Source: Oceanicaulis sp. (lineage in GTDB: Bacteria > Pseudomonadota > Alphaproteobacteria > Caulobacterales > Maricaulaceae). Taken from it: a stretch of DNA of 64,000 bases. The stretch spans positions 19,456 to 83,455 of the forward strand of contig JAFIEB010000009.1 in assembly GCA_020832735.1 (NCBI GenBank), read 5' to 3'. A program made the translations under genes and the position numbers. The notes beneath the pieces were generated by a model. It worked only from the letters and a program-made list of their open reading frames with translations, was not told where the DNA came from and did no database searches. Shown piece by piece: positions 1 through 64,000 of the stretch (positions are counted from its first letter, which is position 1; the number at the start of each line of letters is the position of its first letter).

Positions 1-182
1 GTCACGAAGGCGGCTGGGCGGTGTTCGCGGTGGAGGAGGGGCGCGCCCGCCTGCGTGCGGTGGAGACCGGCCCCCATGACGGGCGCACGGCGCATATCGT
101 CTCGGGCCTGGCGCCGGGCCAGCGCGTGGTGCTCTACCCCTCCGACCGCATCAGCGACGGCGTGCGCGTGCGGGCGCGGTGA
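1..182 (+). CDS. C-terminal fragment of an RND-type efflux periplasmic adaptor (HlyD/MFP family)
   Basis: The reading frame is open from base 3 to the TGA at 180-182, giving 59 residues; the gene begins outside the window. The end reads GLAPGQRVVLYPSDRISDGV, the usual closing beta-strand segment of membrane-fusion proteins that link an inner-membrane exporter to an outer-membrane channel. The preceding VETGPHDGRTAHIVSGL also fits that C-terminal domain. Only the tail is visible, so the transporter partner and substrate cannot be read. The next gene is on the opposite strand and ends 13 bases away. Confidence 0.6.
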   Translation, partial: HEGGWAVFAVEEGRARLRAVETGPHDGRTAHIVSGLAPGQRVVLYPSDRISDGVRVRAR

Positions 183-195
183 GCGCCTTGAGCCC

Positions 196-1257
196 TTACT
201 CCAGCGCCAGCAGCGTGCGCGCGAACGCCGTGACGGCGCGCGGCGTCGTGGATTCCTGATTTGAATGATAGTTGAAGGTGGGGATTTGCAAGGTCGCGCC
301 ATTGCAGCGGCCTGAAGACAGGGCGGCGATGCGGCCGAGCTCGGTGAGGCCCATGGACTTGAGCGGCTGGCTGCGCCGGGCGCGGGCGTCGTTTTCGCGC
401 TCGATGAAGCTGTCCTTGAAGATGATCGGCGCGCGCGCCGCGCTGGCGGCCTGCTCCAGGCGCGCGACCATGCCGGGATTGAACGAGGCGGTTGCATCGC
501 GCCGGCGCAGGATCACAGCGCCTGCCAGCGCCGCCGCGCTGTCGTCGAACGGGGTGGTGTCCAGCACCACGATGTCGCGCCGCTCCTCGCCGCCGGCAGC
601 CAGCCAGCCCAGCACATGGGCCGCCGAGCGTCCAATCTCTTCCTCGGCGGTGAACACCACCGTGCCCTTGAGGCCCAGCTCGGCGGCCACGCGCAGCGCC
701 GCGGCGGAGACGGGATTGTCGAGCTGGCCGGAGACAAAGCCGGCCTCAACTGGACCAAGCGCGCGGGCGAAAGCCACCGGCGTGCCCGGCTCCAGCGCGA
801 TCATGCCCTCCAGCGTCAGCGCCAGCCGTCCCGTGGCGTCCAGCCCGGCGCCCTTGATGCGGCCATAGGCGATGCGCCCGCCGGTCTTGCGGTCATAGGC
901 GAACACGGTCTCGCCCGTATAGCGTCCGGAAACCGTCTCGGCGAAGGCGGCGGTGACTGTTTTGGCCTCGGCGTATTTCTCGTTCTTGACCGCGTGGGCG
1001 GCGTAGACCGGAACCCCGTCTTCGGCGGTGATGGCGCCGTGGCGGTCGATATGGGCCAGGAAGACCGGGCCCTCGCCCAGATGGGCGATGCACAGATTGC
1101 GCGGGCGCTCCACACGCGCGCCCAGCGCTGCAAAGTCGCGCGCCAGATGGTCGAGGAACGGCGTCTCGTGGCCGACCACAGACGGGAAATCGAGATACTC
1201 ATGCGTCTTCGCCAGCACTCGGGCGAACAGGGCTTGATCCGCGGGTATGGCGCTCAC
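196..1257 (-). CDS. M42/M20-like zinc aminopeptidase family protein
   Basis: A 353-residue protein resembling M42-type aminopeptidases (co-catalytic metal peptidases). Visible metal and active-site motifs are AHIDRHG (His69, Asp71), a central GQLDNPVSA segment, TAEEEIG (acid-base Glu pair) and VVLDTTPFD. The start is GTG, one base after the stop of the FabH-like gene upstream, so the two are almost certainly one transcript. The substrate is not evident. No signal peptide is seen, so the protein should be cytoplasmic. It could also be a non-peptidase member that hydrolyses another amide; the family call is firmer than the activity. Confidence 0.75.
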   Translation of the reverse strand: MSAIPADQALFARVLAKTHEYLDFPSVVGHETPFLDHLARDFAALGARVERPRNLCIAHLGEGPVFLAHIDRHGAITAEDGVPVYAAHAVKNEKYAEAKTVTAAFAETVSGRYTGETVFAYDRKTGGRIAYGRIKGAGLDATGRLALTLEGMIALEPGTPVAFARALGPVEAGFVSGQLDNPVSAAALRVAAELGLKGTVVFTAEEEIGRSAAHVLGWLAAGGEERRDIVVLDTTPFDDSAAALAGAVILRRRDATASFNPGMVARLEQAASAARAPIIFKDSFIERENDARARRSQPLKSMGLTELGRIAALSSGRCNGATLQIPTFNYHSNQESTTPRAVTAFARTLLALE

Positions 1258-1258
1258 G

Positions 1259-2404
1259 TCAGAGCTTCTCGATGAACACGGACCCGGCCGAATACCCCGC
1301 TCCGAACGAGCAGATCACGCCCTTGTCGCCGGATTTGAGATCGTCGCTGTGCAGGTGGAAGGCGATGATGGAGCCGGCCGAGGAGGTGTTGGCGTAGGTG
1401 TCCAGGATGGTCGGCGCGTCCTCGCCCCCGGCGTCGCGCCCGAACACTTTGCGCGCGATCATCAGATTCATGTTGATATTGGCCTGGTGCAGCCAGATCC
1501 GGCGCATCTCCTCAGGCTGCAGGCCCAGCTCCTCCATGTGATCGCGGATCATCTGGGAGACCATGGGCACGACTTCCTTGAACACCTTGCGCCCTTCCTG
1601 GACGAACAGCTTGTCGTCGTGCGGGGCGCCGTTCTGCTGCGGGGCGTTGTCGCCGTCCCGGCGCTCGGTGCGGTTCAGGAAGCCGAAATTATTGCGGATA
1701 TTGTTGGAGAATTTGGTGCGCAGGCGCGTGCCGATAATGCGCCAGCCCCCTTCGCCCAGATCGGCGCGCTCGAGCAGGATCGCGGTGGCCACGTCGCCGA
1801 AGATGAAATGGCTGTCGCGGTCGCGCCAGTTGAGATGGGCCGAGCAAATCTCCGGATTCACCACCAGCAGGGCGCGCGCATGGCCCTGGGCGATCATGTC
1901 GGCGGCGGCCTGCATGGCGAAAGTGGCCGAGGAGCAGGCCACGTTCATGTCAAAGCCGAAGCCCTCCTCGATGCCCAGCGCGTCCTGGATCTCGATGGCC
2001 ACGGCCGGGTAGGCGCGCTGCAGGTTGGAGGCGCCCACGATCACCCCGTCCACATCGGCCGCGGTGCGGCCCGCGCGGTCCAGCGCGTCGCGGCACGCCT
2101 TCACCCCGATTTCGGCCAGGATGGCGAGCTGGTCGTTGGGGCGCGCCGGAATGCGCGGCGCCATGCGCTTGATGTCGAGCACGCCGGACTTGTTGATGAC
2201 GTAGCGCGACTTGATGCCGGACGCTTTCTCCACGAACTCGGCCGAGGAGGGACTGAGCGCCTCCAGCTCGCCGCGCGCGATCTCGCCGGCATGGGCGGCG
2301 TTATAGGCTTCAACATAGGCGTTGAAGCTGGCCACCAGTTCTTCGTTCGAGATGGATTCCGCTGGCGTCCACAGACCTGTGGAACGGATGACGGCGGCTG
2401 TCAT
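1259..2404 (-). CDS. FabH-like beta-ketoacyl-ACP synthase III family protein
   Basis: A 381-residue thiolase-fold condensing enzyme with the full Cys-His-Asn triad: Cys157 in NVACSSATF, His306 in LHQANIN, and Asn339 in DTYANTSSAG. It is about 60 residues longer than housekeeping FabH (~320), with extra sequence near residues 30-70 (helical, FNAYVEAYN) and 240-270 (charged loop). This suggests a specialised long-form synthase rather than the primer enzyme of the main fatty acid pathway. No fab cluster surrounds it. It heads a two-gene transcript with the M42-like peptidase. ATG start at 2402-2404. Confidence 0.8.
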   Translation of the reverse strand: MTAAVIRSTGLWTPAESISNEELVASFNAYVEAYNAAHAGEIARGELEALSPSSAEFVEKASGIKSRYVINKSGVLDIKRMAPRIPARPNDQLAILAEIGVKACRDALDRAGRTAADVDGVIVGASNLQRAYPAVAIEIQDALGIEEGFGFDMNVACSSATFAMQAAADMIAQGHARALLVVNPEICSAHLNWRDRDSHFIFGDVATAILLERADLGEGGWRIIGTRLRTKFSNNIRNNFGFLNRTERRDGDNAPQQNGAPHDDKLFVQEGRKVFKEVVPMVSQMIRDHMEELGLQPEEMRRIWLHQANINMNLMIARKVFGRDAGGEDAPTILDTYANTSSAGSIIAFHLHSDDLKSGDKGVICSFGAGYSAGSVFIEKL

Positions 2405-2483
2405 GTGCGGCTCCGGCGCGAGTGTGACTCTGCTTTGCTTAACCCAAACTAGCGAGCATTGCGGCTTGCGCCAACCAAAGCGT

Positions 2484-3068
2484 TCATCGCGCCATCGCCG
2501 CGACGGCGCTATGGCGCGGACAGGTCACCAGATGATCATTGACCATGCCGGTCGCCTGCATGAAGGCGTAGGTGATGACCGGCCCGCAGAACTTGAAGCC
2601 CGCGCCCTTGAGCGCCTTGGACATGGCCTGGCTGACAGGGGTCTGGGCGGGAACCTCGCTCATGGCGGCGAAACGGTTCTGCACCGGGCGCCCGTCCACG
2701 AAGTCCCACAGGAAGGCCGAGAGGCCCGGCCCGGACTCTTCCAGCCTGAGATAGGCCTGCGCATTGCCGATGGCGGCCAGAATTTTGGCGCGCGATCGGA
2801 TGACGCCGGGATCGGCCAGCAGGCGCGCCACGTCGGGCTCGCCATAGCGGGCGATGACGCCGGGATCGAACTGGTGGAACGCCGCGCGCAAGGTCTCGCG
2901 CTTTCTCAGTATGGTGATCCAGGCGAGTCCGGCCTGGAAGCCGTCCAGCACCAGCTTTTCGAACAATGCGCGCCCGTCATACTCGGGCACGCCCCACTCG
3001 GTGTCGTGATAGGCGATGTAGAGCGGGTCCTGTCCCGGCCATGGGCAGCGGTCGTGCATGGGCGTCAT
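2484..3068 (-). CDS. tag: DNA-3-methyladenine glycosylase I
   Basis: A 194-residue protein closely matching E. coli Tag along its length (DPLYIAYHDTEWGVPE, QAGLAWITILRKRE, FHQFDP, GFKFCGPVITYAFMQA). The HhH-family enzyme removes N3-methyladenine from alkylated DNA as the first step of base excision repair. The structural zinc ligands known for Tag are all present: the Cys near the start (RCPWPG), His in AYHD, and His/Cys in VNDHLVTCP. The open frame extends further upstream, but homology starts at MTPMHDRC, so I chose the ATG at 3068 over more distal starts. Single gene, divergent from rpsD. Confidence 0.9.
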   Translation of the reverse strand: MTPMHDRCPWPGQDPLYIAYHDTEWGVPEYDGRALFEKLVLDGFQAGLAWITILRKRETLRAAFHQFDPGVIARYGEPDVARLLADPGVIRSRAKILAAIGNAQAYLRLEESGPGLSAFLWDFVDGRPVQNRFAAMSEVPAQTPVSQAMSKALKGAGFKFCGPVITYAFMQATGMVNDHLVTCPRHSAVAAMAR

Positions 3069-3144
3069 CCTGTCAGCGCCTTGCACGCTTACCGGCTCGC
3101 GCGCCGCGGCGCCACCCGATTTGCGCGCTGGCGGGGGCGATTGA

Positions 3145-3173
3145 TTGACAGGCGGGCGCGCCTGGCCCATAAG
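3145..3173 (+). promoter_or_regulatory. Probable sigma-70 promoter for rpsD
   Basis: TTGACA at 3145-3150 is followed after 17 bases by CATAAG at 3168-3173. The -35 is perfect and the -10 is weak. The site lies about 130 bases ahead of rpsD in the divergent tag/rpsD gap, and nothing else there looks better. Confidence 0.4.
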
Positions 3174-3301
3174 CCGCGCTCCCTCAGTGGCCGGGCGACC
3201 GGACCGCTCGTATCAACACGCACGGACGACGCGAGAACCGCCGTTTCCATCGTGCAGCGAAGAGGGCGCTGCGCCGGGCCGCGTCACAAGAAGAGAGATC
3301 C

Positions 3302-3919
3302 ATGTCGAAGCGTCATTCGCAGAAATACAAAATCGACCGCCGTATGGGCGAAAACATCTGGGGCCGCGCCAAGTCCCCGGTGAACAACCGCGCCTACGGC
3401 CCGGGCCAGCACGGCCAGCGCCGCGCCGGCAAATTGTCCGATTTCGGCCTGCAGCTGCGCGCCAAGCAGAAGCTGAAAGGCTATTACGGCAACATCACCG
3501 AGAAGCAGTTCAAGAAGCTCTTCACCGAGGCGATGCGCCGTAAGGGCAACACCGCCGAGAACCTGATCGGCCTTCTGGAAAGCCGCCTGGACGCGATCGT
3601 CTACCGCGCCAAGTACGTGCCGACCGTGTTCGCCGCGCGCCAGTTCGTCAATCACGGCCACGTCAAGGTGAACGGCCAGCGCGTCAACATCGCCTCGTTC
3701 CAGTGCAAGCCGGGCGACGTGATCGAGGTGCGCGAGAAGTCGCGCAACATGGCCCTGGTGCTCGAAGCGCTGGGCAGCCCCGAGCGCGACGTGCCCGAAT
3801 ATATCGACCTGGACCCCAAGGGGCTGAAAGCCACCTATGCGCGCGTCCCGGAATTCAGCGAGGTGCCCTATCCGGTGAAGATGGAGCCCAACCTGGTGGT
3901 CGAATTCTACTCCTCGTAA
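3302..3919 (+). CDS. rpsD: 30S ribosomal protein S4
   Basis: A 205-residue S4 protein of standard length: N-terminal rRNA-binding part ([34 protein letters not shown]), then the S4 RNA-binding domain near residues 95-160 ([34 protein letters not shown]). It nucleates assembly of the 30S body. It stands alone here, as is usual in alphaproteobacteria, and not in the alpha operon. A purine-rich site (AAGAAGAGAG) precedes the ATG, and a strong intrinsic terminator follows the stop. Confidence 0.97.
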
Positions 3920-3950
3920 CGCCTGGCGTTCCGGGTATCCGCCTGACATC

Positions 3951-3982
3951 AGGCCCGCCGGTGCGAACCGGCGGGCCTTTTT
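3951..3982 (+). terminator. Intrinsic terminator of rpsD
   Basis: A perfect 12-bp stem, AGGCCCGCCGGT (3951-3962) with ACCGGCGGGCCT (3967-3978), has a GCGA loop and runs into a T tract (3978-3982). It lies 32 bases after the rpsD stop. Confidence 0.9.
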
Positions 3983-4053
3983 CTTGCCGCATGCGCGCTA
4001 TTGTCTCGCGCCCGGGTCGGGTATGCTGGCGTCTGGCTGGCAGGAGTGGCGCG

Positions 4054-4422
4054 ATGATCCGATTGAGCATGATATGCGCAGGCGCGGCCGCCCTGGCGCT
4101 GACCGCCTGCCAGAGCGCGCCGCCTGATTACGGCTACGGAGCTGAAGCGGTCTATGACTGGCGCCTCAATCGGGCCGGGGAGCTGGTGGTGCGCGTGCCG
4201 TCCAATGGCTGCACCACGCGCGACAGCTTCGTGACGGACGTGCGCGGCGCGGCCGGACAGGGCTGGAACTTCGACGTCACCCTGTTTCGCGTTCACCCCG
4301 ATCACTGCCGGGCGATGCTGCCCCAGGGCGTGGAGCTGGTGTGGGACCGCGACGAGCTGGGCCTGCCGCCCGGCGCGGGCCTGCGCGTGACCAATCCGCG
4401 CTCCGCCCCGCGGGCCGGGTGA
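4054..4422 (+). CDS. Small putative lipoprotein of unknown function
   Basis: A 122-residue protein with a lipoprotein signal: MIRLSM, a hydrophobic alanine-rich core, and the lipobox LTAC with the acylated Cys at residue 19. The mature part has two further cysteines, in NGCTTRD and DHCRAM, which could form a disulfide in the periplasm. I do not recognise a family. The frame is open further upstream, but the ATG at 4054 gives a well-formed signal peptide. Only 77 bases separate it from the DUF2336 gene, so the two may be co-transcribed. Confidence 0.7.
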   Translation: MIRLSMICAGAAALALTACQSAPPDYGYGAEAVYDWRLNRAGELVVRVPSNGCTTRDSFVTDVRGAAGQGWNFDVTLFRVHPDHCRAMLPQGVELVWDRDELGLPPGAGLRVTNPRSAPRAG

Positions 4423-4499
4423 GTACGGCGGAGACCATTCCTTAACGCGCCGGGCGCAATACTGACGGCCTTGCTTCAAGAGCCGTATCGGACCCTGGC

Positions 4500-5609
4500 A
4501 TGGCTGAAGACCTGCGATCCGCCCCCGCTCCGGCGTCGGCGCCGCCCCCTGCGCCCGCCGCCCGCGCCCGCGCGCTGCTGACGCGCCGGCTGGCCGATAT
4601 CGTCTGCCTGCCCTCCAGCCGCATGGCGCCCCAGGAGCGCTGGATGGTCGCCGACGTGCTCGACACCCTTTTGACATCCGCCGAGCCGGCCCTGCGCGCC
4701 AAGGTGGCTGCGCGTCTGGCCGAACAGGCCGAAGCCCCGCCGGCTCTGCTGCGGCGGCTGGGCATGGATGATTTCGAGATCGCCGAACCCATCGTGGCGC
4801 GCTCGCGCGCGCTCACCGATTTCGCCATGATGGAGATCGCGCGCAAGGGCGGCCATCATCCCCGCCTGGCCCTGGCCCGGCGCGACCGGGTGTCCGAAGT
4901 GGTGGCCGCCGCCCTGTGCGCCAGCGGCGATCCCAAGGTCATCGCGGCGCTGCTGCGCAATGAAGGCGCGCGCCTGGCGCAGGAGACCGTGGACTTTCTG
5001 GTGCGTGAAGCGGCCGAACAGGAGAGCATGGCGCTGTTGCTGATCCGGCGCCCCGAACTGCGCCCGGCCCAGGCGCTGACCCTGTTCTGGGCCTGCGGGC
5101 ATGACCAGCGGCGCATGATTCTGGAGCGCTTCGCCGCTTCGCGCGCCATTCTTCAGGAGGCGGCCAGTGATGTGTTTCCCCTGGCGTCCGGCCAGGGCGA
5201 ACGCGATCCGGCGGTTGACGCCGCGTTGGCCTATATCGACCGGCGCCAACGCGACCGGAAGGCGGCCGAGCTCTCGCCCTACGGCTCGCTGGAAGGCGTA
5301 GCCGAGCGCGCCGCGCGTGAGGGCTATTCCGAAGCGCTGCGCACCGAAATGGCTGCGCTGAGCAATGTCGGACGCGATCTGTCGGACCGGATGATCGAGG
5401 ATTTCGGCGGCGAGCCGCTGGCGGTGCTGGCCAAGGCCACCGGATTGTCGCGCGAGCACACGGTGATGCTGGTCGAGGCGGGAGGGCGCACCGACGCGCC
5501 GCTGCGCATCGCCCAGGCGGTGCATGTGTTCGACACCCTGTCGGTGGACAAGGCTCAGACCGTGCTGCGCTACTGGAACTGGATGATTGCGCGCCAGGCC
5601 GGCGCCTGA
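4500..5609 (+). CDS. DUF2336 domain protein
   Basis: A 369-residue, mostly alpha-helical protein matching the alphaproteobacterial DUF2336 family. After a proline/alanine-rich N-terminus (residues 7-22) come helical repeats of HEAT-like appearance (LTSAEPALRAKVAARLAEQ, FEIAEPIVARSRALTD, HHPRLALARRDRVSEVVAAAL). There is no signal peptide or membrane segment, so it should be cytoplasmic. The molecular role of the family is not established. Its ATG lies close behind the lipoprotein gene and 51 bases before sbtA. Confidence 0.75.
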   Translation: MAEDLRSAPAPASAPPPAPAARARALLTRRLADIVCLPSSRMAPQERWMVADVLDTLLTSAEPALRAKVAARLAEQAEAPPALLRRLGMDDFEIAEPIVARSRALTDFAMMEIARKGGHHPRLALARRDRVSEVVAAALCASGDPKVIAALLRNEGARLAQETVDFLVREAAEQESMALLLIRRPELRPAQALTLFWACGHDQRRMILERFAASRAILQEAASDVFPLASGQGERDPAVDAALAYIDRRQRDRKAAELSPYGSLEGVAERAAREGYSEALRTEMAALSNVGRDLSDRMIEDFGGEPLAVLAKATGLSREHTVMLVEAGGRTDAPLRIAQAVHVFDTLSVDKAQTVLRYWNWMIARQAGA

Positions 5610-5660
5610 CGCGCCAAATCCGCTTGCGAGGACGGACCGGCTCGGCTAGCGCTTGGCCTC

Positions 5661-6641
5661 ATGAGCGACGCAATCGGCCTTGCCCTGATCAATCTGACCA
5701 CCCCGGCGGTGCTGTTCTTCGCGCTGGGCATTTTCGCCGGGCTGGCGCGGTCAGACCTTTCAATTCCCCAGGCCGTGGCCAAGGGGCTGGCGCTCTATCT
5801 TATGCTGGCGATCGGCTTCAAGGGCGGCGCCGCTGTGGCCGAGCTGGGCCTGACGTTCGACCTGTTGCTGGCGGCCGGGGCGGGGGTGCTGCTGAGCTTC
5901 TCCCTGCCGGTGATCGCGTTTGCGCTGCTGCGCCTGTTCACGAAAATCGACCGCGCCACGGCGGCGGCCAGCGCGGCCCATTACGGCTCCATCTCGGTGG
6001 TGACGTTTGTGGCCGGCTCCGAATTCCTGACCCTGACCGGCCTGATCTGGTCTGGCCACATGGTGGCGGTGCTGGCGATCATGGAGACGCCGGCCATCCT
6101 GACCGGATTGTGGCTGGCCGGGCGGGCGTCGAAGGGCCCTGATCCCGAAGCGCGCCCGGAGCTGATACGCGAAGTCCTGCTCAACGGCTCGGTGGTGCTG
6201 CTCATCGGCGCCTTCCTGATCGGCTGGGCGTCCGGCCCGTCGGGCATGGCGCGCCTGGACCTGTTCGTGAACGGGCTGTTCCAGGGCTTCTTGTGCCTGT
6301 TCCTGCTGGACATGGGGCTGGTGGCGGCGCGCCGGCTGGGCGGCGCGCGCAAGCTGGGCTGGGCCGGCGCCGCGTTCGGTGTCGTGATGCCGCTGATCGG
6401 CGCGTTCGCCGCGCTGCCGCTGGCCTGGCTGATCGGAATGACGCCGGGCGATGCGGCCGCGCTGATGATCCTGTCGGGCTCGGCCAGCTATATCGCGGTG
6501 CCCGCCGCCATGCGCATCGCGCTGCCGGAGGCCGATCCGTCAGTCTATCTGACCCTGTCTCTGGCCATCACCTTCCCCTTCAACCTGACCATCGGCATTC
6601 CGCTCTATGCAGCGGTCGCCGGTGCGCTTCTGGGAGGCTGA
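5661..6641 (+). CDS. sbtA: SbtA-type sodium-dependent bicarbonate transporter family permease
   Basis: A 326-residue integral membrane protein with about ten hydrophobic segments in two inverted halves, matching the SbtA/DUF897 family. Recognisable stretches include LINLTTPAVLFFALGIFAG at the N-terminus, the AAHYGSISVVTFVAG segment that in SbtA contributes to the binding site, and a C-terminal SGSASYIAVPAAMRIALPEADP. SbtA imports bicarbonate with sodium in cyanobacteria; the substrate here is inferred. A PII-like gene follows after one base, which matches the sbtA-sbtB pairing and supports the call. Confidence 0.8.
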   Translation: MSDAIGLALINLTTPAVLFFALGIFAGLARSDLSIPQAVAKGLALYLMLAIGFKGGAAVAELGLTFDLLLAAGAGVLLSFSLPVIAFALLRLFTKIDRATAAASAAHYGSISVVTFVAGSEFLTLTGLIWSGHMVAVLAIMETPAILTGLWLAGRASKGPDPEARPELIREVLLNGSVVLLIGAFLIGWASGPSGMARLDLFVNGLFQGFLCLFLLDMGLVAARRLGGARKLGWAGAAFGVVMPLIGAFAALPLAWLIGMTPGDAAALMILSGSASYIAVPAAMRIALPEADPSVYLTLSLAITFPFNLTIGIPLYAAVAGALLGG

Positions 6642-6642
6642 C

Positions 6643-6951
6643 ATGACCCGCCCTGTCCGCAAGAAGGTCATCGCCATCGTCGAGAGCGCGCATCTGCGCC
6701 GTCTGATCGATCTGATGCAGGGGTGCGGCGCCACCGGCCTGACCGTGATCGACGGGCGCGAGGGCTATGGCGTCAGCGGCGACTGGAGCCGCGATGGCGT
6801 GTTCGAGGCGGTGGAGATGAAAATCGTCCACACCGTGGTGACCGCCGAGACGGCGGAGAAGGTTTTCGAGAAGGCTGCGGTCTTTTTCGAGCGCTATCCG
6901 GGAATTATCTACGCCCATGACGTGGAAGTGGTTCGCGGCGAGCGGTTCTGA
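6643..6951 (+). CDS. PII-like signalling protein (SbtB type)
   Basis: A 102-residue protein with the ferredoxin-like PII fold: KKVIAIVESAHLRRLIDLMQ as strand 1/helix 1, a short T-loop region around GREGYGVSGDW, and FFERYPGIIYAHDVEVVRGERF at the C-terminus. SbtB proteins bind adenine nucleotides and gate SbtA. The ATG at 6643 follows the sbtA stop by one base, so translation is coupled. The residues that mark classical GlnB/GlnK (the uridylylated Tyr motif) are not present, which argues for the carbon-sensing branch. Confidence 0.8.
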   Translation: MTRPVRKKVIAIVESAHLRRLIDLMQGCGATGLTVIDGREGYGVSGDWSRDGVFEAVEMKIVHTVVTAETAEKVFEKAAVFFERYPGIIYAHDVEVVRGERF

Positions 6952-7100
6952 GCCTGTGCGCCGCGCCGCAGGCGGCCGCCATCTGAAGAATCTGTCATGA
7001 AGCGCACCGGTTTCTCTGGAAATCGCGCGGCGCCTTGCCTAGAACCCCGAACCAATCCGTTCGCCGTTTTCAGCTGTCACCTATCCAGGAGGACCGGGCA

Positions 7101-7595
7101 TTGACCCGCAAATGGCTCTATGGCGTCACCCTGACCCTCGTGCTCACGGCGTTGTGGGCGCTGCTCTCGGGTTATGGCCTCAAGCAGCCGCTGCTGTCGC
7201 TGGGGGTGTTCTCGATTGTGGTGACGGTCTGGATGACGATCCGGATGGGTCTGCTGGACGGCGAATCGACGCCGTATCTGCGCCTGCGCTATCTGGCCTA
7301 CTGGGGCTGGCTGGCGCGCGAGATCGTGAAAGCCAACATCGCGGTGCTGCGCATCGTCCTGGCGCCGGTGATCGAGATCAAGCCGGTGGTCACGCGCACG
7401 CCTGTGACGCTGACTGATGACGTGGCGCGCGCCACCCTGGCCAACTCCTACACCCTGACCCCGGGCACCGTGACCATGGAGATCGAGGAGGGCGGCTTCA
7501 TCCTGCACGGCCTGGACGAATCCTTCTGCGGGCAGGAGGGCTTCCGCACCTTCGAGCGCAAGGTGAAGGCCGCCACCGGGGAGCGCGGCGCATGA
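7101..7595 (+). CDS. mrpE: Mrp-type cation/H+ antiporter subunit E
   Basis: A 164-residue membrane protein matching MnhE/MrpE: two to three N-terminal helices (VTLTLVLTALWALLSGYG, LLSLGVFSIVVTVWMTIRM) and a soluble C-terminal domain (TRTPVTLTDDVARATLANSY, TLTPGTVTMEIEEGGFILHGLD). I chose the TTG at 7101-7103: a perfect AGGAGG at 7087-7092 sits 8 bases ahead, and the resulting N-terminus (MTRKWLYG) and length fit MrpE. It is the first gene of a nine-gene operon with overlapping start and stop codons. Confidence 0.85.
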   Translation: MTRKWLYGVTLTLVLTALWALLSGYGLKQPLLSLGVFSIVVTVWMTIRMGLLDGESTPYLRLRYLAYWGWLAREIVKANIAVLRIVLAPVIEIKPVVTRTPVTLTDDVARATLANSYTLTPGTVTMEIEEGGFILHGLDESFCGQEGFRTFERKVKAATGERGA

Positions 7596-7921
7596 CCTTC
7601 ACCGCAATAATCGATTTCACCGTCGGGCTGATGCTGGTGGGCGCCATGCTGTTGATGCTGGTGCGCCTGTTCATCGGACCGACCCTGTATGACCGGGTGC
7701 TGGCGGTGAACGCCTTCGGCGCCAAGATCGTCTTGTTCCTGGCGGTGTTCGCGCTGGCGGTTGGGCGCGCCGACAGCCTCGATATCGCGCTGCTCTACGC
7801 CCTGATCAATTTCGTGGCGACCATCGCGATCCTGAAATTCTTCAGCTACCGCTCGCTGGAAGTTGCTCTCGACGACATGAAGCCGGCCCGGCCGCGCGAT
7901 GATGCGGGGGAGGGCGTGTAA
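7592..7921 (+). CDS. mrpF: Mrp-type antiporter subunit F
   Basis: A 109-residue protein with three transmembrane helices and the MrpF/PhaF signature LFIGPTLYDRVLAVNAFGAK, followed by ADSLDIALLYALINFVATIAILKF. Its ATG overlaps the mrpE stop by 4 bases and its stop shares one base with the mrpG start. Small MrpE/F/G subunits are needed for assembly and activity of the Na+(K+)/H+ antiporter complex in the inner membrane. Confidence 0.9.
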   Translation: MTFTAIIDFTVGLMLVGAMLLMLVRLFIGPTLYDRVLAVNAFGAKIVLFLAVFALAVGRADSLDIALLYALINFVATIAILKFFSYRSLEVALDDMKPARPRDDAGEGV

Positions 7922-8277
7922 TGGACTGGATGAGCGTTCTCCAATTCGCCGTGCATCTGGTGTCGGCGGCGCTGATGCTGACCGGGGCGGGCATCGTGCT
8001 GGCCGGGGCGGTCGGCGTGATCCGGCTGCCCGATTTCTACACCCGCATGCATGCGGCAGGCATGACCGACACGCTGGGCGCCGAGCTGATCATTCTCGGA
8101 CTGATCCTGCAGGCCGGCTTCACGCTGGTCAGCGTCAAGCTGGCGCTGCTGGGCCTGATCATCTTCCTGACCAGCCCGACTGCGACCCATGCGGTGGCCA
8201 ACGCCGCCTACCGCTCGGGCCTCAAGCCACTGCTGCGCCGCTGGCGTTCGGACGAGAACCGGGAGGATGCGGCATGA
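7921..8277 (+). CDS. mrpG: Mrp-type antiporter subunit G
   Basis: A 118-residue membrane protein with the MnhG/PhaG signature GAVGVIRLPDFYTRMHAAGMTDTLGAE and three hydrophobic helices. The length is typical. The start overlaps the mrpF stop (TAATG) and its stop overlaps the next start as ATGA. It is a structural subunit of the Mrp complex. Confidence 0.92.
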   Translation: MDWMSVLQFAVHLVSAALMLTGAGIVLAGAVGVIRLPDFYTRMHAAGMTDTLGAELIILGLILQAGFTLVSVKLALLGLIIFLTSPTATHAVANAAYRSGLKPLLRRWRSDENREDAA

Positions 8278-8840
8278 CCGGCGCGGACATCACCCAGTAT
8301 TTCGACTACCTGTTCATGGTCATGCTGCTGTTCATCGGCCTGACCATCATCCGGCTGCAGAACCTGTTCGCCGTGGTGATGCTGACCGGGGTGTATTCGC
8401 TGATCGCGGCGGCCTGGTTCGTGTCGCTGGGCGCCGCTGATGTGGCCATCACCGAGGCGGCGGTGGGCGCGGGCATCTCCACCGTGCTGCTGCTGGCGGC
8501 CATGCTGCTGACCGCGGGCGAGGCCAAGCCCACCTCCGCCTTCCGTCACTGGGCGGCGCTGGTGGTGATGGCGGCGGCGGGCGTGGCGGTGTTCTACGCG
8601 CTGGGCGACCTGCCGGTCTACGGCGCGGCCGACACGCCGGCCAATACCGGGCCGGGCATGGCCTATATCGAGCGCACCCCGGACGAGATCAATATTCCAA
8701 ACGTGGTCACCGCCGTGCTGGCCAGCTATCGCGGCTTTGACACCATGGGCGAGGTGTTCGTGGTGTTCGCCGCCGGGGTGGGGGTGGCGCTGCTGTTGAA
8801 CCTGTCCGGGCGCGGACGCCGCGAGGAGGACGGCGAATGA
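8274..8840 (+). CDS. MrpA C-terminal segment as a separate protein (MbhD/DUF4040 plus MbhE-like)
   Basis: A 188-residue membrane protein. Residues 1-85 match the DUF4040/MbhD module (TIIRLQNLFAVVMLTGVYSL, DVAITEAAVGAGISTVLLLAAML). The rest matches the MbhE module, with the diagnostic NVVTAVLASYRGFDTMGEV. In canonical Mrp systems both modules are the C-terminal part of the giant MrpA subunit; in archaeal Mbh-type systems they are separate genes. Here they form one stand-alone protein between subunits G and B. No MrpA-length gene exists in the operon. Confidence 0.8.
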   Translation: MTGADITQYFDYLFMVMLLFIGLTIIRLQNLFAVVMLTGVYSLIAAAWFVSLGAADVAITEAAVGAGISTVLLLAAMLLTAGEAKPTSAFRHWAALVVMAAAGVAVFYALGDLPVYGAADTPANTGPGMAYIERTPDEINIPNVVTAVLASYRGFDTMGEVFVVFAAGVGVALLLNLSGRGRREEDGE

Positions 8841-9277
8841 GCCCGTACGTTGTTCTCAGGGTCGTCTCCAAGCTTCTGATCCCGCTCATCTTCCTGTTCG
8901 GGTTCTATGTGCATTTCCACGGCGAATACTCGCCCGGCGGCGGGTTTGCGGCCGGCGTGGTGGTGGGCGTGGGCGTGATCCTGTACGCGTTGATCTTCGG
9001 CATGGAGGCCGCGCGCAAGGCGGCGCCGCCCTACTGGGCGCGCGTGGGCATGGCGCTGGGCGCGCTGATCTTCGCCGGGGTGGGCTTCGTCTCGCTGTTC
9101 ATGGGCGGCAATTATCTCGACTACACCGTCCTGGACCCCAACCACACCTATCTGGGCCAGCATATCGGCATCGTGGCGGTGGAGTTCGGCGTGCTGGTCA
9201 GCGTCACCGCGGTGATCATCGCCATCTTCTACGGCTTCGCCGGGCGCGAGCGCACGGGCGACGGGGCGGAGGACTGA
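8837..9277 (+). CDS. mrpB: Mrp-type antiporter subunit B
   Basis: A 146-residue protein of the MnhB family: YVVLRVVSKLLIPLIFLFGFYV, then the signature FHGEYSPGGGFAAGVVVGVG, and further helices to EFGVLVSVTAVIIAIFYGF. The ATG overlaps the previous stop by 4 bases. Its position after the MbhD/E-like gene mimics the junction between MrpA's C-terminus and MrpB. Confidence 0.9.
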   Translation: MSPYVVLRVVSKLLIPLIFLFGFYVHFHGEYSPGGGFAAGVVVGVGVILYALIFGMEAARKAAPPYWARVGMALGALIFAGVGFVSLFMGGNYLDYTVLDPNHTYLGQHIGIVAVEFGVLVSVTAVIIAIFYGFAGRERTGDGAED

Positions 9278-9280
9278 TCC

Positions 9281-9685
9281 ATGGTCGAGATTGTCGCTGA
9301 ACGCTTCACCTACGCGGTGATCCTGGTTCTGATGATGGTCGGCCTGTACGCCGTCATCGCCACCGGCAACCTGGTCAAGCGCATGGTGGGCCTGTCCATC
9401 TTCCAGACCTCGGTGTTCCTGCTCTACATCGCCACCGCCAAGGTGTTCGGCGGCGGGCCGGCGATCTTCGATTACGACGATCTGGCCTACGGCACGATCC
9501 CCGAGGACGCCATCTACGCCAACCCGCTGCCGCACGTGCTGATCCTGACCGCGATCGTGGTCGGCGTGGCGACGCTGGCCATGGGCCTGGCCCTGGTGGT
9601 GCGCATCCGCGAGATCTACGGGACCATCGAGGATGACGAGCTGTCCGAGATCGATCACGACGACGAACTGAAGAAGGGCGTGTAG
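9281..9685 (+). CDS. mrpC: Mrp-type antiporter subunit C (NuoK-like)
   Basis: A 134-residue three-helix protein homologous to NuoK: YAVILVLMMVGLYAVIATGN, LVKRMVGLSIFQTSVFLLYI, and NPLPHVLILTAIVVGVATLAMGLALV. The PLPHVLILTAIVVG motif is diagnostic of MnhC. An acidic tail (DDELSEIDHDDELKKG) ends the protein. The start lies 3 bases after mrpB and the stop 4 bases before mrpD. Confidence 0.92.
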   Translation: MVEIVAERFTYAVILVLMMVGLYAVIATGNLVKRMVGLSIFQTSVFLLYIATAKVFGGGPAIFDYDDLAYGTIPEDAIYANPLPHVLILTAIVVGVATLAMGLALVVRIREIYGTIEDDELSEIDHDDELKKGV

Positions 9686-9689
9686 GGCG

Positions 9690-11213
9690 ATGGAGCCGCA
9701 AGTTCTCCCGGCCGCGCTCGCGGCCCATGCGCCAGCCTTGCTAGTGATGATCCCGCTGATCATGTCGGCGCCAGCCGCCATGATCAAAAACGGGCGCGTT
9801 GCCTGGGTGATCGCGGTGCTGAGCGTCGGCGCCGCCCTGGCCATGGCGCTGGAGGTATTCCTGGCCACCCGCGCCGACGGCGCGATCTGGTCCTACGCCA
9901 TGGGCGGCTGGGAGCCGCCGTTCGGCATCGAGTACCGCATTGACGCGCTCAACGCCGCGCTGCTCCTGCTGCTGGGAACGACCGGCTTCCTGGCGCTTCT
10001 GTTCGCCGGGCCGAGCGTGGCCGACGAGATTTCACGCGGCAAGCGCTCGCTGTTCTACTCGGCCTTCCTGATCTGCTTTGCCGGCCTGTCGGGCGTGGCC
10101 AGCACGGGCGATGCGTTCAACCTGTTCGTCTTCCTGGAAATCTCCTCTATCGCCACCTACGCCATCATCGCCATGGGCTGGCGCAATGACCGCCAGGCGC
10201 TGACCGCCTCGTTCAACTATCTGGTGATGGGCACGATCGGCGCGACCTTCTTCGTGATCGGGGTCGGCTTCATCTACATGACCACCGGCACGCTCAACAT
10301 GGCCGACCAGGCCCAGGCCATCGCCGCCATGAACGGCAACCGGGCCGTCGAGGTGGGCTTCGCCTTCATCCTGGTGGGGATCGGGCTGAAAGCCGCGCTG
10401 TTCCCGCTGCACCAGTGGCTGCCCAACGCCTACGCCTACGCGCCCAATTTCGTGACCACCTTCCTGGCCACCACCGCCACCAAAGTCGCGTTCTACGTCA
10501 TCATCCGCTACAGCTATGACGTGTTCTCGGTCCATACCGGGTTCGTCTCCAACGCCATGATCTGGGTGATCACGCCGCTGGCCATCGCGGGCATGCTGGT
10601 GGCCTCCACCCAGGCGTTGTTCCAGAACAATGTGCGCCGGCTGTTCGCCTACTCGTCGGTGGCGCAGGTGGGCTACATGATGCTGGGCCTGGGGATGGCG
10701 ACCTCGCTGGGCCTGACGGCGGGCATGATCCACCTGATCAATCACGCCATGATGAAAGGCGCCCTGTTCATGGCGCTGGGCGCGTTCGCGCTGTCCTACG
10801 GCATCCGCCGGATCGATGACTTCAAGGGGCTGGGCCAGGTCATGCCGGTCACCTCGGCGGCCTTCACCGTGGGCGCGCTGTCGCTGGTGGGCGTGCCGTT
10901 CACGGTGGGCTTCATCTCCAAATTCTACCTCATCCAGGCCGCGCTGGACGCGGGCTGGTGGTGGGCGGTGGCCGCCATCCTGATCTCGTCTGTGATCGCG
11001 GTGTTCTACGTCTACCGCATTCTGGTGGCGATCTGGGTGACGCCCCCGGGCGAGAGCGACAAGGCCGCGCCCAAGCGCGTGCCGCTGGCCATCGCCGTCC
11101 CACTGTGCGTGCTCGTGCTCGCCAATCTGGTGTTCGGCGTCTACGCCGAGCCCATCGTCTCCATCGCCCGGGCGGCGGCTGATGCGGCAGTGTACGGAGG
11201 GGTGACGCCGTGA
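9690..11213 (+). CDS. mrpD: Mrp-type antiporter subunit D (first of three NuoL/M/N-like subunits)
   Basis: A 507-residue protein with ~14 transmembrane helices homologous to MrpD/NuoM. Key proton-pathway residues are visible: Glu in NLFVFLEISSIATYAI, Lys in GIGLKAALFPLHQWLPNAY, and Lys in TTATKVAFYVIIRY. VQVGYMMLGLGMA and HLINHAMMKGALFMALGA complete the antiporter core. It follows mrpC by 4 bases and its stop overlaps the GTG of the next gene (GTGA). This is the most orthodox of the three large subunits. Confidence 0.88.
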   Translation: MEPQVLPAALAAHAPALLVMIPLIMSAPAAMIKNGRVAWVIAVLSVGAALAMALEVFLATRADGAIWSYAMGGWEPPFGIEYRIDALNAALLLLLGTTGFLALLFAGPSVADEISRGKRSLFYSAFLICFAGLSGVASTGDAFNLFVFLEISSIATYAIIAMGWRNDRQALTASFNYLVMGTIGATFFVIGVGFIYMTTGTLNMADQAQAIAAMNGNRAVEVGFAFILVGIGLKAALFPLHQWLPNAYAYAPNFVTTFLATTATKVAFYVIIRYSYDVFSVHTGFVSNAMIWVITPLAIAGMLVASTQALFQNNVRRLFAYSSVAQVGYMMLGLGMATSLGLTAGMIHLINHAMMKGALFMALGAFALSYGIRRIDDFKGLGQVMPVTSAAFTVGALSLVGVPFTVGFISKFYLIQAALDAGWWWAVAAILISSVIAVFYVYRILVAIWVTPPGESDKAAPKRVPLAIAVPLCVLVLANLVFGVYAEPIVSIARAAADAAVYGGVTP

Positions 11214-12679
11214 GCTGGACACCTGAACTCGCTCTGGCGCTGGCGCTGATCCTGCCGCTTCTGGGCGGCGCGGGCGTGGTGCTGCTGGGCCGCTGGCCGA
11301 ACCTGCGCGAGGCGGTGACGCTGGTGACCGCCGTCGCCCTGGCCTTCGTGGTCGCCTATCTGGTCGAGGCGGCCGGCGCCCGGCCGGAGATCACCCTGGT
11401 GGAGATCGCGCCGGGCCTGTCGCTGAAATTCTCGCTGGAGCCGCTGGGCGCGGTGTTCGCGATGGTGGCCAGCGGGCTGTGGATCGTGAACTCGCTCTAC
11501 TCCATCGCCTACATGCGCGGGAACAAGGAGAAGGACCAGACCCGGTTCTATTTCTGCTTCACCATCTCGATCGCCGCGGCCATGGGCATCGCCCTGTCGG
11601 GCAATCTGATCACCATGTTCTTCTTCTACGAGGCGCTGAGCCTGGCCACCTATCCGCTGGTGGCCCACAAGGGCGACGCCAAAGCGCGCAAGGGCGCCTC
11701 GATCTATCTGGGGGTCTTGCTGGCCACCTCCATCGGCCTGTTCCTGCCGGCCATCTTCGCCACCTACGCCCTGACCGGCACCACCGACTTCACCGCCGGA
11801 GGCGTCATGGGCGGTGTGGGGCCGGTTGCGGGTTCGATCATTCTGGTGTTGTTCGCCTTCGGCATTGGCAAGGCGGCGCTGATGCCCACCCATCCCTGGC
11901 TGCCCAACGCCATGGTCGCGCCCACCCCGGTGTCGGCCCTCTTGCACGCCGTGGCGGTGGTGAAGGCGGGCGTGTTCTCCATCCTGAAGGTGGCGGTCTA
12001 TATCTTCGGCCCGCAATATATCGAGACGCTGCCCGCCGCCCCGGTGCTGGCCTGGATCGCTGGCGCGTCCATCGTGATCGCCTCGGTGATCGCCATGAGC
12101 AAGGACAATCTCAAAGCCCGGCTCGCCTTCTCCACGGTCAGCCAGCTGTCCTACGTCACGCTGGGCGCCATGCTGGCCAGCCCGCTGGCGCTGCTGGGCG
12201 CGGCCTTGCAGATCATCATGCACGCCTACGGCAAGATCACCCTCTTCATGGCGGCCGGCGCCATCTATACCGGCGCGAAGAAGACCGAGATCTCCCAGCT
12301 TGACGGTCTCGGCCGGCTGATGCCGGTGACGTTCGCCGTGTTCCTGATCGGCGCGTTGTCGATCATCGGCATGCCGCTGTTCGGGGGCATGTGGCCCAAG
12401 CTGTTCCTGATGGAGGGCGCGGTCGTGGCCGGCCAGCCCTGGCTGATCGTGGTGCTGATCGCTTCGACCCTGCTCAATATCGGCTATCTCCTGCCGATCG
12501 TGATCCGCGGCTTCATGCGGCCCGCGCCGTCGCCCAGCCCGATGAAGCCCGGCCAGCCGCCAGTGCTGGCCTGGGCAGCGCCCCTGATCACCGCCATCGG
12601 CACGGTGGCGCTGTTCTTCGCCATCGGCCCGCTGATCGACTATCTCACCCCGGTCTTCATGACGGAGATGACGCCATGA
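11210..12679 (+). CDS. Second antiporter-like subunit (MrpD/NuoL family, possibly the MrpA N-terminal equivalent)
   Basis: A 489-residue polytopic protein of the proton-pumping antiporter family. It has the conserved Glu in MFFFYEALSLATYPLV, Lys and His in GIGKAALMPTHPWLPNAM, and a second-half Lys in AVVKAGVFSILKV. The PTPVSALLHAVAVVKAGV segment resembles MrpA and NuoL (which read VSALLH or VSAFLH with a VKAG) more than MrpD, so I infer it replaces the N-terminal half of MrpA. GTG start overlapping the mrpD stop by 4 bases. Confidence 0.75.
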   Translation: MSWTPELALALALILPLLGGAGVVLLGRWPNLREAVTLVTAVALAFVVAYLVEAAGARPEITLVEIAPGLSLKFSLEPLGAVFAMVASGLWIVNSLYSIAYMRGNKEKDQTRFYFCFTISIAAAMGIALSGNLITMFFFYEALSLATYPLVAHKGDAKARKGASIYLGVLLATSIGLFLPAIFATYALTGTTDFTAGGVMGGVGPVAGSIILVLFAFGIGKAALMPTHPWLPNAMVAPTPVSALLHAVAVVKAGVFSILKVAVYIFGPQYIETLPAAPVLAWIAGASIVIASVIAMSKDNLKARLAFSTVSQLSYVTLGAMLASPLALLGAALQIIMHAYGKITLFMAAGAIYTGAKKTEISQLDGLGRLMPVTFAVFLIGALSIIGMPLFGGMWPKLFLMEGAVVAGQPWLIVVLIASTLLNIGYLLPIVIRGFMRPAPSPSPMKPGQPPVLAWAAPLITAIGTVALFFAIGPLIDYLTPVFMTEMTP

Positions 12680-12996
12680 GCGCCCCGAAGGACACCCATT
12701 CGCCCGGCGCCGGGCTTTTGTCGCGCCTGGGCGGGCGCACGGGGCTGGTGATCGTGCTGGCGCTGGCCGCGATCAATCTGGCCGGCTACGCGCTTGAATT
12801 TGTCCTGACCGAGGACGGTTTTGCGAAATACCGCACTGTGACCGGCCCTTATGAGTTCGTGCTGATCCCGCTCACCGCCGGCGCCATTCTGGCGGCCTGG
12901 GGCGTGCGCTGGCTGCTGGGCCGCAGCGCAGATTACTACGAGCGCGCGGCGGGCGATGTGACCGGCCCGGGCGCAGGGGAGGGGCGTGATGACTGA
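12676..12996 (+). CDS. Small two-helix membrane protein of the Mrp-like operon
   Basis: A 106-residue protein with two transmembrane helices (LVIVLALAAINLAGYALEFVL and FVLIPLTAGAILAAWGVRWLLG) and a charged C-terminus. I do not recognise a family. The ATG overlaps the stop of the second antiporter subunit by 4 bases and its end overlaps the start of the third by 8 bases, so it is translated with them and may be an assembly or linker subunit of the complex. It is not MrpE, F, G or C, all of which are already present. Confidence 0.65.
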   Translation: MSAPKDTHSPGAGLLSRLGGRTGLVIVLALAAINLAGYALEFVLTEDGFAKYRTVTGPYEFVLIPLTAGAILAAWGVRWLLGRSADYYERAAGDVTGPGAGEGRDD

Positions 12997-14713
12997 CGCG
13001 TTCGATCTCCTGCACGGGATCAACCCGGCCCTGTTCCTGATCGCGGGCGGCGTGATCGCGCTGGCCCTGCCTTGGGCGATGGCGCGCAAGGCAGTGATGC
13101 TGGCCGCGCCGCTGCTGGGCCTGGCGGCCTGGTTCGCCACGCGCGAGCCGGGCGTGTACGCCATTGTCGAGCTGGGACCGCTGACGCTGGAGACCTTCCG
13201 CTATGACGCGCTGTCGCGCATCTGGGCGCTGGTCTTCCTGCTGGCCGCCTTCCTCAACGGCATCTACGCCCTGCACGAGCGCAGCCGGATCTCCGACGGC
13301 TCGGCGCTGATCTATGCCGGCGCCGCGGTGGGCGCGGTGTTCGCGGGCGATTTCATCACCCTGTTCGTGTTCTGGGAGCTGACCGCGCTGTTCTCCGCGC
13401 CGCTGATCTTCGCCGCCGGCGCCCCGGCGGCCCAGCGCGCGGGCCTGCGCTATCTGGCGATCCAGGTGTTGTCGGGCGTGCTGTTGCTGGGCGGTGCGGC
13501 GGTGTGGGCGAGCCAGACCGGCTCCTGGACGTTTGACGCCATCGGGGCGGACGATCCCGCCGGCCTCGTCCTGCTCATTGCATTCGGCATCAAGGCGGCC
13601 TTCCCGCTCATGCACATGTGGATGCAGGACGCCTATCCCAAGGCCACCGGCGTGGGCGCGGTGGTGTTGTCGGCCTTCACCACCAAGCTGGCCATTTACG
13701 CGCTGGCGCGCGGGTTCGCCGGGACCGAGATCCTGATCACCATCGGGGTGATCATGGCCGCCTTCCCGATCCTGTTCGTGATTGTGGAGAACGATCTGCG
13801 CCGCACGCTCGCCTATGCGCTCAACAACCAGCTGGGCTTCATGGTGGTGGGCGTGGGCGTGGGCACGCCGCTGGGCCTTAACGCCGCGGCGGCCAACGCC
13901 TTTGTCGGCGTGTTCTACATGGCCTTGATGTTCATGGTGATGGGCGCGGTGATGCACCGCACCGGCACGGCCAAGGCCAGCGAGCTGGGCGGATTGTTCC
14001 GCTCCATGCCCATCACCGGCGCGCTGAGCATTGTCGGCGCGCTGGCGATTGTCGGGGCGCCCCTGTTCTCCGGCTTCGTGACCAAGACGCTGGTGCTGTC
14101 TGCGGTGTCCTATCACGGCGACGTCATCGCCTATGCGATCCTGGTGATCGCGGCGGCGGGCGTGATGGAGCTGAGCGCGCTGAAGGTTCCGTACTTCGCC
14201 TTCTTCGGTCAGGACCGCGGCCACCGGGTCAAGGAAGCGCCGCTGAACATGCTGCTGGCCATGGGGCTGGCGGCTTTCCTGTGCATCTATCTCGGCATCC
14301 ACTGGCAGGCGCTCTACGGCCTGTTGCCGTTCGCCATCGATTATCAGCCCTACACCCTGGATAACGTGATCGGGCAGGTGCAGATCCTGATGGCCGGGGC
14401 GTTCGCCTTCGCGCTTCTGGTCTGGCTCAAACTGTTCCCGCTGCGCGGCGACCGCACCATTCTGGATGTGGACTGGCTCTACCGCCGGGTCGGAGACGGC
14501 GTGGTGCGCTGGGGCGGGGCGATGGGCCAGCTCATGGCCGGCGCCAGCGAGCGCGGGCTGGGCGTGGTGATCGGGCGCTGGACCAACCGGCTGTTCAACC
14601 TGTTCAGCCCCGCCGGCTCCCTGTCGCGCATTTTCCCTTCCGGGCTGATGGCGATCTGGACCGGCGTGCTGCTGGCCGGGGTGCTTCTGGTCGCATACTT
14701 CTCCCCGTTGTAG
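12989..14713 (+). CDS. Third antiporter-like subunit (NuoL/M/N family)
   Basis: A 574-residue polytopic protein. The core has Glu in LFVFWELTALFSAPL, Lys in AFGIKAAFPLMHMWMQDAY and Lys in FTTKLAIYALARGF. A C-terminal extension of about 100 residues contains a soluble segment (DVDWLYRRVGDGVVRW) and a final helix (GVLLAGVLLVAYF). I take the ATG at 12989, directly after an in-frame GTG at 12986, because a GGGGAGGGG stretch precedes it. It ends the operon. A third ion-pumping subunit is beyond the canonical Mrp set. Confidence 0.78.
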   Translation: MTDAFDLLHGINPALFLIAGGVIALALPWAMARKAVMLAAPLLGLAAWFATREPGVYAIVELGPLTLETFRYDALSRIWALVFLLAAFLNGIYALHERSRISDGSALIYAGAAVGAVFAGDFITLFVFWELTALFSAPLIFAAGAPAAQRAGLRYLAIQVLSGVLLLGGAAVWASQTGSWTFDAIGADDPAGLVLLIAFGIKAAFPLMHMWMQDAYPKATGVGAVVLSAFTTKLAIYALARGFAGTEILITIGVIMAAFPILFVIVENDLRRTLAYALNNQLGFMVVGVGVGTPLGLNAAAANAFVGVFYMALMFMVMGAVMHRTGTAKASELGGLFRSMPITGALSIVGALAIVGAPLFSGFVTKTLVLSAVSYHGDVIAYAILVIAAAGVMELSALKVPYFAFFGQDRGHRVKEAPLNMLLAMGLAAFLCIYLGIHWQALYGLLPFAIDYQPYTLDNVIGQVQILMAGAFAFALLVWLKLFPLRGDRTILDVDWLYRRVGDGVVRWGGAMGQLMAGASERGLGVVIGRWTNRLFNLFSPAGSLSRIFPSGLMAIWTGVLLAGVLLVAYFSPL

Positions 14714-14776
14714 CCAACGCCCCTCAGGATGGAAAATATAGCGTGATATGAGAATCGTGCTTGGTGTATAGGAAAT

Positions 14777-14785
14777 TTATCCTCA
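14777..14785 (+). promoter_or_regulatory. DnaA-box-like sequence
   Basis: TTATCCTCA differs at one position from the DnaA box TTATCCACA. It lies in an AT-rich stretch (14730-14820), 61 bases ahead of the gene for the DnaA-domain-IV-like protein. A single 9-mer can arise by chance. Confidence 0.3.
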
Positions 14786-14846
14786 CCTTTGCCCTCCGTT
14801 CTTATAGTTCTCCGTTCGCGGATCGCTTCAGGACGGAGGAGATGAC

Positions 14847-15197
14847 ATGCCCGCCCAACCCCGAGCGTTTGATCTGGCGCGCGCCCGCCTGGCCAAGCAG
14901 GCTGTGTCCTACGCCTTTGACATCCCCGTCGAGGAGATGACCGGGCCGACGCGCGGGTCGGCGCGGGCGGCGCTGGCGCGGCAGATCGCCATCTATCTGA
15001 CCCATGTCGCCTTCGAGATCAGCCTTGCGCGCACGGCCGAGGCGTTCGGCCGCGACCGGTCCACGGCGGCCCATGCCTGTCACAAGGTGGAGGACCGGCG
15101 CGATGATTCCGCCTTCGACCAGTGCCTGGACGAGCTGGAAGCCTGCCTGCGCAGCGTTCCAGGGCCGGGCTGCGCGCGCCTGGGGCATGCCGCATGA
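14847..15197 (+). CDS. Stand-alone DnaA domain IV-like DNA-binding protein
   Basis: A 116-residue protein whose middle resembles the C-terminal DNA-binding domain of DnaA: ARQIAIYLTHVAFEISLARTAEAFGRDRSTAAHACHKVED parallels the DnaA pattern R-Q-x-A-x-Y-L ... LxxIGxxFGxRDHTTVxHACxKI (first residues 45-51, signature about 60-81). No AAA+ ATPase domain is present. It probably binds DnaA-box-like DNA and could act as a regulator or competitor of DnaA. GGAGGAG precedes the ATG. The stop overlaps the start of the DUF6456 gene as ATGA, so they act together. Confidence 0.75.
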   Translation: MPAQPRAFDLARARLAKQAVSYAFDIPVEEMTGPTRGSARAALARQIAIYLTHVAFEISLARTAEAFGRDRSTAAHACHKVEDRRDDSAFDQCLDELEACLRSVPGPGCARLGHAA

Positions 15198-15970
15198 GCG
15201 CCCCGTCCTGGATGAAGCGGCTGGATGGTCCGGGCCGCGTCCTGGCGCCGCTGCCGGCGGGACGGCGCGGTTACGGCGTCTTCCCCGGTCCGGACCGGCG
15301 CCGGCGTCCGCTGGCCCTGGCGCGCGAGAGCGAGGTGCGTGAGGCGTTGTCCTCGGGCGTTCTGGAGGCGGACCCGGCGGGCTGGCGCCTGACCGCGGCC
15401 GGCCGCGCCCGCCTGGCCCGGGCCGAAGCGGCGGGCGATTTCGCCGCCCAGCACCGCCGAACCGGCCCGCGCACCGTCATGGATCGAGACGGGAAGGAGC
15501 GCGTGGCGGCAGCCGATCTTGACGCCGGATCGCCGCTGGCGCGCTATGCCCGGCCTCAAGGCGGACGTCCGGCGCTGATCGAGCCGGTCCATGCGGCCGC
15601 CGCCGCCATTCTGCGTCAGGATTATGAGCGCTCGGCGCTGATGTCGCGTGTCACCATGGACTGGAGCGGTCAGCCCGGCGCGGGGGCCAGGCGCGCTCCG
15701 TGTGACCGGGCCGATGCGCCCTCAAGCCGTCTGGACGCACAGAGACGGGTGCTGGACGCCCTGGCGGCGGCCGGTCCGGGGCTGGACCGCCTGCTCACCG
15801 CCCTGGTGCTGCGCGATGCGCCCATGGGCGAGGCCGAGCGTGATCTGGGCTGGCCTGCGCGCAGCGGCGCTCCGGCGCTGCGCCTGGCGCTGGAGCGGCT
15901 GGCCGCACACTACCGGCTGACGCCGCCTGCGCCGGCGTTCAACCCTTTTTCGGCGGCTGGGGACGGGTGA
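15194..15970 (+). CDS. DUF6456 family protein
   Basis: A 258-residue basic protein resembling the alphaproteobacterial DUF6456 family, often noted as helix-turn-helix-like. The C-terminal third (SSRLDAQRRVLDALAAAGPG ... LLTALVLRDAPMGEAERDLGW ... LRLALERLAAHYRL) reads like a winged helix region. The ATG overlaps the stop of the DnaA-IV-like gene. Its last 32 bases overlap the 3' end of yaaA on the other strand. The function is not known; the coupling suggests a two-protein DNA-binding unit. Confidence 0.65.
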   Translation: MSAPSWMKRLDGPGRVLAPLPAGRRGYGVFPGPDRRRRPLALARESEVREALSSGVLEADPAGWRLTAAGRARLARAEAAGDFAAQHRRTGPRTVMDRDGKERVAAADLDAGSPLARYARPQGGRPALIEPVHAAAAAILRQDYERSALMSRVTMDWSGQPGAGARRAPCDRADAPSSRLDAQRRVLDALAAAGPGLDRLLTALVLRDAPMGEAERDLGWPARSGAPALRLALERLAAHYRLTPPAPAFNPFSAAGDG

Positions 15971-16715
15971 ACAAGAGCCGGTCCGGGCTGGAGCCGCTGG
16001 CGTCGTAGCGGTAGCCGTCGGCGTTGAAGCGGGTGAGCGCGCCGGGGTCTTCGATCCGGTTTTCGATGATCCAGCGGGCCATCATGCCGCGCGCCTTCTT
16101 GGCGAAGACCATCAGCGCGCGCAGCCGCCCGTCCTTTTCTTCCTTGAAGTCGGCGCTGATCACCCGCGCGCCCAGCGATTTGAGACGTGCGGCCTTGGCG
16201 TATTCCTGGGAGGCCAGATTGACCACCACCGGCGCCGCCTGGGCGGCGAGATCGCGTTTCAGCGATTTGGCGATGTCATCGCCCCAGAAATCATAGAGCG
16301 TCGCGCCCGAACGGGTTTTCAGCCGCGTGCCCATCTCCAGCCGGTAGGGGTGGATGGCGTCGAGCGGGCGCAGTACCACGTAGAGGCCTGACAGGATGCG
16401 CAGACGGTCCTGCGCCCATTCGAGGTCGGCGGGTTTGAGCGAGCGCGCGTCGAGGCCGCGATAGACCTCGCCGGCGAATGCGAAGGCGGCGGGCTGGCCG
16501 CCGGGCGCCTCGGGGTCAAAGGCCTGGAAGCGTTCGCGGTTCAAATGCGCCAGATCATCCGACAGGTCCATCAGCGCCTTGAGCTTGCCCGCGCTCAGCT
16601 GGCGCGTGGTGCGCGACAGAATGCGGGTGCGGTCAATGAGCTTGGGCTCGGTCACGCGCGGCGCCGGGGCCGGCTCGAAATCCAGTTGCTTGGCGGGCGA
16701 AAGCAGAATCAGCAT
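15939..16715 (-). CDS. yaaA: Peroxide stress protein YaaA
   Basis: A 258-residue protein of the YaaA/DUF328 family: MLILLSPAKQLDFE at the start, FAGEVYRGLDARSL, LRILSGLYVVLRPLDAIHPYRLEMG and VVNLASQEYAKA in the middle, and FKEEKDGRLRALMVFAKKARG towards the end. In E. coli YaaA lowers intracellular free iron during peroxide stress and binds DNA. Length is typical. It is convergent with the DUF6456 gene and overlaps it by 32 bases. Confidence 0.9.
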   Translation of the reverse strand: MLILLSPAKQLDFEPAPAPRVTEPKLIDRTRILSRTTRQLSAGKLKALMDLSDDLAHLNRERFQAFDPEAPGGQPAAFAFAGEVYRGLDARSLKPADLEWAQDRLRILSGLYVVLRPLDAIHPYRLEMGTRLKTRSGATLYDFWGDDIAKSLKRDLAAQAAPVVVNLASQEYAKAARLKSLGARVISADFKEEKDGRLRALMVFAKKARGMMARWIIENRIEDPGALTRFNADGYRYDASGSSPDRLLFTRPQPPKKG

Positions 16716-16781
16716 CAGGCGTCCTCGTCAGGCTATGCCAGTGAGATAAGGCCTGAAGTGCTCCGGTCAAAGCCCCGGCCG

Positions 16782-18179
16782 TCAGCCCAGCAGAACCCGG
16801 GGGTTCATGATCGCGTGCGGATCGATCACGGCCTTGATCGCGCGCATGATGTCAGCTTCGTCCGGTTTGCGCTGCAGGAACTCGGCCTGCTTGATCGTGC
16901 CGATGCCGTGTTCGGCCGAGATCGATCCGTGATGGCGGTCCACCAGATCGTAAAGCTGCGCGGTCACCGGCGCGGCGCGGGCCAGGAACTCATCGCCAGC
17001 TCCGGGTTCTCGGCGCGCGATATTGAAGTGCACATTGCCGTCCCCGACATGGCCGAACGCGATCACCAGAGCATCCTCCAGCGCGGCTTCAGCCAGCGCG
17101 GAGGCCTCTTCCATGAAGGCCGCCATGCGCGAGACCGGCACAGACACGTCGTGCTTGGCCGCCTTGCCGTGGGCCTTCTCACCCTCGGGGATGGATTCGC
17201 GCAGGCGCCAGAATTCCGCCGCCTGGGCTTCGGACTGGGCGATCACGGCGTCGGAGACGAGGCCGCGCTCGAACGCAGCCTCCAGCGCCCGCTCCATCAG
17301 GCTCGCCGCCCGGTCCGGTTCGCCGCTGGTCACCTCGATCAGCACGCACCAGGCCGGCTGCCCGCTCAAGGGATGGCGGGCTCCGGGCACGTGGGAGACG
17401 ACCAGATCCAGCCCGATGCGCGGCATCAGCTCGAACGCACACACCGCGCCGCCGGTGGATTCTTTCACCAGTGACAGGAGGTCCACCGCGCCCGCCGGAT
17501 CTTTGACGGCGGCGATGGCCACGGATGTCGAGGCTGGGCGGGCGAAGAGCTTCAGCGTGGCGGCCGTGACCACGCCCAGCGTGCCCTCCGCGCCGATGAA
17601 GAGCTGTTTGAGGTCGTAACCGGTATTGTCCTTGCGCAGGCCCGCCAGGTCCGACAGCACGCGCCCGCCGGGTAGCACCGCTTCCAGCCCCAGCACCAGA
17701 TCGCGCATCATGCCGTAGCGCAGCACATGCACGCCGCCGGCATTGGTGGAGATGAGCCCGCCGATCATGGCCGAGCCTTGCGCCCCCAATGACAGGGGAA
17801 ACAGCCGCCCGGCCTCGCGCGCGGCGCCCTGGACGGTCTCCAATATGGCCCCGGCCTCACAGGTCAGGGAGTCGTTGGCGGGGTCGACTGCGCGCACGGC
17901 GTTCATGCGCTTCATCGAGATCACCACCTCGCCCTGCGGCGTGGAGCCGCCCACCAGCCCGGTATTGCCGCCCTGGGGCAGGACCGCGACGCGGCGTTCA
18001 TGACAGATCTGGAGGATGCGCGACACCTCGGCGGTATCGGCGGGTTTGAGGAGCAGCGGCGTCTCGCCCTGCAGCCGGCCGCGCCAGTCGCGCGCATGGG
18101 GCGCGATCTCGCCGGGATCGCGGCTCCAGGAGGCGGGCGGCAGGGCGGAGGTGAGGGCGTTGAGGGCGTCGGGGTTCAT
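16782..18179 (-). CDS. FAD-binding D-2-hydroxyacid dehydrogenase (GlcD/D2HGDH-like)
   Basis: A 465-residue flavoprotein with an FAD-binding-4 domain (VLPQGGNTGLVGGSTP, GAQGSAMIGGLISTNAGG near residues 70-150) and the C-terminal FAD-oxidase domain, with metal/substrate-site motifs FGHVGDGNVHFNI and SAEHGIGTIKQ. These mark the D-lactate/D-2-hydroxyglutarate dehydrogenase branch, which passes electrons to a flavoprotein or quinone acceptor. The ATG at 18179 starts at the homologous MNPDAL; a TTG at 18224 also exists. Last gene of a three-gene minus-strand group with the MBL and ATP-grasp genes. Confidence 0.82.
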   Translation of the reverse strand: MNPDALNALTSALPPASWSRDPGEIAPHARDWRGRLQGETPLLLKPADTAEVSRILQICHERRVAVLPQGGNTGLVGGSTPQGEVVISMKRMNAVRAVDPANDSLTCEAGAILETVQGAAREAGRLFPLSLGAQGSAMIGGLISTNAGGVHVLRYGMMRDLVLGLEAVLPGGRVLSDLAGLRKDNTGYDLKQLFIGAEGTLGVVTAATLKLFARPASTSVAIAAVKDPAGAVDLLSLVKESTGGAVCAFELMPRIGLDLVVSHVPGARHPLSGQPAWCVLIEVTSGEPDRAASLMERALEAAFERGLVSDAVIAQSEAQAAEFWRLRESIPEGEKAHGKAAKHDVSVPVSRMAAFMEEASALAEAALEDALVIAFGHVGDGNVHFNIARREPGAGDEFLARAAPVTAQLYDLVDRHHGSISAEHGIGTIKQAEFLQRKPDEADIMRAIKAVIDPHAIMNPRVLLG

Positions 18180-18224
18180 GTGCGCATTGATGCAGATCGC
18201 GCGCGCCCTGAACAGGCCCCGCAA

Positions 18225-19118
18225 TCAGGCGAGGGCGTAGAGGCTGTCGAGTCCGGGCTCGCCCTGGCAGGCCGCCTTGCCCTGTTCGACCAGATGAATC
18301 ATGTGCGCCAGCACCGAATGGGCCGCCGCCGGATGCAGGCGCTTGTCCACATGGGCGTACATGACCGGCACCAGATCGCGAATCCGCTGCTGCCCGCCGG
18401 CCAGCAGCGCCAGTATTTGCCGCTCGCGCGTGCGCCGGTGGCCGATATAGGCCGACAGGAAAGAGCGCGGCTTGTCGATAGCCGGTCCATGGGTGGGGCG
18501 GATCAGGTTGAAACCGGCGGCGCGCACCCGCTCCAGGCTAGCCATATAGTCGCCCATGCGCCCGTCAGGCGGGCTGACCACGGAGGTCGACCAGCCCATC
18601 ACGTGATCGCCGGAGAACAGGGTGTTCTCCTCGATCAGGGCGAAGCACACGTGATTGGAGGTGTGGCCGGGCGTATGCAGCGCGCGCAGCGTCCAGCCCG
18701 GCCCCGAGACCGTATCGCCGTCTGCAATCTCCACATCGGGGCGGAACCCGGCGTCGTCGCCGGCCTCCAGGCGCACCTCGGTCTCCGGCGCGGGCAAGCC
18801 GCGCGGGCTCATGGCGTGGACCTGGCACCCATGCTTGCGCGCCAGCGGATGGGCCAGGGGCGAATGGTCGGCATGGTGATGGGTCACCAGAACATGGGTG
18901 ACGCGCTCGCCGGACAGCGCCGCATCCAGCGCGGCCTCATGCCCGGGCAGATGCGGGCCGGGATCGATCACCGCCACCTCGCCCGATCCGATAATGAACA
19001 CGCCTGTGCCGGTATAGGTGAACGGGCCGGGATTGCGCGCCGTCACCCGGCGCACCAGCGGCGACAGGCGCTCGCACTGGCCATAGGGCACGTCGGGCTG
19101 TTGCAGGAAATCGATCAT
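18225..19118 (-). CDS. MBL-fold metallo-hydrolase (LACTB2-like)
   Basis: A 297-residue metallo-beta-lactamase-fold protein. The binuclear zinc motif is VTHHHADHSPL, followed by LHTPGHTSNHVCF, LFSGDHVMGW and RPTHGPAI for the remaining ligands. A C-terminal winged-helix-like segment (RERQILALLAGGQQRIRDLV) matches the LACTB2/glyoxalase-II-like branch, whose members cleave thioesters or RNA. The start at MIDFLQQPD (19118) overlaps the ATP-grasp gene stop by 4 bases, so translation is coupled. Confidence 0.8.
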   Translation of the reverse strand: MIDFLQQPDVPYGQCERLSPLVRRVTARNPGPFTYTGTGVFIIGSGEVAVIDPGPHLPGHEAALDAALSGERVTHVLVTHHHADHSPLAHPLARKHGCQVHAMSPRGLPAPETEVRLEAGDDAGFRPDVEIADGDTVSGPGWTLRALHTPGHTSNHVCFALIEENTLFSGDHVMGWSTSVVSPPDGRMGDYMASLERVRAAGFNLIRPTHGPAIDKPRSFLSAYIGHRRTRERQILALLAGGQQRIRDLVPVMYAHVDKRLHPAAAHSVLAHMIHLVEQGKAACQGEPGLDSLYALA

Positions 19119-20047
19119 GCCGCGCTCCGTTCCGCTGCAAGGGTCTCGCAATGGCGGCGCAGGGCGCGCGCCAGGCGCCCGGCCGCCTCCAGCCGTTGTT
19201 TCAGCGGCAGGGCCACGGGCGGCCCCATATCGGTCTTGTTGGCGTCCACGATCCAGATGTCCGCGCTGGCCCGGTCGCGCAGCACGTCCAGCCCGCCCCA
19301 GTCGAGTTTCAGGGCCTGGCAGAAGCGGGCGATCTGGCGGCGCTCTTCAGGACTGAAGGCGTCTTCAGGCGCGGCGAGGCGCACCTCGGCGTTATGATTT
19401 TCAAATCTGCGCGAGGCGGGGCGGCGCTTGATATAGAGCGCCGCGATCTCGCCGCCGATCACCACGCAGCGCAGATCCTCCACCAGCCCGTCGGGCGATT
19501 CGGCGTCGATCAGGCGCTGATAGCAGCGGCCCGGTTCGCGCGGGCAGGGCGCGGTGCGCACCCGCCCGTCATGGGCGCCGTTGGTTTCCGACTTGTCCAC
19601 AAACGGCGCCGTGCAGGACTCGGGATCAACCATCAGCGCGCGCCCGGTCACGGCTTCGAACACGCGCGCCACATGGGTTTTGGAGATATCGGCGCAATCG
19701 AGATTGAGGCCGGGGCCGCGCCATTCGCGCGGGCGCGGGCTCAGCGTGGAGTCGCTGAAGTGAATGAGGATGTCGGCCTTGATCGGGTCTGCGCTCACAC
19801 GCAGGCCGGCGAGCTGGACGGCCGCCCAGAGCTGGTACCAGGGGCGGGGCGCGTACGGCGTGAAGGCGACCGCCGGACCGTCTTTCGCAATGCGCCGGCG
19901 CCGCCATTCGACCGCCAGGTAGAACGGCAGCCAGTGCAGCACATCGCCGATCACGGCGCGCGACAGCTTCACCCGGGCGCCGGTGGCGCGCACGCGCACC
20001 GCGCCGCCGTCGAAATCAAAATCGCGCCACCAGGCTTGCGCGTGCAT
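19115..20047 (-). CDS. ATP-grasp-like protein of unknown substrate
   Basis: A 310-residue protein. The C-terminal half has ATP-grasp features: CYQRLIDAESPDGLVEDLRC, YIKRRPASRRFENHNAEVRL, and a metal-binding end IWIVDANKTDMGPP. The N-terminal half (WYQLWAAVQLAGLRVSADP, ADILIHFSDSTL) would be the preATP-grasp domain. I do not recognise a characterised member; ligation of a carboxylate to an amine or thiol would be the family expectation. It heads the minus-strand group with the MBL hydrolase and FAD dehydrogenase. Confidence 0.6.
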   Translation of the reverse strand: MHAQAWWRDFDFDGGAVRVRATGARVKLSRAVIGDVLHWLPFYLAVEWRRRRIAKDGPAVAFTPYAPRPWYQLWAAVQLAGLRVSADPIKADILIHFSDSTLSPRPREWRGPGLNLDCADISKTHVARVFEAVTGRALMVDPESCTAPFVDKSETNGAHDGRVRTAPCPREPGRCYQRLIDAESPDGLVEDLRCVVIGGEIAALYIKRRPASRRFENHNAEVRLAAPEDAFSPEERRQIARFCQALKLDWGGLDVLRDRASADIWIVDANKTDMGPPVALPLKQRLEAAGRLARALRRHCETLAAERSAA

Positions 20048-20073
20048 GCGTGTCGCTCCCTCGGATGCAGCGC

Positions 20074-20101
20074 ACTGTATGCACTTTCAATTCAACTGCA
20101 A
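20074..20101 (-). promoter_or_regulatory. Possible promoter of the ATP-grasp/MBL/FAD dehydrogenase group
   Basis: On the minus strand TTGCAG (20101-20096) is followed after 16 bases by TACAGT (20079-20074), about 27 bases ahead of the ATG at 20047, inside a locally AT-rich stretch. Confidence 0.35.
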
Positions 20102-20172
20102 TTCACGCCCCGGTGACAGCTGGGATGGCCCGGCCCTTGCTTGGCCGCAGGGCATCAGGACAGGAGGCGCCC

Positions 20173-20397
20173 ATGGGCGAGAGACTTGCCGCCGCCGCGA
20201 TCTGGACCAGCGCCCGGCTGCGCCTGGCGGCGCTGCTGATTCTGGCTGTGACAGCCTTGCGCGTCATCGCCGAGCTGTCCGCAGCCCCGGACGCTGCTGC
20301 GCCTGCTCCGGCGGCTTCATCGGCCATTCAGGGACCGTCAGATACGTCCCGCGGCAGTTCGCTTGCAACCACACGATCCTTGACGCCTGCACTGTGA
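20173..20397 (+). CDS. Small single-helix membrane or secreted protein
   Basis: A 74-residue frame with a good ribosome site (AGGAGG at 20162-20167, five bases before the ATG). Residues 17-35 form a hydrophobic helix (LRLAALLILAVTALRVIAE), followed by an alanine/serine-rich tail. No family is recognised. It fills the 441-base gap between the ATP-grasp gene and oppB, on the oppB strand. Coding status rests on the ribosome site and the clean helix, so it remains provisional. Confidence 0.45.
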   Translation: MGERLAAAAIWTSARLRLAALLILAVTALRVIAELSAAPDAAAPAPAASSAIQGPSDTSRGSSLATTRSLTPAL

Positions 20398-20488
20398 TCC
20401 CGCCTGACTGCGGGCTGTTCTTGATCGGACGGCGCGCAGCGCCCACAAAACCGCCTCCCGCAGACCCTGAAGGCAGAACGCGCGCCAC

Positions 20489-21421
20489 ATGATCGGATAT
20501 ATCGCCCGCCGCCTGCTCGTCGCCATACCGACGATTCTCGTCATCATCACGGTGGCGTTCTTCATGATGCGTATTGCGCCGGGCGGGCCGTTCGACATGG
20601 AACAGCCCATGCCCGAACAGATCCGCCAGAACATCCTGGCGCATTTCGGCATGGATCAGCCGCTGTGGAAGCAATACGTCGATTATCTCGCCGGCCTGTT
20701 GCGCGGCGATCTGGGGCCGTCGCTGAAATTCCGCGACAAGACCGTCGCCGACATCATCTCTGAAGGTTTCCCGGTCTCGGCCACGATCGGCCTGTTGTCG
20801 ATCTCGCTGGCGCTGATGATCGGCGGCGTTCTGGGCTCGCTGGCGGCGCTGCGCCAGAACACCTCGACCGATTTCGGCGTTGTGGGTTTCGCCACAGTGG
20901 GTATCGTCATCCCGCCCTTCGTCGTGGGTCCGGTGCTGTCGCTGGTGGTGGGCATTTATCTGGGATGGCTTCCATCGGGCGGGCTTGATCCGCGCCACGG
21001 CATGACGGTTGAACGCCTGATCCTGCCGGTGATCACGCTGGCCCTGCCGCAGATCGCCATCATATCGCGCCTGATGCGCGCCTCGATGATCGAGGTGATC
21101 CGGTCCAACTATATCCGCACCGCGCGCGCCAAGGGCCTGTCGGCCGGCACGGTCATCGTGCGCCACGCCATGCGCAGCGCGATTCTGCCGCTGGTGAGCT
21201 ATCTGGGACCGGCTGCGGCGGCGCTGCTGACCGGCTCCATCGTGATCGAACAGGTCTTCTCCCTGCCCGGCATCGGGCGCCAGTTCGTGTTCGCCGCCTT
21301 GCAGCGCGACTACACTGTGGTGATGGGGGTGGTCATACTTTACGCCAGCCTGATCATCATGCTGAACCTGATCGCGGACCTGCTCTACGCGGCGCTGAAC
21401 CCGAAAGTGAAGTACGACTGA
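20489..21421 (+). CDS. oppB: Peptide ABC transporter permease (OppB/DppB type)
   Basis: A 310-residue permease with the OppB N-terminus (MIGYIARRLLVAIPTILVII), the periplasmic LGMDQPLWKQYVDYLAGLLRGDLGPSL-type segment and the ABC coupling (EAA) region RTARAKGLSAGTVIVRHAMR near residues 210-230. It forms half of the channel for oligopeptide uptake in the inner membrane. Its stop overlaps the oppC start by one base (TGATG). No ATPase genes are in the neighbourhood. Confidence 0.9.
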   Translation: MIGYIARRLLVAIPTILVIITVAFFMMRIAPGGPFDMEQPMPEQIRQNILAHFGMDQPLWKQYVDYLAGLLRGDLGPSLKFRDKTVADIISEGFPVSATIGLLSISLALMIGGVLGSLAALRQNTSTDFGVVGFATVGIVIPPFVVGPVLSLVVGIYLGWLPSGGLDPRHGMTVERLILPVITLALPQIAIISRLMRASMIEVIRSNYIRTARAKGLSAGTVIVRHAMRSAILPLVSYLGPAAAALLTGSIVIEQVFSLPGIGRQFVFAALQRDYTVVMGVVILYASLIIMLNLIADLLYAALNPKVKYD

Positions 21422-22326
21422 TGGTTCTCACCTCCACCCCGTCGGAAAAGGCCGGGCTTCTGGAAAAGAGCGCGGTGCAGGGGCGCTCCCTGTGGGACGA
21501 CGCGCGCGTGCGCATGATGCGCAACAAGGCGGCCGTCGCCAGCATGATCCTGCTGGCCGTGCTGGTGTTCCTGGCGTTCTTCGGGCCGCTTTTGTGGGTG
21601 CACGAGGCCACCGAGATCTATCGCGACCGGGTGCAGATCCCGCCCACGCTCGACAACTGGCACATCTTCGGCACCGACGCCCAGGGCCGAGACCTGTTCG
21701 CGCGAACGCTTGTGGGTTTGCGCATGTCGCTGCTGGTCGGCGTGGTGGCCACGGCGGTCTCGCTGGTGATCGGGGTGTTCTGGGGCGCCACGGCCGGCTT
21801 CCTGGGCGGGCGCGTGGACCAGGTCATGATGCGGATCGTGGACGTGCTGTATTCGATCCCCTTCATCTTCTTCGTGATCATCCTGATGGTCGTGTTCGGG
21901 CGCAATATCATCCTGATCTTCGTGGCCATCGGGGCTGTGGAGTGGCTGACCATGGCGCGCATCGTGCGCGGCCAGACCATTTCGCTGAGAGCCATGGAGT
22001 TCGTGGAAGCGGCCAAGGCCGCAGGCGTGAGCCAGTTCTCCATCATCCGGCGCCATATCGTGCCCAACGTGCTGGGCCCGGTGGTGGTCTATGTCACGCT
22101 GACGATCCCCGCCGTGATCCTGGCCGAAAGCTTCCTGAGCTTCCTGGGGCTGGGCGTGCAGGAGCCGCTCACCTCGCTGGGCAATCTGATCGCCAACGGC
22201 GCGCGGGATATGGAGATCGCCAATTGGACGCTGTTCTTCCCGGCCGCGACCATGATGATCACGCTGTTCTGCTTCAACTTCATCGGCGACGGCCTGCGCG
22301 ACGCGATCGATCCGAAGGATCGCTAA
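21421..22326 (+). CDS. oppC: Peptide ABC transporter permease (OppC/DppC type)
   Basis: A 301-residue permease with the OppC_N region (MMRNKAAVASMILLAVLVFL), the DAQGRDLFARTLVGLRMSLLVG motif and the coupling loop VEAAKAAGVSQFSIIRRHIVPNVLG. It ends in FCFNFIGDGLRDAIDPKDR. The last coding bases belong to the first copy of a 55-bp tandem repeat running past the stop. It pairs with OppB; the solute-binding protein lies 1 kb downstream. Confidence 0.9.
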   Translation: MVLTSTPSEKAGLLEKSAVQGRSLWDDARVRMMRNKAAVASMILLAVLVFLAFFGPLLWVHEATEIYRDRVQIPPTLDNWHIFGTDAQGRDLFARTLVGLRMSLLVGVVATAVSLVIGVFWGATAGFLGGRVDQVMMRIVDVLYSIPFIFFVIILMVVFGRNIILIFVAIGAVEWLTMARIVRGQTISLRAMEFVEAAKAAGVSQFSIIRRHIVPNVLGPVVVYVTLTIPAVILAESFLSFLGLGVQEPLTSLGNLIANGARDMEIANWTLFFPAATMMITLFCFNFIGDGLRDAIDPKDR

Positions 22327-22446
22327 CGGCGCGCAAGTCGTGAGGATTCCGGGCGACGCGATCGATCCGAAGGATCGCTAACGGCGCGCAAGTCGTGAGG
22401 ATTCCGGGCGACGCGATCGATCCGAAGGATCGCTAGCGGCGCGCCT
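22298..22446 (+). repeat. 55-bp tandem repeat, about 2.7 copies, starting inside the 3' end of oppC
   Basis: The block that begins GCGACGCGATCGATCCGAAG occurs at 22298, 22353 and 22408, a period of exactly 55 bases. Copy 1 encodes the last residues of OppC (DAIDPKDR and the TAA). Copies 2 and 3 are non-coding duplicates; the third is cut after about 39 bases and carries one change (TAG for TAA). Each copy contains the small hairpin CGATCC-GAA-GGATCG. The array ends at the stop of the convergent gene. Confidence 0.9.
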
Positions 22447-23059
22447 ATTCGGAGCGGCGCGCCCGGAAGCGGCGCGGATGGTGGCTGAGCGCCATGAAGT
22501 AGGAGCCCAGGGCTCCGGGAATGAGATCGGCGGTCAGTCCTTCCTCCAGACGGCTCCGGCTGACCCGGCCGAACTGGGTGGAATCGGTTTGCACCCAGAC
22601 CTGGCCGTTGGCCAGCGTCACGATGGCGCGTCCGGTGCGGTCATAATTCACGGTGCGCACGGGCAGGGCGCGCATCTCCTCCACACCGCCGTCGGCGCGG
22701 TAGATGATCTGGCTGCCGTCTTGGAGGGTCTCGGTTTCAGCTTCGGCTGATTCGCCGCCGCCCCGGCGCAACAGGCCGGTCAGGCGCTGGACGCCGGGCA
22801 TGGCGATTCCGAAGCTCTCGCGCTCCAGCGCGCGCACCGCCTCGCGCTCGATCACCACCACGTGTCCGGTCTCGACGGCCCGGGCGAACGCCGCCAGCTC
22901 CCGGTCCATGCAGGCCATGCGCTCAGTGTCCGGCTCGACGGCCCGGCACGCCATCAGAGCTGTATAGGCCGGCGATGCGGGTTCGTCCTGGTGGGCAAGT
23001 GCGGCCGGAGCGGCCAGCGCGCTGGCGAGAAGAACGGAGGCGAAGCGGGCGAGGGTCAT
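22445..23059 (-). CDS. Secreted protein of unknown function
   Basis: A 204-residue protein with a signal peptide (MTLARFASVLLASALAAPAALA, cleavage likely after ALA at residue 22). The mature N-terminus has CRAVEPDTERMACMDRELAAF, a two-cysteine pattern seen in several periplasmic proteins. A beta-rich stretch follows (SQIIYRADGG, RAIVTLANGQVWVQTDSTQF), then a basic C-terminus (HHPRRFRARRSE). I cannot name a family. It is convergent with oppC, with the 55-bp repeat filling the space between, and divergent from oppA. Confidence 0.7.
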   Translation of the reverse strand: MTLARFASVLLASALAAPAALAHQDEPASPAYTALMACRAVEPDTERMACMDRELAAFARAVETGHVVVIEREAVRALERESFGIAMPGVQRLTGLLRRGGGESAEAETETLQDGSQIIYRADGGVEEMRALPVRTVNYDRTGRAIVTLANGQVWVQTDSTQFGRVSRSRLEEGLTADLIPGALGSYFMALSHHPRRFRARRSE

Positions 23060-23307
23060 GGGATCACCGGTTTTGCTTGCATTCAGATACAGTTCTCTAG
23101 GACATTAAACGCGCGTCAAGAGTTGAGCGTCCATATGAGCGCCACATCGCACGGTCACGGCTTCGGACGGTTCCGGAGCGGTGCGCTTTGCTGCATGATG
23201 ACGCCATGTGGAGCCCGGCTGCAAGAACCGGGCGCGGAGATTCGCATCCGCGTGCAAGCGGATCCGGCGCGGCTTGCACCGGGACGGCAGTTGAGGAGAG
23301 ATACACG

Positions 23308-24942
23308 ATGACCCTGACCCGACGCCTTATTCTAACGGCGGCCGCCGCCGCGGCGGCCGTGACGATGACCGCCTGCGGCGAGCGTGATGACGGAGATGCC
23401 GGTTCGGTTGTCCTGCACCGAGGCAACGGCGCCGAGCCGCTGTCGCTGGACCCGCACCGGGCCCAGGGCGTCTGGGAGAACAATATTATCGGGGACATGT
23501 TCATCGGCCTGTTCACCGATGCGCCCGACGGCTCGCCTACGCCGGGCATGGCCGAAAGCTGGGAAATGGCCGAGGACGGTCTGAGCTGGACATTCGTCCT
23601 GAGGGAGGCGAACTGGAGCGATGGCCAGCCGGTCACGGCGCACGATTTCGTGTTCGCCTTCCGCCGCATCCTCAACCCGCTGACCCTGTCGGAATACTCC
23701 AAGGTCCTCTACCCGATCCGCAATGCGCGTCCGGTCAATCTGGACCCTGAAAACAATCCGTCAGAAACCCTGGGCGTGACGGCGCTGGATGACCGCACGC
23801 TGCGCATCGATCTGGAGTACCCCGCGCCCTACCTGCCCGGGCTCCTGACCCACTACACCACCTTCCCGCTGCCCGCCCATGTGGTGGAGCGCCATGGCGA
23901 CGCCTGGATCCAGCCCCAGAACATCGTCACCAACGGCCCCTACATGCTGGTGCGCTGGCGGGCCAATGACTTCATCCACCTGCAGCGCAATCCCGAGTTC
24001 TGGGACAATGAGAATGTGTGCATCGACGAGGTGTTCTATTACCCGACCGTCGACAATCCGGCCGCCGAACGCCGGGTGCGCAATGGCGAGCTGGATGTGA
24101 ACGCCGACTTCGCGGGCCAGAACCTCCAGTTCCTGCGCCAGCAGATTCCCGACTATGTGCGCGTCCACCCCTATATGGGCCTGACCTATTTCTCCTTTAA
24201 TACGAGCGTGGCCCCGTTCGACGACGCGCGCGTGCGCAACGCCTTGTCGATGGCGATCAACCGCGAGTTCATCGTCGATGAGATCCGCCGTTCGGGCGAA
24301 GATGCGGCCTACAGCTTCGTGCCGCCGACCATCTCCAACTATCCCGGCACGGCGCGCATCAGCTGGGCTGACCAGTCCATGGACGAGCGCCGCGAGCGGG
24401 CGCGCGAGCTTCTGGAGGAGGCCGGGTTCGGACCGGACAATCCGCTGCGCTTCACCTTCTCCCACCGCACGTCGGGCGATAATCCGCGCGTGGCGCCAGT
24501 GGTGCAGCGCGACTGGGCCGAGATTGCGCCCTGGGTGCGCGTCGAGCTGCTCGGCGGCGAGGCGCAGATACATTACGCCAATCTGCGCGCCAGCGACTTC
24601 CAGGTCGGTGATGGCGGCTGGATCGCGGACTATAACGACGCCTACAATTTCCTCTTCCTGGGCGAGAGCGCATCGATCCCGATGAACTATTCGCGCTTCC
24701 AGAACGAGGAATTCGACCGCCTGGTGGCCGAGGCCAACCAGCAGCTGGACCTGGAAACCCGTGGGCGGATGATGGCTGAAGCCGAGCAGATCCTGCTCGA
24801 CGAGCAACCCATCATGCCGATCCACTATCTGGTCAACCGGGCGCTGGTGAATCCGAACGTGACCGGCTGGGTCGATAACGCCAACCATATCCACCGCACG
24901 CGCTATCTGTGCTTTGCGGACCTGGAGCGCGAAGCGCCGTAA
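23308..24942 (+). CDS. oppA: Peptide ABC transporter substrate-binding lipoprotein
   Basis: A 544-residue solute-binding protein of family SBP_bac_5. It starts with a lipoprotein signal (MTLTRRLILTAAAAAAAVTM, then TAC as lipobox). Characteristic parts are EPLSLDPHRAQGVWENNIIG, LREANWSDGQPVTAHDFVFA, RNALSMAINREFI and DEQPIMPIHYLVNRALV. GAGGAG lies 9 bases before the ATG at 23308. It would deliver peptides to OppBC, from which it is separated by one gene on the opposite strand. No OppD/OppF ATPase is in the window. Confidence 0.88.
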   Translation: MTLTRRLILTAAAAAAAVTMTACGERDDGDAGSVVLHRGNGAEPLSLDPHRAQGVWENNIIGDMFIGLFTDAPDGSPTPGMAESWEMAEDGLSWTFVLREANWSDGQPVTAHDFVFAFRRILNPLTLSEYSKVLYPIRNARPVNLDPENNPSETLGVTALDDRTLRIDLEYPAPYLPGLLTHYTTFPLPAHVVERHGDAWIQPQNIVTNGPYMLVRWRANDFIHLQRNPEFWDNENVCIDEVFYYPTVDNPAAERRVRNGELDVNADFAGQNLQFLRQQIPDYVRVHPYMGLTYFSFNTSVAPFDDARVRNALSMAINREFIVDEIRRSGEDAAYSFVPPTISNYPGTARISWADQSMDERRERARELLEEAGFGPDNPLRFTFSHRTSGDNPRVAPVVQRDWAEIAPWVRVELLGGEAQIHYANLRASDFQVGDGGWIADYNDAYNFLFLGESASIPMNYSRFQNEEFDRLVAEANQQLDLETRGRMMAEAEQILLDEQPIMPIHYLVNRALVNPNVTGWVDNANHIHRTRYLCFADLEREAP

Positions 24943-24973
24943 GGCGCACTAACGGCTGGGGGCGGCTTTCAGG

Positions 24974-26233
24974 ATGACCGAACCGGATCTGGAAGCCGCC
25001 GCCCGGACCGCTGCCGAGCACGTTGCTGCGGCCGCCGCCGCCAGCGCCGGGCGCCGCCCCCGGGTGCGCCCGTCCCGGCCAGGGGCGCTGCGTCCGGATA
25101 CGCCAGAGGGCGTCTGCGCCAATTGCGGAGCCCAGCTGATGGGGCCGGTCTGCCACGCCTGCGGCCAGCACGCTGATCTGTATAAGCGACCGGTGTGGCG
25201 CCTGATCGCCGACGGCGTCTCCGACCTGTTCGCACTCGACGGACGCGCAGCGCGCACGGTGTGGGAGATGATGGCCTTTCCTGGCCGGGTCACGCGCGCC
25301 TATCTCAAGGGACAGCGCGGGCGCTTCATTCCTCCCTTCCGGCTCTATCTGATCGCATCGCTGGCGTTTTTCCTGATCCTGCCGCTGGTCAATACGGCCG
25401 GCCCGATGACCGGTTATGATCCTGAGGGCGGCCAGATCGCGCGCGAACGCCTCGACGAGGCGCTGGCCGCGGGAGACATGACCCCCGAGGGTCATCGCGC
25501 CGCCACACAGGCGATCGACGCCTTGGGCGTGTTCGATCCGCGCAACCGGACGGTCACGCCGGCCGGGCCGGCCGCCGGGGAGGAAAGCGGAGCGGCGGAC
25601 GCGCAGGACGCTGCTCCAGAGCCGTCAGATGAGGCGCCAGCGCCAGGCCGGCCATCCACGCCCGAGCCCGATAACAGGACTGTCTTCACCTTCAACATGG
25701 ATGAGGGCCTGAACCCGGCCGCAATCGAGGCGCTGCGCCGGACCTTTGTGCCTGAAGAGTTCGGACTGCCAACGGATTCAGTCACCGGTTCGCGCGCTGC
25801 GCGCACCTTCATCGCCAACCGGCTCGAGCGCTTGGCCAGCCGGCCGGATCGATGGGCGGCGGAAAGCCTGGCCTGGGCGCCGCGCATCATGTTCGTCATG
25901 GTGCCGCTGTTCGCGGTGCTGCTGGGCCTGGCCTATGCCTGGCGGCGCGGGTTTTTGTATTTCGACCATCTGATCACGGCGTTGCATTTTCACGCCGCGA
26001 TCTTCATGGCCATGCTGGCGGCCATGGTGATCAGCCTGGCCACGGGGCCGGGCTGGGCGATGCTGGCCTTCTTCATGTACGCCCACATCTATCTCTACCG
26101 CCTGTTGCGCGTGGTCTATTCCACAGGCCGGGTGCAGGCGGTGATGCGCGTGGCGGCGCTGGACGCGGCCTATGGCTTCCTGATCCTGTTGGGCATGGCC
26201 GCCATTGTGCTTCTGGGCGCCGTCAGCGTCTGA
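24974..26233 (+). CDS. DUF3667-type membrane protein with zinc ribbon
   Basis: A 419-residue protein with a zinc-ribbon-like pair CANCGAQLMGPVCHACGQH (residues 48-66), a conserved segment up to about residue 115 (GRAARTVWEMMAFPGRVTRAYLKGQR), four or five hydrophobic helices (LYLIASLAFFLILPLV; C-terminal group after residue 300) and a long acidic/proline-rich loop at 190-240. This is the arrangement of DUF3667 proteins, whose function is unknown. ATG start 31 bases behind oppA, so probably the same transcript. Confidence 0.75.
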   Translation: MTEPDLEAAARTAAEHVAAAAAASAGRRPRVRPSRPGALRPDTPEGVCANCGAQLMGPVCHACGQHADLYKRPVWRLIADGVSDLFALDGRAARTVWEMMAFPGRVTRAYLKGQRGRFIPPFRLYLIASLAFFLILPLVNTAGPMTGYDPEGGQIARERLDEALAAGDMTPEGHRAATQAIDALGVFDPRNRTVTPAGPAAGEESGAADAQDAAPEPSDEAPAPGRPSTPEPDNRTVFTFNMDEGLNPAAIEALRRTFVPEEFGLPTDSVTGSRAARTFIANRLERLASRPDRWAAESLAWAPRIMFVMVPLFAVLLGLAYAWRRGFLYFDHLITALHFHAAIFMAMLAAMVISLATGPGWAMLAFFMYAHIYLYRLLRVVYSTGRVQAVMRVAALDAAYGFLILLGMAAIVLLGAVSV

Positions 26234-26303
26234 GCGGCCTTGACGCGGCGCGCGCGCGCCGGAATGTTCGGCGCTCATCCCACACGAGGGCCGGGGCCAG
26301 ATC

Positions 26304-26834
26304 ATGCAGTCGCTCAAAGACGCCATCCGCACCATTGCGGACTATCCCAAGCCGGGCATTCAGTTCCGCGACGTCACGACCCTGCTGGGCGATGCGCGCG
26401 CGTTTCGCCAGGCGGTGGATGCGATGGTCCAGCCCCATGCCGGCGCCAAGATCGACAAGGTGGCCGGCATCGAGGCGCGCGGCTTCATCCTGGGCGGGGC
26501 CGTGGCGCACCAGCTCTCGGTCGGCTTCGTGCCGGTGCGCAAGAAGGGCAAGCTGCCCCACAAGACGCTGAGCCAGTCCTATGAGCTGGAATACGGGGTG
26601 GACGAGGTGGAGATCCACGCCGACGCCGTGGCTCCCGGCGAAACCGTCCTTCTGGTGGACGATCTGATCGCCACCGGCGGCACGGCGGAGGCCGCGATCC
26701 GGCTTCTGCGCCAGGCCGGCGCCAAGGTGATCGGCGCCAGCTTTGTAGTCGATTTGCCCGAGCTGGGCGGCGCGGCGCGCATCGAGGCGATGGACGTGCC
26801 CTGCGTCTCGCTGGTCGCCTATGAGGGCCATTAG
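26304..26834 (+). CDS. apt: Adenine phosphoribosyltransferase
   Basis: A 176-residue type-I phosphoribosyltransferase. It has the APT N-terminus ([20 protein letters not shown]), the catalytic loop region ([17 protein letters not shown]), the substrate hood ([21 protein letters not shown]) and the PRPP-binding motif [17 protein letters not shown]. It salvages adenine to AMP using PRPP. Length is normal. It is convergent with the antiporter-Bax fusion gene. Confidence 0.95.
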
Positions 26835-26843
26835 CGCTGGAGC

Positions 26844-28832
26844 TCAGCGTTCAGGCCCGCCCGGATCGAAGCGTTCCAGCTCGGCGCTGACGATGACGCT
26901 GGCCACCTGGGCGGCGTAGGTTTCGCCGCTGGCGGCGTAGGGGGCCACATGGGGCGCCAGCGCCAGCCCCGTCAGCATCTCGCCTTCAGCGCGCAGCCGG
27001 GCGCGTTCGGTCCTGAGCGGCTCGAAATCGTCATGGGTGTTGAGCAGATCCACATAATCGCCCGCCGAGGCCAGCAGGTTGGAGAAGCGCTCCTGCCCGG
27101 ACGGGAAGCGTCCGAACAGCGCGTTGCGCGCCAGCGCCGCCTCGTTCGAGCCCCAGCCTGTGGCCAGCGCCGCCTGGGCTACGCCCAGCGAAGGCGGGAT
27201 GATGTCGACGCGTTCGATCAGCGCATCCAGGTCCTCGTAGCGCACCCCGTAGCGCCGGGCGAGGGTGTCGCGGCGCGCCTGCTGGGGCAGGGGCAGGGAC
27301 TCGCCCGCCTCGATGCGTGCGCGCATGGACAATAGCGCGGCGCGGTCATCCAGGATGCGTGCGTTCTGGGCGGAGATCAGCCCGGCGGCCACCCGTGCGA
27401 AGGTGTCCCGGCGTTCCTCGGGCGCCAGCTCGGCCCAGTCGGAAGGAAAGGATTCAAGGCGCACCGCCGCGCCGGCGCCCTGCAGGGGGCCAAGCGCGGA
27501 TCGCAATTCCTCCATAGTGGCGGCGGCGAACACCCGTTCAGGCTGGGTCTCGCGCGTCACCGCCCATGACACGGCGAAGCTGAGCAGCGAGAAGCCGGCC
27601 ACCACGCCCGCCACCATGCCGGCGCTGGCCAGGCGCCCGCTGTGCTTGAGGGTCGGAGCGACGCCGAACAGGCGCGCCACCGGCCCGGCGGTCCAGCCCT
27701 GGATCACCAGCGAGGCGATGACCACGGCGAAGGCGGCGGAGAAATACAGGTTGGCGTTCTCCACCCCGGCGATCACCGGATAGGCGCCCAGAAAGATCGG
27801 CACCGCCCCGCGCAGCCCCATCCAGGCGATGAAGGCGCGCTCATTGAGGCGGAAGCGCTCCGGCGCCAGGCAGATCAGCACCGCCAGCGGGCGCGCCAGA
27901 AGGATCAGGATCAGCGCCACGCCGAGCGCGGGCAGGGCGACCTCGGCGGCGTGGCTGGGCGTGATCAGCAGGCCCAGCATCAGGAACAGGCCGATCTGGG
28001 ACAGCCAGGCCAGCCCGTCTGAGAAGCGCTCGGTGGCCTCGGCGGCCCGGCGCTGGGAGGCCGCCAGCGCCACCCCGGCCAGATACGCCGCCAGGAAGCC
28101 CGAGGCGCCGATCACCTGGGCGAAGGCGAACAGGAACACCGCCGAGGCGGCGGCGAAGATCGGATACAGCCCGATGGGCAGGCCCACCTTGCGCTCCAGC
28201 CAGCCGATCAGGCGCCCGCCGAACCAGCCGATCACCCCGCCGGCGGCCAGCGCCCAGACTATGGACACAGCCGCCCCGAACGGTTCGGGCGCGCCGCCCT
28301 GTGACAGCCAGGTCACGGCGGTCACCACCAGAATCACCGCCATGGGATCATTGAAGCCGGATTCAGCCTCCAGCGTCGTGGCCACGCGCGGACGCGCCTT
28401 CAGGTCGCGCCCTGCAATCAGCATCAGCACGGCAGCTGCGTCTGTGGACGATACGATGGCGCCCAGAAGCAAGGCCTCGATCCAGCCCAGATCGAACAGG
28501 TATTTGGCGCCCACCGCCGTCACGCCCGCGGTGATGATCACACCCAGCGTGGCCAGGCTGATCGCCGGGCGCAGCACGCCTTTCAGCCGGCGCAGGCGCG
28601 TGCCGAGCCCGCCGTCGAACAGGATCAGCGCCAGCGCCAGCGAGCCCAGCAGATAGGCGGTGTCATGATCATGGAACTCGAACCCGCCCGGACCCTCCTC
28701 GCCCGCCAGCATGCCCAGCGCCAGGAAGATCAATAGCAGGGGCGCGCCGGCGCGGCGCGTTGCGGCCACGCCCGCAATCGCCAGCAGCACCAGTCCGGCG
28801 GCGGCCAGAAGGATGAGTTCCGTCGTCTGCAT
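26844..28832 (-). CDS. CPA1-type cation/proton antiporter fused to a Bax-like glucosaminidase domain
   Basis: A 662-residue protein. Residues 1-390 are a CvrA/NhaP2-type antiporter (LALILFDGGLGTRLRRL, GAIVSSTDAAAVLMLI, TLEAESGFNDPMAVILV with the ion-binding Asp). The usual cytoplasmic TrkA-C part is missing. Instead comes an extra helix (about 402-425) and then, from about 477 to the end, a domain colinear with E. coli Bax: ISAQNARI, LIERVDIIP, GWGSNEAALARNALFG, YVDLLNTH, FEPLRTERARLRAEG. The Glu of Bax's AAESGWG is Ala557 here. The extra helix would put the domain in the periplasm. ATG at 28832; TrkA-N is also absent. Confidence 0.8.
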   Translation of the reverse strand: MQTTELILLAAAGLVLLAIAGVAATRRAGAPLLLIFLALGMLAGEEGPGGFEFHDHDTAYLLGSLALALILFDGGLGTRLRRLKGVLRPAISLATLGVIITAGVTAVGAKYLFDLGWIEALLLGAIVSSTDAAAVLMLIAGRDLKARPRVATTLEAESGFNDPMAVILVVTAVTWLSQGGAPEPFGAAVSIVWALAAGGVIGWFGGRLIGWLERKVGLPIGLYPIFAAASAVFLFAFAQVIGASGFLAAYLAGVALAASQRRAAEATERFSDGLAWLSQIGLFLMLGLLITPSHAAEVALPALGVALILILLARPLAVLICLAPERFRLNERAFIAWMGLRGAVPIFLGAYPVIAGVENANLYFSAAFAVVIASLVIQGWTAGPVARLFGVAPTLKHSGRLASAGMVAGVVAGFSLLSFAVSWAVTRETQPERVFAAATMEELRSALGPLQGAGAAVRLESFPSDWAELAPEERRDTFARVAAGLISAQNARILDDRAALLSMRARIEAGESLPLPQQARRDTLARRYGVRYEDLDALIERVDIIPPSLGVAQAALATGWGSNEAALARNALFGRFPSGQERFSNLLASAGDYVDLLNTHDDFEPLRTERARLRAEGEMLTGLALAPHVAPYAASGETYAAQVASVIVSAELERFDPGGPER

Positions 28833-28984
28833 GATCCTTCCGGATATAGGCGCGCGCGCTGCGCAACGGAAGCGCGAAACCGGCCCAAAATGCTGTCGTG
28901 CAGCGACCGGGCGTGCATTTGGCTTCGGCGCCGGGCAGAATCCCGTCATGACTGCTGTCCGGTATAGCGGACGAAGGTGCGCCG

Positions 28985-29248
28985 ATGACGCCCGGCGAAG
29001 TGCTCGACATTGCGACCCAGGCGATCTGGACCCTTCTGGGCATGGCCGCGCCGATCATGCTGATCGGGCTGGCCGTGGGCCTGATGATCGCCCTGTTCCA
29101 GGCGCTGACCCAGGTGCAGGAGATGACGCTGGTCTTCGTCCCGAAGATCGTGGCCATCTTCCTGGCGCTGATCGTCTTTCTGCCTCTGATGGGCGCGCTG
29201 CTGGGCGGGTTCATGGAGACGATCACCGACCGCATCGTGGCGGGGTGA
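28985..29248 (+). CDS. fliQ: Flagellar export apparatus protein FliQ
   Basis: An 87-residue protein with two transmembrane helices and the FliQ signature (LIGLAVGLMIALFQALTQVQEMTLVFVPK). It forms the export gate with FliP, FliR and FlhB in the basal body. Length is exactly typical. It is followed by fliR after 4 bases, so fliQ-fliR-flhB form one operon; fliP is not in the window. Confidence 0.95.
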   Translation: MTPGEVLDIATQAIWTLLGMAAPIMLIGLAVGLMIALFQALTQVQEMTLVFVPKIVAIFLALIVFLPLMGALLGGFMETITDRIVAG

Positions 29249-29252
29249 GGCG

Positions 29253-30011
29253 GTGATCGCCGGGCTCGACATCGGCATGAGCCTGTTCGCCGCGGTGCTG
29301 GTGTTCGCCCGTCTGGGCGCCATCCTGATGCTGCTGCCGGGCATTGGCGAGCCGTCGATCCCCGGGCGCATCCGCCTGTCCTTCGCGCTCGCTTTCGCCT
29401 TGGCCGCCGGGCCGATGATCGCGCCGGAGCTACCGGGCCTGCCCGAAACGCTGGCCGGACTGGCCGGGTTGATCATGGTGGAGGTGGTGATCGGGCTGAT
29501 GATCGGGGCGGGCGCGCGCCTCCTGATGGCGGCGGCCGCGGTGGCCGGCCAGATCATCGCCTATCAGACGGGTCTGGCGATGGCCCAGGCCTTCGACCCC
29601 ATGCAGGGCCAGTCCGGCGCGCTCCCGGCGCAGTTCTTCAACCTTCTGTTCCTGCTGCTGATCTTCACCACGAACATCCATCACCTGCTGCTGCAGGCGG
29701 CGGCGGGGTCCTACGCGCTCATGCCCGCCGGCCAGGCGCCGATCTGGGGCGATGCGGCGCAATGGGCGCTGGGCCTGTTCATCGACAGCTTCGTGATTGC
29801 GGTGCGCATCGCCTCGCCGCTGATCGCCTTTGGCCTGATCTTCTATCTGGGCCTGGGGGTGTTGTCCCGGCTGATGCCCCAGGCGCAGATTTTCTTCATC
29901 GCCATGCCGCTGAACATCATGATCGGGTTCGCCATTCTGGCGATCTCGCTGGGTACGATGGCGATGATCTGGGCCGAACGCCTGGAAGAATTCGCCGTGA
30001 CCCTGGGCTAG
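29253..30011 (+). CDS. fliR: Flagellar export apparatus protein FliR
   Basis: A 252-residue polytopic protein of normal FliR length: VFARLGAILMLLPGIGEPSIPGRIRLSFALAFA at the N-terminus, GQIIAYQTGLAMAQAFDPMQG in the middle, and SPLIAFGLIFYLGLGVLSRLMPQAQIFFIAMPLNI towards the end. GTG start at 29253. The stop overlaps the flhB ribosome site. Confidence 0.95.
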   Translation: MIAGLDIGMSLFAAVLVFARLGAILMLLPGIGEPSIPGRIRLSFALAFALAAGPMIAPELPGLPETLAGLAGLIMVEVVIGLMIGAGARLLMAAAAVAGQIIAYQTGLAMAQAFDPMQGQSGALPAQFFNLLFLLLIFTTNIHHLLLQAAAGSYALMPAGQAPIWGDAAQWALGLFIDSFVIAVRIASPLIAFGLIFYLGLGVLSRLMPQAQIFFIAMPLNIMIGFAILAISLGTMAMIWAERLEEFAVTLG

Positions 30012-30020
30012 GAGCGCGCG

Positions 30021-31094
30021 ATGGCCGAAGGCGAAGACAAGTCTGAAAAGACCGAGCAGCCGACCGAGCGCAAGCTGAAGAAGGCGCGCGATGAGGGCGA
30101 TGTCGCCAAGTCCCAGGAGATTTCCGGCTGGTTCACCCTGGCGGCGGGCCTGGCGGTGATCGCCTTCATGGCGCCGGGCTTCACCCGCGAGCTGGCGCGC
30201 GCCATGAGCGTGTTCCTGGAGCGCCCCCATCAGCTCAGCCTGGACGGCGGCGCGGCGCTGGGGCTGGTGATGCAGTCCCTGACCATGCTGGCGCTGATCC
30301 TGGGGCTGGCCTACGCCCTGCTGATGGTGGCGGCGGCGGCGGGCAATCTGGTCCAGCACGGCCTGTTGTGGACGCCCAAGAAGATCGCGCCCAAGCTCAA
30401 CAAGCTGAACCCGGTCGAGGGTTTGAAGCGCATGTTCGGGCCGCAGGGCTGGGTCAATTTCCTCAAGGGCGTGGGCAAGATCACCCTGGTGGGCGCCGCG
30501 ATCGCGCTGGTGCTCTGGCCGCGCCGGGACGATCTGGCGAGCTTCCCGATGATCAGCCCGGCGCGCATGCTGTCCGAAGTGCACGGCGCGGCTGTGATGC
30601 TGCTGATCGCGGCGCTGATCGCTTACGCCGCCATCGCCGCGCTCGACTGGGTGTTCCAGCGCCATCAGTTCATCGAGCGCAACAAGATGAGCCGCAAGGA
30701 GCTGCGCGACGAGTTCAAGGAGACCGAGGGCGATCCGCTGGTGCGCGCCAAGCTGCGCCAGATACGCCAGGAGCGCGCCCAGAAACGCATGATGAGCCGG
30801 GTGCCCGACGCCGCGGTGGTGATCACCAACCCGACCCACTACGCCGTGGCGCTGGAATACGAGCAGGGCCGCACGGCCGCCCCGATCTGCATCGCCAAGG
30901 GCGTGGACGTGGTCGCCCTGCGCATCCGCGAACGCGCCGAAGAGCTCGACATTCCCATCGTCGAGGACCCGCCGCTGGCGCGCGCGCTCTACGCCACCAC
31001 CGATCTGGACGACCCCATCGATCCTGAACACTACGCCGCCGTGGCCAAGGTGATCGGCTATGTGCTCAGCCTGTCGGAGCGCCGGCGGCGCTGA
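30021..31094 (+). CDS. flhB: Flagellar export switch protein FlhB
   Basis: A 357-residue protein with the FlhB N-terminus (DKSEKTEQPTERKLKKARDEGDVAKSQE), four transmembrane helices and the cytoplasmic autocleavage domain with NPTH in VITNPTHYAVAL. Cleavage between Asn and Pro switches substrate specificity from rod/hook to filament export. AGGAG at 30010-30014 overlaps the fliR stop. Four bases separate its stop from the convergent VOC gene. Confidence 0.96.
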   Translation: MAEGEDKSEKTEQPTERKLKKARDEGDVAKSQEISGWFTLAAGLAVIAFMAPGFTRELARAMSVFLERPHQLSLDGGAALGLVMQSLTMLALILGLAYALLMVAAAAGNLVQHGLLWTPKKIAPKLNKLNPVEGLKRMFGPQGWVNFLKGVGKITLVGAAIALVLWPRRDDLASFPMISPARMLSEVHGAAVMLLIAALIAYAAIAALDWVFQRHQFIERNKMSRKELRDEFKETEGDPLVRAKLRQIRQERAQKRMMSRVPDAAVVITNPTHYAVALEYEQGRTAAPICIAKGVDVVALRIRERAEELDIPIVEDPPLARALYATTDLDDPIDPEHYAAVAKVIGYVLSLSERRRR

Positions 31095-31098
31095 GGCG

Positions 31099-31572
31099 TC
31101 AGGCTGATTGCGGCGTGTCAGCCACTTTCGCGTGGCCCTGTCCGGCGGCATAGCTCACCACCTCGTACTCCACGCCGTCCTCGTCCATGAAATAGAAGCG
31201 GCGGCCGGGCGCATAGTCGCCATGACCATAGGGGCGCAGGCCCAGCTGGCGCACGCGGACTTCGCACGCCTCGAGATCGGCCACCTCGACGCCGAGATGA
31301 TTGAAGGGTCGGCTTTTGGGCCACAGGTGCGCCTTTGCGGGCGGGCGCGGCGGGTAGAGGGAGACATAGCTGTCCGCCCCGCCGACATGTATGCCGATGC
31401 GTCCGTCGCTCTCGCGGCCGCGCCAGCGCTCCCGCCACCCGAATACCGCCTGCAGCATCCCGCTGGTGTGCTCGGGATCGGCGACGGTCAGGTTGACGTG
31501 CTCGATCACAGGCTCTGCAGAGCGCACAGGGGCGGCGGTTTCGCGGCCGGTATCGGACGTGCTCCGGGTCAT
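31099..31572 (-). CDS. VOC-family (glyoxalase/bleomycin-resistance fold) protein
   Basis: A 157-residue protein with two beta-alpha-beta-beta-beta modules: VIEHVNLTVADPEHTSGMLQ (first metal-ligand His) and PFNHLGVEVADLEACEVRVR with a C-terminal RFYFMDEDGVEYEVVSY carrying the last Glu. The fold serves glyoxalases, dioxygenases and drug-binding proteins; the substrate is open. I chose the ATG at 31572 since AAGGAG lies six bases ahead; an in-frame ATG at 31593 is less well placed. A SoxR-like promoter lies upstream, which suggests a role in redox stress. Confidence 0.72.
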   Translation of the reverse strand: MTRSTSDTGRETAAPVRSAEPVIEHVNLTVADPEHTSGMLQAVFGWRERWRGRESDGRIGIHVGGADSYVSLYPPRPPAKAHLWPKSRPFNHLGVEVADLEACEVRVRQLGLRPYGHGDYAPGRRFYFMDEDGVEYEVVSYAAGQGHAKVADTPQSA

Positions 31573-31619
31573 ATTCAGCTCCTTCATCTCCATGGGGTTC
31601 GCAATGAACCGGCGCTCTG

Positions 31620-31648
31620 GCTACAATCTCAACCAAGCTTGAGGTCAA
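31620..31648 (-). promoter_or_regulatory. SoxR/MerR-type promoter ahead of the VOC gene
   Basis: On the minus strand TTGACC (31648-31643) directly abuts the dyad CCTCAAGCTTGGTTGAGA (31644-31627). The dyad matches 13 of 18 positions of the E. coli soxS operator CCTCAAGTTAACTTGAGG when read on the plus strand. A 19-base spacer, the length typical of MerR-family promoters, leads to TAGCCA; a 17-base spacer leads to TGTAGC. No soxR gene is in the window. Confidence 0.5.
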
Positions 31649-31806
31649 GGCGTGATCATGCGCCAGGCTCAATGACCTGCGATCACGATTGGCGAACGGG
31701 CGGCCGGCGCCGCGAGCGCAATCGATATCGCCCGCGCTGAAACGTGGTTAACCTTGAGCACGGATGATTGAGGGCCGAATCGCTTGTGACCGCCACGGAG
31801 CCCGCC

Positions 31807-34395
31807 ATGACAGACGCCCCCGCCGCCGAGACCGCGCGCGCCGACGAATCTGCAACCGCGCCTGAAGACCAGCCGGCTGCGCCCGCGCCTGAGCCGCGCG
31901 CCGGATCCCTGGCGCGCCCGCTGACCCGGATCGTGCTGTGGGCCGCCAGCCTGGGCGCGCTGGCGGCGGCGGGCGTGGCGGTGATCGCCGGGGCGGCGGC
32001 GGGCTGGCATGGCGTGGTGCTTTTATGCGGCATCGCGGCGGCGGCGCTGCTGGTGCTCTACGCCCTGGCCGCCGGCGAGGCGGCCGGACGCGCCCTGCGC
32101 GGGGGCGAGGCCTCCCGGCCGAGCCTGGCTGAAGCCGCGCTGGAGGCGGCGCCCGATCCCATGCTGATCAGCGCGCGCGGTGGGCGCACCTTGTGGGCCA
32201 ACGCCGCCTACCGGGGGCTGGCGCGCGCCAGCGGCCTGTCGGCCGGGTTTGGCGCGCCGGGGCCTGAACGCCTGTTTTCCGGCGAGAGCGCGGCCGGCGT
32301 GTACCGCCTGGCGCGGGCGGGTGCGCGCGGCGAGGCGGCGAGCGAGATTCTCACCGCTGCGAACCCGGGCGGCGAAGGCGCGGCGGTGTACGCCGCCGAT
32401 GTCAGCGCCATGAGCACCGGCGCGGTGCTGTGGCGCTTCGCCCTGATGCGCGAGAGCGACGCGCTGGCCGGCCCCGCTGCGCCTGAATGGGCCGAGCACG
32501 CGCCGGTGGGCCTGTGCCTGGCCGATGCGGAGGGCCGGGTGCTGGGCGCCAACGGCACCTTGCGCGGCTGGCTCGGCGCGCCGCCGGACAAGGCGCTGAA
32601 AATTCGTGATTTTCTGGCCGGCGATACGGCCGAGGCTTTCCTGCGCTCGCGCGGACGGGAGGGTGTGATCCGCATGGACGCCCGGCTCAAGGGCCGCGGC
32701 GGGGTGGAGAGCCCGATCGTGATGGCGCTGGAATGGACTGGCGGCGCGCCGCCCTGCGCGCGCATCGTGATCTACGGCCTGTCGGCGGCGGGCGCGCCTC
32801 CGGGCATCGCCCAGCTGGCCGAGGCCGCCGGTCCGGCCAGCGCCGGGCGCACGTTTGACGACATGTTCGCCACCGCGCCCTTCGGCGTGGCGCGCCTGGA
32901 CGGCTGCGAACCCGAAGATGCGGTGATCGAGGACGCCAATCCGGCGCTGGTCCAGCTGTCGGGCGGGCAGGCTGTGCCGGGGCGGCGCTTCGCCGAGCTG
33001 TTCCGCTTGGCCGAAGACGAGACCGCGCAAATGGCCTTCGCCCGCGCCATGTCGGGCCGGGGCGAGCCGAGCGAGGCGCGCCTGGCCTGCGGGGACGGCG
33101 AACGCCTGGTGCACGTCTTCCTGGCGCCGGCGCGCGGGGGCAAGCGCGCGGCCTATGTGATGGACGTGACCAGCTGGAAAGAGCTGGAGCAGCAGGTCGA
33201 CCAGGCCGGCAAGATGCAGGCTATCGGCCAGCTCGCCAGCGGCGTGGCGCACGACTTCAACAACATGCTCACCGTGGTCAAATTCCATCTTGGCGAGCTC
33301 CTGGCCCGCCACCCGGTCGGCGATCCCAGCTATCAGGACCTGCAGCAGATCCGCTCGGTCAGCGCCCGCCAGGCCGGGCTGGTGCGCAAGCTGCTGGCGT
33401 TCTCGCGCAAGCAGACCTTCCGCATGACCGTGTTCGATCTGTCCGACGTGTTGTCTGACTGCAGCCACATGCTCAACCAGATCCTGGAAGAGACCGTGCG
33501 CCTGGAGATCCGCCACGGGCGCGATCTGCCGCTGGTGCGTGCCGACCGGGTGCAGATCGACAATATCCTGGTCAATCTGGCCACCAATGCGCGCGACGCC
33601 ATGAAGGCGCAGGGCGGGGGCGTGCTGACCATCACCACCGAAGCGGTCGATGCGGGCGCCGTGCGCAAGGCCGGCGCGCCCGAACCGGCCGACGGCCCGT
33701 GGGCCGCGATCCATGTCTCCGACACCGGATGCGGCATGGACGAGGCGACCCAGGCCAAGATTTTCGAGCCGTTCTTCACCACGCGGGCCGCCCAGGGCGG
33801 GTCGGGCCTGGGCCTGTCGACGGTGTACGGCATCATCAAGCAGTCGGGCGGTTTCCTGTTCGTGGATTCCAAACCGGGCAAGGGCACGACCTTCCACATC
33901 TATCTGCCCGGCCATACGCCCAGCGCGCGCGAGGTGGAGGAGATCACCGCCGAGCGCGCCGCCGCCGAGACCCGGCCCGAACCGCGCGATCAGGCCGGCC
34001 ATGGCCGCATCCTGTTCGTCGAGGACGAGGAGATGGTGCGCACCGTGGCGGCCAAGACCCTGCGCCGCAAAGGCTATGAGGTGGTCGAGGCGTGCGACGG
34101 GGAGGAGGCCCTGGAAATCCTCGAGGCCGAGCCCGAGAGCTTCGACCTTTTGCTGTCGGACGTGGTCATGCCCGGCCTGACCGGCCCGAAACTGCTTGAG
34201 AAGGCCCGCCATCTGCTGGGCGGGGCGCGGGTCGTGTTCATCTCCGGCTATGCCGAGGAGGAATTCTCCGACACGCTGTCGTCCGATCTCAATATTTCCT
34301 TCCTGCCCAAGCCGTTCGAGATCCAGGATCTGGCCGAACGCGTCAAGCAGGAGCTGGCCGCGGGCCGGGCTGAATCAGAGACTGGGGCGGGATAG
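31807..34395 (+). CDS. cckA: Cell-cycle hybrid histidine kinase CckA
   Basis: An 862-residue hybrid kinase. Two helices (41-66, 69-88) follow an alanine/proline-rich start; PAS-like regions span about 95-460. The HisKA motif is IGQLASGVAHDFNN with His482, then NLATNARDAMK, DTGCGMD and GSGLGLSTVYGIIKQSGG for ATP binding. The C-terminal receiver has Asp785 in LLLSDVVMPG and Lys in FLPKPFE. The ARHPVGDPSY stretch and FSRKQTFR match Caulobacter CckA, which phosphorylates CtrA and CpdR through ChpT. It is longer than Caulobacter CckA (691). GGAG sits six bases before the ATG at 31807. Neighbours flhB and recA fit the Caulobacter order. Confidence 0.88.
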   Translation: MTDAPAAETARADESATAPEDQPAAPAPEPRAGSLARPLTRIVLWAASLGALAAAGVAVIAGAAAGWHGVVLLCGIAAAALLVLYALAAGEAAGRALRGGEASRPSLAEAALEAAPDPMLISARGGRTLWANAAYRGLARASGLSAGFGAPGPERLFSGESAAGVYRLARAGARGEAASEILTAANPGGEGAAVYAADVSAMSTGAVLWRFALMRESDALAGPAAPEWAEHAPVGLCLADAEGRVLGANGTLRGWLGAPPDKALKIRDFLAGDTAEAFLRSRGREGVIRMDARLKGRGGVESPIVMALEWTGGAPPCARIVIYGLSAAGAPPGIAQLAEAAGPASAGRTFDDMFATAPFGVARLDGCEPEDAVIEDANPALVQLSGGQAVPGRRFAELFRLAEDETAQMAFARAMSGRGEPSEARLACGDGERLVHVFLAPARGGKRAAYVMDVTSWKELEQQVDQAGKMQAIGQLASGVAHDFNNMLTVVKFHLGELLARHPVGDPSYQDLQQIRSVSARQAGLVRKLLAFSRKQTFRMTVFDLSDVLSDCSHMLNQILEETVRLEIRHGRDLPLVRADRVQIDNILVNLATNARDAMKAQGGGVLTITTEAVDAGAVRKAGAPEPADGPWAAIHVSDTGCGMDEATQAKIFEPFFTTRAAQGGSGLGLSTVYGIIKQSGGFLFVDSKPGKGTTFHIYLPGHTPSAREVEEITAERAAAETRPEPRDQAGHGRILFVEDEEMVRTVAAKTLRRKGYEVVEACDGEEALEILEAEPESFDLLLSDVVMPGLTGPKLLEKARHLLGGARVVFISGYAEEEFSDTLSSDLNISFLPKPFEIQDLAERVKQELAAGRAESETGAG

Positions 34396-34419
34396 GCGCG
34401 TCAAAAATCGCACGCAAAT

Positions 34420-34434
34420 GTTCTACTTGCGTTC
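34420..34434 (+). promoter_or_regulatory. LexA (SOS) box of recA
   Basis: GTTC (34420-34423), seven bases, GTTC (34431-34434): a perfect alphaproteobacterial SOS operator. It overlaps a likely -35 (TTGCGT, 34427-34432) that pairs at 17 bases with TACTTT (34450-34455). The recA ATG is at 34515. Confidence 0.88.
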
Positions 34435-34514
34435 TCGGAACAAAATAAGTACTTTTCTGGTCATGAGCCCTGCATTGCCCGACTCGGGCGGGCATGCCAG
34501 AAGGAGACAGAGAC

Positions 34515-35600
34515 ATGGCCGAGGCCAAGCTGCGCGTTGTGAAGGTAGACAATATGGACAAGCAGAAGGCGCTCGACGCCGCCCTTTCCCAGATTGACCG
34601 CGCCTTCGGCAAGGGCTCGGTGATGAAGCTCGGCTCGCGCCCGTCCCAGAATATCGAGGCCATCTCCACCGGTTCGCTGGGCCTGGACATCGCGCTGGGC
34701 GTGGGCGGCCTGCCCAAGGGACGCATTGTCGAGATTTACGGCCCGGAAAGCTCGGGCAAGACCACGCTGGCCCTGCACACTGTGGCCGAGGCCCAGAAGG
34801 CTGGCGGCGTGGCGGCCTTCATCGACGCCGAGCACGCGCTGGACCCGATCTATGCGCGCAAGCTGGGCGTGGATGTGGGCGAGCTTCTGGTGTCCCAGCC
34901 CGATACCGGCGAGCAGGCGCTGGAAATCGCCGACACGCTGGTGCGCTCGGGCGCGGTGGACGTGCTGGTGATCGATTCGGTCGCCGCGCTCACCCCGCGC
35001 GCGGAACTGGAAGGCGAGATGGGCGATTCGCTGCCCGGCCTTCAGGCGCGCCTGATGAGCCAGGCCCTGCGCAAGCTGACCGGCTCGATCTCCAAATCCA
35101 ACTGCCTGGTCGTCTTCATCAACCAGATACGCATGAAGATCGGGGTGATGTTCGGCAGCCCGGAGACCACCACGGGCGGCAATGCGCTGAAATTCTATTC
35201 GACCGTGCGCCTTGATATCCGCCGCATCGGCTCGATCAAGGACCGCGACGAGGTGATCGGCAACCAGACCCGGGTCAAGGTGGTCAAGAACAAGGTGGCC
35301 CCGCCCTTCCGCGAGGTGGAGTTCGACATCCTGTTCGGCGAGGGCATTTCAAAGACCGGCGAGCTGCTCGATCTGGGCGTGAAGGGCAATATCATCGAGA
35401 AATCCGGCTCCTGGTATTCCTATGAGTCCGACCGCATCGGCCAGGGCCGCGAGAATGCGCGCAAATTCCTGCTGGACAATCCCGACATGGCCGAGCGCAT
35501 CGAGGCCAAGGTGCGCGCCAATGCCGGCCTGATCGCCGAGGAGTTGCTGGTCGGCCCGGGCGAGGTGGATGATGACGGCGATGAAGAGGCTGTCGGCTGA
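34515..35600 (+). CDS. recA: Recombinase RecA
   Basis: A 361-residue RecA with Walker [13 protein letters not shown], the [10 protein letters not shown] segment, Walker [11 protein letters not shown], loop L1 ([20 protein letters not shown]) and L2 ([16 protein letters not shown]), and a typical acidic tail ([12 protein letters not shown]). It forms filaments on ssDNA for recombination and triggers LexA self-cleavage. The start at MAEAKL (34515) is supported by AAGGAG eight bases upstream. An SOS box lies 81 bases ahead of the start codon. Confidence 0.97.
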
Positions 35601-35646
35601 ACACTGAGGGACCTCGCATCGCCCTAACCGGACTGCACAATCTACA

Positions 35647-35675
35647 GCGGGCGCTTGGCTAAGCCGGGCGCCCGC
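35647..35675 (+). terminator. Stem-loop after recA, possible terminator
   Basis: GCGGGCGC (35647-35654) pairs with GCGCCCGC (35668-35675), with an inner GGC/GCC. No T tract follows, so termination is uncertain. It lies 46 bases after recA and 83 before alaS. Confidence 0.35.
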
Positions 35676-35758
35676 ACGTATATGGGCGCTGGACTGGCTG
35701 ACGCATCCGGCGCCGGCCGCATTTTGCGCTATGGCGCGCCGCGCGCCCGGAGTGACTG

Positions 35759-38422
<2,664 letters not shown>

Positions 38423-38458
38423 TCTTTCTGAACACGCGCGACACGGGAAAAATGCGTG

Positions 38459-38464
38459 TATAAT
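38459..38464 (+). promoter_or_regulatory. Consensus -10 element ahead of the lipoprotein gene
   Basis: TATAAT lies 40 bases before the ATG at 38505, in the short gap after alaS. I see no good -35 at 16-18 bases. Confidence 0.3.
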
Positions 38465-38504
38465 GCGGCGCTGGTTACGGTGCTTGTCTTGAGGGGAGCG
38501 CGCC

Positions 38505-39395
38505 ATGACGCCTGATCATCCTATGCGCCATGCGCGCCTGATCGCTATTGCGGCGCTGGCCGGGCTGGCGAGCGCCTGCGTCACTGCGCCGGATCTGACC
38601 CCGGCCGGCTTGACCACGCGTCCTGACGCGCCCGCGCATGAGCCTGCGCGCCGGGCGGGTCCGGCCGATGCGGCCGGGTTCGAGATCGAGGGCGATGAGT
38701 TTCACGCGCGCATCGTGTTCCGCGAGGCGGGCGGGCGCGCCCTGGCCCTGTTCGACGGTTCAGGCTTCGCCGCCGGGTCCGTGGACGCCGAGTTTGATCT
38801 GGACCGCCCCTGGATACGCTCCGGCGCGCAGGTCTATGACAGCCAGGCCGAGCCTCACCGGGTCAGCGTGACGCTCAACGCGCAGCCCTGTCAGGGCTAT
38901 GACGGGGTCTGGCCGCGCACAGCCTCTGTAATGATCGGGCGCCTGGTCTATCAGGGCTGCGCGCGCGAGACCGGACCCCATCCCAGATGGTCGGAAGATC
39001 TGCCCGCCCTGGCGCCGGCCATCAGCCAGTGCCTGGCCTCGGCGCGCAACTCCTCCATGGCCTTCGTGCGCGGCAGCGGCAGCGCCCATGTCCTGCACGC
39101 AGCCCGCGACGAGGGCGGCGAGACCCGCGTGCGCCTGCGCGTGGGCGAAAGCGGGCGCTGGGACTGCGTGGTGCGCGGCGGCCGGGCTGAATTCGCCGTG
39201 GTCTCCGAACGCGCGGGCGAGGCGCCGGGCGAGGGCGATCCGGTGTTCATCCCCGGCCTGGCGCCTGAGGACGGGGAGGGGTGTTATCTCTATGAGACGG
39301 TGCGCGACGCCGCGGGCGCCGTGACCGGCGCGCTCGCCCATGACGCCTGCGGTCCGGGCGAGATCACGCTGTCGGGGCTCGACCGGGTCAACTGA
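38505..39395 (+). CDS. Putative lipoprotein of unknown function
   Basis: A 296-residue protein with a lipoprotein signal (LIAIAALAGLASAC, Cys at residue 25), then a proline/alanine linker. Cysteines recur in the mature part (AQPCQGYDG, YQGCARETG, SQCLASAR, WDCVVRG, EGCYLYE, DACGPGE), enough for several disulfides, which fits a periplasmic or outer-membrane location. Two similar COG3650/META-like segments may exist, but I do not recognise the family with confidence. Its last 8 bases overlap the end of the convergent dehydrogenase gene. Confidence 0.65.
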   Translation: MTPDHPMRHARLIAIAALAGLASACVTAPDLTPAGLTTRPDAPAHEPARRAGPADAAGFEIEGDEFHARIVFREAGGRALALFDGSGFAAGSVDAEFDLDRPWIRSGAQVYDSQAEPHRVSVTLNAQPCQGYDGVWPRTASVMIGRLVYQGCARETGPHPRWSEDLPALAPAISQCLASARNSSMAFVRGSGSAHVLHAARDEGGETRVRLRVGESGRWDCVVRGGRAEFAVVSERAGEAPGEGDPVFIPGLAPEDGEGCYLYETVRDAAGAVTGALAHDACGPGEITLSGLDRVN

Positions 39396-40614
39396 CGGCG
39401 AGCTGGCGCGCGCCCGGATCCAGCTGATCGAGCGCTTCGAGGATCGCGGCGGCGTGCATGGGTTGTCCGGTGGCGTCCGCGCGCGCGCTGACGCGGTCAG
39501 CGGCGCCGTCCATCACATGCGCCCATGCGCGCTCCAGTTCGGCGCCGTCCGGCGCGTGAGCTTGCGCGAAAGCGCGCCATTCAAAATAGGATGCGGCCAC
39601 TCCGCCAGCATTGGCCAGGATGTCGGGCAGGCTGTCGATCCCACGCGCGTCCAGCGCCTCATAGCCCTTGCGGGTGACCGGCGCATTGGCCAGCTCGATC
39701 AGGCGCTCAGCCTTCAGTTTGCGCGCGGCGCCCGCATCTATGACATCGCCGGACGCGGCCAGCGCCAGCACGTCGCACCCGGCTTCAAGGATCGCGCCCG
39801 GATCGCCGCTTTCGCTCACCTTGCCGGTCTCGCGCTTGCGCGCCGCCACAGCGCCCAGGTCCAGCCCGTCCGGATCGGCGGCCAGGGAGCGCGAATCGGA
39901 AACCGCGACGATCACGGCGCCGTCTGCAGCGGCGGCGCGGGCGAAGGCGGCGCCGGCGCTGCCGAACCCCTGGACCGCGATGCGCGGGCGCGCCTTGCAG
40001 TGTCCGCTTTCGCACAGGCGCTGATAGACCCGCCAGGCGCCCTTGCCGGTGGCGTCCTCGCGCAGGGCGATGCCGCCCTGGCCGGGCGGCAGGCCGGTGA
40101 CCGGGGCGCGTCCGGCGCCTTTCTTCGCGCCCAGCGCGCGGCGCATGGCGTCCATCTCGGCTGGACCGGTGGCGATGTCTGGCGCGGGCACGTCGCTGTC
40201 CGGTCCGATCACATCACGGAACACGCCGGCATAGGCGCGTGCGATCTCCTCGCTCTGGCTGCCGGCCAGCGCGCCGGCGTCCACGCGCACTGCGCCCTTG
40301 GCGCCCCCGAAGGGCAGGCCGGCCAGCGCGCATTTGAGGGCCATCAGGAGCGCCAACCGCTCGGCCTCCTCCAGGCTGGCGTCAGGGGCGAAGCGTATTC
40401 CGCCCTTGGTCGGCTCGCCGCCCTGGGCGAAGCGCACCCGGAAGGCGGGCAGATCGCCCAGTCCGTCGATCTTGAGCGTGCGTTCAATGCGGTGGCTGGG
40501 GCGCGCCAGCCTGTCGGCGGCCAGCACGCACGCGCGCCCGCCATCTGCCTGGGCCAGGCGCGTCATGCGTCTGCGCACGTCATCGGCAGGGGCGGTTTTG
40601 AACCAGTCGAACAT
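39388..40614 (-). CDS. Glu/Leu/Phe/Val dehydrogenase family protein
   Basis: A 408-residue amino acid dehydrogenase. The dimerisation/catalytic part has EPTKGGIRFAPD and FGGAKGAVRVDAG with the two active-site lysines and VPAPDIATGPAEMDAM with the catalytic Asp. The Rossmann domain starts at RIAVQGFGSAGAAFARAAA. The family deaminates glutamate or branched/aromatic amino acids with NAD(P)+; substrate choice cannot be read. I chose the ATG at 40614 (MFDWFK), as residues further upstream look unrelated. Convergent with the lipoprotein gene. Confidence 0.82.
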   Translation of the reverse strand: MFDWFKTAPADDVRRRMTRLAQADGGRACVLAADRLARPSHRIERTLKIDGLGDLPAFRVRFAQGGEPTKGGIRFAPDASLEEAERLALLMALKCALAGLPFGGAKGAVRVDAGALAGSQSEEIARAYAGVFRDVIGPDSDVPAPDIATGPAEMDAMRRALGAKKGAGRAPVTGLPPGQGGIALREDATGKGAWRVYQRLCESGHCKARPRIAVQGFGSAGAAFARAAAADGAVIVAVSDSRSLAADPDGLDLGAVAARKRETGKVSESGDPGAILEAGCDVLALAASGDVIDAGAARKLKAERLIELANAPVTRKGYEALDARGIDSLPDILANAGGVAASYFEWRAFAQAHAPDGAELERAWAHVMDGAADRVSARADATGQPMHAAAILEALDQLDPGARQLAVS

Positions 40615-40672
40615 GGCGGCTCCACTATGGCTGGACACCTGTTCAGGTGGGGCCATCCGGAGCGATGTCAAA

Positions 40673-41269
40673 TCAGGCGCTGTCCGGGGCGGGCGCCAGA
40701 TGGGTGACGCGGGTCTGGAAGGCGTCGTCGCCGCCCGGCTGCAGGAGCAGGGGCGCCGAGCGCGCGATGGCGTCCATCAGGGCGTTAAACCAGTCCCGGT
40801 CGGCTTTGGGCACGTCGGACAGAACCCAGTTGGTCACCTGCGACTTGTCGCCGGGATGGCCGATGCCGATGCGTCCGCGCCGGAAATCGCCCGGCACATG
40901 GGACATGATCGAGCGCAGCCCGTTATTGCCGGCATGCCCGCCGCCGCGCTTCAGGCGGAACTTGCCCGGCGCCAGGTCGAGTTCGTCGTGAAAAACGGTC
41001 AGATCATTGGCGTCGAGGCGGAAAAAGCGCATCGCCTCGGCCACCGCGCGCCCGGCTTCGTTGTAATAGGTCTGGGGTTTGAGCAGCAGCACCCGCGCCG
41101 GGCCGTCCGCCATCTGGATCACGCCTTCGCACGCCTCGCCCTGGAAGCGCTTGCGCCACGGGCCCAGCGACCAGTGCGCGGCGATAGCCTCGACGGCCAT
41201 GAAGCCTGCGTTATGGCGATTGGCGGCGTATTTCGCGCCGGGATTGCCCAGACCCGCAATCAGGTGCAT
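40673..41269 (-). CDS. pth: Peptidyl-tRNA hydrolase
   Basis: A 198-residue Pth with the signatures LIAGLGNPGAKYAANRHNAGF (catalytic His), LLLKPQTYYNEAG, VFHDELDLAPGKFRLKRGGGHAGNNGLRSI and RIGIGHPGDK. It recycles peptidyl-tRNA released from stalled ribosomes. The rplY-pth order is the standard one; here a terminator-like stem-loop stands between the two genes. Confidence 0.95.
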   Translation of the reverse strand: MHLIAGLGNPGAKYAANRHNAGFMAVEAIAAHWSLGPWRKRFQGEACEGVIQMADGPARVLLLKPQTYYNEAGRAVAEAMRFFRLDANDLTVFHDELDLAPGKFRLKRGGGHAGNNGLRSIMSHVPGDFRRGRIGIGHPGDKSQVTNWVLSDVPKADRDWFNALMDAIARSAPLLLQPGGDDAFQTRVTHLAPAPDSA

Positions 41270-41286
41270 GGCGCGCTCCGCACATG

Positions 41287-41326
41287 AAAAGGGCGGCGGC
41301 TGGAGCCGAACTCCCGCGCGCCGCCC
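41287..41326 (-). terminator. Probable terminator of rplY
   Basis: Read on the minus strand, GGGCGGCG (41326-41319) pairs with CGCCGCCC (41298-41291), enclosing a smaller hairpin, and runs into TTTT (41290-41287). It follows the rplY stop at 41367 by 40 bases and would limit read-through into pth. Confidence 0.6.
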
Positions 41327-41366
41327 CGCAATGGTTCAGGACCGGACAGGCCGGCCAGCGAACGGG

Positions 41367-42020
41367 TCAGTCTTCGCTGTCCTCGTCGGCGTCTTCTTCG
41401 GCCTCAGCGTCCGCTTCAGCGGTCTCTTCGTCGGTCTCGGCCTCGTCCTCGATCACAGCGCGCGAGCCCTGCATCGTGGCGATGGTGAAGTCGCGGTCGG
41501 TGATGGTCGGGACCACGCCTTCAGGCAGGGTGACCTCGGAGATGTGGAGGGAGTCCCCGATATTCATGTGCGAGATATCGACCTCGATGGATTCGGGAAT
41601 GCTGCCGGCCGGGCAGTGGACCTCGATGGCGTGACGCACCACGTTGACCACGCCGCCGCGCTTGATGCCGGGCGCAATGTCTTCGTTGAGGAAGTGCACC
41701 GGCACCTCCACCGAGATCACCGAGTCCGCGTCCACGCGCTGGAAATCCACATGCTGCGGGAAATCGCGCACCGGATCGAACTGGACGTCGCGCGCCAGTA
41801 CGGTCTGTTTCTCGCCCTTGTGATCAATGGTGATCATGTTGGACAGGAACTTGCCCGAATTGATCGCCTTGATCAGTTCGTTGTTTTTCAGGGAGATGGC
41901 GACCGGGCCGCGATCGCCGCCATACAGCACGCCCGGCACAAGGCCGCTGCGGCGCGCTTCGCGGGCGCCGCCCTTGCCGGTGCGCTCGCGCACCTCAACG
42001 GAGAGAACAATATCGCTCAT
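41367..42020 (-). CDS. rplY: 50S ribosomal protein L25 (Ctc family)
   Basis: A 217-residue long-form L25: the N-terminal 5S-rRNA-binding domain (LSVEVRERTGKGGAREARRSGLVPGVLYG), the TL5/Ctc beta domain (SVEVPVHFLNEDIAPGIKRGGVVNVVRH) and a strongly acidic tail (residues about 185-217). The length and tail are usual in alphaproteobacteria. It precedes pth on the same strand. Confidence 0.95.
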   Translation of the reverse strand: MSDIVLSVEVRERTGKGGAREARRSGLVPGVLYGGDRGPVAISLKNNELIKAINSGKFLSNMITIDHKGEKQTVLARDVQFDPVRDFPQHVDFQRVDADSVISVEVPVHFLNEDIAPGIKRGGVVNVVRHAIEVHCPAGSIPESIEVDISHMNIGDSLHISEVTLPEGVVPTITDRDFTIATMQGSRAVIEDEAETDEETAEADAEAEEDADEDSED

Positions 42021-42118
42021 CGGTCCGGTCCTCAGGGTTTCAAATGCAAGCGCCGCCCTGCGGCGGCGCCGGCGGGCGGCGTCGCGCCGTCAGCGCAGCG
42101 CCGTATTTCGAGCCGCGG

Positions 42119-42147
42119 GCTATAGCTGATCCCTGCAGGGCGCGCAA
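42119..42147 (-). promoter_or_regulatory. Probable promoter of rplY
   Basis: On the minus strand TTGCGC (42147-42142) is followed after 17 bases by TATAGC (42124-42119), about 100 bases ahead of the rplY ATG. The leader contains GC-rich hairpins (42050-42085). Confidence 0.42.
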
Positions 42148-42174
42148 GGCGCGCGGTGTGCGCTGCGCTGCAGC

Positions 42175-42396
42175 TCAGACCAGTCCGGCGCTCCAGGCCA
42201 GGATGCCCGCGCCGCAGATCAGGAACATGAGGCCGGCGATCAGCGAGGCGCCGGCCGCGAACGGGTCGCCGGTCAGCTCCAGGCGCCGGCGCGCCCTGGC
42301 GACAACACCGCCTGAAAGCGGCAGGACCGGCGTCAGCAAGAAAACAAGGCCGGCGGCGGTGAGAAACGCGCCAATGGCCGCCACCAGTATGATCAT
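42175..42396 (-). CDS. Small two-helix membrane protein
   Basis: A 73-residue protein with two transmembrane helices (ILVAAIGAFLTAAGLVFLLTPV and ASLIAGLMFLICGAGILAW) joined by a basic loop (GGVVARARRRLELTGD). The ATG at 42396 has AGGAGA close ahead, which I prefer over the longer frame. No family recognised. It lies on the same strand as the DUF3137 gene, 40 bases downstream of it, and may be co-transcribed. Confidence 0.62.
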   Translation of the reverse strand: MIILVAAIGAFLTAAGLVFLLTPVLPLSGGVVARARRRLELTGDPFAAGASLIAGLMFLICGAGILAWSAGLV

Positions 42397-42436
42397 AGGG
42401 GGTCTCCTGGCCGCTCTGAAGGGCGCATGCACCCTA

Positions 42437-43450
42437 TCAGGGCGCCTCATCGTGTGTCGAGCCGGGTTCGGCCACCACGCTGGCGCCGACCCCGCCGCCC
42501 TCGGAGGGCGGCTGCAGCACCGTCTCCATCATGTCCTCGATCAGGCGGAACTCGGCGTGCAGGCGGGCAATGCGCGCGCGGTCATCAAGCGGGGCGAACA
42601 TGGAGCCGGGCTCGAACTTGTTGCCCGTCTCGGCCGCGATCAGAAGCTCTCCGCGACCGGATTCGGGCACAAGGTCCTCGTCAAACACGCAGCGCACATT
42701 CTTGCCCTTCAAGATCTCCTCCAGGCGCAGCAGGCGCTCCATGAAGGAGGGGGTGAGCAGATAGCGCGCCATCACCTGGTCGGTGCCGTACACCTCGAAC
42801 AGGCGGTTGAAACGCAGGTCCACCAGACCGATGCGCTGCAGATTGCGGCCGGAGAAATGCCGGCGCGAGAACGCCTCCAGCCCGTTGAACAGGCCCTTGT
42901 CGCGGGTCACCAGTGTGACGCCCTCGACCGTGCGCGGAAAGGTGATGCGGATCAGCACGCCGCGAAACACCGTCACGTAATAGGTGCGCCGCTTGTTGCG
43001 GCGGCGCTGCTGGAGATGGGCCTCGTAGAGCTCGAAATCGGCGCCGTGGGCCTCGCCGGAGAAGTGATCCTCGAAATCGCGCTTGTCCGCATGCGGGATC
43101 AGGCCGTGGGACCGGAAGGCGTCAAAGCGCACCGGGCTGGCGGGCTTGGGCGAATAGGACAGGCCGAACGCCTCGGCCATACGGGTGTTGAGGCCCAGCT
43201 TGACGTCCTTGTGCAATTGCTGGAGCGGGTAGCCGGCCCAGGCGAGAATGGCCAGCGCGGCGGCGACGGCGGCGATGCCGGCCACCGGGGCGGGCAGGCC
43301 GGCCAGGCCCAGGGCCGCGCCGATCACGATCGCGGCGGCCAGCGCGCCGCCCGCGCCCTTTGCAAATCGCGACACCGCCGCCTTGCGCCGCGCCTCCTTC
43401 TCGCCGAGCCAGGGGCCGAGTTCGGCCAGCGCGCTGTCGAGATCCTTCAT
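42437..43450 (-). CDS. DUF3137-like membrane protein
   Basis: A 337-residue protein: an N-terminal charged segment, two closely spaced hydrophobic helices (about residues 34-70: ALAAAIVIGAALGLAGL, VAGIAAVAAALAILAWAG) and a soluble domain with DFEDHFSGEAHGADFELYEAHLQQ, FRGVLIRITFPRTVEGVTLV and VYGTDQVMARYLLTPSFMERL. This pattern fits the DUF3137 family, whose role is unknown. ATG at 43450 preceded by GGGGAG. Confidence 0.7.
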   Translation of the reverse strand: MKDLDSALAELGPWLGEKEARRKAAVSRFAKGAGGALAAAIVIGAALGLAGLPAPVAGIAAVAAALAILAWAGYPLQQLHKDVKLGLNTRMAEAFGLSYSPKPASPVRFDAFRSHGLIPHADKRDFEDHFSGEAHGADFELYEAHLQQRRRNKRRTYYVTVFRGVLIRITFPRTVEGVTLVTRDKGLFNGLEAFSRRHFSGRNLQRIGLVDLRFNRLFEVYGTDQVMARYLLTPSFMERLLRLEEILKGKNVRCVFDEDLVPESGRGELLIAAETGNKFEPGSMFAPLDDRARIARLHAEFRLIEDMMETVLQPPSEGGGVGASVVAEPGSTHDEAP

Positions 43451-43657
43451 GATGCTCCCCCTTGATGCCGGCCCGTGCGCCTTCAGGCGCAAACCTGCCG
43501 CGCCGCGCAGCCCGCGTCCAGTTCGCACGGTCTTTTCCTTTGACGGCGCAGCGGGATTCGCCGCAAACAATGGCGTATATATCTAAAGCAAGTAAGCCGG
43601 ACTTTCGGCGCGCGATGATGCGCCCCGATGATGCGGGGCAGATGCGGGCGGGCGGCC

Positions 43658-52932: not shown

Positions 52933-54930
52933 TTACGGCGCGCCCAGATGCGCCGTCAGGAACATGCCCAGCTCCTCAAGCATGGCGATGCGGGTTTCAG
53001 GCAGGCTAAGCCAGTGATCCTCGCCGTCCAGCCGCACCAGCCGCACGTCCTTCCCGGCATTGGTCAGGGCGCGCTGCATCAGCTCGCTCTGGCTGATCGG
53101 CACCACCGTGTCCTCCACCGGATGGATCAGCAGCACCGGCGCCTGAACCTGCGCGGCGTGGCGCGCCGGCGAGCGGGCTTCCAGCATGGCGCGCTGGCGT
53201 GTGGGATCGCCGATGGAGCGGCGCCAGTAATCGCGCTCGCGGCTGCGGCGGCTGCTGCGCGCGCCGATATCACCGGCGAACACCCACAAATCGGTCACCG
53301 GCGCGATGGCCGCCGCGCAGCGGTAGAGGTCGGGCGTAAACGCCGCGCCGGCCAGCGCCGCATACCCGCCATAGCTGGCGCCTGCGATGCACACGCGCGC
53401 CGGGTCGGCAGCGCCTTCCGCGATCAGATGGGTCAGCACGTCGGTGACGTCGTCCTGCATCTTTCCGCCCCATTCGCCCCAGCCCGCGCGCTCGAACGCC
53501 CGGCCATAGCCCGTGGAGCCGCGGAAATTGGGCTGGGCCACGCGATAGCCCAGCGCGGCGATGAAGCCCGCGATATAGTCTTCGCCCAGATGGTCCTGGC
53601 TGGCCGGGCCGCCATGGGGAAGGACCACCAGCGGACGCACCTCGCCGGGCGCGGCGCCGGGCGGATCAGTGATGATCGCCTCCAGCGTGGCGCCGTCGCG
53701 TGTGGAATAGGTGATCAGGCGGCGCGTGCTGACCAGGCCCGCATCGGTGATCGCGGGGCGCACCTCGCCGATCGGCGCAATCTCGCCGCTGGGCCGGTCC
53801 ACAAGCAGGAAACTCCCGGCTTCGCCGGGCGCCGCGATATGGACCAGCGCGCGCGTGCGCGCCGCGTTCCAGCTGCTCACATTGACGATCAGGCCCGGCG
53901 CGCGCGCCGCCACCATGTCATGAAGGGCGGCCAGATCGGCGTCGAGGAAGACCTGGCGCGGCGCGCCGTCGACATAGGTTGCGCCAACCGGCGTGCGCGT
54001 CACCGGATCAATGATCACGCCCGACACGTCCCGGCCCGGCGGGGCGCTCAGCACGCCATGGGGTTCGCCGCCGTCGGCGGGAAAGCGCGCCACAGTGCGA
54101 AAGCCCCCCGACCAGCGAAGGGCGTAGAAGCCGGATCCGTCAGCATCCACCCCGCTCACGCCACCGGCAGGGGACATGTTGTCCCAATGGGGGTGCGCGC
54201 GCCAGTTGCCACCCCGGCGCAGCTCCAGCGTGGAGCGGTCATTGGCGTTGTCAAACCTCAGCCGCGCGACCGCATTGCCCTGGGCGTCGACAAACCAGCG
54301 CGTGATCGGAACTTCAGCCGAGCGCAGGCGCGCGGTTTCGAGAACCCGGCCCGTGCCGCTGGCCGGGTCCACGCCAAACAGGGTGGATTCCAGCATCGGC
54401 CGTCCGCCGCCGCCGCCCAGGCGGTATGCCGGCATCAGCACCCGCCCATCGCGCACGCCCGCAAAACTCGCCAGCGAGCTTTGCGGCAGAAGCGACGGTT
54501 CGCGCCCCAGCATCTGCACGGTTTCCATGGTCGCTGTGTCCAGCGCGAACAGGGCGAAGTATTCGGTATCCGACAGCCATTGCTCGAACAGGTTCCGGCC
54601 CGGCCCGCCGACCTGGACGTTGGCCGAGAACGTGCTGACCGTGGTCATGACAAACCGGTCGTCCAGCCAGAACAGACCGCGGATCTTGTGGCCCGTTATG
54701 TCGACCGAGCGCGTGCCCGGATCGCCCTCCAGCGCCATGACAACCAGCAAAGAGCGTCCCTCATTGCGGGTGATGAAAGCGATGCGCGCGCCGTCCGCCG
54801 ACAGGGCGGGGTAGGTCAGGTCCGCGTCCTGTCCGAACAGGGCGGCCAGGCGTGAGACAGACTCAGATGCGCTGCCCGCAGCGGTCAGGGTGATCGCAGC
54901 GGCAAAGGCGGTCAGAAGGCGGATCAGCAT
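52933..54930 (-). CDS. Secreted S9-family prolyl oligopeptidase-like peptidase
   Basis: A 665-residue protein with a signal peptide (MLIRLLTAFAAAITLTAAGSAS), a beta-propeller domain (about 25-400) and a C-terminal alpha/beta hydrolase domain. The triad is Ser in CIAGASYGGYAAL, Asp in LLIHPVEDTVVP and His in LDGEDHWLS; the FRGSTGYGRAF motif is usual in S9C acylaminoacyl/dipeptidyl peptidases. It probably digests peptides in the periplasm. ATG at 54930. Convergent with the SDR, 4 bases apart. Confidence 0.85.
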   Translation of the reverse strand: MLIRLLTAFAAAITLTAAGSASESVSRLAALFGQDADLTYPALSADGARIAFITRNEGRSLLVVMALEGDPGTRSVDITGHKIRGLFWLDDRFVMTTVSTFSANVQVGGPGRNLFEQWLSDTEYFALFALDTATMETVQMLGREPSLLPQSSLASFAGVRDGRVLMPAYRLGGGGGRPMLESTLFGVDPASGTGRVLETARLRSAEVPITRWFVDAQGNAVARLRFDNANDRSTLELRRGGNWRAHPHWDNMSPAGGVSGVDADGSGFYALRWSGGFRTVARFPADGGEPHGVLSAPPGRDVSGVIIDPVTRTPVGATYVDGAPRQVFLDADLAALHDMVAARAPGLIVNVSSWNAARTRALVHIAAPGEAGSFLLVDRPSGEIAPIGEVRPAITDAGLVSTRRLITYSTRDGATLEAIITDPPGAAPGEVRPLVVLPHGGPASQDHLGEDYIAGFIAALGYRVAQPNFRGSTGYGRAFERAGWGEWGGKMQDDVTDVLTHLIAEGAADPARVCIAGASYGGYAALAGAAFTPDLYRCAAAIAPVTDLWVFAGDIGARSSRRSRERDYWRRSIGDPTRQRAMLEARSPARHAAQVQAPVLLIHPVEDTVVPISQSELMQRALTNAGKDVRLVRLDGEDHWLSLPETRIAMLEELGMFLTAHLGAP

Positions 54931-55064
54931 GAGGGAAAAGCTTTCGTTGTGGATTCGCCCCGCGACTATCGCCGTCGGGGAATGATCGGGCAATTGCAAT
55001 CTTTACGCAGGGCTGTTGTGCCATGGTTCTATGACGGTTTTCACCCTGGCCGCCGCGGCGCTGG

Positions 55065-55093
55065 TGATCCGGGCGAAGCGCGGTTGCGTACAA
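55065..55093 (+). promoter_or_regulatory. Sigma-E (ECF11/RpoE-ChrR)-type promoter
   Basis: TGATCC (55065-55070), exactly 18 bases, TACAA (55089-55093). This is close to the TGATCC-N18-TAAGA-type promoter I recall for the singlet-oxygen sigma-E of Rhodobacter. It ends 30 bases ahead of the ChrR-like start codon. Confidence 0.55.
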
Positions 55094-55123
55094 GGGTCTG
55101 CAAAGAGAATAGAGACGGACCCC

Positions 55124-55780
55124 ATGCTGATGCCCACGCCCATGCTTGATGATGGCTGGATGCTCGATTGCGCGTCCGGTGCGGCGCCCGAAGCGGTGCG
55201 CGTGCTCGCGGCCTGTCACGGCGCCATGCAGCCGGAAGCCGCGCGCCGCATGGCGGGCGTGGAGGCGGCGTTCGGCGCGCTGCTGGATGATCAGGACGGC
55301 GCGGCGCTGAACCCGGACGCGCTGGCGGACATGATGGCCCGCCTCAGCGATGGCGGTGAGCCGGCCGCGCCCTTCGCCGCGCCGGGCCTGTTGCCCGCGC
55401 CGCTGGCGCGCGCGCTGGAGACCCAGCCGGACCGGCGCTGGCGCCGCCGGCTGGGCGGATATAGCGAGATTGTGGTAGAACAGCTGTGCGAGCCGGGCGT
55501 GGAGGCGCGTCTGATCTCCATCCCGCCCGGCAAGGGCGCTCCCGAGCATGACCATGCCGGCGAAGAGCTGACCCTGGTGTTGACCGGGTCCCTGCATGAC
55601 GGCCGCGCCGAATTCGGGCGCGGGGATGTGTGCGCCGCCGCGCCGGGCGACATCCACCAGCCGCGCGTCAACAGCGCCGGAACTTGCGTGTGTTTTGTCA
55701 TTGAGCTGGGCGGCGTGCGCCTGACCAACCCGGTCTATGCCGGCATTGACCGGCTGAACCGGCTGGCGCGCCGCCTGTGA
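55124..55780 (+). CDS. ChrR-like anti-sigma/cupin protein with degenerate zinc-finger domain
   Basis: A 218-residue protein aligning with ChrR. The C-terminal cupin keeps all four metal ligands: His142, His144 and Glu148 (PEHDHAGEELT) and His178 (PGDIHQP), almost the numbering known for Rhodobacter ChrR. In the N-terminal zinc-binding anti-sigma motif H-x3-C-x2-C, His32 is present but Gln36 and Ala39 replace the cysteines (ACHGAMQPEAA). It may thus no longer hold a sigma factor, or hold it differently. No sigma-E gene is adjacent, but a sigma-E-like promoter precedes it. ATG 55124 chosen; 55142 also possible. Confidence 0.72.
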   Translation: MLMPTPMLDDGWMLDCASGAAPEAVRVLAACHGAMQPEAARRMAGVEAAFGALLDDQDGAALNPDALADMMARLSDGGEPAAPFAAPGLLPAPLARALETQPDRRWRRRLGGYSEIVVEQLCEPGVEARLISIPPGKGAPEHDHAGEELTLVLTGSLHDGRAEFGRGDVCAAAPGDIHQPRVNSAGTCVCFVIELGGVRLTNPVYAGIDRLNRLARRL

Positions 55781-55825
55781 TGCTTCGCTTCTGTGAAACT
55801 TCGTTTCAAGCCCAAGGACGCTGAC

Positions 55826-56509
55826 ATGATCCGCATCGCCGCCCTTGCCTCCGCCCTGATTTTTGCGCCTGCGCCGCTGGCTCTGGCTTCGGTTGATGTG
55901 GACGCGCGCCCCGGCGAGACCATCATTTTCGATGTGTTCCGGGGCCGAAACACGTCTTTTGGCGTGCACGAGGTGCGCTTCAGCCAAGACGGGGACACGC
56001 TGGTGGCCGAGGTCTCTGTGCGCCTGCGCGCCGGGCTCGGGCCAGTAACGGTGTTCCGCTACGAGCATGATTCCACCGAGCGCTGGGAAGAGGGCCGGCT
56101 GGTCGCGTTTGAGGGCCGCACTCTGAAGGATGGCGGCACGTTCGAGGTGACGGCCCGCGCCAATGGCGGCGGTCTGGATGTCACCGGGCGCGATCCCGAC
56201 GGTCAGGCGGTGGAGGCGGTGCTGGACCTTGGCGTCCTGCCGTCCTCGCACTGGCATCGCTATCCGGCGGGCGATGAGGCGATCCTCAACACCGAGCACG
56301 GCACGCTGATGGAGGCCGAGGTCGAGTTCCTCGGCGAGGAAGAGATTGAGGCTGATGGCGGGCGTATCGAGGCGCGCCGCTACCGTCTGACCAGCTCTCT
56401 CACCCTGGACCTCTGGTATGACGCCAACGGACGCTGGGCGCGCACCGAGTTCGAGGCCCGCGGCCAGCGCGTCACCTATGTCCGGCGCGCCAATCCCGTG
56501 ACCGGCTGA
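55826..56509 (+). CDS. DUF6134-like secreted protein
   Basis: A 227-residue protein with a signal peptide (MIRIAALASALIFAPAPLALA) and a beta-rich body: ETIIFDVFRGRNTSFGVHEVRF, RLRAGLGPVTVFRYEHDSTERWEEGRLVAFEGRT and RRYRLTSSLTLDLWYDANGRW. This is the pattern of the DUF6134 family, which is uncharacterised. AAGGA sits eight bases before the ATG at 55826. It lies 45 bases after the ChrR-like gene and 10 before an SDR, so all three are probably one transcript. Confidence 0.72.
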   Translation: MIRIAALASALIFAPAPLALASVDVDARPGETIIFDVFRGRNTSFGVHEVRFSQDGDTLVAEVSVRLRAGLGPVTVFRYEHDSTERWEEGRLVAFEGRTLKDGGTFEVTARANGGGLDVTGRDPDGQAVEAVLDLGVLPSSHWHRYPAGDEAILNTEHGTLMEAEVEFLGEEEIEADGGRIEARRYRLTSSLTLDLWYDANGRWARTEFEARGQRVTYVRRANPVTG

Positions 56510-56519
56510 TGAAAAGCGC

Positions 56520-57305
56520 ATGACCCGCCCCGCAACCAAAGCCGACGGCCTTGTCTGGATCACCGGCGCCAGTTCCGGCATTGGCGCGGCGCTGGCCCGC
56601 CGCCTGGCGCGGGAAGGCTGGACCGTCGCCGTGTCGGCGCGCGGCGAAGACGCGCTCAAGGCGCTCGCCGCCGAGCATGAGGGCCGCATCATCCCGGTCC
56701 CGCTGGACATCAGCGATGCAGACGCCGTCGCTCAGACTGTGGACCGGATCGAGGCTGAACACGGCCCCATCGCCTGCGCCGTGCTCAATGCCGGCATCTA
56801 CATCCCGGTGCACGCCGAGAATCCCGACTATCAGGCTTATGCGAAAACCTTTGCGGTCAACCTCAATGGAACCGCGGCGTGCGTCAGCGCGCTGACCGGG
56901 CGCATGGCCAAACGCCGCAAGGGCCAGATCGCCATCGTGTCGTCCGCCACCGGGTTTGGCGGCATGCCCACCGCCTCGGCCTATGGCGCCTCCAAGGCGG
57001 CGTTGATCAACATGGCCGAATGCCTGGCCATCGAGCTGCACCGCTATGGCGTGCACATCCAGGTGATCACGCCGGGCTTTGTCGAAACCCCCGCTCAGGA
57101 CGACAATGAATTTCCCAAACCCTTCATGATCAGCGCTGAAGAGGCCGCCAGACGCATCGCTTCGGGCCTCGCATCAAGCCGTTTCGAAATTACCTTCCCG
57201 CGCCGCTTCACGCTCATCCTCAAGGCTCTCTACGCCCTGCCGCGCGCCTGGCACATCGCCCTGGTGCGCCGCCAGACCGGCTGGAACAAACCGCCGGAAG
57301 CTTAA
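56520..57305 (+). CDS. Short-chain dehydrogenase/reductase
   Basis: A 261-residue SDR: ITGASSGIGAALARRLAREG, SARGEDALKALA (Arg suggests NADP), LNAGIYI, IVSSATGFGG and YGASKAALINMAE with the catalytic Tyr/Lys. Residues after the active site (VITPGFVETPAQDDNEFPKPF) and the C-terminal basic region fit the membrane-associated SDRs seen in sigma-E stress clusters. Last gene of the ChrR-like/DUF6134/SDR group. Confidence 0.85.
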   Translation: MTRPATKADGLVWITGASSGIGAALARRLAREGWTVAVSARGEDALKALAAEHEGRIIPVPLDISDADAVAQTVDRIEAEHGPIACAVLNAGIYIPVHAENPDYQAYAKTFAVNLNGTAACVSALTGRMAKRRKGQIAIVSSATGFGGMPTASAYGASKAALINMAECLAIELHRYGVHIQVITPGFVETPAQDDNEFPKPFMISAEEAARRIASGLASSRFEITFPRRFTLILKALYALPRAWHIALVRRQTGWNKPPEA

Positions 57306-57309
57306 AGGC

Positions 57310-58182
57310 TCAGTCCCCGGACGAGGCCGCGTTCAGCCGGGCGATCAGGCTGGAGGTGTCCCAGCGGGCGCCGCCCATGGCCTGAACCTCGCCATAGAAC
57401 TGGTCGACCAGGGCGGTGACGGGCAGGCGGGCGCCATTGGCGCGCGCTTCGTCGAGCGCGATGCGCAAATCCTTGCGCATCCAGTCCACGGCGAAACCGA
57501 ACTCGAACTCGCCCGCGGCCATGGTCTTCCAGCGATTGTCCATCTGCCAGCTCTGGGCGGCGCCCTTGGAGATCGCGCTGATGACGGTTTCGGCGTCCAG
57601 ACCGGCGGCTCCGGCGAAGTGCAGCCCTTCGGCCAGGCCCTGCACCAGTCCGGCGATGCAGATCTGGTTGACCATCTTGACCAGCTGGCCCGCCCCGGCC
57701 GGCCCGGCATGAGTGATGGCCTTGGCGTAGGCGTCCATCACCGGACGGGCGGCGGCGAAGGCTGCGTCTGATCCGCCGCACATGATGGAGAGCTGGCCGT
57801 TTTCAGCCCCCGCCTGGCCGCCGGACACCGGCGCGTCCAGCCACAAAGCGCCGTGTTTCGAGCAGGCTTCGTCCAGCTCGCGCGCCAGCGCCGCCGAGGC
57901 GGTGGTGTGATCGACCAGCGCAGCGCCGTCTTTAAGGTGAGCGATCACCTGACCGGCCACGGCGCGCACATCGGGATCATCGCCCAGGCACAAGAACACG
58001 ATATCGGCGTCCCTGACCGCCTCTTCGGGCGAGGGCGCGGCGGCGCCGTCATGGTCTCCGGCCCAGCGCGCGGCCTTCGCAGCGGTGCGGTTCCACACCG
58101 TCACCTGATGGCCGGCGCGCGCCAGATGGCCCGCCATCGGATAGCCCATCACGCCCAGTCCCAGAAACGCCGTGCGCGCCAT
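57310..58182 (-). CDS. 3-hydroxyisobutyrate dehydrogenase family protein
   Basis: A 290-residue beta-hydroxyacid dehydrogenase: FLGLGVMGYPMAGHLARAGH (Rossmann start), WNRTAAKA (Arg after strand 2, NADP-type), LDAPVSGGQAGAENGQL, and the catalytic Lys in GAGQLVKMVNQ, with the C-terminal WMRKDLRIALDEA. Substrates in the family include 3-hydroxyisobutyrate and tartronate semialdehyde. ATG at 58182, four bases after the flavin reductase stop, with AGGAC just ahead. Confidence 0.86.
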   Translation of the reverse strand: MARTAFLGLGVMGYPMAGHLARAGHQVTVWNRTAAKAARWAGDHDGAAAPSPEEAVRDADIVFLCLGDDPDVRAVAGQVIAHLKDGAALVDHTTASAALARELDEACSKHGALWLDAPVSGGQAGAENGQLSIMCGGSDAAFAAARPVMDAYAKAITHAGPAGAGQLVKMVNQICIAGLVQGLAEGLHFAGAAGLDAETVISAISKGAAQSWQMDNRWKTMAAGEFEFGFAVDWMRKDLRIALDEARANGARLPVTALVDQFYGEVQAMGGARWDTSSLIARLNAASSGD

Positions 58183-58186
58183 CGTC

Positions 58187-58657
58187 CTATCCCGCCTTTG
58201 CATACGCTGATCTGTGGAACACCAGGGCGGGCGCGTCGCGCGGCGCGTCAAAAGCCGTGACCTCGCCCAGAATGAGCATGTGGTCGCCGCCGGGATGCAC
58301 CGCGGCGCGCGTGCATTCAAAGCGCGCAATGGCGCCCTCCACCAGCGGCGCGCCATGGGCGCCGGGGGTCCAGCGCGCGCCGGCCGCGTCAAGATCGTCA
58401 TCAATCGCGCAGGCCGCCGACACATCGTCCTGATCGGCGCCCAGCACGTTGATCGCATAATGCTGCGCGGCCAGGAACGGGCCGTAACGCAGGCTGTCGC
58501 GCGCCAATGACCACAACACCAGGCGCGGCTCCAGCGAGACGCTGATGAAGGAATTGATGGTCATCGCCCGGGCGCGCCCGTCCGCCATGCGGGTGACCAG
58601 CGCCACCCCGGTGGGATAGCGGCCAAGCGCGTCGCGATAGGCTCGTTCACTGCTCAC
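58187..58657 (-). CDS. Flavin reductase-like domain protein
   Basis: A 156-residue split-barrel flavoprotein: YRDALGRYPTGVALVTRM, AMTINSFISVSLEPRLVLWSL and HYAINVLGADQ. Such proteins supply reduced flavin to monooxygenases. The GTG at 58657 is six bases after AAGGAG and gives the family N-terminus; an overlapping ATG is out of frame. It is followed by the hydroxyisobutyrate dehydrogenase-like gene after four bases. Confidence 0.85.
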   Translation of the reverse strand: MSSERAYRDALGRYPTGVALVTRMADGRARAMTINSFISVSLEPRLVLWSLARDSLRYGPFLAAQHYAINVLGADQDDVSAACAIDDDLDAAGARWTPGAHGAPLVEGAIARFECTRAAVHPGGDHMLILGEVTAFDAPRDAPALVFHRSAYAKAG

Positions 58658-58742
58658 ATGCGGCTCCTTGCCGGGAGAAACCCCGCCTTAACCCTGACAG
58701 GTCATTATCGGCTCAAACATAAGACGCGCCGGGTGGGTTGGA

Positions 58743-59648
58743 ATGACGTCTAACAGACCGATCATCATAAAGAAGATCAAGAAGGCTGCTCACGCCCACC
58801 ATGGCGGCGCGTGGAAAGTGGCGTACGCCGACTTCGTGACCGCGATGATGGCGTTCTTCCTGATGCTCTGGCTGATCAATAACACCGAACCTGAACAGCG
58901 CCAGGGCATCGCAGACTATTTCGCCCCCGCCAGCGTCAGCCAGTCCATGTCGGGCTCCGGCGGGGTGCTGGGCGGCACCAGTTTCGGCCAGGAAGGCCCG
59001 CGCTCGTCGGGCACGGCGGCGATCGTGGACCGTCTGGCGCCGCGTCCGGCCGAGGAGCAGCTGCGCGAGCAGGAGACCTCCTCCAGCGGGTCGCGCGGCG
59101 ATGATCCTGAAGTGACCGTGGACGCGCTGGCCGGCGCCATCGCGCGGCGCGAGTCGGTGGAATTCGCCAGCGCCGAGCAGTCCCTGCGCCAGGCGCTGCA
59201 GGAAATGCCCGAACTGGCCGAGCTGTCCAATCACGTGCTGATCGAGGACACGCCTGAAGGCCTGCGCATCCAGCTGATCGACCAGGAAGGGCGCCCGATG
59301 TTCAATCCGGGCTCCATCGAGCCGAACGAGCGCGCGCGCGTGCTGCTGGCCGCCGTGGGCGAGATCGCCCAGCGCCTGCCCAACCGCATCACCGTTTCGG
59401 GCCATACCGACGCCAGCCCCAGCCCGCCAGAGGCGCCGACCAACTGGAAGCTGTCGTCTGACCGGGCCAACGCCGCGCTGCGCGTGCTGGCCGGGACCGG
59501 CATCCCCGATCACCGCATCGCGGAGGTGCGCGGACGCGCCGGCGCCGAGCCGCTCTATCCCGACGATCCCTATCTGCCGGGCAACCGGCGCCTGTCGATC
59601 ACGCTTCTGCGCGAAGCGCCTGTGATCCCGCCCGAGCATATGCGTTAG
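58743..59648 (+). CDS. motB: Flagellar motor protein MotB
   Basis: A 301-residue stator protein: basic cytoplasmic start (IIIKKIKKAAHAHHGGAWKV), single helix YADFVTAMMAFFLMLWLIN with the proton-carrying Asp30, a plug/linker region and a C-terminal OmpA-like peptidoglycan-binding domain (GHTDASPSPPEAPTNWKLSS, DRANAALRVL, GNRRLSITLL). It anchors the stator to the cell wall. motA is not adjacent. Confidence 0.94.
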   Translation: MTSNRPIIIKKIKKAAHAHHGGAWKVAYADFVTAMMAFFLMLWLINNTEPEQRQGIADYFAPASVSQSMSGSGGVLGGTSFGQEGPRSSGTAAIVDRLAPRPAEEQLREQETSSSGSRGDDPEVTVDALAGAIARRESVEFASAEQSLRQALQEMPELAELSNHVLIEDTPEGLRIQLIDQEGRPMFNPGSIEPNERARVLLAAVGEIAQRLPNRITVSGHTDASPSPPEAPTNWKLSSDRANAALRVLAGTGIPDHRIAEVRGRAGAEPLYPDDPYLPGNRRLSITLLREAPVIPPEHMR

Positions 59649-59653
59649 GCGTG

Positions 59654-60562
59654 TCAGGACGGCGCGCCCGCCTCCAGGCGGGCTGCAAGGGCGCTCACGC
59701 TGACCAGCTCCACGCCATGGGCCGCAGCGCGCGCCTCCAGCGTTTCGAGCACGGCGAGCGTCTCGCGATAGGGATGGCCGATGGCGATGGCGTGACCGCG
59801 CGCGGCGGCGAGCGCCAGCGCCTCCTCCAGCTTCTCAGAGATGGCGTCTTCATCGCGCACCACATCCAGAAACACGTCCCGGCGCAGCGCGCTGAAGCCC
59901 GCTTCACCGGCGGCGCGGGCGGCGATGGAGCGCGGGCCGGTGAGCGAGTCCACAAACACCAGCCGGTCGTGATGGCCGGCCAGGGCGGCGAACACCCGGT
60001 CCATGGCGGCGCGGTCGGCGGTGAAACCGCTGCCCATGTGATTATTGAAGCCCGCCGCCCCGGGCACGCGCGCGAACGCCCAGCGCACCCGGGCCTCCAC
60101 AGCGTGCGCGTCATGGCTGCGGCTGAGCGCCCAGGGTCCGGGATCATCCAGCCCGCCCGGCTCCATGGGCAGGTGCACGAACACCTCGCGCCCCGCCTCG
60201 CCGGCCGCGCGCGCCAGCTCCGGCGCGCCCAGCGCATAGGGGAGGATGGCCAGCGTCACCGGGCGGTCCATGAGCCGCTCCGCCGCCGCGCGGTCAATCC
60301 CCACATCATCAATGATCACCGCCAGCATGGCGCGCGCCGGCGCAAGCGTTGTGGCCGGCGGTTCGGCTGGTTCACTCAGCGCATCATGGGCGGGCGCGGC
60401 GGACTGTGCAGTCTGCAAGGGCTCGATCGGCGGGGCAGGGGGCGGCGCTTCGTGTGCAGGCGCAGCGCGTTCACCGGCGCTGAACGCCAGCAAAGCCGCC
60501 GCCATCAGGGCCGCGCCAATCGCGGCGCCCAGATGCGGCGCATAGGCTGAACACCGGATCAT
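59654..60562 (-). CDS. Divergent polysaccharide deacetylase family protein
   Basis: A 302-residue protein with an N-terminal membrane anchor (LGAAIGAALMAAALLAFSAG), a proline/alanine linker (about 35-75) and a YibQ/DUF610-type domain: LAVIIDDVGIDRAAAERLM, VFVHLPMEPGG, NNHMGSGFTAD, FVDSLTG, VFLDVVRDED and AIGHPYRETL. These are the deacetylase metal and catalytic positions in divergent form. Its position behind peptidoglycan or murein factors in other bacteria suggests cell-wall work; the substrate is unproven. Confidence 0.85.
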   Translation of the reverse strand: MIRCSAYAPHLGAAIGAALMAAALLAFSAGERAAPAHEAPPPAPPIEPLQTAQSAAPAHDALSEPAEPPATTLAPARAMLAVIIDDVGIDRAAAERLMDRPVTLAILPYALGAPELARAAGEAGREVFVHLPMEPGGLDDPGPWALSRSHDAHAVEARVRWAFARVPGAAGFNNHMGSGFTADRAAMDRVFAALAGHHDRLVFVDSLTGPRSIAARAAGEAGFSALRRDVFLDVVRDEDAISEKLEEALALAAARGHAIAIGHPYRETLAVLETLEARAAAHGVELVSVSALAARLEAGAPS

Positions 60563-60648
60563 GACTGAGCTCTACAGCGAGTCGCGGTTGGCGCACGGCG
60601 CGCGCTTGCCTAAGTTCCACCTCGCACCGGGGAGAGGATTGCGCCGCC

Positions 60649-61233
60649 ATGCTGCTGATCATCGACAATTACGACAGCTTCACCTTCAACCTGGTGCACT
60701 ATTTCGAGGAGCTGGGCGCGCGCACCCATGTCATCCGCAATGACGTGATGAGCGCCGCCGACGCGCTGGCGCTGGGGCCGCGCGCCGTGGTGCTGAGTCC
60801 CGGCCCGTGCGATCCAGATAAGGCGGGCATTTGTCTCGAACTTATCGCGTCTGCGCCCGCCGATCTGCCGATCCTGGGCGTTTGCCTTGGCCATCAGGCC
60901 ATCGGCCAGGTGTTTGGCGGCAAGGTCGTCCAGGCGCGCGCCATCATGCACGGCAAGACCAGCGCGATCAGCCATGACGGCACAGGCGTGTTCGCCGGGC
61001 TGCCTTCGCCCTTCACCGCCACGCGCTATCACTCGCTGGCGGTGGCCCTGCCTGAGACCAGCCCCTTGAAAATCACCGCGCGCACAGCCGATGGCGAGAT
61101 CATGGGCCTGGCCCATGAGACGCGCCCCGTCCACGGCGTGCAATTCCACCCTGAAAGCATCGCCTCCCAGCACGGTCATGATTTGCTGGCCAATTTCCTG
61201 GCGCTGGCGGGCCTGCGCGCGGTGGCGGCCTGA
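60649..61233 (+). CDS. trpG: Anthranilate/aminodeoxychorismate synthase glutamine amidotransferase
   Basis: A 194-residue class-I glutamine amidotransferase: [32 protein letters not shown], nucleophile Cys in [12 protein letters not shown], and the His/Glu pair in VQFHPESI. It feeds ammonia to TrpE (or PabB) for anthranilate synthesis; neither partner is in the window. trpD starts at the last base of its stop codon. Confidence 0.95.
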
Positions 61234-62255
61234 TGGCTGGCATGCGCGCCGCCATCGCCGCGCTGGCCGCCGGGCGGGAGCCGGACGCGGACGCAATGCG
61301 CGCGGCGTTCGACGCCCTGATGGACGGCCAGGCCGATCCGGTGGAGACCGGCGGTTTCCTGCTGGCGCTGGCGGCGGTGGGCGAAAGCCCGCAGACCCTG
61401 CGCATCGGGGCTGAAGCCATGCGCGCGCGCATGACCGGCGTGCGCGCGCCGGCCGGCGCCGTTGACACCTGCGGCACGGGCGGGGATGCGCGCGGCACCT
61501 GGAATATCTCCACCGCCGCGGCGCTGGTGGCGGCCGGGGCAGGCGCGGTCGTGGCCAAGCACGGCAATAAGGCCGCGTCCTCCAAATCGGGCTCCGCCGA
61601 GGTGCTGGCCGCGCTGGGCGTGGACCTGGCCGCCGGCCCGGCCCTGGTGGAGCGCGCGCTTGAACAGGCGGGCGTCGGCTTTCTGTTTGCGCCCGCCCAT
61701 CACGGCGCGGTGCGTCATGTGGGACCGGCGCGCAAAGTTCTGGGCGTGCGCACGGTGTTCAACCTGCTGGGGCCGTTGTCGAACCCGGCCGGCGCGCGCC
61801 GCCAGCTTCTGGGCGTGTTTGACCGTGCCTGGCTCATGCCCATGGCAGAAGCGCTGCGCGATCTGGGCGCGGAGGCTGCGCTGGTGGTCCATGGGGCGGA
61901 CGGGCTGGACGAGATCACCACCACGGGCGAAACCCATGTGGCCGAGCTCCATCCTGACGGCTCGATCTCAGAGTACGTCATCACGCCTGAAGAGGCCGGC
62001 CTGCCACGCGCGCGGCTGGAGGATCTCAAGGGCGGGGAGCCGGCTGAAAACGCCGCCGCCATCCGCACTCTGCTGGACGGCGCGCCGGGGCCATACCGCG
62101 ACATCGTGCTGATCAACGCCGCCGCCGCCCTGCGCCTGGCCGGGCTGGCCGGCGACCTGCGCGAGGGCGTGGCGCTGGCCGCCGCCACCATTGATGACGG
62201 GCGCGCGCGCAAGGCGCTGGAGCGCCTGGCCGCCATCAGCCGGGGAGAGCCATGA
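61233..62255 (+). CDS. trpD: Anthranilate phosphoribosyltransferase
   Basis: A 340-residue TrpD: PRPP-binding [45 protein letters not shown], anthranilate-site [31 protein letters not shown], and [15 protein letters not shown]. It converts anthranilate and PRPP to phosphoribosylanthranilate. ATG overlaps the trpG stop by one base; the stop overlaps trpC by four. Confidence 0.96.
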
Positions 62256-63043
62256 GCGACGCTCTCAAGCGTATCGAGGCCTACAAGCGCGAGGAGATCG
62301 CCGCGCGAAAATCCGCCTTGCCCGCGGCCGAGCTGGACGCGCGCGTGCGCGCTGCGCCAGCCCCGCGCGGATTCCTGGCGCAGCTGGAAAGCGTCAGCGC
62401 GCGCGACGGTCTGGCGCTGATCGCCGAGGTGAAGAAGGCGAGCCCCTCCAAAGGCCTGATCCGCGCCGATTTCGATCCGCCCGCCCTGGCGCGCGCCTAT
62501 CAGGAGGGCGGCGCGGCGTGCCTGTCCGTGCTCACCGACGCGCCGAGCTTTCAGGGCCATGAGGATTATCTCGTCGCCGCGCGCGCGGCGGTCGACCTGC
62601 CCGTCCTGCGTAAGGATTTTCTCTACGATCCCTGGCAGGCCGCCGAATCGCGCGCCCTGGGCGCCGACGCTGTTCTGGTGATTCTCGCCGCAGTGGACGA
62701 TTCGCTCGCCCGCGAGCTGATCGAGGCGGCGTTCGCGCTGGGCATGGACGCGCTGGTGGAGGTCCATGATGCAGACGAGATGGCGCGCGCCCTGGCCCTG
62801 CCGTCGCGCCTGATCGGGGTCAATAACCGCAATCTGCGCACATTCGAGACCGCGCTGGACACCTTCGAATCCCTCGCCCCCATGGCCGGTCCGGAGATAG
62901 TGCTGGTGGCCGAAAGCGGGATATTCACCCGCGCCGACGCCCAGCGCATGCAGGACGCGCGCGCCCGCGCTCTCCTGGTAGGCGAAAGCCTGATGCGCCG
63001 GAACGATGTCGCCGCCGCTGCCCGCGCCCTGATGGGGGCGTGA
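62252..63043 (+). CDS. trpC: Indole-3-glycerol phosphate synthase
   Basis: A 263-residue TIM-barrel enzyme: [21 protein letters not shown] (catalytic Glu/Lys), [60 protein letters not shown] and [15 protein letters not shown]. It forms the indole ring of tryptophan. ATGA overlap with trpD. In related genomes I recall moaC-moeA between trpC and lexA; here lexA follows directly. Confidence 0.96.
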
Positions 63044-63053
63044 GCGTCTTCAC

Positions 63054-63082
63054 TTGACGTTAATCTGGAACAGGCATAGAAC
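63054..63082 (+). promoter_or_regulatory. lexA promoter with LexA operator in the spacer
   Basis: TTGACG (63054-63059), 17 bases, TAGAAC (63077-63082). The SOS box GAAC-N7-GAAC (63068-63082) covers the spacer end and the -10, so bound LexA would block RNA polymerase directly. The lexA ATG is 43 bases downstream. Confidence 0.85.
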
Positions 63083-63125
63083 ATCATCAGGTTTTCCGGT
63101 TTTGTTCTGGCCTTGCGAGGGCGCG

Positions 63126-63791
63126 ATGCTCACCAAGAAACAACACGAGCTTTTGCTCTTCATCCACAAGCGTCTGAGCGAGGACGGCGTGTCGCCGTCA
63201 TTCGACGAGATGAAGGATGCGCTCAATCTGGCGTCCAAGTCGGGCGTGCACCGCCTGGTCAGCGCGCTGGAGGAGCGCGGCTTCATCCGCCGCCTGGCGC
63301 ACCGCGCCCGGGCGCTGGAAGTGCTCAAAATGCCCGGCAGCGCCGCGCCCCAGCCTGCGGGCAATGTGGTCGAGGCCGATTTCAGCCGCAGCCGGGATGA
63401 CCGGTCCGGCGTCGAGGTGCCGGTGCTCGGCCGCATCGCGGCGGGCGTGCCCATCGAGGCGATCCAGCACGAGGTGGACCGGCTGATCGTGCCCGCCGCC
63501 ATGATGTCCGGCGGCGAGCATTTCGCCCTCGAGGTGCGCGGCGATTCCATGATCGACGCGGGCATTCTTGAAGGCGATCTGGTGATCATCAGGCGCGCCG
63601 ACACCGCCGACACCGGCGATATCGTGGTGGCGCTGGTCCATGATCAGGAAGCCACCTTGAAGAAGCTGCGCAAGAAGGGCGGCTCGATCGCCCTGGAAGC
63701 GGCCAACCCGGCCTACGAAACCCGCATTTTCGGCCCCGGCGAGGTCAAGGTCCAGGGCCGCCTCATCGGCCTCATCCGCCGGTATCACTAG
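63126..63791 (+). CDS. lexA: SOS repressor LexA
   Basis: A 221-residue LexA: N-terminal winged helix ([40 protein letters not shown]), the self-cleavage site Ala106-Gly107 in GRIAAGVP, catalytic Ser141 in RGDSMIDAG and Lys179 in QEATLKKL. It represses recA, itself and other SOS genes until RecA filaments provoke autocleavage. ATG at 63126; the longer frame upstream would run through the SOS box and is rejected. Confidence 0.97.
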
Positions 63792-64000
63792 GCGCTGCTT
63801 CTTTCTCTCTCCCGAAGTGGGGGTGGGGCGCTGCTGTCAGGCGGCTGCTTAAAACTTTCAAAGCGCTCCACCATCACCCCACCCGACCCGGGGCTGCGCC
63901 CCGGCCCACCCCCCCCCCCAAGGGGGGGGGAAGACGGGGCGGCCGTTTTTACACCCCCATGTGGGGGGGGGGGGGGGGGGGGCGCGCAGCCCGGGGGGGG
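63792..64000. other. Gene-free, homopolymer-rich end of the window
   Basis: No coding frame is supported. CCGGGGC-TGC-GCCCCGG (63888-63904) forms a hairpin. From 63909 there are long C and G runs, including more than 20 G in a row after 63964. This looks like a contig end with unreliable sequence. Confidence 0.7.

Follow-up and report, generated by a model that had tools for sequence, protein, structure and literature searches.

Background

Two described systems come closest to the protein reported here. The first is the Escherichia coli antiporter YcgO (CvrA), of the NhaP2 type (PRK05326), which has 13 helices in its model and was found by cysteine labelling to have its N terminus outside and its C terminus inside the cell (PMC11808508). 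It ends in a cytoplasmic tail made of an RCK and a CorC domain; activation is proposed to act through RCK, and inhibition by PtsN through CorC (PMC11808508). The second is E. coli Bax, together with its stand-alone alphaproteobacterial relatives, which belong to the GH73 family (PF01832). In GH73 enzymes the general acid Glu is invariant, and in enzymes such as FlgJ a beta-hairpin bears a second catalytic Glu (FlgJ Glu223) (PMC4752226). Changing the equivalent of the first Glu to Ala in AtlA-gl abolished activity in a protein that was still folded, and this Glu is essential in nine other members of the family; the Tyr of the YA(S/T)D motif touches the glycan (PMC7170848).

We describe here a gene that unites a wall-enzyme-derived domain and an antiporter of the K+/H+ type in one polypeptide. 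It lies in a 64,000-nucleotide stretch of DNA from Oceanicaulis sp., which is called the window below. Bacteria need a turgor that is matched to the strength of their wall; to our knowledge, it is largely a matter of conjecture that ion transport is coupled directly to the wall at the molecular level. Inactive relatives of wall hydrolases are familiar in another setting, as EnvC and NlpD are wall regulators with inactive LytM domains, in which a pseudo-hydrolase serves for docking in the periplasm. A pseudo-hydrolase has also been retained in DipM of Caulobacter crescentus (PMC10336132), a precedent that may work like the tail described here. However, the LytM domains of these three proteins belong to another enzyme family and have no link to a transporter.

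An antiporter and a Bax-like tail in one frame

The gene occupies 26844-28832 of the window, on the minus strand, with GGAAGGATC immediately upstream of the ATG at 28832. The initial annotation had claimed that one uninterrupted frame joins a cation/proton antiporter without a TrkA-C gating domain to a domain colinear with Bax, in a build of which it knew no earlier description. These claims held. The frame of 662 codons is open throughout, a frameshift into two genes was not seen, and the same fusion is present in many genomes; the fusion is confirmed. A literature search likewise found no published description of an antiporter joined to a pseudo-glucosaminidase in the openly accessible literature, a scope outside which most subscription papers lie. 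The architecture is new, both of its building families were already known, and the product is most aptly called an antiporter/pseudo-glucosaminidase fusion.

Residues 1-390 (27663..28832, minus strand) make up a CPA1-type antiporter domain of the CvrA/YcgO/NhaP2 type. In Pfam, Na_H_Exchanger (PF00999) matched residues 15-386 with 181.7 bits, and in NCBIfam the K+/H+ antiporter model PRK05326 (NF003715) matched residues 1-393 with 478 bits against a cut-off of 309. The PDB fold matches included MjNhaP1 and PaNhaP, the closest solved single-domain folds (TM-score about 0.75, normalised to the target), which, unlike the fusion, have no C-terminal domain. As in YcgO, 13 transmembrane helices are predicted with the N terminus out. 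The acidic ion-path residues D131, E155, E157, and D162, whose counterparts in YcgO have been named (PMC11808508), are unchanged across 12 relatives, as is N161. Since these residues are retained, the fused protein is likely to exchange K+ or Na+ for protons. In contrast to YcgO, neither an RCK/TrkA_C nor a CorC domain was found by Pfam in the window protein or 11 relatives (0 of the 12 members), so that CorC is missing in addition to the gating domain noted before. A related antiporter of about 395-440 amino acids that has no tail was observed in six genomes of the same family (L089-L094; G145, G021, G186, G688, G163, and G140), and these six sequences cluster as one clade (100/100).

The tail, approximately residues 461-655 (26868..27452, minus strand), is related to Bax and GH73. 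The NCBIfam model for protein Bax (NF007681) matched residues 473-642 with 70.2 bits when the tail was searched alone, far below the equivalog cut-off of 193. Glucosaminidase (PF01832) matched residues 541-650 with 32.1 bits for the tail alone and 29.8 bits for the whole protein, against a Pfam cut-off of 30.2; PF01832 scored 33.9 bits when all six frames of the genome were searched. The tail is homologous to the Bax-like proteins along its own length, part of the linker included. The model of the tail has a mean pLDDT of 89.7, and its best PDB folds (Auto, AtlA, Ecd09610, and LytB) are all glucosaminidases; the top two matches had a probability of 1.00 and E values of 0.009 and 0.066, with modest TM-scores. 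As a PDB sequence search with the tail returned only FlgJ, at an E value of 0.83, the homology of the tail rests on the profiles, which the fold comparison supports and for which it would be insufficient by itself.

Membrane topology

Between the two domains, AlphaFold2 modelled a helix at residues 400-428 (27549..27635, minus strand), where an extra transmembrane helix had been proposed at about residues 402-425. Its hydrophobicity is kept in 12 of 12 relatives, in which the region is 24-65% identical to the window protein. Loops assigned inside contain 0.21 Lys and Arg per residue and the outside ones 0.044, with the charge alternating through the 14 helices; as the boundaries and sides of the loops were taken from the model, this pattern is a consistency check only. 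Given the 13 helices and the N-out/C-in topology of YcgO, one additional helix would place the tail in the periplasm. Loop charges, the topology of YcgO, and the conserved hydrophobicity of the helix therefore support in silico the periplasmic location that the initial annotation had assigned to the C-terminal domain. A strongly hydrophobic segment precedes the domain in 23 of 32 stand-alone Bax-like proteins, which suggests that the 14th helix was probably the signal anchor of a Bax-like protein.

Loss of the catalytic elements

We aligned 30 fused tails with 32 stand-alone alphaproteobacterial Bax-like proteins. Position 557 (codon at 27162..27164, minus strand) is the site of the catalytic Glu of the ESGWG motif. 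All 32 stand-alone proteins have Glu here, and none of the 30 fusions does (28 Ala, one Thr, and one Ser). The loss of this Glu, first noted in the window protein as Ala557, extends to all the fusions examined, which offers a natural pseudoenzyme contrast: the catalytic residue is lost in every fused copy examined and kept in every free one. In the window protein, Ala557 lies in AQAALATGWG, which aligns with AQSALETGWG of the solved FlgJ domain 4qdn.

A second change, which strengthens the initial reading and goes beyond it, concerns the stretch between G574 and Y593. Its median length is 17 residues in the fusions versus 34.5 in the stand-alone proteins. The window protein has 18 residues there (575-592; 27057..27110, minus strand), and no beta strand is modelled in them. 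Judging by its position, this shortened loop would correspond to the hairpin lobe with the second Glu (Glu223) of FlgJ. Three fusions have 22-27 residues and several stand-alone proteins 20-28, so the shortening is graded. The three fusions with the longer loop (L010, L011, and L012) branch early, and their loops are perhaps intermediates in the loss of the lobe. With the Glu site lost and the hairpin lobe shortened or gone, the tail is predicted to be catalytically dead.

Changes in the fusions also affect several positions at which the stand-alone proteins hardly vary (S558T, R564E/D, G569R, N596L, and Y603F). A core is kept, namely Q553, G559-W560-G561, N570, G574, and R607. Residue 632, which from its place in the alignment appears equivalent to the aromatic residue of the YA(S/T)D motif, is aromatic in 30 of 30 fusions (27 Tyr and three Phe).

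The PF01832 match at 26883-27212 of the window is the only one in the source genome. As it falls in this dead domain, FlgJ of this organism, if present, would have no such hydrolase domain.

Possible role of the tail

The explanation that we favour, with a probability of roughly 45%, is that this protein is a CvrA/YcgO-type antiporter in which a dead periplasmic glucosaminidase serves as a glycan-docking module that places or gates it. The starting point would have been a K+(Na+)/H+ antiporter of this type. Its cytoplasmic control tail (RCK and CorC) would have been lost, probably once, in an ancestor of some of the Maricaulales/Caulobacterales, and a membrane-anchored Bax-like glucosaminidase would have been joined to it in frame, so that the anchor became the 14th transmembrane helix and the tail came to lie in the periplasm. 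The two catalytic elements of the tail, the Glu (now Ala) and the hairpin lobe, would then have disappeared, with its fold and the substrate-contact aromatic residue kept under purifying selection. In its non-catalytic form the tail may dock the antiporter to the glycan of the wall, and the state of the wall may place or gate the antiporter.

RCK and CorC are both gone. It is simplest to suppose that the periplasmic tail has taken over control or placement; a known cytoplasmic control would have been exchanged for a predicted periplasmic one. We prefer glycan to wall enzymes as the ligand, given that the fusions retain the aromatic residue of the substrate contact. Against it count the groove positions that differ from the enzymes, listed above. 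With the hairpin, half of the classical substrate groove has also gone, so that glycan binding should not be taken for granted. The earlier idea of a wall-binding domain and of ion exchange that responds to the wall fits these results, which suggest it without proof, and its glycan-binding part is weakened by the missing hairpin. In a broader form, which we put forward tentatively, there might be a class of antiporters controlled from the periplasm, in which the pseudo-glucosaminidase senses the glycan, or the enzymes that remodel it, and takes the place of RCK control in gating or positioning the exchange.

The loss of the hairpin also makes docking to a protein partner a serious alternative. 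Like DipM or EnvC, the dead tail would then be a platform on which a wall enzyme or some other protein of the periplasm is recruited or activated, and it would not bind glycan; the antiporter would be either the anchor of this platform or under the control of the docked partner. Besides the loss of both catalytic elements, the strong conservation in the fusions of positions like L515 and R526, which are variable in the enzymes, and likewise of replacements like T558 and R569, speaks for such a surface, as does the docking of autolysins by the inactive LytM domain of DipM in Caulobacter (PMC10336132). However, the fusions retain Tyr632, Trp560, and Asn570, which would fit a residual binding of glycan, and we consider docking to a protein possible but rather doubtful.

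Distribution and evolution of the fusion

The fusion was found in 12 of 61 genomes (the source genome and 60 relatives), each time as one long open frame, in 20 of 119 genomes of the family, and in 25 of 299 genomes drawn from the order. The carriers belong to three families and include single-contig genomes; one match (G141) was listed with one internal stop. An assembly chimera or a frameshift is ruled out, as single-contig genomes and many species share the frame. Alkalicaulis satelles (Maricaulaceae) is the named relative, and cultured members of the group exist, such as A. satelles G-192.

Beyond the order, no full-length fusion was present among the matches listed (the best three candidates per genome) for 399 genomes drawn across the phylum. 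In these matches the best antiporters end near residue 400, though a few extend to 410-425, and the tail matches sit in separate, shorter frames. Long-frame Bax matches in the class (L138-L144) were considered as fusions and rejected, because they are Bax-like proteins with the Glu and without an antiporter domain. Across the class, 167 of 385 genomes contain a relative of the tail. No stand-alone Bax-like protein was found in the 299 genomes of the order draw, in which 25 of 25 matches are fusions.

The fused tails form one clade versus the stand-alone proteins (100/100), a result compatible with a fusion that arose once; the tree is unrooted, and the direction of change is not readable from it. 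In the tree of the transport domain the fusions are grouped weakly (58/46, with a long-branch warning), and a single origin finds no firm support in it.

For five pairs of fused proteins, dN/dS was 0.09-0.25 in the tail versus 0.05-0.10 in the transport part; the fused tails are under purifying selection. These values bear on the remaining alternatives. The tail could be a structural or assembly module that aids folding, stabilizes a dimer, or gives protection and has no link to the wall. The tail-less relatives of about 400 amino acids indicate that the transport domain can do without a tail and that tails are exchangeable, and a helical domain retained merely for its fold would likewise conserve core residues. 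However, the whole tail is under purifying selection, and groove residues, Tyr632 and Asn570 among them, are retained at an identity of about 45%; both observations exceed what core packing would require, which makes this alternative unlikely. It is highly improbable that the tail is a functionless, decaying passenger of an old fusion: the catalytic Glu and the hairpin are lost and the linker is poorly conserved, but dN/dS is low and the frame is open in nearly all members from three families. Equally improbable is a tail that keeps the glucosaminidase fold in order to act as a glycosidase through another acid residue, because GH73 enzymes share an invariant general acid Glu (PMC4752226), AtlA-gl and nine other enzymes become inactive when it is mutated (PMC7170848), and the hairpin is lost too.

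Gene neighbourhood

Only three close relatives share the gene order apt, antiporter, fliR-flhB. About nine other carriers (L121-L128 and L136) have a different recurring gene set near the fused gene. No wall-related genes were found in the neighbourhoods of the window gene, of its close relatives, or of these other carriers, which counts against glycan docking. By eye, the recurring set was seen to comprise an ABC-type ATPase, a small XRE-type regulator beside a small membrane protein, an SLC13-like transporter, and a short MCDGGGGALGHPR zinc-finger-like protein. In the window, a gene for a DUF3667 membrane protein (24974-26233, plus strand) lies upstream of apt, an order conserved in the three close relatives. 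A probably secreted protein of 204 amino acids that has no Pfam match is encoded at 22445-23059 on the minus strand and is 74-78% identical in the same three relatives.
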